Of a DNA stretch of 64,000 nt, positions 1-64,000 are shown in pieces. The notes below the pieces were generated by a model, which saw only the letters and a program-made list of their open reading frames with translations, was not told where the DNA came from and ran no database searches. Positions within the stretch are counted from its first letter, which is position 1, and each line of letters begins with the position of its first letter. A program made the position numbers and the translations under genes. The stretch spans positions 62,001-126,000 of the forward strand of contig NZ_UCNJ01000014.1 in assembly GCF_900473965.1 (NCBI RefSeq). Direction: 5' to 3'. This stretch comes from Synechococcus sp. UW179A. GTDB lineage: Bacteria; Cyanobacteriota; Cyanobacteriia; PCC-6307; Cyanobiaceae.

Positions 1-406
1 TCCGGGCACCGGTGATGCGCAATTGTCGTTAGCCCAGGCCGTTCCCATGACTGGCGTTGTGATCGTGACCACCCCCCAGCAGGTGGCCCTTCAAGATGCG
101 CGACGCGGACTAGCCATGTTCCGCCAGATGAACATCCCAGTGCTTGGTGTGGTCGAAAACATGAGCGCGTTCATTCCTCCCGACCAGCCCGATCGGCGAT
201 ATGCCTTGTTCGGCTCAGGCGGTGGCCAGACTCTCGCCAATGCCTTCGACGTCCCACTTTTGGCCCAAGTCCCCATGGAGATGCCTGTCCAGGAAGGCGG
301 TGATCAGGGCAGACCGATCACGCTGTCCAAGCCCGACTCGGTCAGCGCCAAAACATTTCTGGCGCTTGCTGATCGTCTCTCACCGATGGTGACCAGCGAA
401 GCCTGA
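1..406 (+). CDS. mrp: Mrp/ApbC-family P-loop ATPase, C-terminal part (cut by window edge)
   Basis: The open frame runs in from the left edge, so the N-terminal half with the P-loop is missing. What remains starts with the PGTGD switch-like motif typical of Mrp/NBP35 Fe-S cluster carrier ATPases, then VVIVTTPQ, VVENMS and FGSGGG, all in family order. Family members bind ATP and carry or transfer Fe-S clusters in the cytoplasm. The stretch after VVENMS that in many bacteria holds a CxxC cluster ligand reads FIPPDQPDRRY here and has no cysteine. The stop lies 2 bp before the rodA start, so the two genes may be co-transcribed. Family assignment is confident; the cluster role in a protein without CxxC is inferred. 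Confidence 0.85.
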   Translation, partial: PGTGDAQLSLAQAVPMTGVVIVTTPQQVALQDARRGLAMFRQMNIPVLGVVENMSAFIPPDQPDRRYALFGSGGGQTLANAFDVPLLAQVPMEMPVQEGGDQGRPITLSKPDSVSAKTFLALADRLSPMVTSEA

Positions 407-408
407 TC

Positions 409-1683
409 ATGGTTTCCGGAGTCGGCCTCAGCGGACAACCCCTATTCAGAAGGCATGGCAAACGGCGGGGTCGTGGTCGCGAGCGGGACTGGATTCTCTG
501 GGGTATTCCCCTGGCCATGGTCGCCGTAGCTGGAATTCTGATTGCCAGCACACAGCGTCAGGCGGATTACGCCGATTGGTATCACCACTGGATTACTGCC
601 GGTGTTGGTGTGGGAATCGCATTGCTGCTGGCACGGCTGTCATTACTGCGACTCCGGCCCCTGCTGATCCCTATCTACGGACTCACAGTGGTCAGCCTTA
701 TCGCCGTTCGAATGATTGGCACGACAGCGCTGGGTGCCCAACGCTGGATCAGCATTGGAGGCGTGCATGTCCAACCCTCCGAATTCGCGAAGTTGGCGGC
801 CATCCTGTTGCTGGCAGCCGTGTTGGATCGACACCCTGTTGAACGTCCGGTGGATCTTCTCAGGCCACTGGGCGTGATTTCACTCCCCTGGCTGCTGGTG
901 TTCATCCAGCCCGACCTGGGCACATCGCTGGTATTCGGGGCGCTGCTATTAACAATGCTCTATTGGTCGGGGATGCCTTTCGAGTGGCTGGTTCTACTGC
1001 TCTCCCCCTTGATCACGGCTCTACTCGCTGGCCTGTTCCCCTGGGGACTCACCGCCTGGATCCCACTCACCCTGGGCATCGCCTACCGATCCCTTCCCTG
1101 GAAAAAAGTGGCTCTGGCATTGGTCTTGGCGGTGCAGAGCGCCGCTGCACTGGTCACTCCCTGGCTGTGGGAAAACGGCCTGCAGGATTATCAGCGCGAT
1201 CGACTCGTGCTGTTTCTCGACCCCACCAAGGACCCCTTGGGTGGTGGCTATCACCTCCTGCAGAGCACTGTGGGGATTGGTTCCGGTGGACTGTTCGGTA
1301 CTGGCCTGCTGCAGGGACAACTCACCAAGCTGCGCTTCATCCCTGAGCAGCACACGGATTTCATCTTCAGCGCGCTGGGGGAAGAGTTGGGATTCGTAGG
1401 CACAATTCTGGTTGTGGTCGGCTTTGCACTACTGATGGGGCGCATGCTTCAGGTGGCCGGGAAAGCTCGCACTGACTTCGAATCGCTTGTAGTGATCGGC
1501 GTCGCCACGATGTTGATGTTCCAGGTTGTGGTGAACATCTTCATGACCATCGGCCTTGGGCCTGTGACTGGAATTCCACTGCCCTTCATGAGCTACGGAC
1601 GCAGCGCCATGGTTGTGAATTTCATTGCCCTGGGCCTCTGCCTATCCGTGGCCAGGCGATCGAGACGAGCTCTGATCCGTTGA
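409..1683 (+). CDS. rodA: RodA/FtsW-type SEDS peptidoglycan glycosyltransferase
   Basis: A 424-residue polytopic membrane protein of the SEDS family, which polymerises lipid II into glycan strands, in the elongation machinery for RodA. Family landmarks are AQRWISIGGVHVQPSEFAKL near residues 108-127, QPDLGTSLVFG near 167, DRLVLFLDP..GGGYHLLQS near 265-285 and EQHTDFIFSALGEELGF near 315. The C-terminal signature, usually SYGGSS, reads SYGRSAM; I note this as a divergence without a functional claim. The start at 409 lies just after the Mrp gene and the stop overlaps the TTG start of the next gene by 4 bp, suggesting one transcript. RodA is preferred over FtsW because of its length and the single-copy context, but the two are hard to separate by eye. 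Confidence 0.9.
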   Translation: MVSGVGLSGQPLFRRHGKRRGRGRERDWILWGIPLAMVAVAGILIASTQRQADYADWYHHWITAGVGVGIALLLARLSLLRLRPLLIPIYGLTVVSLIAVRMIGTTALGAQRWISIGGVHVQPSEFAKLAAILLLAAVLDRHPVERPVDLLRPLGVISLPWLLVFIQPDLGTSLVFGALLLTMLYWSGMPFEWLVLLLSPLITALLAGLFPWGLTAWIPLTLGIAYRSLPWKKVALALVLAVQSAAALVTPWLWENGLQDYQRDRLVLFLDPTKDPLGGGYHLLQSTVGIGSGGLFGTGLLQGQLTKLRFIPEQHTDFIFSALGEELGFVGTILVVVGFALLMGRMLQVAGKARTDFESLVVIGVATMLMFQVVVNIFMTIGLGPVTGIPLPFMSYGRSAMVVNFIALGLCLSVARRSRRALIR

Positions 1684-3092
1684 AGGACTCCACACCACTG
1701 CTGCAGTCAATTCAGGCCTGCATGGCGACGGGAGTTCCCCCCGGCCAGGCCAGCGATGCCAATGCCAGGCGACTGTGGTGGGGGGGATTGGAAGTGCTGC
1801 AAGATCTGCTGGACATCCAAGACAACTCCGCCGCAGGCATTTGGCTAGCTGCCCCCCTTCCGGCTCTCTATGCCCCTGATCTGCTCCAGCGCTTTCAGGG
1901 CTGGGTCTGGGCACCTGAGGCTCTTGATGTGCTGAGTGCCGCAGAGCGGTCAACCCTCCTGCCGCCGGATCGCGCGAATGCGAGAAAAACCCCTTCCCAG
2001 GCGAGCACTTCCAACGAGCACTTCCAACGCTTACCCCTGAGAGAGTCCGACAGTCACGATCCACTGCTAATCGTGATCACGAGCCAGCTCCAGGTAGCCC
2101 TGGCCCTGCATGGCGAAGAGGGACGGCGGCAGCTGCTGATGCGCAGCGAACCCGACATTCTTGGCCAGGCTCTGACACTGGTTGAACAGCGTCTGCGCCT
2201 GGATGCGCCTGAGCAGGCGGATGAACTGCAACAGGCGGTTCGACAACTCGGCCCTTTGCAGAGCAGCAGCGATCTGGCCACACGCTTCTGGCCCAGCCTG
2301 GCGGAACGGCTGGCAGGAATGGCGCCCACGGTCATGTTGCAGACAGCGAAGGGACCCAAATCTCCACCAGCTCCTCCACAGTCTGACCATGATCACGGGG
2401 ATGAGGATGGGGAACTGTCGCTTCTGGAGGCCATCACGCATGAAGTGCGCACACCCTTGGCCACCATCCGCACCTTGATCCGCTCCCTGCTGCGTCGGCG
2501 TGACCTTCCTGAGCAGGTGCTTGGTCGTCTGCAGCAGATCGATACCGAATGCAGCGAACAGATCGATCGGTTCGGGCTAATTTTCCAGGCGGCCGAACTG
2601 CAGCGGCAGCCTCATAGCTCATCCGCGTTGGCTCGAACCGACCTAGGAGCGATGCTGAATCTTCTGGCACCGGGATGGGAACAACAACTGCAACGGCGTG
2701 GATTGCATCTCGAGCTGAACCTGGAGAGTGGACTTCCCCCTGTCCTGAGCGATCCAGGTCGACTGGAGCCGATGCTTGGCGGACTGATTGACCGCTGCAG
2801 CCGCAGCCTTCCGGCAGGAAGCAGCCTTGAGTTGACCCTTCAGCCTGCCGGTGCCCGCCTGAAACTGCAGATTCTCACCAGAACACCTGATCAGCTCTCC
2901 ACCACAGCAGCAGGCGCCGACGACTTGACCCAGGAACGCCTTGGGCCCGTACTCAGCTGGAACACCAGCACCGGTGGACTGCAGCTGAGCCAGACGGCAA
3001 CCCGTCGATTGCTTGAACGGCTTGGCGGGCGCCTCACCCAGCGCCGGGACCGTGGGCTAACAGTGTTCTTCCCGATCGCCGATCATTGTTGA
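1680..3092 (+). CDS. Histidine-kinase-like protein with degenerate ATPase domain
   Basis: 470 residues from a TTG start that overlaps the rodA stop. Residues about 1-235 form an unassigned sensor-like region with no obvious membrane segment. A clear dimerisation/phosphoacceptor box (ITHEVRTPLATIRTLIRSLL) follows, with the histidine at about residue 254. The C-terminal third resembles a HATPase_c domain, ending in TGGLQLSQTATRRLLERLGG, but the N-box is LGGLIDRCSRS with neither of the usual asparagines, and no DxGxG G1 box is visible. It may therefore bind ATP poorly or act as a non-catalytic dimer partner or phosphotransfer protein. No response regulator is adjacent; psaD follows. Histidine-kinase ancestry is well supported; activity is doubtful. 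Confidence 0.78.
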   Translation: MKDSTPLLQSIQACMATGVPPGQASDANARRLWWGGLEVLQDLLDIQDNSAAGIWLAAPLPALYAPDLLQRFQGWVWAPEALDVLSAAERSTLLPPDRANARKTPSQASTSNEHFQRLPLRESDSHDPLLIVITSQLQVALALHGEEGRRQLLMRSEPDILGQALTLVEQRLRLDAPEQADELQQAVRQLGPLQSSSDLATRFWPSLAERLAGMAPTVMLQTAKGPKSPPAPPQSDHDHGDEDGELSLLEAITHEVRTPLATIRTLIRSLLRRRDLPEQVLGRLQQIDTECSEQIDRFGLIFQAAELQRQPHSSSALARTDLGAMLNLLAPGWEQQLQRRGLHLELNLESGLPPVLSDPGRLEPMLGGLIDRCSRSLPAGSSLELTLQPAGARLKLQILTRTPDQLSTTAAGADDLTQERLGPVLSWNTSTGGLQLSQTATRRLLERLGGRLTQRRDRGLTVFFPIADHC

Positions 3093-3185
3093 CGGGTGTG
3101 AAGGTCCAGATCGGATCACCAAATCAAAGCCGAATCATTTGCTACTTTCCATGCAGATCGGCATGGGGATTTCCTCAGGACAGCC

Positions 3186-3617
3186 ATGACATCAACTCCT
3201 TTAACAGGACAGCTTCCCCAGTACATCGGAAGCACAGGTGGTCTGCTCAATTCCGCCTTAACAGAAGAGAAATACGCAATCACCTGGAGCAGCAAAACAG
3301 ATCAGGTCTTCGAGCTGCCAACCGGCGGTGCTGCTGTGATGAACACCGGCGAAAACATCATGTATTTCGCACGCAAGGAACAATGCCTGGCACTGGGTAC
3401 CCAGTTGCGTACCAAATTCAAGCCCCGGATCGAGGACTACAAGATCTACCGGATCTACCCCGGTGGCGACACTGAGTTCCTCCATCCCAAGGACGGTGTC
3501 TTCCCCGAGAAAGTCAATGAGGGGCGCGCCATGGTGGGTCACAACCCACGCCGCATCGGCCAAAACACCAATCCTGCCAAGATTAAATTCAGTGGTCGCG
3601 ACACGTTCGACACCTGA
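3186..3617 (+). CDS. psaD: Photosystem I subunit II (PsaD), ferredoxin-docking subunit
   Basis: 143 residues, the normal size for cyanobacterial PsaD, a stromal-side extrinsic subunit that docks ferredoxin and stabilises PsaC. Diagnostic segments include [12 protein letters not shown] near the N terminus, [30 protein letters not shown] and the basic [18 protein letters not shown]. The 93-bp gap upstream, after the kinase-like gene, must hold its promoter or leader unless it is read through. The other PSI genes of the window are more than 45 kb away, so psaD is a separate transcription unit. Confidence 0.97.
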
Positions 3618-3695
3618 TTACCTCTGCCCTTAGATGCATCGCGTTGTTCTGTTGAGCGGCATGATGGTCGGCGGTCGGTTTCGACGACTTCGTTC

Positions 3696-5228
3696 ATGCT
3701 CAGTCCCGACCGCAAAGCCTTTCTGGAAGCCGCTCAATCAGGCGCAACCATGATTCCTGTGGCCAGCAGTTGGCCTGCGGATCTGGAAACACCACTGACG
3801 ACCTGGCTGAAGGTCGGTGATCAACGACCACCCGGTGTTCTGCTCGAATCTGTTGAAGGCGGGGAGACACTTGGCCGCTGGAGCGTGGTCGCCTGCGACC
3901 CTCTCTGGACGTTGTCAGCAGGTCGCGATGGGCTAGAGCGCACCTGGCGAGACAGTGAGAGCGAGTCCTTCAACGGCAACCCCTTCGATTGCCTGAGAAG
4001 CTGTCTTGAGCCTTACAAGCCTGCGACTCTTCCTGGTCTTCCTCCTCTGGGGCAGCTTTATGGAATCTGGGGATACGAGCTGATCCGCTGGATCGAGCCC
4101 AGCGTCCCTGTTCACCCCGCGATCGCCGAGGGTCCACCCGATGGATTGTGGATGTTGATGGACAGCATTCTGATCTTCGACCAGGTGAAACGCCTGATCA
4201 CCGCAGTTGCCTACGGAGATCTGAGCGGACAGCGCAATGCAGCCACAAGCCCTGAAGAAGCCTGGGAAGACGCGATGGCGCGCATCAACACACTGCGCGA
4301 ACGCATGGCAGCCCCCTTGCCGCCCGTGCGACCTCTCAACTGGAGGCCAGACAGAGGCGCCACTCCAGAGACTCGCAGCAATCGCACCCGGGAGGATTTC
4401 CATCAGGCGGTGGATCAGGCACGTGACCACATCGCTGCCGGTGATGCCTTCCAGCTGGTGGTAAGTCAGCGGCTGAGCGCTGATGTCAACCACCCACCGC
4501 TGGATCTGTATCGCAGCCTGCGGATGATCAACCCCTCTCCGTACATGGCATTTTTCGACTTCGGAGACTGGCAGCTAATCGGCTCCAGTCCAGAGGTAAT
4601 GGTGAAAGCGGAACCGGATCAGGGGGGGATCCGCACGGTTCTGCGGCCGATTGCCGGCACAAGGCCCCGAGGCAGAAATCCTGTTGAAGACAGGAACTTT
4701 GAAGCCGACCTGCTCGCCGATCCCAAAGAGCGCGCCGAACACGTGATGCTGGTCGACCTCGGTCGCAATGACCTCGGCCGGGTATGCACTCCTGGTTCAG
4801 TCTCTGTACGCGAGCTGATGGTGATCGAGCGTTATTCCCACGTGATGCACATCGTGAGCGAAGTGGAGGGCCGTCTTGCCCCTGGCAAGGACATCTGGGA
4901 TCTGTTGATGGCCTCCTTCCCGGCAGGGACTGTGAGCGGAGCTCCCAAAATCAGGGCAATGCAGCTCATCCACGACCTGGAACCAGAAGCCCGTGGCCCC
5001 TACTCCGGGGTCTACGGCTCGGTGGACCTGGCCGGCGCACTTAATACGGCCATCACCATCCGCACCATGGTGGTGAAACCCCGACCCGATGGCGGCTGGA
5101 CCCTGCAGGTGCAGGCCGGCGCGGGGATCGTGGCCGACTCCCAGCCAGAGGCAGAGTTCCAGGAAACACTCAACAAAGCGCGCGGAATGCTCACAGCGCT
5201 GGCCTGTCTCGAGGACGTCGGGGCATGA
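3696..5228 (+). CDS. trpE: Anthranilate synthase component I
   Basis: 510 residues. TrpE converts chorismate to anthranilate using ammonia supplied by TrpG, the first step of tryptophan synthesis. The N-terminal LLES..GGETLGRWS segment matches the tryptophan feedback site of TrpE proteins. The C-terminal chorismate-binding domain has PSPYMAFFDF, IGSSPEVMVK, RPIAGTRPRG, ADPKERAEHVMLVDLGRND and GTVSGAPKIRAMQLI in order. The feedback motif and full length favour TrpE over PabB or isochorismate synthase. The stop overlaps the gshA start by 4 bp (ATGA), so these two pathways are translationally coupled here. No trpG is nearby. Confidence 0.93.
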   Translation: MLSPDRKAFLEAAQSGATMIPVASSWPADLETPLTTWLKVGDQRPPGVLLESVEGGETLGRWSVVACDPLWTLSAGRDGLERTWRDSESESFNGNPFDCLRSCLEPYKPATLPGLPPLGQLYGIWGYELIRWIEPSVPVHPAIAEGPPDGLWMLMDSILIFDQVKRLITAVAYGDLSGQRNAATSPEEAWEDAMARINTLRERMAAPLPPVRPLNWRPDRGATPETRSNRTREDFHQAVDQARDHIAAGDAFQLVVSQRLSADVNHPPLDLYRSLRMINPSPYMAFFDFGDWQLIGSSPEVMVKAEPDQGGIRTVLRPIAGTRPRGRNPVEDRNFEADLLADPKERAEHVMLVDLGRNDLGRVCTPGSVSVRELMVIERYSHVMHIVSEVEGRLAPGKDIWDLLMASFPAGTVSGAPKIRAMQLIHDLEPEARGPYSGVYGSVDLAGALNTAITIRTMVVKPRPDGGWTLQVQAGAGIVADSQPEAEFQETLNKARGMLTALACLEDVGA

Positions 5229-6373
5229 CCCTTAACAGGTTGCTTAAAGGCTTTGAAGTCGAACTGTTCACCGGCCGTGCCGATGGCCGCAATGTCGGCA
5301 TCGCAGCCCGTGCCATGCGGGAACTCAAGGGCTTCGTCACGGAACCGGATCACCGCAATCTCGAATATGTGACCGATCCGCTTGCAGATTACGACGGGAT
5401 TTCAGAAGCCTTGCTGTCCCCTCGTCGCCAGCTCCGTCGCTGGCTGATGGCGCAGGGTCTCACCCTGCTTCCAGGCAGCACCCTCAGCCTCGGCGACACC
5501 GACCGTTTTGAGCGCTCAGACCCTGAGAACCCTTATCACTCTCTGATCGAAGCCACTTACGGCACGGCAGTAGTGACAGCAAGCATCCACATCAATCTGG
5601 GGATCGCCAATCCAGCCGAACTGTTCGCTGCTTTACGTCTTGTGCGCTGCGAAGCAGCTCTGTTGCTGTCTCTGAGTGCCAGCTCACCCTTCCTGAACGG
5701 CCGCATCACCGGAGCGCATTCCCAACGCTGGCTCCAGTTCCCGCTCACGCCGGCCCGCGTTCCTCTCTTCCTAGACCACCAACACTTCATCTCCTGGACC
5801 AATCAACAGATCCAGGACGGTTCCATGCACAACGTCCGTCACCTCTGGACTTCCGTGCGACCGAACGGACCGGACCGTCCCCACCGACTCAATCGTCTCG
5901 AGCTGCGCATCTGCGATTTGATCACCGACCCCGAGGTCCTGATTGCGGTGACCGCTCTTCTAGAACTGCGGGTGCAGCAGGTCCTAAGAGAGCCCAAGAA
6001 GTATGACCCACTACAGAGCAGCGCACTCAATCTTCAGCAACTGGAAGAACTCAGCATGAGCAACGATCGGGCCGCGGCCCGATCCAGCCTTGAGGCCACG
6101 CTGCACAACTGGCTCGACGGACGCGAACGCTCCTGCAGAGACTGGCTTGAACAGCTGATTGACTGCGTAACACCGCTGGCTCAAGAGCTTGGACTTAAGC
6201 AGCAACTCGATCCACTGGCAGCCGTCTTGGAAGATGGCAATCAGGCCATGCGATGGCTGCAGGACATTGACGCTGGCGAAAGCGTCGAAGCGGTGCTTCG
6301 CAAGAGCATTACATCCATGCAAGAGGAAGAGATGCGTGGGGTTTGCACGCCGGCCGAACGCACTTTGGGATGA
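5225..6373 (+). CDS. gshA: Glutamate-cysteine ligase, cyanobacterial type
   Basis: 382 residues matching the cyanobacterial GshA (GCS2-like) group, which joins glutamate and cysteine with ATP in the first step of glutathione synthesis. The N terminus [18 protein letters not shown] and the [13 protein letters not shown] segment are characteristic, the latter contributing to the substrate and metal site. The acidic helical C-terminal part is family-typical. The start overlaps the trpE stop and the stop overlaps the ATGA at 6370 used for ppc, so trpE-gshA-ppc is a tightly packed operon. gshB is not in the window. Confidence 0.88.
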
Positions 6374-9300
6374 TCATGAGGACTCCAGATCCCGACACGC
6401 TTTCAATGTCCTCCTCCCCCGCAATGATTCCTGCGAGCGATCAGCCCAGGGCTGCGGTGCAGGAATCATCCGGAAATGGCCATCTGCTGCAGCAGCGCCT
6501 GGCTTTGGTAGAGGATCTTTGGCAGACCGTGCTGCGCAGCGAATGCCCCGCCGAACAGGCTGAACGCCTGCTGCGCATGAAGCAGCTCAGTAATCCGGCA
6601 TTACCCGAACCCACTGCCGCTAGCTCGGATTCCGTGGTCTTGCTGATCAGAGACATGGACCTGTCGGAAGCCATCGCAGCCGCCAGAGCCTTCTCTCTGT
6701 ATTTCCAGCTTGTCAACATCCTCGAGCAGCGCATTGAGGAGGACAGCTATCTCGAAAGCATCGTCCGCTCAGAGGAACTGGTTGAGCAGATCGATCCCTT
6801 CACTCCACCGCTGGCAACCCAAACAGAACCCGCCACATTCAGTGAATTATTTGAGCGCCTGCGCCGACTAAACGTGCCTCCCGCGCAGCTGGAGACTCTG
6901 CTTCAAGAACTTGACATCCGACTGGTCTTCACAGCCCATCCCACGGAAATTGTGCGTCACACGGTGAGGCACAAACAGCGGCGCGTTGCCAGCCTCTTGC
7001 AACAACTGGAAACGGCATCAGAAGCCAGTCCACGTGAGGCGGACAGCATCCGTCTTCAGCTTGAAGAGGAAATCCGCCTTTGGTGGCGCACGGATGAATT
7101 ACACCAATTCAAACCATCTGTACTCGATGAGGTCGATTACGCCCTGCACTATTTCCAGCAGGTTCTGTTCGACGCGATGCCGCAGCTGCGTCGCCGCCTG
7201 ACTAACGCACTCTCCAACAGTTATCCCGATGTGCAGCTGCCACCACCATCGTTTTGCACCTTCGGCTCCTGGGTCGGGTCTGATCGCGACGGAAATCCCT
7301 CTGTCACCACAGACATCACCTGGCGGACAGCCTGTTATCAGCGTCAGTTGATGCTGGACCGGTACATCAGTGCCGTCCAGAGCCTGCGCGACCAGCTCAG
7401 CATCTCGATGCAATGGAGTCAGGTGAGTGCTTCCCTGCTGGAATCACTGGAAATGGATCGATTCCGCTTCCCGGAGGTCTACGAGGAGCGAGCCACCCGC
7501 TATCGCCTCGAGCCCTACCGGCTGAAGATGAGCTTCATGCTTGAACGGTTACGTCTCACAAAGCTGAGAAACGATCAGCTGGCGGATGCCGGATGGCGGG
7601 CTCCGGCTGAGAGTCCCCAGCCGTTTACCCCTGAGAGTCAACCAAGCGAAGCCCTGCATTACGGGTCTGTGGCGGAATTCCGCAGTGATCTTGAGCTGAT
7701 CCGAACAAGCCTGGTCAGCACTGATCTCAGCTGCGAGCCCCTCGACACCCTGCTTACTCAGGTCCACATCTATGGCTTCTCGCTTGCGGGTCTCGATATT
7801 CGTCAGGAGAGCACACGTCACAGTGACGCACTGGATGAACTCAGCCGATATCTCAATCCAGATCACGCCTATGGAGATCTGAATGAGCAGGAACGCGTGC
7901 ACTGGTTGCTGCAAGAACTGCAGACACGCCGCCCACTGATTCCTCCTGCCGTGGATTGGTCAGCCAATACAGCGGAAACGGTGGATGTGTTCCGAATGCT
8001 GCATCGGCTTCAGGACGAGTTCGGCAGCCGAATCTGTCGCACCTATGTGATTTCCATGAGTCACAGCGTTTCCGACCTGCTGGAGGTGCTGCTCCTGGCC
8101 AAGGAAGCCGGCCTCGTGGATCCCTCCTCCGGCCATGCCGATCTGCTGGTGGTTCCTCTGTTCGAAACGGTGGAAGATCTGCAACGCGCCCCCGACGTGA
8201 TGGGAGAGCTGTTCCATACAACGCTCTACAGAAACCTCCTGCCTCGCGTCGGCAGCCAGGGGCTGCCTCTCCAGGAACTGATGCTCGGTTACTCCGACAG
8301 CAACAAGGATTCAGGCTTCCTGTCCAGCAACTGGGAAATTCACAAGGCCCAGATTGCACTGCAGGATCTGGCGGCAAGCAATGGAGTTGTGCTTCGTTTG
8401 TTCCATGGCCGTGGAGGTTCCGTCGGCAGAGGCGGTGGCCCTGCGTACCAGGCAATCCTGGCCCAACCGAGCGGCACGCTCCAAGGACGCATCAAGATCA
8501 CCGAGCAGGGCGAAGTGCTGGCTTCCAAGTACAGCCTGCCTGAGCTAGCTCTCTACAACCTGGAAACGGTCACCACGGCAGTGGTCCAGAACAGCCTTGT
8601 GACCAATCAGCTGGACGCCACCCCGAGCTGGAACGAGCTGATGGCTCGACTAGCGAAATGCTCACGCCGCCACTACAGGGCCCTGGTGCATGACAATCCC
8701 GACCTGGTGGCCTTCTTCGAGCAGGTAACTCCGATTGAAGAAATCAGCAAACTGCAGATCTCCAGCCGTCCGGCACGGCGCAAATCCGGAGCCAGGGATC
8801 TGTCCAGCCTTCGTGCGATCCCCTGGGTATTCGGCTGGACCCAAAGCCGATTCCTGCTCCCCAGCTGGTTCGGGGTGGGTACAGCTCTCAGCGAAGAACT
8901 CCAAGCCGACCCAGAGCAGATGACGTTGCTGCGCACCCTTCACCAGCGCTGGCCTTTCTTCCGGATGCTGATTTCCAAAGTGGAGATGACACTCTCCAAA
9001 GTCGATCTCGATCTGGCCCGTCACTACGTGACCAGCCTTGGCAGTTCAAGCCATCGCGATGCCTTTGAGCGGATCTACACAACGATCGCTGATGAATACA
9101 CACTCACCCGCGGCCTGGTTCTGGAGATCACCAGACAGGAAAGGCTGCTGGATGCAGACCCTGCACTGCAGCTTTCGGTGAACCTGCGTAACCGCACGAT
9201 CGTCCCACTGGGTTTCTTGCAAGTTGCGCTGCTCAAACGTCTGCGTGATCAGAACCGTCAGCCCCCCATGAGCGAGTTTCCGAGCGATGGCGACGGTCGG

Positions 9301-9381
9301 ACCTACAGCCGCAGCGAGCTTCTGCGCGGAGCCCTGCTCACCATCAACGGCATCGCCGCCGGCATGCGTAACACCGGTTGA
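6370..9381 (+). CDS. ppc: Phosphoenolpyruvate carboxylase
   Basis: About 1003 residues, normal for cyanobacterial PEPC, which carboxylates PEP with bicarbonate to oxaloacetate, filling the open TCA cycle and feeding aspartate-family amino acids. Catalytic landmarks are [20 protein letters not shown], with the essential histidine, then [25 protein letters not shown] and [14 protein letters not shown], and the C-terminal [36 protein letters not shown]. The frame is open further upstream into gshA; I chose the ATG at 6370 because it forms an ATGA overlap with the gshA stop. The ATG at 6376 is an equal alternative, as the first ~50 residues are variable. Confidence 0.97.
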
Positions 9382-9843
9382 GTGGCACTGCTTCCCTTTC
9401 GCCAACAGGCCGCCGTTCCACGGCTGCCGGAGCGCTACAGCGCGAGCATGGAGTTCGTTCCTGATGGAGCCAGCATCAATGCCCTGCTGGAAGACTGCGG
9501 CGATCAACCCCACCCTGTGGAACGGTGGCCGCTCGCACTGCAACGCAGCATCTGGCACCTGAGCATCCTCGATAGTGAGGAGCAACGGCTTGTGGGCTTC
9601 GTCAGAGCCACCACTGATCAGGCGCTCAATGCCAATCTCTGGAATCTGGCGGCCGCTTCAGGACCTGATCAATCCAGATTGCTGGCGGTGCTGGTTCAGC
9701 GTTCACTTGCCTGTCTACGCAGAGACCTTCCTGGATGCAGCATTTCGATTGCGGCACCTGCCCAGGCCATGGATGCTCTCAAATCACGCGGATTCATTCT
9801 TGATCCAGGCGGGATCAGAGCGATGGGTCTGCGGCTTCGATGA
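9382..9843 (+). CDS. Small GNAT-like acetyltransferase (putative)
   Basis: 153 residues starting with GTG directly after the ppc stop. The middle part (LVGFVRATTDQALNANLWNLA, then a helix and SISIAAPAQAMDALKSRGF) has the layout of a degenerate GNAT fold: beta-4, beta-5, then a helix before the last strand carrying a GF..DPGG turn. A clear acetyl-CoA binding Q/RxxGxG/A loop is not obvious, so catalysis is uncertain. It likely shares the ppc transcript. The substrate cannot be inferred. Confidence 0.6.
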   Translation: MALLPFRQQAAVPRLPERYSASMEFVPDGASINALLEDCGDQPHPVERWPLALQRSIWHLSILDSEEQRLVGFVRATTDQALNANLWNLAAASGPDQSRLLAVLVQRSLACLRRDLPGCSISIAAPAQAMDALKSRGFILDPGGIRAMGLRLR

Positions 9844-9863
9844 CCGGTCAACCATTCTGTACA

Positions 9864-9937
9864 CGAGCATGGAGGGACTCGAACCCCCGACCCTCAGAAC
9901 CGGAATCTGATGCTCTATCCAACTGAGCTACATGCCC
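9864..9937 (-). tRNA. tRNA-Arg (anticodon CCG)
   Basis: On the minus strand a 74-nt cloverleaf folds with acceptor stem GGGCATG/CATGCTC (one G-U pair), a D arm containing AGTTGGATA, anticodon stem TCAGA/TCTGA and loop TTCCGGT, and a T arm with GGTTCGAGTCC. Anticodon CCG reads the arginine codon CGG. The CCA end is not encoded. Confidence 0.96.
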
Positions 9938-9999
9938 ACGCGGCGGCTGGGAGAACAACCGCGCTCCAGTTACCTTAACCACACACCGCACCCGGACCG

Positions 10000-11118
10000 A
10001 TTCGGCTTCTCCGGCTCGAACTGCAGGAGTTCCGCAACCACTGCAATCTGCAGCTGGTAATTGATGCGCCCCGTCTACTGGTGATCGGCAGCAACGGTGT
10101 CGGTAAATCCAACCTGCTCGAATCGGTAGAACTGCTGGGCAGCCTTCGCTCCCATCGATCCAGCCAGGATGCGGATCTAATTCACTGGGATGCCTCCCGC
10201 GCTCTGCTCAGAGCCACCTGCGTTGACGAGGATCTGGTGGAGCTCGAACTGCGTCGCAGAGGAGGACGACAGGCACGACGCAACGGCAAGGTGCTGCAGC
10301 GTCAAATGGATCTGATCGGGCCCCTGCGCTGCGTGGGGTTCAGTGCGCTCGATCTGCATTTAGTGCGTGGCGAGCCAGCACTGAGGCGTCAGTGGCTCGA
10401 TCGGGTCGTGTTGCAGCTCGAACCTGTCTATAGCGACCTCATTGGTCGCTACAACCGACTATTGCGACAACGCAGTCAATTTTGGAGACGGGGTGGCCTC
10501 GGCACGTCGCTGGAACGGAACGTGCTGCTGGACAGCTTCGACACCCAGATGGCACTGGTGTGCACACGCATTCATCGCCGCCGCCGCCGTGCATTGGCAC
10601 GACTGGAGCCCCTCGCCGCCGCCTGGCAGCAACGTCTCAGCCAGGGCCATGAACAACTGGAACTGCGCTACACGCCTGGAAGCATGTTGGAAGGGGAGGA
10701 GGCCGAGGAAGCCTGGAGGCTATCAATCGAGGAGCAATTACAACGTCAGCGACCGGAAGAGGAAAGACTCGGTAGCTGCAGGGTGGGACCCCATCGCGAC
10801 GAAATCGACCTGATGCTCAATGGCACTGCAGCTCGCCGCTTCGGCTCTGCTGGTCAGCAGCGCACCGTGGTGCTGGCACTGAAGCTGGCGGAATTGGAAT
10901 TGGTCGGAGAACTCTGTGGTCATCCGCCTCTGCTGCTGCTGGATGACGTGCTGGCGGAACTCGATCCAAGCCGCCAGCTCACTCTGCTGGAAGCCGTGGG
11001 TGATTCCCATCAATGCCTAGTGAGCGCAACGCACCTGGATGCCTTTGAAGGCCAATGGCGGCAGCATTCGCAGATTCTCAACGCCGATCACTTGAGAAAC
11101 GGGATGAGAAAAAGCTAG
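10000..11118 (+). CDS. recF: DNA replication and repair protein RecF
   Basis: RecF is an SMC-like ATPase that helps load RecA at single-strand gaps together with RecO and RecR. Walker A is GSNGVGKSN, the signature is SAGQQRTV and Walker B is [14 protein letters not shown]. Translation in frame from 10000 gives the standard RecF N terminus ([13 protein letters not shown]), but no ATG, GTG or TTG occurs in frame between the TAA at 9976 and the GTG at 10081, and starting at that GTG would remove the first beta strands. ATT at 10000 falls where the family's start Met is expected, giving 372 residues; I use it as an inferred start. The family call is firm, the start is not. Confidence 0.93.
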
Positions 11119-11147
11119 GGTCTGGGGCCCTTTTCTTTGATGCCCTG

Positions 11148-11630
11148 ATGGAGCAGACCCTGTCCTGCCTGCATCCCAACCCGGGATGGGACGACGCTTT
11201 GACCATTTCACCCCCAAGCCCCAGTCAGACGAGTGCGACTGACATGGTGGGAAAACATTGCATCCTTGAGCTCTACGGCTGCGATCAGCGCAAGCTCAAC
11301 GACGAAGCCTTTCTGAGGGCCACCATCACGATGGCAGCGAAACGTGCTGGTGCCACCCTTCTCAACCTCACCACCCACCGATTCGAACCTCAGGGTGTGA
11401 CCGGACTCGCCCTTCTTGCTGAGTCCCATATCTCCATTCACACCTGGCCTGAAAACGGATATGCAGCAGTGGATGTGTTCACCTGCGGAGACCACACCAT
11501 GCCCGAATCAGCCTGTGAACACCTCAGGCAACAGCTGGGGGCAGCCAGCCATGCCATGCGCAGCTTTCTGCGTGAAACACCCTCGGCCGTGGCTGAAGCA
11601 GAACGAACACCATGTGGCCATGCCGGCTAA
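11148..11630 (+). CDS. speD: S-adenosylmethionine decarboxylase proenzyme
   Basis: The pyruvoyl enzyme that makes decarboxylated SAM for spermidine synthesis. The cleavage motif [11 protein letters not shown] is present; self-processing at the glutamate-serine or following serine bond would generate the pyruvoyl group. [12 protein letters not shown] and DVFTCGDH also match the class 1B family. From the ATG at 11148 the protein is 160 residues; the frame is open 31 codons further into the recF end, but that part has no family resemblance. It ends at a strong hairpin terminator shared with the tail of larE. Confidence 0.93.
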
Positions 11631-11636
11631 CCAGCT

Positions 11637-11665
11637 CTCAACCGGGTATGACCCGGTTGAGTTTT
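11637..11665 (+). terminator. Rho-independent terminator after speD
   Basis: A perfect 11-bp stem, CTCAACCGGGT (11637-11647) and ACCCGGTTGAG (11651-11661), with a 3-nt loop and TTTT following on the plus strand. It starts 7 bp after the speD stop. The same bases encode the last codons and the stop of larE on the minus strand, where no T-run follows the hairpin. Confidence 0.85.
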
Positions 11666-12486
11666 CCACTCACCAACCCTTCCAAATCGAGGCTCACACT
11701 GGTGAAGCCAAGTTCGAGCATGACTCGAACCAATGAGTCTCTGAGCTCAGGAGCAAGTAGTTCGGCAAGCCGCTCCTGAGGAACCTCAATTCTGGCCGAC
11801 AGGCCCTGGGATCGAACTCTCACACGAGAGAAGCCCCGTTCGATCAACCAAGCTTCCGCACGACCAACCTGTTTCAGGCGGTCATGGCTGATGGCTTCTC
11901 CATAGGGAAACCGTGAGGCCAAACATGGCTGAGCAGGCTTATCCCACCAGGGAAATCCCAGCGCCTTGGACAGTCGTCTCACGCAGGACTTGTCGATCTG
12001 CAGATCCGCCAGTGGAGAGCCCACCCCTGCTTCACTAGCCGCCTGAAGGCCAGGCCGATGATCGCCGAGGTCATCGAGATTCACACCATCGAGGACCCTC
12101 GCACCTTCAGCAGCCTCAGCAATGGGAGCGAGATGGCTGTGCAGCTCCCGTTTGCAGGCATAGCAACGATCCGTGGGGTTGCTGCTGTAGGCGGGGTCGT
12201 CGAGCTCCCTGGTTTCCACTTCACGGTGCCGGATTCCCAGCCAGTGCGCCTGCTGACGCGCTTCAGCAAGTAGATGAGGAGCAAGCGAAGGCGACACGCC
12301 AGTAATGGCACACGCGCAGTCGCCAAGCTGTTCCTGGGCGATGGCAGCCACCAAGGTGCTATCAACCCCACCGGAGTAGGCCACGAACACGCGATCACAG
12401 CCCAGGATCCATTCTCGAAGGCTCTTCAGACGAAGCTCGTCCTCCACCGACAAAGATTCCAGCAGGCGCAAAGTCTCGAAAGCCAC
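11638..12486 (-). CDS. larE: LarE-type ATP-dependent sulfur transferase
   Basis: 282 residues. A PP-loop (FVAYSGGVDSTLVA) opens the protein, DRCYACKRELH lies near residue 105-115 and PCLASRFPYGEAIS near 180, matching LarE, which activates and thiolates the nicotinic-acid-derived pincer precursor of the lactate racemase nickel cofactor. In the characterised enzyme the cysteine in the CLASR motif is the sacrificial sulfur donor; a form with three cysteines carrying an Fe-S cluster is also known, and CxxC plus this cysteine would fit that. larA, larB and larC are not in the window, so the acceptor here may be something else. Divergent from the CobO-like gene with 60 bp between starts. Confidence 0.85.
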   Translation of the reverse strand: MAFETLRLLESLSVEDELRLKSLREWILGCDRVFVAYSGGVDSTLVAAIAQEQLGDCACAITGVSPSLAPHLLAEARQQAHWLGIRHREVETRELDDPAYSSNPTDRCYACKRELHSHLAPIAEAAEGARVLDGVNLDDLGDHRPGLQAASEAGVGSPLADLQIDKSCVRRLSKALGFPWWDKPAQPCLASRFPYGEAISHDRLKQVGRAEAWLIERGFSRVRVRSQGLSARIEVPQERLAELLAPELRDSLVRVMLELGFTSVSLDLEGLVSGKLNRVIPG

Positions 12487-12546
12487 TGCTGAAAATAGGA
12501 ATATCGTTATGCTCCGATCGTAAGAAGCGCCATCTAGAAATTGACG

Positions 12547-13743
12547 ATGGACGCAGTCCAGTCATCCGATAGCTCGAGCGGAACCCGACGCAACAGCAAG
12601 CCAGGCATCGGCATCGTCACAGCTGCAGACAGCCGTGAACGCAGCCTTGGCCAACTCCATGTCTACGACGGAGAGGGCAAAGGAAAAAGCCAAGCAGCGC
12701 TTGGAGTTGTGCTTCGCACGATTGGTCTTGGCATCTGCGAACAACGGAGAACCCGGGTTCTGCTGCTGCGATTCCTCAAAGGACCCGGACGGGCCTACGA
12801 CGAGGATGCAGCGATCGAAGCATTGCAGCAGGGTTTCCCCCATCTCATCGATCAGGTCCGTACTGGACGGGCCGACTATTTCAACGCTGACGAAGCCACC
12901 AAATTTGACCAACAGGAGGCGCAGAGAGGTTGGGACATCGCGCGAGGCGCGATTGCCAGCGCTCTGTATTCCGTTGTGGTTCTGGACGAACTGAACCCGG
13001 TGCTGGATCTCGGGCTACTCGACATCAATGATGTGGTGAAGACCCTCTCTGCTCGACCAGAGGGGATGGAAATCATCGTGACTGGACGCGCTGCGCCCCA
13101 ACCCTTGATTCAGATCGCCGATCTGCACTCTGAGATGCGCGCCCACAGGCGGATCGAGCACAAAGACAATTCGCTGATTCCATTCCCGTCACCGGGTGGA
13201 ATCGAGATCTACACCGGCGAAGGCAAGGGGAAATCCACAAGCGCCCTGGGCAAGGGTCTCCAGGCCATCGGCCGTGGCATTAGTCAGGACAAAAGCCATC
13301 GCGTGTTGATCCTGCAATGGCTTAAGGGAGGCAACGGCTACACCGAAGATGCTGCGATCGCCGCTCTGCGTGAGAGCTACCCGCACCTGGTGGACCACCT
13401 GCGTTCCGGACGGGACGCAATCGTTTGGCGCGGTCAACAGGAGCCGATCGACTACGTGGAGGCCGAACGTGCCTGGGAGATTGCCCGAGCGGCGATCGCC
13501 AGCGGCCTCTACAAAACCGTGATCCTGGACGAACTCAATCCCACTGTCGATTTAGAACTGCTGCCGGTCGAACCCATCGTGCAGGCCCTGGTGCGCAAGC
13601 CTTCCGAAACCGAGGTGATCATCACAGGCCGCTGTAAACACCCACCGGCCTACTTCGATCTAGCGAGTGTTCATTCGGAAATGGTTTGCCACAAGCACTA
13701 CGCAGAACAGGGCGTCGACCTCAAGCGTGGGGTTGACTATTGA
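12547..13743 (+). CDS. Tandem-duplicated CobO/BtuR-like P-loop ATPase
   Basis: 398 residues made of two similar halves about 180 residues apart. Each half has a P-loop (GEGKGKSQAALG, GEGKGKSTSALG), an EDAAI.AL...PHL helix, a GWDIARGAIAS or AWEIARAAIAS helix, an LDELNP Walker B and a final LHSEM or VHSEM motif. The family corresponds to CobA/CobO cob(I)alamin adenosyltransferases, which attach the 5'-deoxyadenosyl group to corrinoids. Both nucleotide sites look intact. The halves differ strongly in sequence, so the duplication is old. The ATG at 12547 is preferred over the TTG at 12541. Corrinoid adenosylation is the likeliest role, but a fused double protein may have another. Confidence 0.8.
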   Translation: MDAVQSSDSSSGTRRNSKPGIGIVTAADSRERSLGQLHVYDGEGKGKSQAALGVVLRTIGLGICEQRRTRVLLLRFLKGPGRAYDEDAAIEALQQGFPHLIDQVRTGRADYFNADEATKFDQQEAQRGWDIARGAIASALYSVVVLDELNPVLDLGLLDINDVVKTLSARPEGMEIIVTGRAAPQPLIQIADLHSEMRAHRRIEHKDNSLIPFPSPGGIEIYTGEGKGKSTSALGKGLQAIGRGISQDKSHRVLILQWLKGGNGYTEDAAIAALRESYPHLVDHLRSGRDAIVWRGQQEPIDYVEAERAWEIARAAIASGLYKTVILDELNPTVDLELLPVEPIVQALVRKPSETEVIITGRCKHPPAYFDLASVHSEMVCHKHYAEQGVDLKRGVDY

Positions 13744-13758
13744 CGCCCTCCTACAGCC

Positions 13759-14922
13759 TCAGTAACGGGGAACTCCAGGATCCACCTGCTGCGACCAGGC
13801 ATCGATCCCTCCAGAGACATTGGTGGCGTCGATTCCATGCTGCGATAGAAATTCGACCGCCCGCGCGGAACGTCCGCCCAGCTTGCAATGCACGTAGATC
13901 GGGCGATCGCCAGCAAGGCGGCGAATCTCGTCGATTGCCTCTCCATCCTCGATCCTTGGAAGCGGGATCAGTTGAGATCGAGGAATCACTGCCACATCTG
14001 CTTCAGAAGGATTGCGCACGTCAATCAGCACCAGCTCACCTCCGTCTTCCAACAATGCGCTGAGCTCCTTCACGGAAATGCTTCTCACGCTTGATGCTCC
14101 CTCAAAACAGCCGGAACCCTCGACGCTACAGAACGCCTCGTAGTCGACCAGGGCTGTGATAGGAGGGCGATGGGGTCGGCGCTGCAGACGGAGCTCACGG
14201 AAACGCATGGTCAGGCCATCCACAAGCAGCAGCCTTCCATCCAGAGATTCACCGATCCCTGCCAGCAACTTGATGGTTTCGGTCGCCTGGAGCAGCCCGA
14301 TCAATCCCGGCATCACCCCAATCACACCTCCATCAGCGCAGGAGGGAACAAGACCCGGAGGCGGAGGCTCTGGAACCAAATCGCGGTAATCAGGTGATTG
14401 AGGGCCCTGATTGAACACACTGACCTGGCCCTCAAAGCGCTGAACGGATCCATACACCCAGGGCTTGTTGAGCAAGGCGCAGACGTCGTTGATCAGATAG
14501 CGAGTGGGAAAGTTATCGGAACCATCCACCACCAAGTCATGATCTTCGATCAGCTCGATGGCATTTGTGGTTGTGAGCCGACAGGCATGCTGTTCAACCC
14601 GGCAATGGGAATTGAGATCCAGGATCCTCTGCGAAGCGGAGTCCGTCTTGAGCTGGCCTAGGCCACTTTCTGCATGGATCACCTGTCGCTGGAGGTTGGA
14701 GACTTCCACGTGGTCATCGTCAACGATGCCGATGCGACCAACACCAGCCGCCGCCAGATACATCAATAAAGGCGAGCCGAGCCCACCTGCCCCAACACAC
14801 AGCACCGATGCCGTTTTCAACCGCTGTTGGCCGATAGCCCCAAACTCCGGGAGTGTGAGGTGACGGGCGTAACGTCCTCGCTCCTGCGCACTCAGATCGG
14901 GATCTGGAGAGTGTTCCGTCAT
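13759..14922 (-). CDS. moeB: MoeB/ThiF-type E1-like adenylyltransferase with C-terminal rhodanese domain
   Basis: 387 residues. Residues about 15-250 are a ThiF/MoeB fold: GAGGLGSPLLMYLAAAGVG nucleotide loop, DDHVEVSNLQRQ, DGSDNFPTRYL and SCADGGVIGVMPG. Residues about 275-387 form a rhodanese domain with the active-site loop VHCKLGGRSA carrying the persulfide cysteine. Such proteins adenylate the C-terminal glycine of a ubiquitin-like sulfur carrier (MoaD or ThiS type) and deliver sulfur to it. The start overlaps the stop of the upstream JAMM peptidase by 4 bp, implying coupled synthesis. No beta-grasp carrier gene is adjacent, so the exact partner is unknown. Confidence 0.86.
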   Translation of the reverse strand: MTEHSPDPDLSAQERGRYARHLTLPEFGAIGQQRLKTASVLCVGAGGLGSPLLMYLAAAGVGRIGIVDDDHVEVSNLQRQVIHAESGLGQLKTDSASQRILDLNSHCRVEQHACRLTTTNAIELIEDHDLVVDGSDNFPTRYLINDVCALLNKPWVYGSVQRFEGQVSVFNQGPQSPDYRDLVPEPPPPGLVPSCADGGVIGVMPGLIGLLQATETIKLLAGIGESLDGRLLLVDGLTMRFRELRLQRRPHRPPITALVDYEAFCSVEGSGCFEGASSVRSISVKELSALLEDGGELVLIDVRNPSEADVAVIPRSQLIPLPRIEDGEAIDEIRRLAGDRPIYVHCKLGGRSARAVEFLSQHGIDATNVSGGIDAWSQQVDPGVPRY

Positions 14923-15470
14923 TGCAGCAGGAATGCGCCATCAGCACACGACTTCATAGTGTCTCCCACCGTTGCGTCGCTTTGGACAACGATTGAAAGA
15001 GCGCTGACAGACTTCCCGGGCACTCCCTCCTGACCGGGCCCTTGCAACCACCAGGCACGGACGCCGGCAGCTCCAGCATCAATGAGCACGACCCCCTCGC
15101 TGGCAGCCCATTGCCTGTCCATGGCGCTGGGCACCGGCTGGCCCCCAGGATGGGAGTGTGCACTGCCGAGAACCCGCCAACCTCTCTGACGGGACCACCG
15201 CTGGGCAGCGATTTGCTCACGAGGATCCAGGGCAAACCGTGATCGGCGCGAAGCAGAGACTGACGCTTGATCGCCATCTCCCGAGATCACATCGCTGACT
15301 CCGCCGAGACCAGGTCGCCAGACATTGCAGCAAGGCCATACACAGCGCACGTGCAGATCAGGTGCTGACTTCCCCAGCAGCAATGCGCAGCCCTCTTCCG
15401 GTGACACGGCCTTCAGTGAGGACCTGAGAATCATCAGACAATCGAGATCGATAAGGAGCCGGCATGGCAT
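14919..15470 (-). CDS. JAMM/Mov34-family metallopeptidase
   Basis: 183 residues with a complete JAMM zinc-protease signature: a glutamate in PEEGCALLLG near residue 26, then HSHPGGQPVPSAMD, which matches HxHP-x6-SxxD exactly. Bacterial members cut sulfur-carrier proteins after their Gly-Gly end or remove an adduct such as cysteine. The gene overlaps moeB-rhodanese by 4 bp. This is the known pairing of an E1-like enzyme with a JAB peptidase, as in CysO-type sulfur-carrier systems. The substrate is inferred only from this pairing. Confidence 0.85.
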   Translation of the reverse strand: MPCRLLIDLDCLMILRSSLKAVSPEEGCALLLGKSAPDLHVRCVWPCCNVWRPGLGGVSDVISGDGDQASVSASRRSRFALDPREQIAAQRWSRQRGWRVLGSAHSHPGGQPVPSAMDRQWAASEGVVLIDAGAAGVRAWWLQGPGQEGVPGKSVSALSIVVQSDATVGDTMKSCADGAFLLQ

Positions 15471-15523
15471 TCCAGTGATCTTGCCGATATCGTCGCGGAG
15501 TATTAGTAGCCAGCTTAGGCGTC

Positions 15524-15880
15524 ATGAGCGACGAAACCACTACGCAGTCGACTGAAAGCGCCACTGGCGACAACGTCGCATTCGCCGAGCGCTACAAAGA
15601 CGTGCTTGGCAAGGTGAACGAAACTCTCGACAAAGTCGACTGGAGCCAGGCTGGACGCATTGGCAAAGTTGTCGGCATTTTCGCCGCTGTGATCGTTGCC
15701 CAGATCCTGATTAAAGGAATTCTCGACACGATCAATTTGTTGCCTGTTGTTCCAGGCTTGCTGGAACTGCTCGGCGTTGTGGTTGTCGGACAGTGGAGCT
15801 GGAAGAATCTCACCACGAGCGACAAGCGTAATGCACTCGTTGCCCGAATCCAAACGCTGCGCAAGGAGTACTTGGGCTGA
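15524..15880 (+). CDS. CAAD-domain (CURT1-like) thylakoid membrane protein
   Basis: 118 residues. A soluble acidic N terminus and an amphipathic helix (YKDVLGKVNETLDKVDW) precede two membrane segments at about 49-71 and 81-98, then a helix SDKRNALVARIQTLRKEYLG. This arrangement fits the CAAD/CURT1 family, which bends thylakoid membranes in plants and cyanobacteria. The gene stands alone with its own terminator; the upstream intergenic stretch is about 50 bp and divergent from the JAMM peptidase. Confidence 0.78.
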   Translation: MSDETTTQSTESATGDNVAFAERYKDVLGKVNETLDKVDWSQAGRIGKVVGIFAAVIVAQILIKGILDTINLLPVVPGLLELLGVVVVGQWSWKNLTTSDKRNALVARIQTLRKEYLG

Positions 15881-15893
15881 AGCTACTGGACCT

Positions 15894-15922
15894 GAGCCGT
15901 GAGACTCACGCTCGATCTTTTT
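15894..15922 (+). terminator. Rho-independent terminator after the CAAD gene
   Basis: An 8-bp stem with one bulged C: GAG-C-CGTGA, loop GAC, TCACG-CTC (15894-15913), followed after 4 nt by TTTTT. It lies between convergent genes and its end touches the stop of the fructosamine kinase gene. Confidence 0.75.
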
Positions 15923-16802
15923 AGAGCAAGGCGCGCCGCAGATCCTTGAGGATTTTGCGGCTTTGTTGTTGGTATCCACCGCCAAAAAGGTTGGCGTGAT
16001 TCAGCAAATGATAAAGATTCAGAACTTCAATTCTGTGTTCTGCGCCATCCGGCAGCGGCCATTCACTGCTGTAGCCCTCCATAAATCGACGGGAGAAGCC
16101 ACCGAATAGTCGGGTCATGGCCAGATCCACCTCGCGATCAGCCCACCAACTGGCTGGATCAATCAAGAGACCACGACCATCAGCCAGCACTGCTGCATTA
16201 CCAGCCCAAAGATCGCCATGCACCAGACAGGGTTCAGGGGCATGACCATTGAGCCATGCAGCGATCGGTCGAAGCAGACACTCCCAGTCCTGCTCAGCTA
16301 GCCCCCACTCAGAGGCCAGGCAAAGCTGGGGCTGAAGTCTGAGTTGAGTGAAAGCATCGCCCCAGCTGTCACACCATCCAGAGGGCTGGGGACCCAAACC
16401 GATGAAGCCATCGTGATCCCAGCCGAAACGACCTGGTCCTCCCGCAGACGAGGCGCGATGCAGCCGCGCCAGCCCCCGACCCAAAGAGAACTGATCACCA
16501 CTGTTCAGATCCCACCAAGCCATCACCAATGCTGACTTCCCAGACAGTGGAACACAACCCAGCACCTGGGGCACTTCGATCAAGGCTGGATCAGCCCAGT
16601 GACGCAAAGCCTGCAGGCCGGACTGTTCAGCCAGCAGGTTGGCCGTATGGGCCACCTTGACAAAGAGTTCCTCGCCATCATTCAGAGTCAGCCGCCAAGT
16701 GGATCCGACACTGCCGCCGCCCACACTGCGCAAACCAAACACCTCTCGCCCTTCAAGAAACTCAGAGGCAGTCGCCAGAGCCCGTTCCAGCTGATCACGC
16801 AT
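15921..16802 (-). CDS. Fructosamine/ketosamine-3-kinase family protein
   Basis: 293 residues of the aminoglycoside-phosphotransferase fold. SVGGGSVGSTWRL resembles the glycine loop of FN3K proteins, ELFVKV holds the ATP-binding lysine, and LVHGDLWAGNAAV and LLIDPASWWADREVDLAM are the catalytic and metal-binding motifs in the FN3K form. Family enzymes phosphorylate sugar adducts on protein amines so they decompose, which repairs glycation. Divergent from crtD, with only about 35 bp between the two starts. Confidence 0.86.
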   Translation of the reverse strand: MRDQLERALATASEFLEGREVFGLRSVGGGSVGSTWRLTLNDGEELFVKVAHTANLLAEQSGLQALRHWADPALIEVPQVLGCVPLSGKSALVMAWWDLNSGDQFSLGRGLARLHRASSAGGPGRFGWDHDGFIGLGPQPSGWCDSWGDAFTQLRLQPQLCLASEWGLAEQDWECLLRPIAAWLNGHAPEPCLVHGDLWAGNAAVLADGRGLLIDPASWWADREVDLAMTRLFGGFSRRFMEGYSSEWPLPDGAEHRIEVLNLYHLLNHANLFGGGYQQQSRKILKDLRRALL

Positions 16803-16837
16803 CCACGCTGATCCAACTCTGCTGCCAGCATGCCGCG

Positions 16838-18352
16838 ATGGAACCAGTCCAGGACGTGATCGTGATCGGTGGCGGCATTGCCGGTCTCACCGCCGCAGCC
16901 CTGTTGGCCCATGAGGGTTTGACCGTCACCCTGCTGGAGGCGCACCATCAGCTGGGCGGTTGTGCTGGAACGTTCCGACGGGGTCCCTTCACTTTTGATG
17001 TGGGTGCCACACAGGTTGCGGGACTGGAACCAGGAGGGAGTCATGCACGCCTCTTCCAGCACCTTGGCATCCGACCACCTGAGGCCGTACGGCTAGACCC
17101 TGGCTGCGTAGTAGACCTCAATGACGGGTCGCCTCCGGTGCATCTCTGGCACGATCCTCAGCGCTGGCGGCAAGAGCGCTGCCAGCAATTCCCTGGCAGC
17201 GAACGCTTCTGGCAACTGTGCAGCTGGATTCATCAGCAGAACTGGCAGTTTGCTGCGGCTGATCCAGTGCTGCCTGTTCGCACTGGCTGGGATCTTGGCC
17301 GCACCCTGGCTGCGCTGACCCCCGGAAATCTGGCTTGTGCCCCCCTCAGTCTGATGACGGTCTCCGATCTGCTGACACTCAGCGGATGCGCTGGAGACCG
17401 TCGACTGCGACGCTTCCTCGACCTACAGCTACGGCTGTATTCACAGCAACCGAGCGACCGCACCGCAGCCCTTTATGGCGCCACGGTTTTGCAGATGTGC
17501 CAGGCCCCACTTGGTCTATGGCATCTCCACGGATCGATGCAAAGCCTCAGCGACCAGTTGGCGACTGCCCTTGAACGCGATGGTGGGCGTGTGCTTCTGC
17601 GCCATCGCGCTCTGAAACTGGACCGCGACGACGAACAACCTGGATGGTCGATCACGGTTGAAGCGCCTGCGAATGCGCAGCAATGTCTGCGAGCCAGCGA
17701 AATCATCTGCAGCCTTCCGCCGCAATGCTTGCCAGCACTGATTCCAGACCATGAACAGATGCCCGACGAGTACCGCAAGCACCTGAACAGCCTGAAGGCG
17801 CCAAGCGGAGCGATTGTGTTCTACGGCGCTGTGGAACGGCATCACCTGCCAGACGACTGCCCTGGACACCTGCAGCGCGATGGAAACTCCCCCGGCTCAC
17901 TCTTCTTGTCGATCAGCCACGACGGTGACGGTCGAGCCCCGACCGGCCAGGCCACCGTGATCGCCAGCGTTTTTACCTCCCCAAAGGGTTGGCACGACAT
18001 GAATGAGAGGGATTACCAGCAGCGCAAACGGGAACTTCGCGATTCAATTCGACAAGACGTGAACGCCGCTCTGAACCTGCCGGATGACGCCTGGCTGCAT
18101 CAGGAACTGGCAACTCCGAGAGGGTTCGCCCACTGGACTGGTCGTCCGAATGGCGTGGTGGGTGGTCTTGGGCAGAGCCCGGATCGCTTCGGGCCCTTCG
18201 GACTGGCCAGCCGCACACCTATTCCCCAGCTGTGGCTATGTGGTGATTCGATTCATCCCGGAGAGGGAACCGCCGGCGTCAGCCTGTCCGCCCTGATGGC
18301 ATGCAGGCAATTGATGGCTGAACGAGGCCTGACCATCAGGATCGCGGCCTAG
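16838..18352 (+). CDS. crtD: CrtD-type carotenoid C-3',4' desaturase
   Basis: 504 residues. An N-terminal FAD-binding motif (VIGGGIAGLTAAALLAHEG) is followed by QLGGCAGTFRRGPFTFDVG, ATQVAGLEPGG, LDLQLRLYSQQ, ALYGATVLQM and LWHLHGSMQSLSDQL, and the C terminus has LWLCGDSIHPGEGTAGVSLS. This pattern matches the cyanobacterial CrtD group more closely than CrtH/CrtISO, although both belong to the phytoene-desaturase superfamily. CrtD acts on the acyclic end of myxol-type carotenoids; the product in this organism is not known from the sequence. The 3' end overlaps the convergent tyrA end by 17 bp. Confidence 0.8.
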   Translation: MEPVQDVIVIGGGIAGLTAAALLAHEGLTVTLLEAHHQLGGCAGTFRRGPFTFDVGATQVAGLEPGGSHARLFQHLGIRPPEAVRLDPGCVVDLNDGSPPVHLWHDPQRWRQERCQQFPGSERFWQLCSWIHQQNWQFAAADPVLPVRTGWDLGRTLAALTPGNLACAPLSLMTVSDLLTLSGCAGDRRLRRFLDLQLRLYSQQPSDRTAALYGATVLQMCQAPLGLWHLHGSMQSLSDQLATALERDGGRVLLRHRALKLDRDDEQPGWSITVEAPANAQQCLRASEIICSLPPQCLPALIPDHEQMPDEYRKHLNSLKAPSGAIVFYGAVERHHLPDDCPGHLQRDGNSPGSLFLSISHDGDGRAPTGQATVIASVFTSPKGWHDMNERDYQQRKRELRDSIRQDVNAALNLPDDAWLHQELATPRGFAHWTGRPNGVVGGLGQSPDRFGPFGLASRTPIPQLWLCGDSIHPGEGTAGVSLSALMACRQLMAERGLTIRIAA

Positions 18353-19265
18353 CAGGATCTGAAGGGGGCTCCAGGAAACCAGGACGCAGTGCACGGGTTT
18401 TTTCTAACTCCTGCTCAAGTTGGGCCCAATGGCCATTGAGGATTGCCTCCTCAAGCTGTTCGAGACTCCATCGATAGGCTGCAAGAGACTTCAGCAATGC
18501 AGAAGTATTGCGGCAGGCCATCGCCGTTCCCAGCGCTGGATTGCCGCCACCAACCCGGGTTGTGTCTGCGAAACCACTGGAAGCCAATTGACGCGCAAGA
18601 TCACGCACGCGTGGATCTCTCTCCTCCCCGAGCACGCGAAGCAGTGCTGCGCTCACCATCACGGGCAGATGGGAGATCAGGGCAACGGCCTGGTCATGAA
18701 TGAGCGGATCCGCACTAATCCAGTGCGCGCCGAGCGAGCAAGCCAAAGCTCTCACCAGCTTTAGGGCTTCGGGATCTGTCTCAGCCTCCGGCGTTCCAAC
18801 CCAGGCGCGTCCTCTGAACAGACCACGGCAACCGGAGTTCACCCCTGACTCGGCAGTCCCTGCCATGGGATGAGACGCCACGAAGCGGGGATGGCGATCT
18901 CTCCAGACATCGAGGACGGCTCCTTTCACCGACCCCACGTCCGTGACCACCGCCTCAGACGGCAGGGCTTTGAGCAGCACATCTTGCGGCTGCAGCAAAG
19001 CCTCGAGCGGCAACGCCAGTACGACAAGATCACAGCCTTCGAGGCAAGCAGGGTCGCAACTGACTGCATCGACCAGCCCACGCTGGAGGGCACGCTCCGC
19101 TGTGGTGTCTCGATGCACGAGGCCCTGAACGCCGATCCCAAGGGCACGCAGATCAAGGCCGATCGAACCACCGATCAGGCCAAGACCCACAACACCAACC
19201 CTGCTGAAACCAGCCAGTTCTGAGATCCGCTCCTGATCCATCACCGCTGTCCGCATCCAGCCCAT
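18336..19265 (-). CDS. tyrA: Prephenate/arogenate dehydrogenase
   Basis: 309 residues. A Rossmann motif GVVGLGLIGGSIGLDLRALG near residue 24 binds NAD(P), DVGSVKG and ASHPMAGTAESG are TyrA motifs, and the helical C-terminal dimerisation domain contains ISHLPVMVSAAL and ASSGFADTTRVGGGNP. It makes tyrosine from arogenate or hydroxyphenylpyruvate from prephenate; cyanobacterial enzymes usually prefer arogenate with NADP. Alternative start codons lie a few residues downstream of 19265. Divergent from the DinG-like gene, about 76 bp between starts. Confidence 0.88.
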   Translation of the reverse strand: MGWMRTAVMDQERISELAGFSRVGVVGLGLIGGSIGLDLRALGIGVQGLVHRDTTAERALQRGLVDAVSCDPACLEGCDLVVLALPLEALLQPQDVLLKALPSEAVVTDVGSVKGAVLDVWRDRHPRFVASHPMAGTAESGVNSGCRGLFRGRAWVGTPEAETDPEALKLVRALACSLGAHWISADPLIHDQAVALISHLPVMVSAALLRVLGEERDPRVRDLARQLASSGFADTTRVGGGNPALGTAMACRNTSALLKSLAAYRWSLEQLEEAILNGHWAQLEQELEKTRALRPGFLEPPSDPARPRS

Positions 19266-19341
19266 GTTGCTTGACCCTTGCAGGGATCGGAACAGCTCAG
19301 CCTGAACCGAGGAGTGTCCCAGCGGTTCTTAGGCTTGCCAA

Positions 19342-20784
19342 ATGCTGGAAGTCCAGGCCCATCAGCAGCTCAAGCACCTGCTCAGGGGAGAAGCAGGTCA
19401 ATGGGAGCACCAACTGACCCTGAGTCGGCTGGTGGGCCGAAGCCTGCGACGACAGGATCGAACCCGAATCCAACTCTCTGCGGGCAGCAGCGACCGCTGG
19501 TGGCTGGCCCTGCTGGTGCCCCTCAGTCTGCGCAGCCATCACACCGTGCTGGTTCTCGAGCCGACACAACAGCAGCGGCTGCTGCACGTTGAACGACCAC
19601 GTCTGTTGGAGAGCGGCTTAAGGCTGGGCTGCTGGACAGGCTTTGATCCCCCGCCCGGAGACCAGATCTGGCTGTTAACACCTCAACAGCTCCTGGATGT
19701 CCAGCGCAGCGGACAGCTCCGTTCAGACGACCATCTGGTGATCCCGGAGGCGGAGTGGCTGCCAGACCGTCTTCGGCAAGCCATGACCGTGAAGATCGAC
19801 TCCTGTCACTGGGAGGAGCTGCGAGCAGCATTTCCATCCGCTGGAGAGGGTTTGCTCGATCTGCACGAACGCCTGAGCCGGCAGCTTGTCGCCCTTGGAG
19901 GCGGAACGAATCGCGACCTCGCCATGCCCGAGAGCGCTCTGACCATGGTTTGCGATCTGCTGCAACTGCTTGGCCCAACCCCACAACCTTGGTGCCAGCT
20001 GGTCTCCATGGACCGAGCTTCATGGGCTAGTTGGGCTCGCGTGAATCCGAACACACTTCAGTGGAGCTGGCAGTTGCAGCCGCTGGAACCACTGATCACG
20101 CTGGAATCACTGTTTTTGATGCATCCCTGGACACTGATCCATGGAGATGGAGGCTGTCGTCGTCATGGCGAAGAGCCAAACAGCGATAGCGAGGAGCTGC
20201 GGATCGATCTGCGTGATGCCCCCCGTGCAGAACCTCTCCCGATCTATCTGCCGAGACGTCAGCCATTGCCGAATACGGAAATTTTCGCCGGCCATCTTCT
20301 GGAACAGAGCCGACGCCTGATCCTGGGCCGATCCGGATTGACCGTTGTGCTTCTGGATGCGCCCGGCCTGCGTCAGCGGCTCTGCAGCGAACTCGCGGCG
20401 GAGTTCGGCAGCAGGGTCACTCTGGAAAGCACGGCACCAGAGTCAAACGGAGTGATCTGCTGCAGCTGGAGCTGGTGGTTGAGCCATCAGCAACTACTGC
20501 CTGAACCGGAACAGCTGATTGCAGCGATGTTGCCAATCGCCAGCCTGGAGGACCCACTCACCGCAGCGCGCGTGGAGTCGCTGAAGCGACAGGGGCGTGA
20601 TTGGTTTCGCACGCTTCTGCTCCCGGAAGCACTGGCGACCCTGATCCCTGCCATTGCCTCTTTGAGGCGCAGCGGCGGTCGCCTGGCCATCCTCGACGGC
20701 AGGGTGCGAGGACGCAGCTGGGGAGAGCAGGTACTGCGAGCCCTTGAACCCTGGGACTCATTGCAGAGACTTCGTCCAGACTGA
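19342..20784 (+). CDS. DinG-like helicase-derived protein with lost ATPase motifs
   Basis: 480 residues. The layout resembles a superfamily 2 helicase of the DinG/XPD type: where Walker A is expected there is LSAGSSDRWWLALL, where DEAH is expected there is VIPEAEWLPD, and the last motif (SGGRLAILDGRVRGRSWGEQVLRAL) resembles the DinG motif VI region DxR..G.SYG. Neither the P-loop lysine nor the DEAH acid pair is preserved, and four Fe-S cysteines are not evident. It is probably an inactive derivative with a structural or DNA-binding role. The frame is intact and well used, so it is a gene rather than a pseudogene. Assignment is by layout only and is tentative. Confidence 0.55.
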   Translation: MLEVQAHQQLKHLLRGEAGQWEHQLTLSRLVGRSLRRQDRTRIQLSAGSSDRWWLALLVPLSLRSHHTVLVLEPTQQQRLLHVERPRLLESGLRLGCWTGFDPPPGDQIWLLTPQQLLDVQRSGQLRSDDHLVIPEAEWLPDRLRQAMTVKIDSCHWEELRAAFPSAGEGLLDLHERLSRQLVALGGGTNRDLAMPESALTMVCDLLQLLGPTPQPWCQLVSMDRASWASWARVNPNTLQWSWQLQPLEPLITLESLFLMHPWTLIHGDGGCRRHGEEPNSDSEELRIDLRDAPRAEPLPIYLPRRQPLPNTEIFAGHLLEQSRRLILGRSGLTVVLLDAPGLRQRLCSELAAEFGSRVTLESTAPESNGVICCSWSWWLSHQQLLPEPEQLIAAMLPIASLEDPLTAARVESLKRQGRDWFRTLLLPEALATLIPAIASLRRSGGRLAILDGRVRGRSWGEQVLRALEPWDSLQRLRPD

Positions 20785-20824
20785 CAGTCACTTCTAGGCT
20801 GATCAATAGCTTGTGAGGCCTGAG

Positions 20825-21064
20825 ATGGGAGAAGCACGACGCCGTGCCAGTCAGGGACTACCACCTCGCCAGCGCAAGCCCGACCCCAAAGACGCTGAGC
20901 GGTTTATCGCCTGGTTGCCGCTGACCCGCGCCCAGGGAGCACAGTTCGTGTCCATCACCACACGAGGCGCCTGGATCGGAATCGCAGCCCTAGTTCTGTT
21001 CTGGGTCGTGGTGCGCTTCATCGGCCCTGCTGCCGGATTCTGGACTCTGGCCGACAGCCCATAA
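20825..21064 (+). CDS. DUF2839-family small membrane protein
   Basis: 79 residues from the ATG at 20825. The start MGEARRR..GLPPR is characteristic of the cyanobacterial DUF2839 family, which is why this ATG is preferred over the GTG at 20813. A basic N-terminal half (RKPDPKDAERFIAWLPLTR) is followed by one membrane helix at about residues 48-68. No function is known. Confidence 0.72.
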   Translation: MGEARRRASQGLPPRQRKPDPKDAERFIAWLPLTRAQGAQFVSITTRGAWIGIAALVLFWVVVRFIGPAAGFWTLADSP

Positions 21065-21128
21065 AACCGGGAAAGCTCACCAGGAACCCTGAATTCAAAA
21101 GAAAACCTTTAGGGTCATTTGGACCTGG

Positions 21129-21485
21129 ATGGTGTTCTTTGTGTTCCTCCGACTTTCCGAGCAGTACCGCTCGGTCGTCCACGATCTGGTCATGAGTTTG
21201 CAGGCTCTGGCAGCAAATCTCAGGAAACAGGGCATCACCGCAACCTGCTATGTCTGCGAAGACGGCCATGACGGAAGCGGAGCCTCATTCATGGCCGAAC
21301 TGGGCGAACAGCACATGGTGCGATTTCTGGTCTCTGACTTCGGGATCAGCTGGGTCGAATCCCGCAATGGACGCGAACTGGTGAAATTCGAAGGCGCAGA
21401 AGCCATTCAGGAACTTCAGCGCATCGCAGGGAATCCTCAGAGAAGCCGCAGTGAATGCAGCTCCCCACAGATCCAGGAGGGCTGA
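21129..21485 (+). CDS. DUF1815-family conserved cyanobacterial protein
   Basis: 118 residues. FLRLSEQYRSVVHDLVMSLQ, GASFMAELGEQHMVRFLVSD, ISWVESRNGREL and KFEGAEAIQELQRIA match the cyanobacterial DUF1815 family. An in-frame GTG at 21141 would give a start nearer the family norm (MFLRL). The function is unknown. Its stop is immediately next to the convergent recA stop, with no bases between. Confidence 0.76.
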   Translation: MVFFVFLRLSEQYRSVVHDLVMSLQALAANLRKQGITATCYVCEDGHDGSGASFMAELGEQHMVRFLVSDFGISWVESRNGRELVKFEGAEAIQELQRIAGNPQRSRSECSSPQIQEG

Positions 21486-22628
21486 TCAGGCTGCGTCCTT
21501 CGACGGTGCAGCAACGTCAGCGGACTTGGCCAGAGGCTTGGCAGCTGCCGAACGTGCCGCAGCAGCAAGAGGACGCATGGAATTGGACGTCACTTCAGAC
21601 CCTTCCGTCAGCTTCTGACGCACCAACACTTCGATGGCATCCTTGGCCTCCGGATTTTGTTCCAGCCAACCAATGGTGTTGTCACGACCCTGACCGATGT
21701 TGTCGCCTTCATAGCTGTACCAGGCACCCTTGCGAGTGACGACACCCGTCTCCTCAGCCAAATCGAGCAGACAACCCAGCGTGCTGATCCCCCGACCGAA
21801 GAGAATGTCGAATTCCGCGATGCGGAAGGGAGGAGCCACCTTGTTTTTGGCCACCTTCACCTTGGCGCGGATGCCGTACTCCTCTGTACCGCGCTTAAGC
21901 GTTTGAATACGACGAATATCAAGCCGCACTGAGGCATAGAACTTGAGGGCATTACCACCGGTGGTGGTTTCTGGATTGCCGTAGGTGACGCCAATCTTGA
22001 GACGCAGCTGGTTGAGGAAAATCACCGTGCATCCGGACTTGCCGATGTTGCCGGTGATCTTGCGCATCGCCTGGCTCATCAGACGGGCCTGACTACCCAC
22101 GGCAAGGTCTCCCATCTCACCCTCGATCTCGGCACGGGGCGTGAGAGCGGCGACGGAGTCAACCACCACGATGTCAACAGCTGCAGACCGGACCAACTGA
22201 TCCACAATCTCCAGCGCCATCTCGCCTGTATCCGGCTGGGATACCAGCAGATTTTCCACATCCACGCCCAGTGATGCGGCATAAACCGGGTCAAGAGCAT
22301 GCTCGGCGTCCACAAAGGCTGCGACGCCTCCATTGCGCTGAACCTCGGCGATGGCATGCAAGGTCAACGTGGTCTTACCAGAACTTTCGGGCCCATAGAC
22401 CTCAACGACACGCCCTTTGGGATATCCACCACCCAAAGCGAGATCAAGAGTGAGGGCTCCGGTGGAAATTGTTTCCACCCTCATCCGGGATGCGTCCCCA
22501 AGACGCATGATCGAACCCTTGCCGAAATTGCGCTCAATCTGACCGAGCACGAGATTGAGCGCTTTATCGCGCTCACCTGGGCGGAGATCTCCACCGGAGG
22601 ATTGGGAGGCTTTCACGTCGGCTGGCAT
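21486..22628 (-). CDS. recA: Recombinase RecA
   Basis: 380 residues. Walker A is [28 protein letters not shown] is Walker B, and the L2 region holds [16 protein letters not shown]. The C terminus is extended and alanine/serine-rich (residues about 355-380), as in other cyanobacterial RecA. RecA forms filaments on single-stranded DNA for recombination and triggers LexA self-cleavage. A LexA-type palindrome lies about 130 bp upstream of the start. recF is also in this window. Confidence 0.98.
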
Positions 22629-22758
22629 GGCTGAAACAGTTAAAGAGCAGAAGAACGCCGCAGGCAGCTGATCGGGACGGCGGATGAACCGACGCCTCGG
22701 TGAGATCAGAGACCGGACAGATCATCCAGTGCCCCGACCCAGGCCATCCGTCTCACGT

Positions 22759-22772
22759 AGTACAGATGTACG
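22759..22772. promoter_or_regulatory. Putative LexA (SOS) box upstream of recA
   Basis: AGTACAGATGTACG fits the cyanobacterial LexA consensus RGTACNNNDGTWCB at every defined position and is close to palindromic. It lies 131 bp upstream of the recA start, on the recA side of the HAD hydrolase gene end. The recA promoter itself was not resolved; the distance implies a leader of about 100 nt. Confidence 0.6.
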
Positions 22773-22780
22773 TTATCGAA

Positions 22781-23545
22781 TCAGGGCCAGTCCGCCAAGG
22801 GGGCTTCGAACTGCTCTGGTCGCAGTAGGCGAATTGCACCGGAGAGATCCGTTGCATCAGTTGGTCTCAGATATCCCCAGCTGACCAGCCAGCAAGGCAA
22901 GGCTTCAAGACCTGGGGTGGCGCGAACGGCTTCCAGAGTGGGGCGACGGTCCTCAACAAAACCGCTCAGTTTCCAGTCGCAGGCAAGGCGGCGCAGCACC
23001 TCAGGCTTCGATCCCGACTCATGGCCATCCAGCCGTTCAGGGCTAAGCCCCATTGAGGCGAGCAGCTCGGCGGTGAAATCGCGTGCCTTTGTAGTCAGCA
23101 CCGCCCAGGCAATGGTCTCTTCCGAAAAAGCATTCAAGCGTTCAGGCACGCCCGGATAGGGCTGATGCAAAGCCAGCCAGGCCTCACGATCGGTCCGCAC
23201 TGCATCGGCCCGCACCGCTTCCAGCGTCTGCTGCAGCAAGGCAGGAGTCCAGCCAAAACGCTCCAGTGCAGCGGTGCAATGCGCCGCGTAGTCCTGCACA
23301 AACATCTGGACCCCTAACTGCTCGAGAGGACCACATTGCTCAGAGATCAATGCCGCGATCAGCACCATCTCCCAACCGTGATGAATCCAGGGCCTGAGCT
23401 GCCTGAACTGTGGAGGCGTGGTCTCAGGTAGATCGACAGCGGGATGCAGCCGCAGGCAGGCACGACGAGCACTCCACCAGTACTCGTTCATCCCATCCAC
23501 AATCACGCCGTCAAAATCAAAGACAAGCAGACTGGGGGAGAGCAC
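22781..23545 (-). CDS. HAD-superfamily hydrolase
   Basis: 254 residues from a GTG start. The motif I sequence LLVFDFDGVIVDG has the two catalytic aspartates, AVLTTKARDFTAELL fits motif II (T after a hydrophobic strand), and the lysine is in GSKPEVLRRL, with motif III/IV GFVEDRRPTLEAV. A helical cap at about residues 20-130 gives it the subfamily IA phosphatase layout. The substrate is unknown. tRNA-Gln lies just upstream on the same strand. Confidence 0.82.
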   Translation of the reverse strand: MLSPSLLVFDFDGVIVDGMNEYWWSARRACLRLHPAVDLPETTPPQFRQLRPWIHHGWEMVLIAALISEQCGPLEQLGVQMFVQDYAAHCTAALERFGWTPALLQQTLEAVRADAVRTDREAWLALHQPYPGVPERLNAFSEETIAWAVLTTKARDFTAELLASMGLSPERLDGHESGSKPEVLRRLACDWKLSGFVEDRRPTLEAVRATPGLEALPCWLVSWGYLRPTDATDLSGAIRLLRPEQFEAPLADWP

Positions 23546-23561
23546 CGAAGTTCAAGAAAAA

Positions 23562-23633
23562 CTGGGCCGCTAGGATTCGAACCTAGGAATGGCGAGACCA
23601 AAACCCGCTGCCTTACCGCTTGGCGACGGCCCA
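23562..23633 (-). tRNA. tRNA-Gln (anticodon TTG)
   Basis: 72-nt cloverleaf on the minus strand: acceptor TGGGCCG/CGGCCCA, D arm with AAGCGGTAA, anticodon stem GCGGG/CTCGC with loop TTTTGGT, and T arm CTAGG-TTCGAAT-CCTAG. Anticodon TTG reads CAA and CAG. The U1-A72 first pair is typical of tRNA-Gln. No CCA is encoded. Confidence 0.96.
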
Positions 23634-23738
23634 TTAAATCCATTGTTGAGACTCCCTACGGAGATCAACTCTGGGGTTCAGATAGTTACTCACAATGGAG
23701 TGACCTTCGTCAATGCATTGGGGCAACTAGGTGGTTGA

Positions 23739-25373
23739 TCATGGCGGGAAAACCCTGAGCCGTCGTTGGTCACTGGATCCGTAGACATCGCTCTGAAGGC
23801 TGTAACGCGCCACAAGATCCGCCTGCATCTGCAGGACGTTCTCGTTGCGGGGGAGAAGTTCAACGGGACGCCCCTGCGGCATCACAATCTGCTCCACCGC
23901 CAGACGACATTCCTCAAGAGCAGCCAGAGCATCATCTCGATCAGGTTGGGCTGATGACGTCTCAGGCTCGTGGTCCTTCCTAGGCAGGGTCTGGCGGTTG
24001 AGCAGGCGTTCAAGAGCTCGCTCCACCTGGGCCAGAGAGTCCGACTTGATCACAAGAATCGGCACCCCTGCCTCCCTTGCCTGTCGGCGAAGCTCGGGCT
24101 GGCGTCCCAACCCTTGACGCACGCTCAGCAGCACATCAGCACAGGCCAGATCGTCAACGGCACAGACAGGCCAGCCATGGCAGCGGACAGCCTCTTCCAG
24201 TCGCTGCCGATTCAGTCCACAACAAAGCACCTGCAGCTTCACTTCGCGCGAGGCCGCAACGGAGGGAGACTTTTCGGAACCATGGTTGCTCGGACCGGAA
24301 CGCCTTGGGTCGGGCAACGGAACAACGGCCAGGGCAGGCCGACGCTGAGGGGGCTGTGGCATTGATGGATCGGGGTCGACAAGCCTGACGCCTCCGTCGG
24401 CCATCAATTCGCGTTCCTGAGGCCTGGGGCTTTGTCCACGCAGCAATAGATCCACCGTGCGCCCAACATCATCGTGAATGGCCCAGCGATGACGGCTGTG
24501 CATCTCCACAGCGAGCGGAAAGGTGGGTTCAGCCGCACGCTCCAAAACCGTTTTCTGGGTTCGGCGACGGCGAGCCTCATCGTCACCCAGGGTGACGGAC
24601 TCAATCCCCCCAACCAGATCGCAGAGCGTCGGATTCTTGATCAGATTGGCAAGAGCATTGCCATGAGCGGTGGCCACAAGCATCACGCCCCGCTCTGCGA
24701 TCGTCCGTGCCGCCTGAGCTTCCAGCTCTGTGCCGATCTCATCAATCACGATGACTTCAGGCATGTGGTTTTCCACCGCCTCGATCATGACCTGATGTTG
24801 GAGTTCAGGCTTGGACACCTGCATACGCCTGGCACGACCGATCGCTGGATGTGGAATGTCTCCGTCACCAGCAATTTCATTGCTCGTGTCGATCACAACG
24901 ACCCGCTTGTGCAGGTCATCGGCCAGAACACGGGCAATTTCTCTGAGGGCTGTGGTCTTGCCCACACCGGGGCGCCCCATCAACAGTAATGACTCACCGC
25001 TGTCGAGCAGATCACGAACGATGGCGACTGTTCCGAAAACGGCACGTCCCACTCGACAGGTGAGGCCCACCACATCACCTCTCCGATTACGAATGGCGCT
25101 GATGCGATGCAGGGTTCGCTCGATGCCAGCACGGTTATCGGCGCCGAATTGGCCAATCCTGCTCACCATCTCAATAAGATCTTGGCGCTCGAGGCAGCGT
25201 TCGCCGAGTTCTACGGAGCGACCTGGATAACGCGCCTCAGGAATCCGACCGAGATCGAGCACGACCTCAAGCAGCTGATCACGACGGTCCGCCGGCGCAA
25301 GAGCTTCCTGGACGTCAGTGGGCAACAGCGCGAGCAGTCGCTGCAGATCATCGGTGATGCGCTCAGTACTCAT
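23739..25373 (-). CDS. Ycf45-like AAA ATPase with degenerate R3H-type C terminus
   Basis: 544 residues. The N-terminal part resembles Ycf45/SpoIIIAA-type ATPases: [16 protein letters not shown] is Walker A near residue 135, [18 protein letters not shown] follows, and [20 protein letters not shown] is Walker B. A second region (residues about 375-460) has [12 protein letters not shown] and [10 protein letters not shown]. The last 40 residues ([25 protein letters not shown]) align with an R3H nucleic-acid-binding domain, but the defining arginine and histidine are replaced. Third gene of the ndhN-ldpA set on the minus strand. Function unknown; nucleic-acid binding is inferred from the family. 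Confidence 0.82.
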
Positions 25374-25442
25374 GGCCCAGGCTCCCAGTGCTCATCAGAA
25401 CCTGACCGCCTTTTAGCAGGACTGAGTCCCCAATCGGGACAG

Positions 25443-26459
25443 TCAGGGGCGTGAAAGCCAGGGAATCACAAGATCCCTTGCCAGCTCCAGAGCCCTATCC
25501 CAGCCCATGGGCCAGTCGCGCAGCGTGATGCGACGCGACTCCGCCTCCTGCAGAAGAGGTTGCACAATCGAACGGGCCATGCCACCGAAAGCAACGCCCG
25601 CAGGCCCCCTGGAACGCGGCAGCCCCAGGCCATCCAGCAAACCAATTGTCGCGCCATTGGTTCCTCCCGCCAGCTGCAATGGCCCAGGAGGTGCGCTGGT
25701 CCGAACCTGCTGCCAGAGACGCAGAGCCGCTCGGGCCGTGCCTGCACCGACATCGCCACTCATCGGACGTCCATCCAGCTGCCAGAGAGGACGAAACCCG
25801 CGCTTTCGCAAAGCCTCGTGGCGCCCCCAGAGCTCCGTGACCAGGTCTTGGGGACGAAGACCATGCCCCTCAAGACCGCAGCTCACCGCCAGCCTTCGCA
25901 GAGGGATTGAGGCAGCTGAAACCTGCTCAAGCGTGCGATCAAAGTCCTGCACACGCCCAGGCGCGGTATGAACCTCGAGCGCATCAGGTTGCAGCTCAGC
26001 GAGCAAAGGGGCGAGGTTATCGAGCCCCACCCGATGATCGGAGGTTTCAATCAGTCCAAGGGGGCAAGCTGGCAAGCAGCGCCCACAGCCATAACAACGG
26101 CTTGGGTCGACGCCGGGACCGGCGTGGATGGCATCAGCCGGACAAACTCTCTCGCATGGCCGAGAACAATCCGGCGGGCAGCGGGAAGGGTCAAAGACAG
26201 CCTTGCGGAAATGGGCATCGCGACCATCGCTGACGCTGACCATCAGCCAGGGAGCGTGACCGGTGCGTTCACGGGCCCAGCTGAGACCCGTGCGAGCAGC
26301 ATTCACGACAGCGGCATCGGCGGCTACATCAACACACTGAACACCCGCCACCGCATATAGAGCACACAGATCAGCAACCGCTGCTAAGTCCTGATTGCTG
26401 GCCCCACAGATCAGTTTGACCCAACGCCCCTCACCAAGGGCATCATCACCGGCCATCAA
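25443..26459 (-). CDS. ldpA: LdpA-like Fe-S protein, light input to the circadian clock
   Basis: 338 residues. Two cysteine sets, CPPDCSRPCERVCPADAI and CYGCGRCLPACPLG at about residues 95-140, fit two iron-sulfur clusters as in LdpA, the redox-sensing factor that adjusts the circadian period in Synechococcus elongatus. KLICGASNQDL near the N terminus and GGMARSIVQPLL near the C terminus are family-typical. It is placed 29 bp after ndhN and 69 bp before the Ycf45-like gene, consistent with one operon. The clock role is taken from the family. Confidence 0.86.
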   Translation of the reverse strand: MMAGDDALGEGRWVKLICGASNQDLAAVADLCALYAVAGVQCVDVAADAAVVNAARTGLSWARERTGHAPWLMVSVSDGRDAHFRKAVFDPSRCPPDCSRPCERVCPADAIHAGPGVDPSRCYGCGRCLPACPLGLIETSDHRVGLDNLAPLLAELQPDALEVHTAPGRVQDFDRTLEQVSAASIPLRRLAVSCGLEGHGLRPQDLVTELWGRHEALRKRGFRPLWQLDGRPMSGDVGAGTARAALRLWQQVRTSAPPGPLQLAGGTNGATIGLLDGLGLPRSRGPAGVAFGGMARSIVQPLLQEAESRRITLRDWPMGWDRALELARDLVIPWLSRP

Positions 26460-26488
26460 TGATCCGGTGACCGGCAGAAGACAGGCGT

Positions 26489-26950
26489 TCAGGCTCCCAG
26501 CAGCCGTGTCATCGGCTGCCAGCGGAGGCTGCGCGCACCACCCATTTCCACAACCACCTTCAAACGCTGCTCACGCCGGCAGAGATCACACAGGGAAAGC
26601 AATTCAGATCGGGACAACACCTGCCCTTCGATCAACCAAAGAACAACAGGCTTATTACCAAGCAACATCTCTCCGAGCAGAGGCATGACCTCCTGCACCT
26701 CTCCAACTGCCGCACCACGTCCAACACTTTGATGTCCGAGGTGTGGAGGGCGCACACCATGTTTCTGCAAAAGAAACACTTCAGGATCTCCGAGACCGCG
26801 CGCTGAGGAGATCTGCGTGCGGTAGCCCGCGGCGCGCAGTCGCCTCAGCAGACGCGTCTCCGCACCGCCTTCAAGGGGAGCATGGACGGCCATGACACCG
26901 GCGGATTCCAGTTCACGGCGGAAACCCCGACCTGAAAGCAGCAGCGGCAT
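26489..26950 (-). CDS. ndhN: NAD(P)H-quinone oxidoreductase subunit N
   Basis: 153 residues, matching NdhN, a peripheral NDH-1 subunit specific to oxygenic phototrophs that works in respiration and cyclic electron flow around photosystem [25 protein letters not shown] and [25 protein letters not shown] are characteristic. First gene of the ndhN-ldpA-Ycf45-like group; upstream lies the shared 398-bp region with the ribosomal operon. Confidence 0.92.
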
Positions 26951-27348
26951 GGAAACAGTCCAGATAATGATGAGTCTGGCAGCTGATCAGCGATGAATGG
27001 AAGCCGGAAGGCAGTGGTGTAGGGTTTTTGTTTGCTCAGACGATCTGTGCCCGTCCGCTAGCCGGGCCTCCAGTTCCAAGAGCAGGTCCGGCGTGTGCGC
27101 CGGATCTTCAGGCCAGTGCAATCCAGCGATTTCATTCGTTGCGTTGCCGGGAAACTACCGACCCTCATCGGTCGAATAAGTCCCAGCCAGCTGATTCGCT
27201 CGCTAGCCCCAATCCGAACTGCCCCAGCGGTTTCCGTTGAAGCATTCGGCCATGACTGCGTCACCTCAATCAGCGCCCTTCAGGCCACAGCTCAAGCAGC
27301 GTCAAGTTGCAACAGCTGAGGTTATCCACGCTGGCGTCATTACCTCCC
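26951..27348. other. 398-bp gap between divergent ndhN and the ribosomal operon, with competing hairpins
   Basis: No convincing gene is seen here; short open frames have no family likeness. Two hairpins cannot form together on the plus strand: GCCGGGCCT (27061-27069) pairs with AGGTCCGGC (27084-27092), a 9-bp stem with one G-U, while CCGGCG (27088-27093) pairs with CGCCGG (27098-27103) around a TGTG loop. Neither is followed by a T-run. The segment must hold the promoters for both directions and probably a long leader for rplC. Confidence 0.6.
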
Positions 27349-28005
27349 ATGTCCATCGGCATCCTTGGGAAGAAACTGGGTATGTCCCAGTTCTTCGATG
27401 AGCAAGGCAAAGCCGTCCCGGTCACCTTGATCGAGGCGGGGCCTTGCCGGATCACCCAACTCAAGACCACTGAAACTGACGGCTATGAAGCCGTACAGAT
27501 CGGCTTTGGCGAAACACGCGAAAAGCTGATCAACAAGCCCGCCAAGGGTCACCTCGCGAAATCCGGCGAAGGGATTCTCCGTCACCTGCGTGAATATCGC
27601 GTCGACGACCTGAAGGGTCTCGAGCTGGGTGGAGCCATCACCGTGAGTGATTTCGAGGCAGGCCAGAAGGTCGACGTCAGCGGCGACACCATGGGTCGTG
27701 GCTTCGCTGGTTATCAAAAGCGCCATGGCTTCAGCCGAGGTCCGATGACCCACGGCTCGAAGAACCATCGCGAGCCTGGTTCAACCGGTGCTGGCACCAC
27801 ACCTGGCCGGATCTACCCCGGCAAAAGGATGGCTGGTCGCTACGGCGGCAAGAAAATCACCACGCGGGCCCTCACGATCCTCAAGGTGGACAGTGACCGG
27901 AACTTGCTCGTGGTTAAAGGCTCTGTTCCTGGCAAGCCAGGATCGCTACTGAACATCCGGCCCGCCAATCGTGTGGGTGCCAAGCCCGCCAAAGGAGGTA
28001 AGTGA
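27349..28005 (+). CDS. rplC: 50S ribosomal protein L3
   Basis: 218 residues from the ATG at 27349 ([17 protein letters not shown]), the universal L3 start; upstream in-frame TTG at 27307 has no support. [20 protein letters not shown] and [10 protein letters not shown] are L3 hallmarks near the peptidyl-transferase centre. First gene of the operon: rpsJ (S10), which opens this cluster in many bacteria, is not here. The stop overlaps the rplD start by 1 bp, and GGAGGT before rplD is a strong ribosome-binding site. Confidence 0.98.
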
Positions 28006-28640
28006 TGGCCAATTGTGTTGTTCGAGATTGGCAGGGCAAGGAAGCCGGCAAGGCCTCCCTCGACCTGAAGGTGGCCAAGGAAACCACCGCCGTCGACCTG
28101 ATGCACCGTGCGGTACTGCGCCAGCAGGCCCACAGCCGTCAGGGAACTGCAAGCACCCTCACCCGTGCGGAAGTCCGTGGTGGCGGACGCAAGCCTTACA
28201 AGCAGAAAGGGACCGGTCGTGCCCGTCAGGGATCGATCCGTACTCCCCTTCGTCCCGGCGGCGGCATCGTGTTTGGTCCCAAGCCCCGCACCTACAACCT
28301 TGCGATGAATCGCAAGGAACGTCGCCTGGCCCTGCGCACCGCTCTGATGGCGCGCATCGACGACGTCATCGTGGTGAAGGACTTCGGGGCAGCCCTCGAA
28401 GCGCCAAAAACCCGTGAAGTTGTTGACGCACTCGGACGCCTCGGAGTTGCTGCAGACGCGAAGGTTTTGATCGTGCTCACCTCTCCCAGCGAGGCTGTGC
28501 GACGGTCCATTCGCAATCTCGAGAAGGTGAAGCTGATCACGGCAGACCAGCTCAACGTCTTCGATCTGCTCAATGCCAATTCACTGGTCTTGGGCGAAGA
28601 GGCACTCGCAACCATCCAGGAGGTCTACGGAGATGACTGA
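28005..28640 (+). CDS. rplD: 50S ribosomal protein L4
   Basis: 211 residues from the ATG at 28005, preceded by AAAGGAGGTAAG. The exit-tunnel loop [19 protein letters not shown] is intact. In enterobacteria L4 represses its own operon through the leader RNA; whether that occurs here is unknown, though a structured leader is present. The last codons overlap rplW by 8 bp. Confidence 0.98.
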
Positions 28641-28935
28641 GCGCTTCACAGGACGTCTGGCGGATGTGATCCGCAGACCCCTGATCACTGAAAAAGCCAC
28701 CCGAGCGCTGGAACAGAACCAGTACACCTTCGAGGTGGATCACAGAGCTGCCAAGCCAGATATCAAAGCCGCTGTTGAGCAGCTTTTTGATGTCAAGGTT
28801 ACCGGCGTGAGCACCATGAATCCTCCCCGCCGCAGTCGTCGGGTCGGCAAATTTGCCGGCAAGCGCTCGCAGGTCAAGAAGGCTGTGGTTCGCCTCGCTG
28901 AGGGCAACTCCATCCAACTCTTCCCTGAGTCCTGA
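28633..28935 (+). CDS. rplW: 50S ribosomal protein L23
   Basis: 100 residues. [21 protein letters not shown], read from about residue 15, and the [19 protein letters not shown] segment identify L23, which sits at the tunnel exit and docks SRP and trigger factor. Start chosen at 28633, inside the rplD end (8-bp overlap), because [13 protein letters not shown] is the family N terminus; the frame is open 20 codons further up. Confidence 0.97.
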
Positions 28936-28950
28936 GGGGTCTGAAACGTC

Positions 28951-29814
28951 ATGGCAATCCGTACCTTCCGCCCTTACACACCCGGTACCCGCACCCGGGT
29001 CGTCACCGACTTCAGTGAAGTCACCGGCCGCAAGCCGGAGCGTTCGCTAGTGGTGTCCAAGCACCGCCGCAAGGGACGCAACAACCGCGGTGTGATCACC
29101 TGTCGCCATCGTGGCGGTGGCCACAAGCGGCAATACCGCATCGTCGATTTCCGACGCAACAAGCACGGCGTCCCCGCCAAGGTGGCCGCCATTCACTACG
29201 ACCCGCACCGCAATGCGCGGCTGGCCCTTCTCTTCTACACCGATGGTGAGAAGCGTTACATCCTGGCTCCTGCTGGAGTCACCATCGGTCAGACCGTGGT
29301 ATCGGGACCTGAATCTCCCATCGAGGTCGGCAACGCCATGCCGCTCTCTGATATTCCCCTCGGTTCCAGCGTTCACTGCGTCGAGCTTTACGCCGGTCGC
29401 GGTGGGCAAATGGTCCGAACGGCCGGAGCCAGCGCTCAGGTGATGGCCAAGGAGGGCGATTACGTCGCCCTGAAGCTGCCATCGACTGAGGTTCGCCTGG
29501 TGCGCCGTGAGTGCTACGCCACCATCGGCGAAGTCGGCAACTCGGAGATCCGCAACACAAGCCTTGGCAAAGCAGGTCGCCGTCGCTGGCTTGGACGTCG
29601 ACCTCAGGTGCGAGGCAGTGTGATGAACCCCTGCGACCACCCTCATGGTGGTGGTGAAGGCCGAGCTCCGATCGGCCGTTCCGGTCCTGTAACCCCCTGG
29701 GGCAAGCCTGCGCTGGGCCTAAAGACCCGCAAGCGCAACAAGCCGAGTAACAAGTTCGTCCTCCGCAAACGTCGTAAGACGTCCAAGCGGAGCCGTGGCG
29801 GACGCGACTCATGA
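28951..29814 (+). CDS. rplB: 50S ribosomal protein L2
   Basis: 287 residues, full length. [12 protein letters not shown] at the N terminus and [17 protein letters not shown] near residue 225 identify L2; the latter holds the histidine close to the peptidyl-transferase centre. L2 binds domain IV of 23S rRNA and the subunit interface. 15 bp separate it from rplW. Confidence 0.98.
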
Positions 29815-29849
29815 TGCCGCTCACCATTCTGTCGTTCGCTTAATCCGCC

Positions 29850-30125
29850 ATGGGACGTTCACTTAAAAAAGGCCCCTTCATTGCCGACAGCCTGCTTCGC
29901 AAGGTTGAAAAGCAAAACGCCGCCGATGACAAGTCGGTGATCAAAACGTGGTCAAGGGCCTCCACGATCCTGCCGCTGATGATCGGCCACACAATCGCGG
30001 TTCACAACGGCCGCACCCACGTGCCGGTCTTCGTGACCGAACAGATGGTGGGCCACAAGCTTGGCGAATTCGCCCCCACCCGCACCTTCAAAGGCCACAT
30101 CAAAGACAAGAAAGGAGGCCGCTGA
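29850..30125 (+). CDS. rpsS: 30S ribosomal protein S19
   Basis: 91 residues; [27 protein letters not shown] and [16 protein letters not shown] identify S19, which contacts the head of the 30S subunit together with S13. The last codons carry an AAAGGAGG that can serve as ribosome-binding site for rplV. Confidence 0.98.
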
Positions 30126-30129
30126 GACC

Positions 30130-30495
30130 ATGACAACGTCATCCCCAACGGCAACTACCGCCCAAGCCCACGGTCGCTTCATCCGCGGCTCCGTGTCCAA
30201 GGTTCGGCGGGTGCTCGATCAGATCCGCGGTCGCAGTTATCGCGATGCGCTGATCATGCTCGAGTTCATGCCGTACCGCTCCACGGGTCCCATCACCAAA
30301 GTTCTGCGTTCTGCAGTAGCCAATGCCGAGCACAACCTCGGACTTGACCCTTCAACCCTGGTGATCTCCCAGGCCAGCGCCGACATGGGTCCATCCATGA
30401 AGCGCTACCGGCCCCGTGCCCAAGGTCGCGCTTTCGCGATCAAAAAGCAGACCTGCCACATCAGCATTGCTGTGGCAGCCCAGACCGACTCCTGA
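30130..30495 (+). CDS. rplV: 50S ribosomal protein L22
   Basis: 121 residues from the ATG at 30130, after [30 protein letters not shown] and a C-terminal [23 protein letters not shown] hairpin reaching into the exit tunnel identify L22. An extended frame begins at 30061 inside rpsS but lacks family sequence. Confidence 0.97.
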
Positions 30496-30514
30496 CCCCC
30501 TAGCACCCCGACTG

Positions 30515-31246
30515 ATGGGACACAAAATCCATCCAACCGGCTTACGCCTGGGGATCACCCAGGAGCACCGGTCACGCTGGTACGCACCCAGCAAGAGTTA
30601 TCCGAGCCTCCTTCAGGAGGACGATCGGATTCGCAAGTTCATTCACAAGAAATACGGCTCCGCCGGTATCAGTGATGTGCTGATCGCCCGCAAGGCCGAT
30701 CAGCTTGAAGTTGAGCTGAAAACTGCACGCCCCGGCGTGTTGGTTGGACGCCAGGGCAGTGGTATCGAAGAGCTGCGCTCCGGCATCCAAAAAACCGTCG
30801 GTGACCTGAACCGTCAGGTTCGGATCAATGTGGTCGAGGTCGAGCGTGTCGACGCCGATGCTTTCCTTCTTGCCGAGTACATCGCTCAGCAACTTGAAAA
30901 GCGTGTGGCATTCCGTCGCACCATCCGCATGGCCGTGCAGCGAGCACAGCGAGCCGGCGTTCTGGGCCTAAAAATCCAGGTTTCAGGTCGCCTCAATGGT
31001 GCTGAGATCGCTCGTACCGAGTGGACGCGTGAAGGTCGGGTGCCTCTGCACACCCTTCGCGCTGACATCGACTACGCCACCAAGGTCGCCAGCACCACCT
31101 ACGGGGTGCTCGGCATCAAGGTCTGGGTGTTTAAAGGCGAAGTGCTGGGTGATGAAGCCCAGCAACAGCTGCCTGTGGGGGCAACCCCGCGGCGTCGGGC
31201 CGGTCGCAGGCCCCAACAGTTCGAAGACCGCTCCAACGAGGGTTGA
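30515..31246 (+). CDS. rpsC: 30S ribosomal protein S3
   Basis: 243 residues starting [18 protein letters not shown] domain follows ([16 protein letters not shown] near residue 75), then the [21 protein letters not shown] segment and the C-terminal [12 protein letters not shown]3 lines the mRNA entry channel. The basic C-terminal tail ([14 protein letters not shown]) is ordinary for cyanobacteria. Confidence 0.98.
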
Positions 31247-31262
31247 ACAGGAGGCCTGAACC

Positions 31263-31736
31263 ATGCTGAGTCCAAAACGCGTCAAATTCCGTAAGCAGCA
31301 ACGCGGCCGCATGCGCGGTGTCGCCACCCGTGGCAACACCATCGCCTTCGGTCAATTCGCACTGCAGGCACAGGAGTGCGGCTGGATCACCTCGCGCCAG
31401 ATCGAGGCCAGCCGTCGTGCCATGACCCGCTACGTCAAACGTGGCGGAAAAATCTGGATCAGGATCTTCCCTGACAAGCCAGTCACTATGCGCGCTGCCG
31501 AAACCCGAATGGGTTCAGGTAAGGGCAACCCGGAATTCTGGGTGGCGGTGATCAAGCCGGGCAGGATCCTGTTCGAGATGGGTGGTGACGAAATCACCCC
31601 CGAAATCGCCAAGGAAGCCATGCGCCTCGCGCAATACAAGCTTCCTGTGAAGACCAAGTTCATCACTCTCGATGAACAGGAGCAGACATCCGGTGCGCAA
31701 GCTCCGGCCGCTGCTGCCGCCACCGTGGAGTCCTGA
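31263..31736 (+). CDS. rplP: 50S ribosomal protein L16
   Basis: 157 residues; [18 protein letters not shown] and [18 protein letters not shown] identify L16, which binds near the A site and the GTPase centre. An AACAGGAGG sequence precedes the ATG. The C terminus has an alanine-rich extension of about 20 residues beyond the usual length. Confidence 0.98.
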
Positions 31737-31738
31737 CC

Positions 31739-31948
31739 ATGGCCCGTCCTAATGCCTCCGAACTGCGTCAGCTCTCCGACGCAGATCTCACAGAACAAAT
31801 CGTCGGCCTCCGTCGCGAGCTGTTCGATCTGCGCTTCCAGCAAGCCACCAGGCAGCTGGCCAACACCCACCGCTTCAAGCAGAGCCGCACAAAGCTGGCT
31901 CAACTGCTGACGGTGCAGAAGGAGCGCCAGAGCTCCACCGCCTCCTGA
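31739..31948 (+). CDS. rpmC: 50S ribosomal protein L29
   Basis: 69 residues beginning [20 protein letters not shown], 2 bp after the rplP stop. The two-helix hairpin with [17 protein letters not shown] identifies L29, which lies beside L23 at the tunnel exit. Confidence 0.96.
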
Positions 31949-31965
31949 TCCTTCGCTTCATACCC

Positions 31966-32232
31966 ATGGCACTCAAGGAAAGGGTCGGCACCGTCGTCAG
32001 CGACAAGATGGACAAAACGGTGGTGGTTGCGGTGGAAAACCGCTTTCCCCACCCCATCTACAAGAAGACGGTCAGCCGTACCACCCGTTACAAAGCTCAC
32101 GACGAGAACAACAGCGTTCGCGTTGGTGACCGTGTTCGCATCACCGAGACCCGTCCACTCAGCCGTCACAAGCGCTGGGCCATCGCCGAGGTACTCAGCC
32201 ACAGCCCGAAGGCTGAGGAGGTCAACAAATGA
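31966..32232 (+). CDS. rpsQ: 30S ribosomal protein S17
   Basis: 88 residues. [20 protein letters not shown] at the N terminus and [20 protein letters not shown] identify S17, a primary 16S rRNA binder with an OB fold. The stop overlaps the rplN start by 4 bp (ATGA). Confidence 0.98.
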
Positions 32233-32594
32233 TTCAGCAGGAATCCTTTCTGACGGTTGCTGACAACAGCGGCGCAAAGCGCATCCAGTGCATCCGCGTG
32301 CTGGGAAGCAATCGTCGTTACGCCCATGTGGGCGACGTGATTGTGGCCACCGTGAAGGACGCCATGCCCAACATGGGCGTGAAAAAGTCAGATGTAATCA
32401 AGGCTGTGGTGGTCCGCACCAAAGCCACGCTGCGTCGTGACACCGGCAACTCCATCCGGTTTGACGACAACGCCGCCGTCATCATTAACGACGACAAAAA
32501 CCCCAAAGGCACTCGTGTCTTTGGACCTGTGGCCCGCGAACTACGCGACCGGAACTTCACCAAAATCGTCTCCCTCGCTCCGGAGGTGATCTGA
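32229..32594 (+). CDS. rplN: 50S ribosomal protein L14
   Basis: 121 residues; [19 protein letters not shown] and [23 protein letters not shown] are diagnostic. L14 lies at the subunit interface, also the landing site of RsfS. It overlaps rpsQ by 4 bp and abuts rplX. Confidence 0.98.
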
Positions 32595-32595
32595 G

Positions 32596-32952
32596 ATGGC
32601 AACTGCAACTCCGAAATCCGCCGCAGCGAAGCGCATCAAGATGCGTCTACGTAAAGGCGACACCGTTCAGGTCATCACCGGCAAGGACAAGGGCAAGACC
32701 GGAGAGGTCCTGCGCACCCTTCCCAATGAAAACCGCGTGATCGTGGAGGGCATCAATATGCGCACCCGCCACGTCAAACCCACTCAGGAGGGAGAAAGCG
32801 GTCGGATCGTCACCGAAGAGGCGTCACTGCATGCCTCCAACGTGATGATCTATTCCACAGATAAGAAGGTGACCAGCCGAGTCGAGCTGATCACAGAGAA
32901 GGACGGCAGCAAAAAGCGCCGCCTCAAGAAAACCGGCGAGGTGATCGACTGA
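32596..32952 (+). CDS. rplX: 50S ribosomal protein L24
   Basis: 118 residues. [20 protein letters not shown] contains the KOW motif, and [15 protein letters not shown] follows. L24 is an assembly initiator of the 50S subunit. Start at the ATG 1 bp after the rplN stop; the first 12 residues ([12 protein letters not shown]) are variable in the family. Confidence 0.97.
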
Positions 32953-33001
32953 TCACCACGGACCGCCTTCTGACCAAGCCCAGAAGTCCCATTCCCCAGC
33001 C

Positions 33002-33541
33002 ATGTCACTGAAACAGCGCTACAGGGAGACCATTCAGCCCAAATTGCTGAAAGACCTAAGTCTCTCCAATGTCCATGAAGTCCCCAAGGTGGTCAAAGTC
33101 ACCGTGAACCGGGGACTTGGCGAAGCTGCCGCGAATGCCAAGGCCCTAGAGGCCTCGGTGAATGAACTTGCTCAGATCACCGGCCAGAAAGTGGTGGTGA
33201 CCCGAGCCAAGAAAGCCATCGCGAGCTTCAAGATCCGCGAGGGTATGCCGATCGGCTGTGCCGTGACTCTTCGCGGCGATCGCATGTACGCCTTTCTCGA
33301 GCGACTGATCAACCTGGCACTGCCCCGCATCCGTGACTTCCGTGGCGTTAGCCCCAAAAGCTTCGACGGACGTGGCAATTACACCCTGGGAGTGAGAGAG
33401 CAGATCATCTTCCCTGAGATCTCCTTCGACAAGATCGATGCCATCAGGGGCATGGACATCACCATCGTCACGACTGCCCGTTCGGATGAAGAGGGCCGGT
33501 CCCTCCTCCGCGAGATGGGAATGCCGTTCCGCAGCAACTGA
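33002..33541 (+). CDS. rplE: 50S ribosomal protein L5
   Basis: 179 residues. [40 protein letters not shown] and [20 protein letters not shown] identify L5, which binds 5S rRNA and bridges the subunits. A 49-bp gap precedes it. In many bacteria rpsN (S14) follows L5; here rpsH follows directly. Confidence 0.98.
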
Positions 33542-33560
33542 GCCCTCCTCGGAAACCACT

Positions 33561-33962
33561 ATGGCCAATCACGACCCTATTTCCGACATGCTCACCCGCA
33601 TTCGCAATGCGAGTGAGAAACGTCACCAGAGCACGAAAGTACCTGCCTCCCGCATGTCTCGCAGCATCGCCAAAGTGCTGCAGCAGGAAGGCTTCATCGC
33701 CGAGATCAGCGAGGAAGGCGAAGGAGTTCACACCAACTTGGTGCTTGAACTGAAGTACAGCGGAAAGAACCGCCAACCCACCATCCGCTCCATGCAGCGG
33801 GTGAGCAAGCCTGGTCTGCGCATCTACAAGAACACCCGTGGCCTTCCCAAGGTCCTCGGCGGACTGGGGGTGGCGATCATCTCCACCTCCAAGGGTGTGA
33901 TGAGCGACCGCGATGCCCGCAAGCAGGGCGTGGGCGGTGAAGTGCTCTGCTACGTCCTTTGA
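33561..33962 (+). CDS. rpsH: 30S ribosomal protein S8
   Basis: 133 residues from the ATG at 33561 ([18 protein letters not shown]). The C-terminal signature [22 protein letters not shown] is a near-perfect S8 ending. S8 binds helix 21 of 16S rRNA and represses the spc operon in E. coli. The frame extends upstream over the rplE end without family likeness. Confidence 0.98.
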
Positions 33963-33977
33963 TCCGGAGCCACAACC

Positions 33978-34517
33978 ATGTCACGTATCGGTAAAGCCCC
34001 CATCCCCATCCCTGAGAAGGTGACCGTGAGCCTCAACGGCCTCTCTGTCACGGTGAAGGGACCGAAGGGAGAACTCAAACGCACACTGCCTGAGGGCGTG
34101 AGCATCGATCAGGTGGAGAACACCATCGTGCTGTCTCCCACCAGCAGCAAGCGCACCTCCCGTGAGCGCCATGGCCTATGCCGCGCTCTCGTTAACAACA
34201 TGATTGTTGGCGTCGAGAGCGGTTTCAGCAAAAGCCTTGAAATCATTGGAGTCGGCTCCAGGGCCCAGGTAAAAGGCACCACCCTGGTTGTCTCCGCTGG
34301 TTACAGCCACCCCATCGAGGTTGCCGCTCCTAACGGCATCACCTTCAAAGTTGAAAACAACACCAAGGTGACTGTGTCTGGGATCGACAAGGAATTGGTG
34401 GGTAATGAAGCCGCCAAAATTCGCTCCATCCGTCCGCCCGAGCCCTACAAGGGCAAAGGGATCCGGTACGAGGGCGAATGGATCCTTCGCAAGGCAGGCA
34501 AGTCGGGCAAAAAGTAA
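33978..34517 (+). CDS. rplF: 50S ribosomal protein L6
   Basis: 179 residues; [27 protein letters not shown], and [20 protein letters not shown] identify L6, which binds the sarcin-ricin loop region near the factor site. Both internal repeats of the L6 fold are present. Confidence 0.98.
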
Positions 34518-34550
34518 TCCACTACTAGACGCCGTTCTTCTTTACCCACC

Positions 34551-34919
34551 ATGTCGACCCTCTCCCGTAAACAACAGACCCAGAAGCGTCATCGACGCCT
34601 GCGTCGTCACCTCAGCGGCACCGCCGGCAAACCCCGCCTGGCCGTGTTCCGCTCCAACAGCCACATCTATGCCCAGGTCATTGATGATGTCGCTCAGAGC
34701 ACACTCTGCTCAGCGTCGACCATTGACAAGGACCTGCGCACTAGCCTCAAGGCCAACGGTAATGATTGCAATGCATCGGTAGCCGTTGGTGAACTGGTGG
34801 CCAAACGCGCCCTTGCCAAGGGCATCCAACAGGTGGTCTTCGATCGCGGCGGCAACCTGTATCACGGCCGGGTGAAAGCCCTTGCCGACGCCGCCCGGGA
34901 AGCGGGCCTTCAGTTCTGA
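34551..34919 (+). CDS. rplR: 50S ribosomal protein L18
   Basis: 122 residues. [38 protein letters not shown] and [20 protein letters not shown] identify L18, which binds 5S rRNA with L5. Confidence 0.97.
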
Positions 34920-34932
34920 TCCTGCTCTCAAC

Positions 34933-35577
34933 ATGACCGATTCCAACCCCCAGACCAATCCCAACGACGTGCCATCGGCGGCCGATGTTCCTGCGGCGGC
35001 AGAAGGCCAGCAACAGGAACAACGCCGTGGTGGAGGTCGCGACCGTGGTGACCGCCGTGGCGGACGCCGTGGCGACCGACGCAACCAGGAGCGTGACTCC
35101 GAATGGCAAGAGCGTGTAGTCCAGATCCGCCGCGTCTCTAAAACTGTGAAAGGCGGCAAGAAGATGAGCTTCCGGGCCATTGTGGTTGTCGGGAACGAGC
35201 GCGGTCAGGTCGGCGTCGGTGTCGGCAAGGCCGGCGACGTGATCGGCGCCGTGCGCAAGGGTGTAGCTGACGGCAAAAAGCATCTCGTCAAAGTGCCTTT
35301 GACACGTCACAACTCCATTCCGACCCTGTCCAACGGTCGCGATGGTGCAGCCAGCGTCTTAATTCGTCCTGCAGCCCCCGGTACCGGTGTCATTGCAGGC
35401 GGCTCGATTCGCACAGTTCTCGAGCTTGCTGGCATTAAAAACGTGCTCGCTAAGCGACTGGGCAGCAAAACCCCTCTAAACAACGCCCGGGCCGCCATGG
35501 TGGCTCTCGATAGTCTCCGCACTCACAAGGAGACCGCCAAGGAACGGGGGATCTCCCTCGAGCAGATCTATTCCTGA
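34933..35577 (+). CDS. rpsE: 30S ribosomal protein S5 with Arg/Gly-rich N-terminal extension
   Basis: 214 residues. The S5 core ([51 protein letters not shown]) starts near residue 60. Before it come a neutral stretch and then a run dominated by arginine, glycine and aspartate ([20 protein letters not shown]). S5 is a decoding-fidelity protein near the mRNA entry. The extension is predicted to be disordered and exposed. The preceding frame part from 34882 has no likeness, so the start is at 34933. rpmD (L30), often next, is absent. Confidence 0.97.
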
Positions 35578-35583
35578 TTCCCC

Positions 35584-36039
35584 ATGACTAATCTCCGACT
35601 TGATTCCCTAAAGCCCAATAAAGGCGCGCGGCGCCGCAAACTGCGCAAAGGTCGCGGCATCGCCGCTGGACAGGGTGCGAGCTGCGGTTTCGGCATGCGT
35701 GGCCAGAAATCCCGTTCCGGCCGACCGACCCGCCCCGGTTTTGAGGGCGGTCAGATGCCCCTGTACAGGCGAGTGCCCAAGCTGAAGCACTTCACATTGG
35801 TGAATCCCAAAAACTTCACCGTTGTGAACGTGTCAGCACTGAATGAGCTCAAAGCCGGCAGCACAGTCAACCTCGACTCACTCGTCAAGGATGGCGTTGT
35901 CACAAGCCCCAAGCACCCTCTGAAAATCCTCGGCAACGGGGAACTCAAGGCCAAGCTCACCGTTCAAGCTGCTGCTTTTACGACATCAGCACGAACCAAA
36001 ATCGAGGCAGCCGGTGGCACCTGCGAACTGCTGGACTGA
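35584..36039 (+). CDS. rplO: 50S ribosomal protein L15
   Basis: 151 residues; [40 protein letters not shown] and MPLYRRVPK identify L15. It is 6 bp after rpsE, consistent with loss of rpmD between them. 104 bp separate it from secY; a GC-rich inverted repeat (CCGTCCGCCG...CGGCGGACGG, about 36078-36103) lies in that gap without a clear T-run. Confidence 0.97.
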
Positions 36040-36143
36040 GATCCATCGATCGACCTCCACAGATCTAACGTCTGAGCCGTCCGCCGGAATGTCATCGGCG
36101 GACGGCTTTGCTGCAGCAAGCTCAATCACACAATCTCTGTTCC

Positions 36144-37463
36144 ATGCTCGTCAGTCGGGGACGAAATCCCAGCGCCACTGAAGTCATCACCCAGCTGGTT
36201 CAGAACCCTGAGCTGAGAGGCAGGGTTCTCACAACTCTGGGGCTGTTGATGCTCGTGCGTCTCGGCATCTACATCCCGATGCCAGGCATTGACCGTGTCG
36301 CTTTCGAACAGTTCATCCAACAGGGTGGACAACTGATTGGTTTCCTCGACATCTTCACTGGCGGCGGCATCTCCACCCTGGGCATCTTCGCTCTCGGGAT
36401 CCTGCCATTCATCAATGCCTCGATCATCCTTCAGCTGCTCACAGCATCCCTTCCACAACTGGAGGATCTGCAGAAAAATGAGGGAGAAGCGGGTCGTCGC
36501 AAACTCGCTCAGATCACGCGCTACGTCGCACTCGGCTGGGGTCTGATTCAAAGCGTGGTCTTCGCCATGATCCTGCGCCCTTACGCAGTAGAGGGACTTC
36601 CCGTCGGTGTGTTCGTGGTGCAGACAGCACTGGCCCTGGTCACCGGATCGATGATCGTGATGTGGCTGAGTGAAGTGATCACAGAACGAGGCATCGGCCA
36701 GGGAGCCTCACTCGTGATCTTCCTGAACATTGTGGCCACCCTGCCTCAAGCGCTCGGCTCCACCATTGAGAAAGCCCAAACCGGCGATCGCAACGATGTG
36801 TTCGGAATCGTGATCCTGGTTCTGGTGTTCCTGGTCACGATCGTGGGAATCATCTTTGTGCAGGAAGGACAACGCCGGCTTCCGATCGTCAGTGCGAAGC
36901 GTCAGGTGGGCGGCGGAGCCGTCTTGCCCAATCGCCAGAGCTACCTGCCCTTGAAGCTCAATGCCGGCGGCGTGATGCCGATCATCTTTGCCTCGGCTCT
37001 AATTTTCCTGCCGATCACGATTGCCAACTTCAGCCAGAACCCTTTTCTGATCCGAGCAGCCACTGCCCTGAATCCAGGCAGCTCGAACCCATGGCCTTAT
37101 GCCTTGGTGTTCTTCTCCCTGATTCTCGGCTTCTCTTATTTCTATGCGTCCCTGACCTTTAACCCGGTGGATGTCGCCAGCAATCTCAAGCGCGGAGGGG
37201 TAGCAATCCCAGGAGTCAGGCCTGGAACAGCAACAGCGAATTACCTCGAGGGGGTTAAAAACAGACTCACTCTGCTGGGCGGACTCTTCCTCGGTGCTGT
37301 CGCCATCATTCCTTCTGCCGTGGAGCGTGCAACCAATGTGCAAACCTTCCAAGGCCTTGGAGCTACCTCGCTGCTGATCCTGGTGGGTGTTGCGATTGAC
37401 ACTGCCAAGCAAGTGCAGACCTATGTGATCTCTCAGCGCTACGAGGGAATGGTGCGCCAGTAA
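36144..37463 (+). CDS. secY: Preprotein translocase subunit SecY
   Basis: 439 residues with ten predicted membrane segments. RLGIYIPMPGIDR, FLDIFTGGGISTLGIFALGI, GQGASLVIFLNI and NRQSYLPLKLNAGGVMPIIF are SecY hallmarks, the last near the plug/pore region. SecY is the channel for export and membrane insertion, here also into thylakoids. The ATG at 36144 (MLVSRGRNPSATEV) is preferred over the 36108 frame start, whose extra residues are not family-like. Confidence 0.98.
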   Translation: MLVSRGRNPSATEVITQLVQNPELRGRVLTTLGLLMLVRLGIYIPMPGIDRVAFEQFIQQGGQLIGFLDIFTGGGISTLGIFALGILPFINASIILQLLTASLPQLEDLQKNEGEAGRRKLAQITRYVALGWGLIQSVVFAMILRPYAVEGLPVGVFVVQTALALVTGSMIVMWLSEVITERGIGQGASLVIFLNIVATLPQALGSTIEKAQTGDRNDVFGIVILVLVFLVTIVGIIFVQEGQRRLPIVSAKRQVGGGAVLPNRQSYLPLKLNAGGVMPIIFASALIFLPITIANFSQNPFLIRAATALNPGSSNPWPYALVFFSLILGFSYFYASLTFNPVDVASNLKRGGVAIPGVRPGTATANYLEGVKNRLTLLGGLFLGAVAIIPSAVERATNVQTFQGLGATSLLILVGVAIDTAKQVQTYVISQRYEGMVRQ

Positions 37464-37557
37464 CTCGGCACCTTCGGGCAGTCGCTCCGAAACAACACAA
37501 CAGCGGCGGATCCTCCACATCTGTTGATCTCGTCTACCTCAACCACCCAGAATCGCC

Positions 37558-38109
37558 ATGAAACAACGTCTTCTGTTTGTGGGCCCGCCCGGTGCCGGCA
37601 AGGGCACGCAAGCTGCCCTTCTCTGCGAAAAGCACGATCTTCGGCATCTGTCCACCGGCGATCTGCTCAGAGCTGAGGTGGCCGCAGGCAGTGACCTCGG
37701 CAAGGAAGCGGAAGCCGTAATGAACCGGGGTGCATTGGTTACGGACAACTTGGTGCTGGCCATCGTCAAGGCACAGCTCTCTGCTCTTAACGGCCAGGGC
37801 TGGCTGATGGATGGCTTTCCACGCAACGTGGCGCAGGCCGAGGCACTGGCGCCTCTGCTTCAGGAACTCGATCAAGCGATTGAGAGCGTTGTGTTGCTGG
37901 AGCTTGATGATTCCGTTCTGATCGAGCGAATGCTCGGCCGCGGTCGTGCTGACGACAACGAGGTGGTGATCCGCAACCGTCTTGAGGTCTACAAGCAGCA
38001 GACAGCTCCCCTGATCGATCACTACAGCAAGCAGAACCTGCTGGTCAGAGTGCAGGCCAACGGCAGTGTTGAAGCCATTGCTGAGCGAATCGAGAATGTT
38101 GTTGCTTGA
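37558..38109 (+). CDS. adk: Adenylate kinase, short-LID type
   Basis: 183 residues. [20 protein letters not shown] is the P-loop, [17 protein letters not shown] the AMP-binding region, and GFPRNVAQA follows. [18 protein letters not shown] shows the short LID without zinc-binding cysteines. It interconverts ATP, AMP and ADP. Its place after secY is common; infA, which often follows adk, is absent here. Confidence 0.97.
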
Positions 38110-38156
38110 CCCGCTGTGGTACGGTAGCTGTTTGCAACAATGGAGAGCTTCGCCCC

Positions 38157-38273
38157 ATGAAGGTGCGTTCCTCGGTTAAAAAAATCAGCCCTGACGATCA
38201 AATCGTCAAGCGCAGAGGTCGCATCTACGTGATCAATAAGAAGCGCCCTCGCAACAAGCAACGCCAGGGCTGA
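38157..38273 (+). CDS. rpmJ: 50S ribosomal protein L36, zinc-independent form
   Basis: 38 residues, MKVRSSVKK at the start and RNKQRQG at the end, the normal length for L36. The four zinc-ligand positions (three Cys and one His in the common form) are not preserved: there is no cysteine at all, with SPDDQ where the first Cys pair normally sits. This is the C-minus type. It lies 48 bp after adk. Confidence 0.95.
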
Positions 38274-38373
38274 AGCCTCGGCCTGCCCTCTCATCGCAGG
38301 GTCCTGTCCCTGCTCCCTGAATTGAAGACTTCCCAGGCAAAGGAAGTCATTGTCCACCTCGATTAATTGCTCA

Positions 38374-38739
38374 GTGGCACGGATTGCTGGTGTCGACATT
38401 CCCCGCGACAAGCGGATCGAAGTCGCCCTCACCTACATCTACGGAATTGGCCCGACCCGGGCCAAAACCATCCTTTCCAAGACTGGTGTCAATCCCGACA
38501 TCAGAGTGAAGGATCTCGAGGACGGTGATGTGCAGAAACTGCGCGGTGCCACCGAGACCTTCACCATTGAGGGTGACCTGCGCAGGCAGGAGGGGATGGC
38601 CCTCAAGCGCCTCCAGGACATCGGCTGCGTGCGCGGTCGGCGCCATCGCATGAGCCTCCCGGTGCGCGGACAGCGAACCCGCACGAATGCGCGAACCCGT
38701 CGCGGAGCTCGCAAGACCGTGGCCGGCAAGAAGAAATAA
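38374..38739 (+). CDS. rpsM: 30S ribosomal protein S13
   Basis: 121 residues. [20 protein letters not shown] at the N terminus puts the start at the GTG at 38374; the frame is open 8 codons further but those are not family-like. [14 protein letters not shown] and [14 protein letters not shown] identify S13, which contacts tRNA in the P site. Confidence 0.97.
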
Positions 38740-38795
38740 GCCGCTTCGGCCCATCGGATCCTTCAGTTCCTTAAGCCCCCTCCATCTCCAGGCCC

Positions 38796-39188
38796 ATGGC
38801 CAAAACAGTCAAGAAATCAGGTCCCAAGAAGGCCAAACGCAACGTTCCCAATGGCGTTGCCCATATCCAAAGCACCTTCAACAACACGATCGTCTCGATC
38901 ACCGATACCACTGGAGAAGTCATCTCCTGGTCCTCGGCAGGTGCCAGCGGCTTCAAAGGTGCGCGCAAGGGCACCCCATTTGCAGCGCAGACCGCAGCCG
39001 AAGCAGCGGCCCGCAGAGCTCTTGAGCAGGGCATGCGCCAGATCGAAGTGCTTGTGCGTGGCCCCGGCTCAGGCCGTGAAACCGCGATCAGGGCTTTGCA
39101 GGTTGCTGGCCTAGAAATCACTTTGATCCGCGACGTCACTCCCCTGCCTCACAACGGCTGTCGCCGTGCCAAGCGTCGGCGCGTCTGA
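38796..39188 (+). CDS. rpsK: 30S ribosomal protein S11
   Basis: 130 residues; [50 protein letters not shown] and [18 protein letters not shown] are diagnostic of S11, which forms part of the platform beside the mRNA exit. Confidence 0.98.
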
Positions 39189-39233
39189 GCCAACGCGTCC
39201 CTGTTCAGGTCCCTCTCTCCCCCGCCTCAGACT

Positions 39234-40172
39234 GTGTTGCAATACCAGATCGACCGTATCGAGCACCAGATCGCTGACGATCGCTCCCAGACCGGTGTGT
39301 TTCTCATCGGCCCCCTCGAACGGGGCCAGGCCACAACCCTAGGCAATTCCCTGCGGCGTGTGCTCATGGGCAATCTTGAAGGCACCGCTGTCACAGCTGT
39401 CCGGATTGCCGGAGTCAACCACGAGTACGCGACCATCCCCGGAGTTCGGGAGGATGTGCTCGATATTCTGCTGAACTGCAAACAGATCACGGTCAACAGC
39501 CGCACCAACGAGCTTGAGATCGGTCGTCTTGTCATTGCTGGCCCTGCAACGGTGAAAGCCCGGGATCTGCAGTTCTCCTCCCAGGTCCAGGTCGTGGATG
39601 GTGAACGCGTGATCGCCACGGTGAGCGATGGCTACAGCCTCGAGCTCGAGGTTCATGTGGAGCGCGGTGTGGGCTATCGCCCCGTCGACCGTCACAACGA
39701 AGACACCAGCGCGATCGATCTTCTCCAGATCGATTCCGTGTTCATGCCCGTGCACAGGGTGAACTTCACCATTGACGAGACGGCAGTAGCTGAGGGTGGT
39801 TCCGCCCGAGAGCGCCTGCGCATGGAAGTGGTAACCGATGGTTCGATCACACCTGACGATGCCATCGCTCAGTCCGCGAACCAACTGATCGAGCTCTTCC
39901 AACCTCTCGCCACCGTCACCATGGTGGAAGAAGTTCAGGCAGAACCTGAGCCGACTGCCGAAGCTCAGATTCCTCTCGAAGAATTGAATCTGTCTGTGCG
40001 TGCCTACAACTGCCTGAAGCGCGCTCAGGTCAATTCCGTCTCCGATCTGATGGGCTTCAGCTACGAGGATCTACTGGAGATCAAGAACTTCGGTTCCAAG
40101 TCGGCTGATGAAGTGATTGAAGCGCTTGAAAGGATCGGCATTCAAATCCCCCAGAGCCGCACCAGCGTCTGA
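39234..40172 (+). CDS. rpoA: RNA polymerase alpha subunit
   Basis: 312 residues. The amino-terminal dimerisation domain has [20 protein letters not shown] and [15 protein letters not shown]. The C-terminal domain (about 240-310) has [21 protein letters not shown] and [16 protein letters not shown], with the DNA- and activator-contacting helices. The start is GTG at 39234; TTG directly follows as residue 2, and [10 protein letters not shown] is the cyanobacterial N terminus. Confidence 0.98.
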
Positions 40173-40209
40173 CTCTTACCTTCCCCCGTACTCCAGTCCC
40201 TCCAGAACC

Positions 40210-40560
40210 ATGCGTCACCAATGTCGAGTCCCACAGCTGGGACGTCCCGCTGACCAACGCAAAGCCATGCTTCGTGGCCTCACAACACAGCTGATCCGCG
40301 AAGGTCGCGTCACCACCACCAAAGCCCGTGCCAAGGCACTGCGTGACGAAACCGAACGGATGATTACTCTCGCCAAGGAGGGCAGCCTTGCCTCCCGGCG
40401 CAGGGTTCTGGGATACGTCTACGACAAGCAGCTTGTGCATGCCCTGTTCGAGAAAGCTCCTGATCGCTACGGCGATCGCAAAGGTGGCTACACCCGCATC
40501 ACTCGTACGGTGCGTCGTCGCGGAGACAATGCCGAGATGGCGATCATTGAGCTGGTCTGA
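40210..40560 (+). CDS. rplQ: 50S ribosomal protein L17
   Basis: 116 residues from the ATG at 40210 ([20 protein letters not shown]). [21 protein letters not shown] and [20 protein letters not shown] identify L17, which lies at the tunnel exit. Its stop is in TCTGAGG, the only plausible initiation context for the truA frame that follows. Confidence 0.97.
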
Positions 40561-40574
40561 GGTTCGGCGTCAGC

Positions 40575-41471
40575 ATCACGGAAATCACCATCCCGGAACC
40601 CTCGGCTGAGGCTGTCGGCATCCGCCTTAAGCGGATTGCTCTCAGTCTCCAGTACGAGGGCTCTTCATTTTGTGGATGGCAACGTCAACCCAACGGCACC
40701 AGCGTGCAATCGGTGCTCGACGATGCCATCTCAGTGCTCGACCCCCATCGGCCGATACAGACCGTGGCTGCAGGGCGGACAGATGCTGGCGTCCATGCCT
40801 CCGGTCAGGTGGTGCATTTCGACAGCTGCGGCCCCATACCAGCTAAGCGCTGGGCGCCTGCTCTCAATGGCCGTTTGCCGTCCTCGATCCGGGTGCGAGA
40901 AGCGGTGGAACGTCCCCTTGGATGGCACGCCTGCTACTCCGCCAGCTACCGGCGCTACCGCTACACCCTTTACAACGGTCGAAGGCCAAACCTGTTTCTT
41001 GCGCCCTGGAGCTGGCATCGCTACCAGACACGACTGGATGAACAGGCGATGGAACAAGCACTTCAGGGCCTACTTGGAAGTCACGACTTTGCAGCGTTCC
41101 AACGAGCAGGCAGCCGACGATCCCACTCGCGCACAACGATCCAGGATGTGTCCATCCAGCGGCGAGGAGACCTGATTCACTTCGAGATTCAGGCCAGCGG
41201 TTTTCTGTATGGGATGGTGCGTCTGCTGACGGGCCAGCTCGTAGCTGTTGGAGAGCACCGACTGACGCCGGAACACTTTGAACGCCGTTGGAGAGAACGT
41301 CGCCGCAGTGAAGTAAAAGATGGAGCACCGGCGCAGGGACTCTGCCTGCTGCGCGCCGGTTATCCGGAAAGCATCTTCAGCAAGGGCGGCTGGTACGATT
41401 GTCAACCGACGTTTTTTCTGGCCTCAGAGGACCCTCCTCCGGATCCTCCCCCGTGGCCAATCAGTACCTGA
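40575..41471 (+). CDS. truA: tRNA pseudouridine38-40 synthase (start codon unclear)
   Basis: TruA converts uridines 38-40 of the tRNA anticodon arm to pseudouridine. [20 protein letters not shown] begins the conserved core at about 40623, and [20 protein letters not shown] holds the catalytic aspartate; [20 protein letters not shown] follows. The frame opens at 40551 after a stop inside rplQ, yet no ATG, GTG or TTG occurs in frame before the GTG at 40704, which would cut away the core's first strand. Candidates are CTG 40557 (overlapping the rplQ stop), ATC 40575, 40584, 40590 or 40620, and ATT 40635. I list ATC 40575 because GAGG lies 12 bp upstream; this is a guess. Confidence 0.9.
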
Positions 41472-41626
41472 GCGGGCCATTCCACTCAACTGATTCGATC
41501 AGTGAGGGAACCATCGACAGGTAAAGTCGATCTTTGAGCTTTGAACAGCACGCCATGGCGTGGCTGAAGCTCCTGCCCAGCTTCGTCGCTAGCGACGGGG
41601 CATAACCGAACCGGCATGCCGGCGCG

Positions 41627-42079
41627 ATGAACAAGACCTCCGTCCCCTCCATCGATTCAATCGACCGCCAGTGGTATCTGGTGGACGCTGAGAATCAAAC
41701 TCTCGGCCGTCTGGCGACCGAAGTGGCTTCCGTGCTTCGCGGCAAAAACAAAGCCAGCTACACCCCTCACCTCGACACCGGCGATTTTGTCGTTGTCGTC
41801 AATGCCGAAAAGGTGAAGGTCAGTGGCAGCAAGCCGCAACAGAAGCTTTATCGCCGACATTCCGGACGCCCCGGAGGAATGAAGGTAGAGACCTTCGCTC
41901 ATCTTCAGGAGCGTCTTCCTGAGCGAATCGTGGAAAAAGCCATCAAGGGCATGCTTCCCCACAACGCTTTGGGTCGCCAGATGTTCCGCAAACTGAAGGT
42001 GTACAAGGGTGCAGATCATCCGCATTCCGCCCAGCAGCCTCAGCCCCTGCAGCTCGATCCCGCCGCTTCCGCCAAATGA
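41627..42079 (+). CDS. rplM: 50S ribosomal protein L13
   Basis: 150 residues; [40 protein letters not shown] and [20 protein letters not shown] identify L13. A 155-bp gap after truA could hold a promoter for the L13-S9-L31 group. The stop overlaps the rpsI start by 4 bp. Confidence 0.97.
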
Positions 42080-42480
42080 GCACCTCCAATTCTGTCGTCT
42101 ATTGGGGCACCGGTCGTCGTAAGACCTCAGTCGCCCGCGTTCGCCTGATCCCCGGTAACGGCACGATCACCATCAACGGTCGTCCTGGAGATAACTATCT
42201 CAATTACAACCCTGCGTACATCGCTGCCGTCAAGGCGCCATTACAGACTCTGGGTCTGACCACTGAGTACGACGTGCTCGTCAACGTGAGAGGAGGTGGG
42301 CTCACCGGACAGGCTGATGCCATCAAGCAGGGCGCCGCTAGGGCTCTTTGCGAGCTCTCCTCCGATAATCGCAAACCTCTCAAAACCGAAGGTCACCTCA
42401 GTCGTGACCCACGGGCCAAGGAGCGTCGCAAGTACGGCCTCAAGAAAGCCCGCAAAGCTCCCCAGTTCTCCAAGCGCTGA
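42076..42480 (+). CDS. rpsI: 30S ribosomal protein S9
   Basis: 134 residues. [20 protein letters not shown] and the C-terminal [14 protein letters not shown]-like tail ([16 protein letters not shown]) identify S9, whose basic C terminus touches P-site t[22 protein letters not shown] is also typical. 4-bp overlap with rplM. Confidence 0.97.
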
Positions 42481-42488
42481 TCCCTGTC

Positions 42489-42758
42489 ATGCCCAAGCCC
42501 GACATTCATCCAACCTGGTACCCCGACGCCAAGGTGATCTGCAACGGAGAAGTGGTCATGACCACTGGCTCCACACAGCCGGAAATCCATGTAGACGTTT
42601 GGAGTGGTAACCATCCGTTCTTCACTGGTACCCAGAAGATTCTCGACACTGAAGGACGTGTGGATCGCTTTATGCGCAAGTACGGCATGGGCAGCACCGC
42701 CAGCGTCAACGAAGACAAGAAAGCCCCCGCTAAGGACGAGTCGAAGGCTGAAGCCTGA
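42489..42758 (+). CDS. rpmE: 50S ribosomal protein L31, zinc-independent form
   Basis: 89 residues. PDIHPTWYPDAKVICNGEVV, HPFFTGTQKILDTEGRVDRF and the KYG segment identify L31. The CxxC pairs of the zinc form are gone: CNGE stands in place of the first and WSGN in place of the second, leaving one cysteine. The last 15 residues form a lysine/alanine/glutamate tail. A terminator follows 45 bp later. Confidence 0.95.
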   Translation: MPKPDIHPTWYPDAKVICNGEVVMTTGSTQPEIHVDVWSGNHPFFTGTQKILDTEGRVDRFMRKYGMGSTASVNEDKKAPAKDESKAEA

Positions 42759-42803
42759 TGCGCTCTGCAATCGACGCACAAGCGATCGATCACTACATTT
42801 TTT

Positions 42804-42845
42804 GCCCCCGAATGCAGACACTGCTCTGCCTTCGGGGCTTTTTTC
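42804..42845 (+). terminator. Rho-independent terminator of the ribosomal superoperon
   Basis: GCCCCCGAA-TGCAGA, a 6-nt loop, TCTGC-C-TTCGGGGC and then TTTTTT. The stem has two bulged C residues (one on each side). It ends the L13-S9-L31 group, before prfA. Confidence 0.85.
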
Positions 42846-42893
42846 TGAAAGGGCACAACCGTCAGGTCCTTTCCCGACCATGCTTCTGAGGCC

Positions 42894-43991
<1,098 letters not shown>

Positions 43992-44001
43992 TCCAAATCG
44001 G

Positions 44002-44499
44002 TCAGACGCCGATGACGTATTTGGCCCACTCGCTGTGGCGACCCGAATCGATCTGACGAACGGCCTCGAAACTCAAACTGCTGAGGGGACGACGCGGAAC
44101 CCGTTTGAGAGGCATGCCCGCTTCTGAAGGGGTGCGGCTTGCCTTGCGGACATTGCAACTCGTACAGGCCGTGGTCACGTTGTCCCAGGCATCAGTTCCA
44201 CCGCGGCTGCGGGGGATTACATGGTCAATCGATAGGAGTTCCCGGCTGCCGCAGTACTGACAGGTGTGATTATCCCGCTGAAACACGTTGCGGCGTGTCA
44301 TAGGGACCTGGCGAAAAGGCACGCGCACGAATTGACGCAGACGGATGACTGTCGGCAGATGCATATCACTGCGGACAAGGTGCTTGGAATCGTGTTCCAG
44401 ACTCTCGGCCTTCCCCTTGATCATCATCACGACGGCTCGACGCCAGGTGGTGATGTTCAAAGGCTCGTAGGACGCATTGAGAACGAGAACCTGGCCCAT
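44002..44499 (-). CDS. HNH endonuclease family protein
   Basis: 165 residues from the ATG at 44499 (MGQVLVLNASYEPLNITTW); eight upstream codons in the open frame lack likeness. QYCGS..LLSIDHVIPRSRGG..WDNVTTACTSCNVRKASRTP is a complete HNH motif with two CxxC zinc pairs. This group is widespread and conserved in cyanobacteria and plastid-related lineages as a stand-alone HNH protein; its natural DNA target is not known. No toxin, methylase or phage partner lies nearby. Confidence 0.85.
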   Translation of the reverse strand: MGQVLVLNASYEPLNITTWRRAVVMMIKGKAESLEHDSKHLVRSDMHLPTVIRLRQFVRVPFRQVPMTRRNVFQRDNHTCQYCGSRELLSIDHVIPRSRGGTDAWDNVTTACTSCNVRKASRTPSEAGMPLKRVPRRPLSSLSFEAVRQIDSGRHSEWAKYVIGV

Positions 44500-44572
44500 G
44501 CCAGCTCCCTGATTACACGTCATGCTATCGGGGTCACAAGGGCAGCTTTGTGACCTTCACTACCCAGCCCCG

Positions 44573-45754
44573 ATGCCCGACCTGTCCGCTGATCACAACA
44601 GTCCCTCCAGCCTCGAGATGGCTGCTGGAGCTGACCCGAGGCAGCGAGCCTGGATGGAAGTATCGGCCTCCGCTGTTGAACACAACGCCAGAGCGTTGAA
44701 ACGTTTGCTGGCAACAAACTGCGCACTGATGGCGGTCGTCAAGGCTGACGGCTACGGGCATGGAGCCGAAACTGTTGCCCGGGCCGCCATCTGCGGAGGG
44801 GCGACCAGCCTTGGAGTCGCCACCCTGCAGGAGGGAATCGAACTGCGTCGCGCGGGACTGGAGTTGCCGGTGCTGGTGCTGGGCAATCTCACCCAACCCG
44901 AAGAACTGCGCTCCTGCCTGCACTGGCAGCTGATGCCCACCCTGAGCAGCATGCGCGAGGCGCTTCTCTGCCAGAACCTGGCCAATGGCAGTGGCCGTCA
45001 GTTCACGGTGCAGCTCAAGCTCGACACCGGCATGACTCGGCTCGGCTGTGATTGGCAGGACGGGGAACGCCTGACCGAGGCGATCCTGCAGCTCGATCAA
45101 TTGAATCTAGGAGGTGTTTATAGCCATCTCGCTCTTGCCGATGGAGAACTTGAAGGCCATGCCGAACAGATCACGCGCCTGCAGCAGGAGCGTTTCGAGG
45201 CCGTAACGCGTAAGCACCGACAACAGGGTTTGCAGCGACATCTGGCCAATTCGGCAGGCACCCTGCGGGACCCATCGCTGCATCACGATCAGGTGCGAGT
45301 GGGATTGGCTCTCTACGGCCATGCCCCAGGTGCCCATCTGGAGCAGAGCCTCGATCTTCAACCGGCAATGACCGTGAAAGCGCGGGTCACCCTGATCCGT
45401 GAGGTCTCAGCAGGTGTGGGGGTGAGCTACGGGCACCGCTTTGTCACCAATCGGTCCAGTCGACTGGCCGTGATCGGTATCGGCTACGCCGATGGAATCA
45501 GCCGCTGCCTGTCAGGGCAAATCCACGCCCTGCATCGCGGCCAAACCCTTCCTCAGGTTGGTGCCATCACCATGGATCAGCTGGTTCTGGATGTCACCGA
45601 TCATCCCGATCTTGAGACCGGTGATGTCGTTACGCTGCTGGGACAGAATGAACAGCAGGTCATCCGCCCCCAAGACTGGGCGCAACTTTCGGGTTCCATC
45701 CCCTGGGAAGTGTTGTGCAGCTTCAAGCATCGCCTGCCGCGACTGGTGGTCTGA
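44573..45754 (+). CDS. alr: Alanine racemase
   Basis: 393 residues from the ATG at 44573. ALMAVVKADGYGHGAETVAR holds the PLP-binding lysine; VGVSYGHRFVT holds the catalytic tyrosine; the beta barrel is followed by a C-terminal beta domain. It supplies D-alanine for peptidoglycan, matching the two cell-wall genes downstream. Divergent from the HNH gene, with 73 bp between starts. Confidence 0.95.
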   Translation: MPDLSADHNSPSSLEMAAGADPRQRAWMEVSASAVEHNARALKRLLATNCALMAVVKADGYGHGAETVARAAICGGATSLGVATLQEGIELRRAGLELPVLVLGNLTQPEELRSCLHWQLMPTLSSMREALLCQNLANGSGRQFTVQLKLDTGMTRLGCDWQDGERLTEAILQLDQLNLGGVYSHLALADGELEGHAEQITRLQQERFEAVTRKHRQQGLQRHLANSAGTLRDPSLHHDQVRVGLALYGHAPGAHLEQSLDLQPAMTVKARVTLIREVSAGVGVSYGHRFVTNRSSRLAVIGIGYADGISRCLSGQIHALHRGQTLPQVGAITMDQLVLDVTDHPDLETGDVVTLLGQNEQQVIRPQDWAQLSGSIPWEVLCSFKHRLPRLVV

Positions 45755-45787
45755 AGGGCACCCTCTTGATAGGGTGGGCGGGCCGCT

Positions 45788-45876
45788 GGAGAGGTGGCTG
45801 AGTGGTTGAAAGCGGCTCCCTGCTAAGGAGTTACAGGAGGCAACTTCTGTCGAGGGTTCGAATCCCTCCCTCTCCG
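45788..45876 (+). tRNA. tRNA-Ser (anticodon GCT)
   Basis: 89-nt class II tRNA: acceptor GGAGAGG/CCTCTCC, D arm with GCTGAGTGGTTGAAAGC, anticodon loop CTGCTAA, a long variable arm (TACAGGAGGCAACTTCTGT), and T arm GAGGG-TTCGAAT-CCCTC. Anticodon GCT reads AGC and AGU. No CCA is encoded. Confidence 0.96.
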
Positions 45877-45897
45877 TTGAACTGAAACAGCGAGTCG

Positions 45898-46794
45898 TCA
45901 ATCGGCTCCGTACGCCGCTAGTTCCTTCGCCATCTGCGGAAGCAGATGTTCATCGCCGGCGCGCTCCTTGCCTTCACTGAAGACCACCAGCAGACAAGGT
46001 GCCTGCCCATCGATACACCACCAGGCTGCGTCATGACGGGCCTGACTCATCCACCCGGCTTTACTCCAGAGCTGACTGCCTTCGGGCAAACCCTCACCAA
46101 GAAAGCCATCAACTTGATTCTCCGGATCATTCAATCTGTCTGACTTGCTGAGTGAGCGAGCCAATCGGGCTCGGAGTCTCTGACAGGCCGGGGGTGAAAG
46201 CACGCCATCAGTCATGACCGCCTCGAGAATCCTGGCGACAGCAGCCGTGCAGAGGGCATTGCGATTGTTGTTGTCCTCCCCGTAGAACACACGCTCACGT
46301 CCATAAGGACCATCACCCCAGGTTTTCTGGCAGCAATTGACGCGCTCCAGCTCAGGCCAGCCGAAACCATGAAACCAATCATTCACCAGACGGCGTTGCT
46401 GCTGCCACTGCTCCCATGCAGGGGAGCGCAACGGCGGACCACTGGTGGTGCCGGTTAGCAGATCTAGGATCAAGCCCGTGGCGTCATTGCTGGAGTCAGC
46501 CAGCATGTCGAGAAGCGCACGACGAAGTTCTTCGCTGTCTGGAATCAGATCACGCTGCAACCAGTGCTCGGCCGCCACGGCATACAACAACTTCACCACG
46601 CTGGCGGGATAGAGCAGCTTCTGGTCAGCCCAGGCCGCACCGCTACCGCTGCCATTGGTCGGCGACGTGGTGTCGTAACGCACCCAGCTCACGGCCACTT
46701 GATCGTGAAGACCTGGACGGCCCTCAGCCGCCAGCCTGTCGATTAAAGCAACCAGGTGCTGCTGCATCGCCGGCTCGGGACGGTAGAACGCCAT
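45898..46794 (-). CDS. Class A beta-lactamase-like serine hydrolase
   Basis: 298 residues from the ATG at 46794; the frame is open 6 codons further to a TTG at 46812. The active-site triad is recognisable: SxxK as PASVVKLL at about residues 65-68, SxN as ADSSNDAT, and K(T/A)G as SKAGW. Proteins like this act as beta-lactamases, D-Ala-D-Ala carboxypeptidases or related wall hydrolases; a lactamase role is not shown. No clear signal peptide is seen. It is divergent from the NlpC/P60 gene, with only 17 bp between the start codons. Confidence 0.82.
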   Translation of the reverse strand: MAFYRPEPAMQQHLVALIDRLAAEGRPGLHDQVAVSWVRYDTTSPTNGSGSGAAWADQKLLYPASVVKLLYAVAAEHWLQRDLIPDSEELRRALLDMLADSSNDATGLILDLLTGTTSGPPLRSPAWEQWQQQRRLVNDWFHGFGWPELERVNCCQKTWGDGPYGRERVFYGEDNNNRNALCTAAVARILEAVMTDGVLSPPACQRLRARLARSLSKSDRLNDPENQVDGFLGEGLPEGSQLWSKAGWMSQARHDAAWWCIDGQAPCLLVVFSEGKERAGDEHLLPQMAKELAAYGAD

Positions 46795-46811
46795 GGCACT
46801 GGCTACTGGCA

Positions 46812-47552
46812 ATGCCGACCCTAGGCACCCCGATCTCTCCGGGTCTGATCAACCCAGGAAGCTGCTGGAAACTGATCAAAGGACAGAACGGCTACGCCAG
46901 GCCCACGGAGAAGGGACTCGCCACCCAGGCCGCAGCGGGTCGAGGCTTCAAGGTCGCCGCACCCTTGTGCCCCGAAGATCACGGACGTTTGCAAGTTGTG
47001 CTTCTCGAGGATGGCTACCCCTGCTGGCTGTCCATCGATGAACTGGCCGGTCAGGCTGTGGCCTGTGAGACCTGGCAGCCGTGTCTGCTCTCAAGCTCTG
47101 AAATCAGCAGCAGACTGCATGCGGTTCTGGAGTGGCTGAAAGCCGCCGCCGAGCGCGACAACACCTACCTGTGGGGAGGCACCATCGGGCCTGATCTTGA
47201 CTGTTCCGGCCTTGTGCAGACAGCCTTCGCTAACAGTGGGATCTGGCTGCCCAGAGATGCTTATCAGCAGGAAAGGTTCTGCCAGCCGGTGGCGGTGCAG
47301 CCGGACAACCTCAACGAATTGCGCGCCGGAGACCTGATCTTCTTCGGCAGCACTGAGCGCTGCACCCACGTCGCCATCCATCTCGAAAACGGCCACTACA
47401 TGCACAGCTCAGGGATTGAACATGGACGCAATGGCATCGGCATCGACAGCCTGAATCCCGAGGATCTCCATCCTGTGGCCAGTCACTACAGAGCTGAACT
47501 GCGAGGTGCCGGCCGGGTGATCCGCTGCCATGACGGCAGCACCCTCCCTTGA
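46812..47552 (+). CDS. NlpC/P60-type peptidoglycan endopeptidase with SH3-like domain
   Basis: 246 residues. Residues about 15-90 resemble a bacterial SH3 domain; from about 110 the NlpC/P60 catalytic domain shows YLWGGTIGPDLDCSGLVQTA with the nucleophilic cysteine, GDLIFFG, and CTHVAIHLENGHYMHSSG with the histidine. Such enzymes cut stem-peptide bonds, typically between gamma-D-Glu and diaminopimelate. No obvious signal peptide. The ATG at 46812 sits within the upstream region of the divergent serine hydrolase. Confidence 0.88.
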   Translation: MPTLGTPISPGLINPGSCWKLIKGQNGYARPTEKGLATQAAAGRGFKVAAPLCPEDHGRLQVVLLEDGYPCWLSIDELAGQAVACETWQPCLLSSSEISSRLHAVLEWLKAAAERDNTYLWGGTIGPDLDCSGLVQTAFANSGIWLPRDAYQQERFCQPVAVQPDNLNELRAGDLIFFGSTERCTHVAIHLENGHYMHSSGIEHGRNGIGIDSLNPEDLHPVASHYRAELRGAGRVIRCHDGSTLP

Positions 47553-47649
47553 CTGCTGCTGTTGATGATCTAACCGTCTGCCTGACTTGGCCTCTCGGTA
47601 TTGGTCCAACAGGCGCCGATTAGGTTGCATTGACATCGATCGGATCCTG

Positions 47650-48612
47650 ATGACGGCTGGGCTGGACCTTTCGGTTGTGGTGCCGCTGTACAACGAGGAC
47701 GAAAGCCTGCCTGAGCTGGTGGACCAGCTGCTCAACGCGCTGCGACCCACCGGAGAGCGGTTTGAGCTGGTGCTGGTCAATGACGGTTCAACGGACGACA
47801 CCGCTTCAGTGCTAGAGCGCATCAGCAACAAAGTGCCTGAGCTGGTGGGGGTTCTGCTGCGCAAGAACTACGGTCAGACCGCTGCCATGGCGGCAGGTTT
47901 CGATGTGGCCGAAGGGCAAGTGATCGTGAGCCTCGATGGTGATCTACAGAACGATCCCGCCGACATCCCCCTGCTGCTCAACAAGCTGCGCGAGGGGTAT
48001 GACCTGGTGAGCGGTTGGCGTTTTGATCGCCAGGATGCCGAGCTTCAGAGAAAGCTTCCCTCCAGGCTGGCCAACCGCCTGATCGGGAGAGTGACCGGGG
48101 TTCGTCTACATGACTATGGCTGTTCGCTCAAGGCCTATGACCGCGACGTGCTGTCCGACATGCGCTTATACGGAGAGCTGCATCGCTTTCTGCCGGCGCT
48201 GGCCTTCATCGAAGGAGCCCGCATCACCGAAGTGAAAGTGAACCACCGTGCGCGTCAGTACGGAGCCAGCAAATACGGCATTGATCGCACTTTTCGAGTG
48301 CTGATGGACCTGCTCACGGTGTGGTTCATGAAACGCTTCCTCACCCGGCCGATGTACGTCTTTGGGTTTGGAGGCCTCGTCGCCATCGCAACAAGCCTGG
48401 TGGCAAGCGCCTATTTGCTGATGATCAAGCTGACGGGTGAAGACATCGGGAACAGGCCACTGCTCACCTTGGCGGTCGTGCTCGGCCTGGCCGGGATCCA
48501 GCTGTTCTGCTTCGGACTGTTAGGAGAACTGCTGATCAGGACCTACCACGAGAGCCAGGGGCGCCCGATTTATCGCATCCGGGCAACGTTGCGCGGGGGA
48601 CGGGCCACCTGA
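47650..48612 (+). CDS. GT2 glycosyltransferase, membrane-anchored
   Basis: 320 residues. The GT2 A-fold has LSVVVPLYNEDESLPELVD, VNDGSTDDT, RKNYGQTAAMAAGFD and SLDGDLQNDPADIPLL, with DGD as the metal-binding motif; YGCSLKAYDR follows. Two C-terminal membrane helices at about 230-255 and 270-295 match polyprenyl-phosphate sugar transferases of the DPM1/GtrB kind. It probably transfers a sugar to a polyprenyl phosphate carrier at the membrane; the sugar cannot be read from sequence. The start at 47650 is preferred over the open frame from 47587. Its end overlaps the convergent HEAT gene by 43 bp. Confidence 0.9.
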   Translation: MTAGLDLSVVVPLYNEDESLPELVDQLLNALRPTGERFELVLVNDGSTDDTASVLERISNKVPELVGVLLRKNYGQTAAMAAGFDVAEGQVIVSLDGDLQNDPADIPLLLNKLREGYDLVSGWRFDRQDAELQRKLPSRLANRLIGRVTGVRLHDYGCSLKAYDRDVLSDMRLYGELHRFLPALAFIEGARITEVKVNHRARQYGASKYGIDRTFRVLMDLLTVWFMKRFLTRPMYVFGFGGLVAIATSLVASAYLLMIKLTGEDIGNRPLLTLAVVLGLAGIQLFCFGLLGELLIRTYHESQGRPIYRIRATLRGGRAT

Positions 48613-49064
48613 GCAGGAGACGGTCGGGATGCGCCACGGTGTCGCTCGATTGCTGTTGCAGCGGCTTCGACAACCAGACTGTCGGCATCACGCAGACCTC
48701 GCCTCAGCAAAGGAAGAACGGAGCTATGCCCCCATTGACCGGCCACCCTCACGGCCTCAAGCCTCTGGTCTGGGTTGCCTTGATCCATCCACTTGCGTAA
48801 CCGGCGCTCAAGCGAAATCCGCTCAGCGCTGCTGGCTGGAGGCGTGAACGGAGCCGACTCCAAGTCATCCCTGGCAGAACCTGCCTTCTTCTCATCATCT
48901 TTCTGCGGCAACGAAGCCTGAACCAGGCCCAGCTGAGCTCTGTTGATGGCTGCGACAGATGTCGCATCAGTGCTGCGCAACAACGTTTTTCCAGGCCGAC
49001 GACCAAGACCCCAGAGCACGACCACTAGTACAAGGGCGGCACCACCTGCAAGCAGCTGATTCAT
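48570..49064 (-). CDS. Membrane-anchored HEAT-repeat protein
   Basis: 164 residues. An N-terminal membrane helix (LLAGGAALVLVVVLWGL, residues 4-20) is followed by a linker of about 60 residues and one or two HEAT/ARM-type helical pairs (RLEAVRVAGQWGHSSVLPLL, then RDADSLVVEAAATAIERH). Function unknown; protein binding at the membrane is inferred. The last 14 codons overlap the GT2 gene on the other strand. Divergent from psaI (114 bp). Confidence 0.7.
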   Translation of the reverse strand: MNQLLAGGAALVLVVVLWGLGRRPGKTLLRSTDATSVAAINRAQLGLVQASLPQKDDEKKAGSARDDLESAPFTPPASSAERISLERRLRKWMDQGNPDQRLEAVRVAGQWGHSSVLPLLRRGLRDADSLVVEAAATAIERHRGASRPSPAQVARPPRNVARMR

Positions 49065-49178
49065 GGGTTCAAAGCGGCGGATGCCGAATGGATTGAACTT
49101 TTATGTCACCGACCGGACCGGTCGAAGACCACTAGAAAGGCAGTCTTTACAGTAACCGCAGACATTTGGGTCGCTGCC

Positions 49179-49298
49179 ATGACTGGAGATTTCGTTGCTT
49201 CCTGGATGCCTTCGGTTTTCATTCCATTGGCTGGGGTTTTGGGTCCAGCTGTCGTGATGGTTCTGATGTTCAATCTGATCGAAACCACTGCTGACTGA
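49179..49298 (+). CDS. psaI: Photosystem I subunit VIII (PsaI)
   Basis: 39 residues with one membrane helix ([20 protein letters not shown]), normal for PsaI, which sits near PsaL and supports trimer formation. It starts with ATG at 49179 and ends with ETTAD. psaL follows 58 bp later, the usual cyanobacterial order. It is too short for ordinary gene finders and is easily missed. Confidence 0.95.
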
Positions 49299-49356
49299 TC
49301 GCGCTCAGGCTCCGGCCAACGATCAAGCGCATTGCCCACCCACCGCTTTTTTATCC

Positions 49357-49848
49357 ATGTCTGTTTCCCCCGTCGCCGATCCAACGGTTGGCAATCTGGC
49401 CACTCCGGTGAACAGCAGCTACTTCACCAAGGCCTACCTCAACGCTCTGCCTGCGTACCGTCCTGACCTCTCGCCAAACCGTCGTGGTCTGGAAATTGGG
49501 ATGGCGCACGGCTTCCTGCTATACGGCCCCTTCGCTGTGTGCGGCCCGCTCCGAAATGGCGATTACGCCGCGACAGCAGGATTGCTCGCCTCCATCGGAT
49601 TGGTGTCAATCCTGACCGTGTGTCTCTCGATCTACGGCACCGCTGGGAACGGACCTAAGGTGCAACCGGCTGACGCCACCATCGACAACCCGCCGTCTGA
49701 CCTCTTCACCAAGGCTGGCTGGGCTGAATTTGCCAGTGGCTTCTGGCTCGGTGGCTGTGGAGGCGCTGCATTCGCCTGGTTCTTGGCCAGCTCAACATTT
49801 GTGCTTCCGTTGGTGAAAATTGCCGGCGGCGTCTGGAGCGTCAACTGA
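49357..49848 (+). CDS. psaL: Photosystem I subunit XI (PsaL)
   Basis: 163 residues. [40 protein letters not shown] and a C-terminal membrane part ([18 protein letters not shown]) identify PsaL, the trimerisation subunit of cyanobacterial PSI. Three membrane segments are seen. A strong terminator follows at 49901, so psaI-psaL is a complete two-gene unit. Confidence 0.97.
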
Positions 49849-49900
49849 GTTCCAAACTCCAGTCATCTGCACAATCGATCCGATCGATCGGATTCCATTA

Positions 49901-49938
49901 AGCCCCGAATGAGCACTGACTTCTCATTCGGGGCTTTC
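49901..49938 (+). terminator. Rho-independent terminator after psaL
   Basis: A perfect 13-bp stem AGCCCCGAATGAG (49901-49913) and CTCATTCGGGGCT (49923-49935) with a 9-nt loop and T-rich 3' end (TTCTG). It ends psaI-psaL 39 bp upstream of the RND transporter start. Confidence 0.88.
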
Positions 49939-49977
49939 TGCTGCCAGGATCTGGGCCCTTACTGAGCGGTCGCCGAG

Positions 49978-52900
49978 TTGCGGTCCATCTCCCAGCCATT
50001 TCTGAGACGGCCCGTCTTCACCATCGTCTGCAGCTTATTGGTGCTGCTGGCTGGGGTGGTGTCTCTGGTGGGCCTCGGCCTTGAAGACCTGCCTCAACTG
50101 GCACCCACCCGCGTGAGCGTGAGCGCCAGTTTTCCTGCCGCAGGCCCGGAAGTGGTAGAGCAAAGCGTCACAGCAGTGCTGGAAAAACAGCTCAGCGGCC
50201 TGGATGGCCTGGAGAGCATGACCTCCAGCAGCAGGCAGGGTGGAGCCAGCCTCAGCCTGCGCTTCGAGTCAGGCGATCCGGAGCTCAACGCGATCAAGGT
50301 TCAGAACGAGGTCAATCTGGCCAGCCGCCGACTGCCCCAGTCAGTGACCAGACAGGGGCTGAATGTGAACCGCTCCACAAATGACCTGCTGCTGATCCTC
50401 GGCTTCAGCGCTCCTCCCGGGATGTATGAGCCGATCTTCATCGGTGGCTGGCTCGACCAACGCCTCAGTGAAGGCCTGCGAAGCACGCCTGGGGTTGGCG
50501 ACATCCGTGTGTTCGGCAGTAGCGAGCTCGCCTACCGCCTCTGGTTGGATCCCAATCGCTTGGAGCAATTCAGTCTGTCCACCAACGACATCACCGCCGC
50601 TCTGGCAGAGCAGAACGTTCTTGCCGCAATAGGCAACCTGGGCGAGGCACCGGCTCCAGCAGGACAGCTTTTCAGCCTGCCCGTGGATGCTGAAGGGCGG
50701 CTGCGCAGCCAGGCCGACTTTGCAGCCATGGTGGTAAAACGCACCGAAAACGGTGGCCTGGTTCGCCTGAAGGATGTAGGTCGCGTTGAGCTTGGCCAAC
50801 GCAACTACGGAAGCAGCGCGCTCAATCTTCAGGGCGAAAGCTCAGTGGCTGTCGGTATCTTCCAGCGGGATGGATCGAACGCTCTGGAGGTCAGTCGTGC
50901 GGTTCGGGAGAGGCTGAAAAGCCTGGAAAGCAGCTTTCCCCCTGGGTTGGACGTGCAGATGATCTTTGATGTGGCCGAAAACGTCCAGGCCAATCTCGAT
51001 CGCACCAGAGACACCCTCAGGGACGCGGTGCTGCTGGTGCTGGTGGTGCTGGTGCTGTTTCTGGGACGCTGGCGCCTGGCCTTGATTCCTGGCCTGGCGG
51101 TGCCTGTGGCGTTGATCGGCAGTCTGGTGGTGGTGCGCCTCAGCGGGTCGAATCTCAACAGCCTGATCCTGTTCGGCCTCGTGCTGGCCACGGGCATCGT
51201 TGTCGACGATGCCATCGTTGTCAGCGAAGACATCGCAGGCCGGATCGAACGGGGCGAGGAGCCCCAGGGCGCTTCGGAAGATGCGATGGCAGAGCTTGCG
51301 GGCGCAGTTTTAGCCACATCTCTGGTTCTGGCTGCTGTCTTTCTGCCGGTTCTGCTGATCCCTGGCTCCATTGGCCGCCTTTATCAACCGATTGCTCTGG
51401 CCATCAGCGGCGCAATTCTGTTCTCAACGTTCAATGCCCTCACGTTCACTCCGATGGCCTGCGCCCGTGTGCTGGGAAAGGGCGACGGACGATTGCCAGC
51501 ACCGTTCAGATCGATCAGTCGCCGACTGCGGGAGGGCATGGCCCGGTTGCAAGGTCTTTACGCAAAGATGCTGGCGGTCTGGCTGGCACGGGGCAGAACC
51601 GTGATCGCGCTGGTGCTGGCAGGACTGATGCTCACCGGCATTGGTCTGGCGACGATCCCCACCTCCTTCATCCCCGACGAAGATCAGGGCCAGGTGCGCG
51701 GATATTTCACGCTGCCGGAAGGGGCAAGCCTGGAACGTACCGAGGCTGTGATGGAACGCATCCGCGAGGTCGTCGCTGAAGAGCCCCTGATCCGCAGCGG
51801 CAATTTCTATGCCGGAAGCTCATTCGGACAGAGCGGCGAGGACACGGGGTCTTTCTATCTGCGCCTCACACCCCTGAAAGAACGCCCTGGGCGGCAGAAC
51901 AGCAGTCAATCCGTGAAGCAGCGTCTGAACAGCGAGCTGAGACGACGCATCACCGATGCCCAGGTGATTGTGACCACGCCGCCCACAGTGCGGGGGTTCA
52001 GCAGTGAATCAGGCCTGCAGATGGAACTGCTGGATCGCAGTGGCGGCCAGCTCAGCCTGCAGGATTTCGAGAATCAGGCCCAGCAGTTCATCCTGGCTGC
52101 CCAGAACTCCGGGCAGTTCCAGCGCGTGAGCACGCGCTTCGATGCAAGCTCACCGCGTTGGAAACTGGAGCTTGACCGCAGCCAGATGGCAGCGCTGGAC
52201 CTACCGGTGGGTCCGACTCTGAGGGACATCGGAACCGCCATCGGAGGCCGTTTCATCGATGACACCTTCTCAGGGGGGGAGATCCGCAGCATCTACATCC
52301 AACTGGAGGGAACTGACCGCAGCAAGCCTGGAGATCTCACGAGCCTGATGGTGCGCAACCGCAGCGGCGACCTGGTCTCATTAGCGAACGTTGCGCAACT
52401 GAAACGTGATTCAGGAGCGAATCGAATCACCCATTACAACCAGAAGCGATCGATCAGCATCACTGCCATCCCTTCAGATGGGATCAGCAGTGGCCAGGCC
52501 ATCGATCTCCTTCAGGCGATCAGTGATCGGACCGGAGGCAACAACCTGGGCCTGGCCTTCACCGGTCTTGCCAGAGAGGAGACCCGAGCGGAATCCGTGT
52601 CCTGGGTGCTGTTCGGACTTGGCGTCACGGTGGTGTATCTGTTGCTGGCGGGCCTCTATGAAAGCTTTGTGGATCCGCTGATCATCCTGCTCACAGTGCC
52701 GATGGCACTGCTGGGAGCCTTGATCGGCCTGAAGCTGCGCAGTCTCACGCTCGACGTCTTCGCCCAGATGGGCTTGCTGGTGCTGGTGAGCCTGGCCGCC
52801 AAGAACGGAATCCTGATTGTTGAATTCGCCAATCAACGGCTTGCCCAGGGAACCGCCCTGATCGATGCCATCGAGGAAGCGGCGCTCAACAGAATGAGGC

Positions 52901-53115
52901 CGATTCTGCTGACAGCGGTGACATCGCTGGCCGGATTTCTGCCATTGCTGCTTGCCACCGGAACAGGCTCCTCCAGTCGCATCAGCATCGGCACCGTTGT
53001 CTTCAGCGGACTGCTGGTGTCAACGCTGCTCTCGCTGTTCATCGTGCCGGCCACCTATCTGCTGTTCAAGCGTTGGAGAGGAGTTGGCCCGGCAAAGCCC
53101 GAGCTAGACGGCTGA
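49978..53115 (+). CDS. RND efflux transporter, AcrB/HAE1 type (no adaptor gene nearby)
   Basis: 1045 residues from a TTG start. A 12-helix RND protein with two large periplasmic loops: N-terminal helix FTIVCSLLVLLAGVVSLVGL, then LPQLAPTRVSVSASFPAAGP, paired acidic residues in the fourth helix (IVVDDAIVVSEDI, the two aspartates of the proton relay), and AAKNGILIVEFANQRLAQG holding the relay lysine in helix 10. Substrates are probably hydrophobic drugs or metabolites; heavy-metal export is unlikely from this type. No membrane-fusion protein or outer-membrane channel gene is next to it, and it follows the psaL terminator. Confidence 0.93.
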   Translation: MRSISQPFLRRPVFTIVCSLLVLLAGVVSLVGLGLEDLPQLAPTRVSVSASFPAAGPEVVEQSVTAVLEKQLSGLDGLESMTSSSRQGGASLSLRFESGDPELNAIKVQNEVNLASRRLPQSVTRQGLNVNRSTNDLLLILGFSAPPGMYEPIFIGGWLDQRLSEGLRSTPGVGDIRVFGSSELAYRLWLDPNRLEQFSLSTNDITAALAEQNVLAAIGNLGEAPAPAGQLFSLPVDAEGRLRSQADFAAMVVKRTENGGLVRLKDVGRVELGQRNYGSSALNLQGESSVAVGIFQRDGSNALEVSRAVRERLKSLESSFPPGLDVQMIFDVAENVQANLDRTRDTLRDAVLLVLVVLVLFLGRWRLALIPGLAVPVALIGSLVVVRLSGSNLNSLILFGLVLATGIVVDDAIVVSEDIAGRIERGEEPQGASEDAMAELAGAVLATSLVLAAVFLPVLLIPGSIGRLYQPIALAISGAILFSTFNALTFTPMACARVLGKGDGRLPAPFRSISRRLREGMARLQGLYAKMLAVWLARGRTVIALVLAGLMLTGIGLATIPTSFIPDEDQGQVRGYFTLPEGASLERTEAVMERIREVVAEEPLIRSGNFYAGSSFGQSGEDTGSFYLRLTPLKERPGRQNSSQSVKQRLNSELRRRITDAQVIVTTPPTVRGFSSESGLQMELLDRSGGQLSLQDFENQAQQFILAAQNSGQFQRVSTRFDASSPRWKLELDRSQMAALDLPVGPTLRDIGTAIGGRFIDDTFSGGEIRSIYIQLEGTDRSKPGDLTSLMVRNRSGDLVSLANVAQLKRDSGANRITHYNQKRSISITAIPSDGISSGQAIDLLQAISDRTGGNNLGLAFTGLAREETRAESVSWVLFGLGVTVVYLLLAGLYESFVDPLIILLTVPMALLGALIGLKLRSLTLDVFAQMGLLVLVSLAAKNGILIVEFANQRLAQGTALIDAIEEAALNRMRPILLTAVTSLAGFLPLLLATGTGSSSRISIGTVVFSGLLVSTLLSLFIVPATYLLFKRWRGVGPAKPELDG

Positions 53116-53117
53116 GT

Positions 53118-53408
53118 TCAACAGGGTTCAAAGCGCTCGTTCAGAGCCGGACCTCCACCTGGCGGGACCAGGCACTTGCCTCCAGGCGACGATTCAGCCG
53201 CTGAGTCCGTAATCGCGATAGACGCGAAAGTTTTTGGAATAACAGTGGGCTGAGGTTCAGCACGCTCAGTCATCTGCTCTTCCACCTCAAGCTGAGCCAA
53301 GTCGATTCGCTCTCTTGGCAGGATCTGCATGGTGAGGTTGTAACCGGCCGCGACGCCAACCAGCAGCACCACGAGTTCCAGTTTGGGGGGCAGGGAAGGA
53401 AACGACAT
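53118..53408 (-). CDS. Small hypothetical membrane protein
   Basis: 96 codons from the ATG at 53408 (MSFPSLPPKLELVVLL). One membrane helix at about residues 9-28 (LELVVLLVGVAAGYNLTMQI) is followed by an acidic, glutamate-rich stretch and a proline/glycine-rich tail with two cysteines. No family is recognised. The frame extends upstream to 53588, but that part overlaps the cupin start region and shows no likeness. Its stop is 3 bp from the convergent RND stop. Coding status is likely but unproved. Confidence 0.45.
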   Translation of the reverse strand: MSFPSLPPKLELVVLLVGVAAGYNLTMQILPRERIDLAQLEVEEQMTERAEPQPTVIPKTFASIAITDSAAESSPGGKCLVPPGGGPALNERFEPC

Positions 53409-53561
53409 CCAGGACTCAACCAATTGGTGATGGACCAGTAGAAGCGAACGACAGGAGCAAAACATGACTGAGATCTGTCGAAGCCATGACGCTTTGCGTA
53501 CGAAGCGACGCTGCAGCGATTTGTAAGGTGTGTGCTCCCTGAACCGCTGAGACGTCACGGC

Positions 53562-54488
53562 ATGCTGAGCAGCGCAACGAATCGTCAAGCGTCATCGGCC
53601 CAGGCTCAGTATTTCTCCTACGGCGAAGCGGCCAACCCAATCCGCAGCGGACTGACGGACGCCGTTCCTTATCACTCCTTTTCCCCTGCTTTCTTTGGCC
53701 AAAACGGTAGTGCCGTGATGCCTCTGGATCTGAGCGAGGAACTGCAGTGCAGTGGACCTGCCACCGGCCCGTCGTTATGCGCCAACTTCATCCGAATGAA
53801 TGGCGACGGGCTGCGCACCACTGCTGTGGCAACAAGCCAGTTGTTCTTCGTAGCCGATGGAGACGGTGAAACGGAAGCCTGCGGCCAACACTTCCAGTGG
53901 AACAAGGGCGACATGCTCGTTCTCCCAGCAGGAGGAGACGCCATTCACAGCTGCTCTGGCAAGGCGGCTCTCTACTGGGTGCACGACGCACCACTGCTGC
54001 GTTTTCTAGGTGTGACTCCCAATGAAGCCCTTTTTGAACCAACCTTTTACAGCCATCGCGATAGCCAAGGGCGACTAGCTGAGATCGCAGCCAACCCCAG
54101 CGGCGCCCGTGCCAACCGAGTCAGTGTGCTGATGGGCAACGCTGCGTTTCCCCAGACCAGAACGGTCAGCCACACCCTTTGGGCCATGCTGGGCATTCTT
54201 CCCGCTGGGCAGGAACAGAAGCCTCACCGACACCAGTCGATCGCCCTGGATTTCGCCGTGGACTGCAGGCCAGGTTGCTACACCCTGATTGGCACTGAGC
54301 TCGATGATCAGGGAAGAATCCGGAAGCCACATCGGGAAGACTGGGCAGCTGGTGCCGCTTTTGTGACCCCACCGGGCTACTGGCATTCCCACCACAATGA
54401 GTCTGGTGCTGATGCCTACGTGCTGCCGATTCAGGACGCAGGACTGCACACCTATCTGCGCACGCTCGACATTCTTTTTAGCGGCTGA
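53562..54488 (+). CDS. Bicupin protein, gentisate dioxygenase-like
   Basis: 308 residues from the ATG at 53562 (an upstream start at 53532 is possible). Two cupin folds are seen. The first (about residues 85-160: LFFVADGDGETEAC..WNKGDMLVLPAGGDAIHS) lacks an HxH metal motif. The second has PHRHQSIALDFAVDCRPG near residue 225 and WHSHHNES near 285, which can bind one Fe or Mn. This differs from gentisate 1,2-dioxygenase, where the N-terminal cupin usually carries the metal. Aromatic-ring or other small-molecule dioxygenase activity is only inferred. Confidence 0.72.
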   Translation: MLSSATNRQASSAQAQYFSYGEAANPIRSGLTDAVPYHSFSPAFFGQNGSAVMPLDLSEELQCSGPATGPSLCANFIRMNGDGLRTTAVATSQLFFVADGDGETEACGQHFQWNKGDMLVLPAGGDAIHSCSGKAALYWVHDAPLLRFLGVTPNEALFEPTFYSHRDSQGRLAEIAANPSGARANRVSVLMGNAAFPQTRTVSHTLWAMLGILPAGQEQKPHRHQSIALDFAVDCRPGCYTLIGTELDDQGRIRKPHREDWAAGAAFVTPPGYWHSHHNESGADAYVLPIQDAGLHTYLRTLDILFSG

Positions 54489-54529
54489 TCAAAGGCTGAA
54501 GGGCTCTGCGCCATTCATTTTCACCCAAC

Positions 54530-54562
54530 AAAAAACCCCCGCCAGATGAGCTGGACAGGGGT
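54530..54562 (-). terminator. Rho-independent terminator of psaA-psaB
   Basis: Read on the minus strand: CCCC-TGT-CCAG, loop CTCAT, CTGG-CG-GGGG and then TTTTTTG (the run of A at 54530-54535 on the plus strand). It lies about 40 bp after the psaB stop. It also faces the end of the cupin gene. Confidence 0.8.
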
Positions 54563-54601
54563 GAATTTATGATGCCCTGTGGCCAGGGCAAACAGGATTG
54601 A

Positions 54602-56809
54602 TCAGCCGAACTTGCCGGAAGTCGATGCGATCAGGAAGGCGGCATACGTGAGGATGTAGCCAATCGTGAAGTGGGCGAGACCCACAACACGAGCCTGAAC
54701 GATCGACAGAGCCACTGGCTTGTCACGCCAGCCAACAAGGTTGGCAAGCGGTGTGCGCTGATGAGCCCAAACGATGGTCTCGATCAGCTCCTGCCAGTAA
54801 CCGCGCCAGGAGATCAGGAACATGAATCCAGTCGCCCAGACGAGGTGGCCGAACAGGAACATCCAGGCCCAAACGGCGAGGTTGTTGCTGCCGAAGGGGT
54901 TGTAACCGTTGATCAGCTGGGAGGAATTCAGCCACAGGTAATCGCGGAACCAACCCATCAGGTAGGTGCTGGACTCATTGAACTGAGCCACGTTGCCCTG
55001 CCAGATGGCCAGGTGCTTCCAGTGCCAGTAGAAGGTGACCCAACCGATTGTGTTCAGTGCCCAGAAGACAGCCAGATAGAAGGCGTCCCAGGCAGAGATG
55101 TCACAAGTACCACCACGGCCAGGGCCGTCGCAGGGGAAGGAGTAGCCAAAGTCCTTCTTGTCTGGCATCAGCTTGGAGCCACGGGCATCCAGAGCACCTT
55201 TGACCAGAATCAGAGTGGTGGTGTGCAAACCCAGTGCGATGGCGTGGTGAACCATGAAGTCACCAGGGCCGATCGGCAAGAACACGTCGGTGTTCCCATT
55301 GATGGCATCCATCCACCCACCCATGTAAGCAGCGTTGGCATTAGCGGCAGCACCAGCGGAATTGGAGAGCAGCACGTCGAATCCATAGATCGCCTTACCG
55401 GAAGCGGCTTGAACGAATTGGGCAAAGACGGGCTCAACCAGAATCTGCTTCTCAGGTGTTCCGAACGCCACAACAACGTCGTTGTGAACGTAAAGACCCA
55501 GGGTATGGAAGCCAAGGAAGAGGGTGATCCAGCTCAGGTGGCTGATGATCGCCTCCTTGTGCTCAAGCATCCGGGCCAGGACATTGTCCTTGTTGGCTTC
55601 GGGGTCGTAGTCACGGATGAAGAAGATCGCTCCGTGGGCGAAGGCACCGCACATCAGGAAGATGGCGATGTACTGGTGGTGCGTGTAAAGAGCAGCTTGT
55701 GTCGTGTAGGCCTTTGCAATGAAGGCATACGACGGCATTGCATACATGTGCTGAGCCACCAGAGAGGTAACGACACCAAGCGAGGCGAGCGCTAAGCCGA
55801 GCTGCATGTGCAGGCTGTTGTTCAAGGTGTCGTAAAGACCCCTGTGACCAGCACCCAGATCACCAGGAGTGCCCTTAGGAGGATTGTGAGCTTCGAGGAT
55901 CTCCTTAATGGAGTGACCGATGCCAAAGTTGGTCCTGTACATGTGACCAGCGATCACAAATATGCAACCAATCGCCAGGTGGTGATGGGCGATATCAGTG
56001 AGCCAAAGGGCTTCAGTCTGAGGATGGAAGCCACCCAGGAAGGTGAGAATCGCAGTACCGGACCCTTCGGTTGTCCCGAAGATTTGGCCCATGGAATCAG
56101 GATTCTGTGCATAGACACCCCAGTTGCCGGTAAAGAAAGGTCCAAGACCGGCAGGGTGAGGCATCACGCTCAGGAAGTTGTCCCACCCCACGTGCTGACC
56201 CCGGGATTCGGGAATCGCCACGTGAACCAGGTGTCCAGTCCAGGCGATTGAGCTGAAACCGAAAAGGACGGCCAGGTGATGGTTCAGGCGTGACTCAGCA
56301 TTCTTGAACCAAGCGAGTGAAGGGCGGAACTTGGGCTGCAGGTGCAGCCAACCGGCGAACAAGGCCCAGGCCGACAGGATCATCATGAAGATGGAACCCT
56401 GATACAGCTCGGCATTCTTCGTCATGCCGATTGTGTAGAACCAGTGGTACAGACCTGAGTAGGCGATGTTCACCGGTGATGTGGCTCCCGCTTGGGTGAA
56501 GGCGGTAATGGCGCCTTGACCGAAATGGGGATCCCAGATTGCGTGAGCAATGGGCTTCACGTGCAGGGGGTCGGCGACCCACTGTTCGAAGTTGCCCTGC
56601 CAGGCGATATGGAACAGGTTTCCCGAAACCCAGAGGCCGATGATTGCGAGATGCCCGAAATGGGTGGAGAAGAGCTTTTGGTAAAGCCTCTCCTCCGTCA
56701 TTCCGTCATGGCTCTCGAAGTCGTGAGCCGTGGCGATCCCGTACCAAATGCGGCGGGTTGTCGGGTCCTGTGCCAGACCCTGGCTGAACGAAGGAAATTT
56801 CGTTGCCAT
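54602..56809 (-). CDS. psaB: Photosystem I P700 apoprotein A2
   Basis: 735 residues with eleven membrane helices. [16 protein letters not shown] near residue 560 supplies two of the four ligands of the Fx cluster; the remaining helices and loops follow the psaB pattern ([20 protein letters not shown]). PsaB pairs with PsaA to hold P700, the A0 and A1 cofactors and Fx. The start is the ATG 22 bp after the psaA stop, so the two form an operon. Confidence 0.98.
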
Positions 56810-56831
56810 TAGAGGGAAAGTTCAGGAAAGG

Positions 56832-59138
56832 TCAGCCGCCCACCACAAGGATGTGGGCGTGGAAGAAGGACCACGTGACTGTGATGCCGCCCAAAAGATA
56901 GTGAGCAACACCGACAGCACGGCCCTGGATGATGGACAGCGCACGAGGCTGGATGCCAGGGGCCACCTTCAGCTTGTTATGAGCCCAGACGATGGACTCA
57001 ATCAGCTCCTGCCAGTAGCCGCGGCCACTGAAGAGGAACATCAGGCTAAAAGCCCAGATGAAGTGACCACCAAGGAACATGATTCCGTAGCCGGCTGTAT
57101 TAGAGCCGTAGCTGTTGATCACCTGAACGGCCTGAGCCCACAGGAAATCACGCAACCAGCCATTGATGGTGATGGCGCTGTTGGCGAAGTTGCCATTGGT
57201 GAGGTATTGGACTGAGCCATCAGGCCTCACCGCACCCCAGACGTCGCTCTGCATTTTCCAGGAGAAGTGGAAAATGACGACCGACAGGGAGTTGTACATC
57301 CAGAACAGACCCAGGAAAACATGGTCCCAAGCAGACACCTGACAGGTGCCACCGCGACCAGGGCCATCGCAGGAGAAGCGGAAACCAAGATTGGCTTTGT
57401 CTGGAATCAGACGGGAATTACGGGCGTAAAGAACACCCTTGAGCAGGATCAACACCGTCACATGAATCGTGAAGGCGTGAATGTGGTGGACCATGAAGTC
57501 CGCCGTACCCAGAGGAATCGGAGCTGCGGCAACCTTGCCACCAACGGCCACTACGGAACCATTGAACACTTCACTAACGCCAGCGAGAGCATTGGGAGCG
57601 GTGCTACCGGCAGCTGCGGCGTGCAAACCCTGAATCCACTGAGCGAAGACGGGCTTCAGTTGGATCGCGGAATCACTGAACATGTCCTGGGGGCGACCCA
57701 GAGCACGCATCGTGTCGTTGTGGATGTACAGGCCGAAGCTGTGGAAGCCAAGCCAGATGCACACCCAGTTGAGGTGGCTGATCAGAGCGTCACGGGCCTT
57801 GAGCACTCTGTCCAAGACGTTGTCGACGTGCTTGGCGGGGTCGTAATCGCGGATCATCGCGATGGCGGCGTGAGCTGAAGCGCCGACGATCAGGAAGCCA
57901 CCAATCCACATGTGGTGGGTGAACAAACCGATCTGAGTCGGATAGTCAATCGACATGTACGGATAGGGAGGCATCGCGTACATGTGCTGGGCAACGATGA
58001 TGCTCAGGGAGCCGAGCATTGCAAGGTTCAGAGCCAGCTGGGCATGCCAGCTGTTGATCATGAACTCGAACAGGCCGTCATGGCCCTTCGTTGCAGGGAA
58101 AAGCAGAGGATCGCCTTTCTGGCCCTCGAGGATCTCCTTGATGGAGTGCCCGATTCCCCAGTTGGTCCGGTACATGTGTCCGGCCACGATGAATAGCACC
58201 GCGATAGCCAGATGGTGATGAGCGATATCGGTCATCCACATGCTTCCGGTCACAGGATTGATTCCACCCTTGAAGGTGAGGAAATCGCTGTATGCAGCCC
58301 AGTTGCCATTGAAAAAAGCACCAATGCCGGCACTGAATCCTGGATAGAGCTGAGCCAGCAAATCCTGATTGAAGAATTCGTGAGGAAGAGGAATGTCTGC
58401 CACGGAAGCAATGGTCTTGCCGTTCAACACCAGCGGCTGGCCGGCGTCAATGGCATCCATCAACTTGGTGGTGGGCAGTGACACATGCAGCAAGTGACCG
58501 GTCCAGGACAGTGAGCCCAGGCCCAGCAGACCAGCCAAGTGGTGGTTGAGCATCGACTCAACGTTCTGGAACCACTCAAGCTTCGGAGCTGCCTTGTGAT
58601 AGTGAAAAACGCCTGCATTCAGCATCAGGCCGGCCATCACCAGAGCGCCGATGGCGAGAGACATCAACTGCGTCTCATTGGTGATGCCCCAGGCCCTCCA
58701 GACATGGAAGAGACCTGAAGTGATCTGGATGCCTTGGAAGCCGGCACCCATGTCGCCGTTGAGGATCTCCTGGCCGAAGATCGGCCATACCACCTGAGCG
58801 CTTGGCTTCACATGGGTGGGATCGGCGAGCCAGCCGGAGAAATTGGAGAAGTGGGCGCCATGGAAAAAGGCACCGCTCAGCCAGATGAAGATCACGGCCA
58901 GATGGCCGAAGTGAGCACTAAAGATCTTTCGAGAAACCTCTTCAAGGTCACTCGTGTGGCTGTCGAAATCGTGAGCGTTGGCGTGGAGGTTCCAAACCCA
59001 GGTGGTGGTTTTGGGACCTTTCGCGAGGGCTCGGTCGAAATGTCCGGGCTTTCCGAACAATTCGAAGGTCGCTGGATTGTCAACCTTCTCGACTTGAGTC
59101 TTCGCGGTGCTCCCACGCTCTGGTGGGCTGATGGTCAT
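56832..59138 (-). CDS. psaA: Photosystem I P700 apoprotein A1
   Basis: 768 residues from the ATG at 59138 ([18 protein letters not shown]), the usual PsaA start. The frame is open 30 codons upstream without likeness. Eleven membrane helices; [16 protein letters not shown] gives the Fx ligands, and [39 protein letters not shown] are typical. Partner of PsaB. About 414 bp upstream separate it from the next gene on the plus strand. Confidence 0.98.
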
Positions 59139-59552
59139 CGAGTCGTTCCTCGAGGGACGGGATCGAGGTGGTGGGACACCCCTCCGGAAATCAATGGGAT
59201 TACCGGGGCCCCGGACGCGGATCAGCAAGCTTCACCGTGGCCGGGCGCCAGTGGCATTCAGAGCAATGAACCCTGACTCTCACTGGAGCTAGGGCCCCAA
59301 AGAGGGGACCGCTGCGGGAAGCATAGGAGGGGAAGCAGTCATCACACGACAGGGAGTTACAAAGGTTCAATCCGGCCGCGGGCCTGTCCAGACCTGGAAT
59401 CTGCATCAGCTCGAGCATCAGCGAGGAGACCCCGATTAGGCACGTTGAGCAACACAAACAGGCGACACATATCGATCTATTTAATGCAAATCATTCCCAA
59501 TAGTGCGTCCCCTCCATCGGTGCCCAGAATGGGTCGACTCAAGCTTTGCCCC
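59139..59552. other. Divergent 414-bp region upstream of psaA
   Basis: No gene is seen in the first part. It is GC-rich near psaA and becomes AT-richer around 59460-59500, where a Fur-like site lies. It should hold the psaA promoter (minus strand) and the promoter of the secreted-protein gene. A half-conserved HLR1-like pair (GTTACAAA-G-GTTCAATC, 59356-59372) is present but has the wrong spacing for a confident RpaB site. The short open frame that begins at 59445 has no likeness before 59553. Confidence 0.55.
59480..59498. promoter_or_regulatory. Possible Fur-type iron box
   Basis: TTTAATGCAAATCATTCCC matches the 19-bp Fur consensus (GATAATGATAATCATTATC) at 13 positions, with a conserved AATG...ATCATT core. 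It lies 55 bp before the chosen start of the secreted-protein gene and 342 bp before psaA. A coincidence in AT-rich DNA is possible. Confidence 0.35.
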
Positions 59553-60953
59553 ATGGCGGCATCAGGCCGGACGTACCACCTTCATCACTGGCTGCAGACT
59601 CTGCTTGCCCTGTGGATCATGGTGGTCCCCGCCGCAACCGCGCAGGCCTGGCCCTGGGGAGCAGACGGCTCAGGCGATCGCGAACGCTCCGCAGAGATCA
59701 TCAGTGTTGCTTCACCTTCCGGGCGACTGCAGGAAGTCAGTCCCCCGGGCGCTGTTCAGCAGCTGCAGACAGCCCTGAGCAGCCATTCGCCCCAACTAAA
59801 GCTGATCAGCCCCTCTGATGGCAGTGTGCTGAAGAACGGGGAGAGGCAACTCACGTTACGGATCGAAGATTGGCCTCTGGCCGAAGATCCACAACTGGGG
59901 CTTGGTGCACATGTGGCACTCCAGATCGACGACGATCCGCCATTGCGTTTCAGCCACGCCGACAACGATCGACTCCAGATCACGCTTCCCGATCTCAGCC
60001 CGGGAAGTCATCGCTTTTCGGCCTATGCCGCCATGCCTTGGGGTGAAGCCGTGAAATCTCAGGGGGCAAGCCTTCAGTGGAGACTGAATCTCTTGCAGCA
60101 GCTTTCAGGAACTCAGCCGGATCAAAATGATCCCTGGCTTGCAGTGGTCAGCCCCTCCGATCTCAGCAGCGGTGATCCGCTGCTGATCGACTGGCTGATC
60201 TGGAACGCCCCGCTTCAGAACCTGCGGGAGGGAGATGGCCGCTGGAGGCTGAGGATCAGCGTGAATGGCGACAGTTTTCTTGTTGACCGTCAAGAGGCTC
60301 TTTGGCTGAAAGCCGCAGGCAACAGAAATGGCAGCGTGCAGATGGAACTGCTCGACGGTCTTGGTGATCCGATCACACCGGTCTTCAACAATCAATTGCG
60401 TACCACCGCTGCACTCGCCGGTGCTCGTGCGATCTGGATGCAGTCGAGTCTCAGCGATGAACAGATGGCGCGCCTGCTTGGTGAAGTCATTCCTGAACCA
60501 GAACAGGCAGCTGAGAGAGAAGCTGCACCGCCACAGACTGCACTCACCACTGATTCTGAAACGGAGGCGTTCATCCAAGACAACCCTTCAACGGAGACCC
60601 TCACAGCAGAAGGACAAACAGTTGATGAACAAACCGTTTTTGGACAAGCCATGGAAGAACAAACCAGGGCTTCAGACGCAGATGGCGCTGCGGATTTGAT
60701 GGTTGATCCAAGCCGGCTGCAGATCGACTCCTCGCCTCCGGCAATCACAGCTGACGATGAACTGCCAGTGGCACCAGATCAGTCTGCTGCCGACTCAGAA
60801 GAGTCGCTGGAGACCAGCAAAGCCGAGAAAGCTGTTCCCGAAGAAGAGATCCGCAAGACCGAACCGGCAGCCGAGCCGGAGAAGCTGCGGATCACCAGCA
60901 GCCTGGGAGGATCAGCCAGGGAGCTGTTGAACGAGGATGGCACCCAGCGCTGA
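59553..60953 (+). CDS. Secreted or periplasmic protein of unknown function
   Basis: 466 residues from the ATG at 59553. A signal peptide is plausible: basic start, hydrophobic core (LQTLLALWIMVVPAAT), cleavage after AQA. The mature N-terminal half (to about residue 300) has beta-rich segments such as LISPSDGSVLKNGERQLTLR and LSPGSHRFSAYAAMPWGEA, resembling an Ig-like or carbohydrate-binding fold without a named family. The last 150 residues are acidic and low-complexity (glutamate, alanine, threonine). The frame is open to 59445, and starts at 59484 and 59529 are possible; 59553 is chosen because the signal peptide then begins normally. The stop overlaps the CbiG-CobJ start by 17 bp. Confidence 0.7.
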   Translation: MAASGRTYHLHHWLQTLLALWIMVVPAATAQAWPWGADGSGDRERSAEIISVASPSGRLQEVSPPGAVQQLQTALSSHSPQLKLISPSDGSVLKNGERQLTLRIEDWPLAEDPQLGLGAHVALQIDDDPPLRFSHADNDRLQITLPDLSPGSHRFSAYAAMPWGEAVKSQGASLQWRLNLLQQLSGTQPDQNDPWLAVVSPSDLSSGDPLLIDWLIWNAPLQNLREGDGRWRLRISVNGDSFLVDRQEALWLKAAGNRNGSVQMELLDGLGDPITPVFNNQLRTTAALAGARAIWMQSSLSDEQMARLLGEVIPEPEQAAEREAAPPQTALTTDSETEAFIQDNPSTETLTAEGQTVDEQTVFGQAMEEQTRASDADGAADLMVDPSRLQIDSSPPAITADDELPVAPDQSAADSEESLETSKAEKAVPEEEIRKTEPAAEPEKLRITSSLGGSARELLNEDGTQR

Positions 60954-62826
60954 TTCACTGAGGCCGCTAGACCTGAACGCTGTCAACACCACCTCCATCA
61001 ATCCGATGGGAGCTTCACTCGCACTGGGCCTATCAGTGAGTGCCTGGCCCCTACTTCAGCAGCTGCGACAGGTGGGCCAGGCTGATCGGGTGGGACTGAC
61101 ACCGCTGGCGGCCGCAGCACTGGAGCCCCCTCCTCGCGATTTGCTGGTTGCACCGGCAACGGAACTTCTGGCTGGTCAGTGGCGAGACGGAGGCTCCACG
61201 ATTGTGATCGGAGCCCTGGGTGCCGTCATACGACTGATCGCCCCCTTACTGAGCTGCAAGCAGAACGACCCTGCCGTGGTGGTGATGGACGCACGCGGTC
61301 AACAGATCGTGCCCCTGATTGGTGGTCATGCGGCAGGGGCTGAACAACTGGCCCATGCACTGGCAGCTGCACTGGGGGGGCAGGTCGTGCTGACCGGTGA
61401 TGCAGCGAGCCAGCAGCGCCTAGCTCTCGACGCCTTCGGAAAAGACTGGGGTTGGGTGCGTGGCGGCGCTCCGGAAGATTGGCATGAACTCATGGTCTCC
61501 CAGGCCACTGGGCATCCGGTCAATGTTCTTCAAGAGACAGGATCAGACCTCTGGCGCAGCAGTGAGGCCGGTCAAAACTTCAGCGTTGCCGCAGACACCG
61601 AGCAGGAGGCAGCACTGGCAATCGGTCCACGATCCAACGGGGCTCGCTGTCGCTGGCACCCAGCCACGCTCTGGATCGGCATCGGCTGCGAACGCTTGAG
61701 CAGCCTTGCACTGATTCAACGAGCTGTGGATCGCTCACTTCAGTCCGCAGGAATGGCCAAGGAAGCCGTGGCAGGCATCAGCAGCATTAAAGCCAAGGGT
61801 GACGAGCCTGCCTTGCTGCAGCTCTCTGAGCAGCAGTGTTGGCCTCTACGGCTGTTCGGCGCGACTGCCCTCGCCAATGTTGCCGTGCCCACACCCTCTG
61901 AAGTGGTGAAGGCGGAGATGGGCACAGCATCTGTTGCGGAAGCTTCTGCACTGCTGGCCTCAGGAGAGGGCGCACAGCTATTGCAGGCCAAGCAAATCTT
62001 CCATGCAGAGGGCGACGAGAAAGGCGCCGTAACGGTGGCGATCGCAGAGGCTGCCCAAGCCCTGGCACCCTGGAAGGGTGAGCTGCATCTGATCGGCAGT
62101 GGGCCCGGGTCACTGCAACTGCTCACTGCCGACGCCCGCACAGCACTCAGCCGCTGTGTCCTCTGGGTGGGATATGGCCTTTACCTGGATCTGCTTGAAC
62201 CGCTGCGGCGCTGCGATCAGGTTCGGTTAGACGGACAACTCACCCGGGAACGCGATCGCTGCTTGCAGGCGCTGAATCTGGCCCGTCAGGGCAGCCGTGT
62301 TGCTCTGATCTCCTCCGGAGACAGCGGCATCTATGGCATGGCAGGGCTGGCGTTAGAGCTTTGGCTGGACCTGCCTCAGACAGAACGTCCTCAGTTCCAA
62401 GTGCATCCTGGTCTCTCCGCATTACAGCTGGCTGCCGCCAAGGCTGGTGCACCACTGATGCATGACTTCTGCACCATTTCTCTCAGCGACCGGCTCACAC
62501 CCTGGGAGGTGATCGAACGACGCATCAAGGCAGCTGCCGACGGAGATTTTGTGGTGGCGCTTTACAACCCTCGCTCCAGGGAACGCGACTGGCAGTTGGC
62601 AAAGGCCATTGAGATTCTGCTCTGCGCGCGTCCTCTGACCACTCCTGTGGTGATGGCTCGCCAGCTCGGACGCAGCGAAGAGCAGGTAAGCATTCACAAT
62701 CTGGGCAACCTGCGGCCTGAAGACGTGGACATGCTTACGGTGCTGGTAATAGGAAACAGCAGCAGCCGCGTTCAGGACGGCCGCATGGTGACCCCCAGGG
62801 GTTACCCAGGAGCCGCACTGAGCTGA
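60937..62826 (+). CDS. cobJ: CbiG-CobJ fusion, cobalamin (corrinoid) biosynthesis
   Basis: 629 residues in two parts. Residues about 20-350 match CbiG, cobalt-precorrin-5A hydrolase (ALGLSVSAWPLLQQLRQVG, GGSTIVIGALGAVIRLIAPLL, VVVMDARGQQIVPLIGGHAAG, and GIGCERLSSLALI). Residues about 375-629 match CobJ/CbiH, precorrin-3B C17-methyltransferase (LHLIGSGPGSLQLLTADARTAL, VWVGYGLYLDLL, ISSGDSGIYGMAGLALEL, VHPGLSALQLAAAKAGAPLMHDF, VVALYNPRSRERDW). Steps of the corrin ring pathway are thus fused in one protein. It follows the secreted protein directly; a start at 61006 (MGASLALGL) is also possible. Confidence 0.92.
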   Translation: MAPSADSLRPLDLNAVNTTSINPMGASLALGLSVSAWPLLQQLRQVGQADRVGLTPLAAAALEPPPRDLLVAPATELLAGQWRDGGSTIVIGALGAVIRLIAPLLSCKQNDPAVVVMDARGQQIVPLIGGHAAGAEQLAHALAAALGGQVVLTGDAASQQRLALDAFGKDWGWVRGGAPEDWHELMVSQATGHPVNVLQETGSDLWRSSEAGQNFSVAADTEQEAALAIGPRSNGARCRWHPATLWIGIGCERLSSLALIQRAVDRSLQSAGMAKEAVAGISSIKAKGDEPALLQLSEQQCWPLRLFGATALANVAVPTPSEVVKAEMGTASVAEASALLASGEGAQLLQAKQIFHAEGDEKGAVTVAIAEAAQALAPWKGELHLIGSGPGSLQLLTADARTALSRCVLWVGYGLYLDLLEPLRRCDQVRLDGQLTRERDRCLQALNLARQGSRVALISSGDSGIYGMAGLALELWLDLPQTERPQFQVHPGLSALQLAAAKAGAPLMHDFCTISLSDRLTPWEVIERRIKAAADGDFVVALYNPRSRERDWQLAKAIEILLCARPLTTPVVMARQLGRSEEQVSIHNLGNLRPEDVDMLTVLVIGNSSSRVQDGRMVTPRGYPGAALS

Positions 62827-62842
62827 TGACGACCTAGTGCAG

Positions 62843-62916
62843 TCGGGATGACAGGATTCGAACCTGCGGCCCCTTCGTCCCGAACGAAGTGCGCTACCAA
62901 GCTGCGCCACATCCCG
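62843..62916 (-). tRNA. tRNA-Pro (anticodon CGG)
   Basis: 74-nt cloverleaf on the minus strand: acceptor CGGGATG/CATCCCG, D arm with GCAGCTTGGTAGC, anticodon stem CTTCG/CGAAG with loop TTCGGGA, and T arm GCAGG-TTCGAAT-CCTGT. Anticodon CGG reads CCG. No CCA is encoded. It lies between divergent-free neighbours cobJ and lipA, antisense to both. Confidence 0.96.
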
Positions 62917-62934
62917 ATGGCCCGACTGTAGAAG

Positions 62935-63813
62935 ATGACCTCAGTTCTGAAACCCGACTGGTTGCGCGTCAAAGCCCCGCAGCGGGAACGCATCGGAGCT
63001 GTTGCCGACCTGCTTCTTGACCTCAAGCTCAACACGGTCTGCCAGGAAGCCAGCTGCCCAAACATCGGTGAATGCTTCGCCGGGGGAACCGCAACATTTC
63101 TGATCATGGGTCCGGGCTGCACGCGTGCCTGTCCCTACTGCGACATTGACTTCGACAAGAGCGTTCGAACGCTGGATCCCACCGAACCGCAACGTTTAGG
63201 TGAAGCGGTGTCACGGCTGAAACTGAAGCATGTGGTGATCACCTCGGTGAACCGCGATGACCTCAGCGATGGCGGAGCCAGTCAGTTCGTTGCCTGCATC
63301 GAACAGGTGAAACAACGCTCACCCTTCACCACAATCGAACTGCTGATCCCCGACCTCTGTGGGAACTGGGACGCACTGGAAACGGTGATGGACGCCGCCC
63401 CACACGTGCTCAACCACAACATCGAGACGGTTCCAAGGCTTTACAGAAGAGCCAGACCACAGGGCAATTACGAACGCTCTCTGGAATTGCTGAAACGGGT
63501 CAGAGATGGATGGCCCAGGTCGTACAGCAAGTCCGGTCTGATGGTGGGTCTCGGAGAAAACGATGAGGAGGTGATCGAAGTGCTGCGCGACTTGCGCGCC
63601 CACCGTGTCGACATCGTCACCATTGGCCAGTACCTCTCTCCCGGGCCGAGACACCTACCGGTGAACCGCTTCGTGACTCCGGAACAGTTCGACAGTTATC
63701 GGCGCATTGGCGAAGAGGAGCTGGGTTGTCTGCAGGTGGTGAGCAGTCCTCTGACGCGCAGCAGCTATCACGCCGGCGAAGTGCAGCGCCTGATGATCAG
63801 CCACCCACGCTGA
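62935..63813 (+). CDS. lipA: Lipoyl synthase
   Basis: 292 residues. Two Fe-S clusters are indicated: [12 protein letters not shown] at about residues 36-47 holds the auxiliary (sulfur-donating) cluster, and CTRACPYCD near residue 62 is the radical-SAM CxxxCxxC site. The LipA C-terminal serine end is present (RSSYHAGE). It inserts sulfur into octanoyl groups on lipoyl domains. The start (ATG at 62935) is 18 bp past the tRNA-Pro gene. Cyanobacteria often carry two LipA proteins; only this one is in the window. Confidence 0.96.
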
Positions 63814-63816
63814 CGA

Positions 63817-64000
63817 TCAGAGCGCATCGCCGCCGATCTGAATCCATTCCTGCAACTGCCAGGTCACCAGTCCTGACTGAATCATCGGGTCGGCCTGCAC
63901 CCAGCGGTAGGCGTCCTCGAAGCTGCGGGCTTCAAAGATCAACAGTCCACCTCCGCCTGGCCGCTTCTCGCCATCCACTAGATAGCCACTGTGGATACGA
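63817..64000 (-). CDS. YCII-domain protein, C-terminal part (cut by window edge)
   Basis: On the minus strand an open frame runs in from the right edge and stops at 63817. The visible 60 residues include GGGGLLIFEARSFEDAYRWV, ADPMIQSGLVTWQLQEW, the layout of YCII-related (YciI) dimeric ferredoxin-like proteins, whose histidine/aspartate pair would be largely upstream. Biochemical role unknown. It converges with lipA, 3 bp between stops. Confidence 0.7.
   Translation of the reverse strand, partial: RIHSGYLVDGEKRPGGGGLLIFEARSFEDAYRWVQADPMIQSGLVTWQLQEWIQIGGDAL

What the first reader, a model, noticed from the sequence alone, without database searches (positions are those of the whole stretch)
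14919..15470. JAMM peptidase and E1-rhodanese enzyme translated as a coupled pair
A complete JAMM motif protein overlaps by 4 bp a MoeB/ThiF-rhodanese protein. In known systems this pair processes and recharges ubiquitin-like sulfur carriers. No beta-grasp carrier gene is next to it, so the carrier must be encoded elsewhere or be a domain of another protein. This could be a dedicated sulfur-transfer route, perhaps for cysteine, molybdopterin or a modified tRNA base.
Basis: partly seen in the sequence, partly recalled or inferred. Interest (0 to 1): 0.55.

Follow-up and report, generated by a model that had tools for sequence, protein, structure and literature searches.

The report
Protease that unlocks vitamin-B1 sulfur carrier
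A marine Synechococcus carries a zinc-protease gene overlapping a sulfur-activating enzyme gene, and comparison with relatives suggests that the protease removes one surplus amino acid from the sulfur carrier used to make vitamin B1, a step that small-genome relatives (apparently Prochlorococcus) have lost together with the surplus amino acid.

Summary
In detail: an intact JAMM metalloprotease gene (14919-15470, minus strand) overlaps by 4 bp a MoeZ-type E1-rhodanese gene (13759-14922). Linkage, not the overlap, is conserved: in 108 of 109 picocyanobacterial genomes with a JAB match, the best match lies directly upstream of the E1. The pair was listed in 2006 as an uncharacterised cyanobacterial operon. 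New here is a candidate client. The genome encodes two detectable beta-grasp carriers: MoaD, ending in GG, and ThiS, ending in GGGS, beside a ThiD2-ThiE gene. ThiS therefore needs trimming before the E1 can use it. A prediction noted before the test held: 107 of 108 genomes with the linked JAMM have capped ThiS; all 39 readable ThiS from genomes without it end in GGG. In 20 JAMM-bearing genomes ThiS is the only carrier found, always capped. But the JAMM-less genomes are one genus. In other cyanobacterial families caps on ThiS (9 genomes) or a CysO-like carrier (17) were seen only with the JAMM, yet 80 of 89 readable JAMM-bearing genomes there have uncapped ThiS, so the JAMM has another job. 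Best reading: here the JAMM matures ThiS for thiamine synthesis. No biochemistry was done.

The parts
14919..15470 (-). JAMM/Prok-JAB metalloprotease gene, 183 aa, predicted to trim the C-terminal residue of ThiS
15393..15395 (-). codon of E26, predicted catalytic glutamate of the JAMM motif
   Evidence: invariant in 32 of 32 aligned JAMMs; role recalled from JAMM literature
15117..15158 (-). HSHP-x6-S-x2-D zinc-site motif, H105 to D118
   Evidence: H105, H107, S115, D118 in 81 of 81 aligned JAMMs
14919..14922 (-). ATGA overlap of JAMM stop and E1 start
   Evidence: the ATG form shared by 3 near relatives L466-L468, any 4-bp overlap in 5 of 48
13759..14922 (-). MoeZ/MoeB-type E1 with C-terminal rhodanese domain, 387 aa; predicted to adenylate and thiolate ThiS and MoaD
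   Evidence: no CxxC motif, so MoeZ-like
14176..14871 (-). ThiF adenylyltransferase domain
   Evidence: PF00899 residues 18-249
13789..14076 (-). rhodanese domain; loop Cys346 (CKLGGRS), codon at 13885-13887
   Evidence: PF00581 residues 283-378; loop

Best explanation
The pair is a maturation-and-recharging module whose main client in this organism is ThiS. ThiS is translated with one residue too many (..VGGGS), which blocks adenylation. The JAMM zinc protease removes the serine and exposes the glycine terminus; the MoeZ-type E1 encoded next to it adenylates that terminus and its rhodanese domain supplies persulfide sulfur, giving ThiS thiocarboxylate for thiazole (vitamin B1) synthesis. The same E1 presumably also charges MoaD, which needs no trimming. 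Shown here: the genes, the intact active-site residues, the capped ThiS, and the co-distribution. Inferred: the cleavage, its site, and the thiolation steps.
For: Two carriers found in the genome: MoaD ends TGG, ThiS ends VGGGS beside a ThiD2-ThiE gene. Prediction written, tested, corrected: with the moeB-linked JAMM, ThiS is capped in 107 of 108; without it, ThiS is exact in 39 of 39 readable (3 further genomes have no ThiS found). Where PF02597 finds a single carrier: 20 of 20 JAMM+ genomes capped, 33 of 33 readable JAMM- genomes exact, 1 without ThiS. The apparent exception G137 proved to be a phage-tail JAMM/NlpC protein. In G007 the gene order of the window is kept with only the JAMM missing (gene names other than the E1 read by eye). 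Outside this family a cap on ThiS occurs in 9 of 89 readable JAMM+ and 0 of 36 readable JAMM- genomes; caps on a CysO-like carrier in 17 JAMM+ genomes (15 near both JAMM and moeB) and in 0 of 31 JAMM- genomes read. The E1 is present in 149 of 150 genomes, including those with ThiS as only carrier found. Precedent: capped sulfur carriers need a protease such as QbsD, and loss of the JAMM PtmS1 stops thiocarboxylate product formation (PMC6006322 passages).
Against: The picocyanobacterial contrast is essentially one loss event (all 42 JAMM- genomes are genus g2), so the Fisher value is not an independent-sample test. At class level alone the ThiS association is weak (Fisher 0.058; 0.10 if the doubtful cap SGG is not counted), and 80 of 89 readable JAMM+ genomes there have uncapped ThiS, so ThiS trimming is neither universal nor shown to be ancestral for this JAMM. 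G086 keeps JAMM and E1 with uncapped ThiS. In G005 the E1 copy beside the JAMM is broken, though an intact copy lies elsewhere. The JAMM is not linked to thiS. No activity has been shown.
Confidence: 0.7

Rival explanations
1. The JAMM acts as a Mec+-type hydrolase in a CysO-dependent cysteine pathway, as in Mycobacterium, and the ThiS cap is incidental.
For: A CysO homologue (best PDB matches 4n6e and CysO 3dwg/3dwm) lies near JAMM and moeB in 15 genomes of families f4, f13 and f29; the E1 lacks CxxC and so resembles MoeZ, the type that charges CysO (PMC3227635 passages).
Against: No CysO-like gene at E 1e-12 in this genome or in 11 other family-f1 genomes of genera g1-g6 and g9; 2 of the 14 f1 genomes in that sample do have one. 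In this genome only ThiS and MoaD were found. In 20 JAMM+ genomes ThiS is the only carrier found.
Confidence: 0.07
2. The JAMM removes ThiS or MoaD from protein conjugates, as in archaeal SAMP systems (desampylase).
For: One of the two closest solved folds is P. furiosus JAMM1 with SAMP2 (Z 18.2); weak NCBIfam match to desampylase (42.6 bits, cut-off 130).
Against: Below the desampylase cut-off; conjugation was not tested; it does not by itself explain why the cap is absent where the JAMM is absent.
Confidence: 0.1
3. The association of JAMM and ThiS cap is historical coincidence: both were lost in the ancestor of one streamlined clade, and another protease trims ThiS.
For: One genus supplies all JAMM- picocyanobacteria; the cap codon is mostly TCC (91 of 107), which may partly be inertia; class-level association is not significant at 0.05.
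Confidence: 0.13

Closest known systems
QbsD/QbsE and PtmS1 with PtmS2/PtmS3 (protease activation of capped sulfur carriers for thiocarboxylate natural products)
   Same: A protease (JAMM family in PtmS1) exposes GG on a carrier that ends with one or two extra residues; an E1 then charges it (PMC6006322 passages).
   Different: Those serve secondary metabolites; here the capped carrier is ThiS of primary thiamine synthesis and it is not encoded beside the JAMM.
HcyD/HcyS/HcyF of Wolinella (Krishnamoorthy and Begley 2011; title seen in a reference list; the paper itself is not held; mechanism recalled)
   Same: Recalled: a JAMM removes one residue from a ThiS-like carrier before E1 charging.
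   Different: Recalled: homocysteine rather than thiazole product; dedicated operon.
Mec+/CysO/MoeZ of Mycobacterium
   Same: JAMM-type protease plus MoeZ-type E1 plus a carrier homologous to the capped carrier near this JAMM in families f4, f13 and f29.
   Different: Mec+ hydrolyses a CysO-cysteine adduct (PMC3227635 passages); CysO was not found in this genome.
Iyer et al. 2006 row 4b: cyanobacterial JAB plus E1-rhodanese operon
   Same: This is that operon (Prochlorococcus, Synechococcus and others listed; PMC1779556 passages).
   Different: Left uncharacterised there; the paper stated that thiamine and molybdenum-cofactor operons contain no JAB gene, whereas the data here tie the JAMM to ThiS.

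Membership tests
JAMM/MPN+ metalloprotease | E-xn-H-S/T-H-x7-S-x2-D motif | tested here: met
   motif as in the abstract of PMC300881 (search listing)
JAMM/MPN+ metalloprotease | JAMM fold | tested here: met
   Z 18.2, rmsd 1.8 over 129 residues to 5lda
JAMM/MPN+ metalloprotease | zinc-dependent peptidase activity | not testable with these tools
   no assay
MoeZ/MoeB-rhodanese E1 | ThiF domain plus C-terminal rhodanese with loop cysteine | tested here: met
MoeZ/MoeB-rhodanese E1 | MoeZ type: lacks the CxxC motifs of MoeB | tested here: met
   none in own protein; none in 79 of 85 relatives; definition from a PMC3227635 passage
JAMM-activated capped sulfur carrier (QbsD type) | carrier with residues beyond GG in the same genome | tested here: met
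   ThiS ends VGGGS
JAMM-activated capped sulfur carrier (QbsD type) | carrier gene clustered with the protease gene (usual, not strictly required: PtmS3 was inferred to work unlinked) | tested here: not met
   carriers on other contigs; a capped carrier near the JAMM only in families f4, f13, f29 among loci read
JAMM-activated capped sulfur carrier (QbsD type) | protease removes the cap | not testable with these tools
   inferred from co-distribution only
Mec+/CysO cysteine pathway | CysO carrier present | tested here: not met
   no match at E 1e-12 in own genome; only two PF02597 hits
Archaeal desampylase | NCBIfam desampylase score over cut-off | tested here: not met
   42.6 bits against 130

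The most novel reading that the evidence does not exclude
In most picocyanobacteria vitamin-B1 synthesis is gated by a zinc protease: ThiS is made as a locked precursor, the JAMM is the key, and the lock gives zinc- or protease-level control over thiazole synthesis. High-light-type Prochlorococcus deleted lock and key together during streamlining. This would be a JAMM protease acting in the thiamine pathway, whose operons the 2006 survey found free of JAB genes, and a clear case of a protease that first permits and then is required by a surplus residue.
Probability: 0.25. Interest if true: 0.75.

Novelty: new variant of a known kind. Interest (0 to 1): 0.5.

Why it matters
It gives a testable client to a cyanobacterial operon listed as uncharacterised in 2006, links a ubiquitin-system-type protease to thiamine synthesis in abundant marine phototrophs, and offers a natural with/without comparison between marine Synechococcus and high-light-type Prochlorococcus. 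It also warns that thiS genes annotated as functional may encode an inactive precursor.

Tried and rejected
MoaD as the trimmed client: it ends exactly in GG in this genome; MoaD termini in other genomes were not collected, so MoaD caps elsewhere are untested. CysO as client here: not found. G137 as a counter-example: its Prok-JAB hit is a phage-tail JAMM/NlpC protein. The exact ATGA overlap as a conserved sign of coupling: not conserved widely.

Rows dropped or chosen: only the best Prok-JAB match of each of 109 genomes was used; 6 second matches (in G131, G132, G139, G141, G142, G149) were left out. In one search G005 counts as linked although the E1 beside its JAMM is broken by two stops. 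In the class, JAMM presence was called at 58 bits or more to PF14464; 4 of the 39 genomes called JAMM- (G154, G240, G257, G274) carry weaker hits of 29-45 bits that pass Pfam's cut-off of 25 and were treated as other JAB proteins without further test. CysO-like ends were read at 80 loci: the 30 best matches, 30 JAMM- genomes that I picked and 20 stretches that I picked (19 of them JAMM+ class genomes and G086), so not a random sample; second copies in the same genome were not read. In one JAMM+ genome, G206, the CysO-like copy whose end (SIVPSIAGG) resembles the capped type stops at GG, near a contig end.

Literature: all 10 paper searches listed no paper whose title or abstract start links a JAMM to ThiS trimming in cyanobacteria. 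They cover only the open-licence library, and the term ThiS cannot be told from the word 'this', so they are weak evidence of absence. One named scan of genome contigs gave 14 loci.

Full report
OBSERVATION. The two genes are real. The minus-strand ORF 14919-15470 encodes a 183-aa Prok-JAB protein (E 1.7e-18) and 13759-14922 a 387-aa ThiF-rhodanese protein (9.3e-77 and 4.9e-14). They share ATGA at 14919-14922. E26, H105, H107, S115 and D118 are invariant in 32 aligned JAMM proteins; the four H/S/D positions are identical in 81 of 81. An AlphaFold2 model (mean pLDDT 86.0) matches P. furiosus JAMM1 bound to SAMP2 (5lda, Z 18.2, rmsd 1.8, 129 residues) and 2kks (Z 18.2) equally well. The E1 has the rhodanese loop CKLGGRS and no CxxC motif, hence MoeZ type. 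Its best sequence matches in the PDB include Uba4, MoeB and ThiF.

WHERE IT LIES. The genome held has 3.06 Mb in 35 contigs. The nearest named JAMM relatives are three marine Synechococcus single-cell genomes (79-81% identity); Synechococcus WH7803 has 56%. In 150 genomes of the order, 109 had a Prok-JAB match. In 108 of them the best match lies directly upstream of the E1 on the same strand (in G005 that E1 copy is broken and an intact one lies elsewhere); the 109th, G137, is a JAMM/NlpC protein in a phage-tail cluster. The 42 genomes without the moeB-linked JAMM all belong to one genus, g2, with about 1.5-1.7 Mb genomes. The E1 is present in 149 of 150 genomes at E 1e-30. In G007 the gene order of the window is kept with only the JAMM missing (gene names other than the E1 read by eye).

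THE CARRIER. At E up to 10 the window's genome has two PF02597 matches. MoaD, next to MoaE, ends ..PPFTGG. ThiS, 44 bp downstream of a ThiD2-ThiE fusion gene, ends ..IVTIVGGGS. A sulfur carrier must end in glycine to be adenylated (established chemistry), so this ThiS needs one residue removed. Before looking elsewhere I noted the prediction that the cap would track the JAMM.

TEST WITHIN THE ORDER. ThiS was found in 147 of 150 genomes and its end read in all 147. With G137 moved to the JAMM-less side, 107 of 108 JAMM+ genomes have residues beyond VGGG, and 39 of 39 JAMM- genomes with ThiS end at VGGG. Caps are one residue in 97 of 107; the first cap codon is serine in 100 of 107, with A, C, T, F, D and L also seen and longer caps such as SYS or DSP. 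The one exception, G086 (length as I recall for RCC307), keeps an intact JAMM and E1 with uncapped ThiS. Among genomes with a single PF02597 match (E 0.01 or better; that the single match is ThiS was seen for part of them, as the match list was cut), 20 of 20 JAMM+ are capped and 33 of 33 readable JAMM- are not. Fisher's test gives 6e-35, but the JAMM- genomes form one genus, so this is close to one evolutionary event.

TEST OUTSIDE THE FAMILY. In 131 genomes of other families in the class, 92 have a strong Prok-JAB hit (58 bits or more) and 39 do not, in 14 families. Of 89 readable JAMM+ genomes 9 have capped ThiS (families f12, f18, f24), of 36 readable JAMM- genomes none (Fisher 0.058, or 0.10 if the cap SGG, which itself ends in GG, is not counted). 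In f12 genus g58 and in f24 genera g71 and g85 capped and uncapped species occur side by side, all JAMM+ (genus labels), which fits a permissive role: the JAMM tolerates a surplus residue that would otherwise stop thiamine synthesis. But 80 of 89 JAMM+ genomes have uncapped ThiS, so the JAMM should have another job there. Of the 30 best class loci, 27 have moeB within 1.5 kb. In families f4, f13 and f29 a CysO homologue (CysO 3dwg E 7e-24) lies near both genes in 15 genomes, and between them in the five loci read in detail. Counting f33, where it is near moeB only, 17 of 17 such copies carry residues beyond GG. The other CysO-like copies whose ends were read stop at GG: 32 in JAMM+ (among them G206, whose copy resembles the capped type) and 31 of 31 in JAMM- genomes (80 loci in all, chosen as told under Tried and rejected). 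So caps on either carrier were seen only in genomes with the JAMM.

READING. I infer an older state with JAMM, a capped CysO-like carrier and the E1 in one cluster (families f4, f13, f29; their branching order was not tested here), and a client switch to ThiS in picocyanobacteria. The window's genome shows no CysO, so a mycobacterial-type cysteine route is unlikely here. The step order cap removal, adenylation, persulfide transfer is inferred from QbsD/PtmS1 and MoeZ work (PMC6006322 passages; PMC3227635 passages). A related observation is cleavage of mycobacterial MoaX between Gly82 and Ser83 by an unidentified protease (PMC4326299 passages). Uncapped CysO with a JAMM, as in 32 genomes, would fit a Mec+-like job, but CysO also occurs without the JAMM (30 of 30 genomes).

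WHAT IS KNOWN. Iyer et al. 2006 (PMC1779556; passages) list the cyanobacterial JAB plus E1-rhodanese pair as uncharacterised (row 4b) and state that thiamine and molybdenum-cofactor operons hold no JAB gene. In ten searches of the open-licence library I saw no paper connecting this JAMM with ThiS (calls listed under Tried and rejected, with their weakness). Hence a new variant of a known kind: JAMM activation of a capped carrier, with ThiS as client. No activity has been shown.

Noticed in passing
L212 2166-2867 (G137:C13): JAMM/NlpC tail protein with neighbouring tail-like genes in a Prochlorococcus-like genome: a phage or prophage contig, and a trap for Prok-JAB counts.
   Followed up: partly
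L217 and L218 (G005): The E1 gene beside the JAMM holds two in-frame stops, while a second intact E1 copy lies on another contig.
   Followed up: partly
L467 (Synechococcus AG-673-A03): The E1 reading frame runs on to 1124 aa, a fusion or an assembly error.
   Followed up: no
window 11638-12486: LarE-type sulfur transferase gene near the pair; a similar gene stands at the same place in G007 (by eye).
   Followed up: no
window 12541-13743: 400-aa protein with two CobA/CobO/BtuR stretches beside the E1 gene.
   Followed up: no
ThiS loci: The cap serine is coded by TCC in 91 of 100 serine cases, also in small Prochlorococcus-like genomes of genus g4; selection or inertia not tested.
   Followed up: no
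families f4, f13, f29, f33: All 17 genomes of these families in the sample hold two or three CysO-like genes, one of them in or near the JAMM/moeB cluster; what the others do is open.
   Followed up: no
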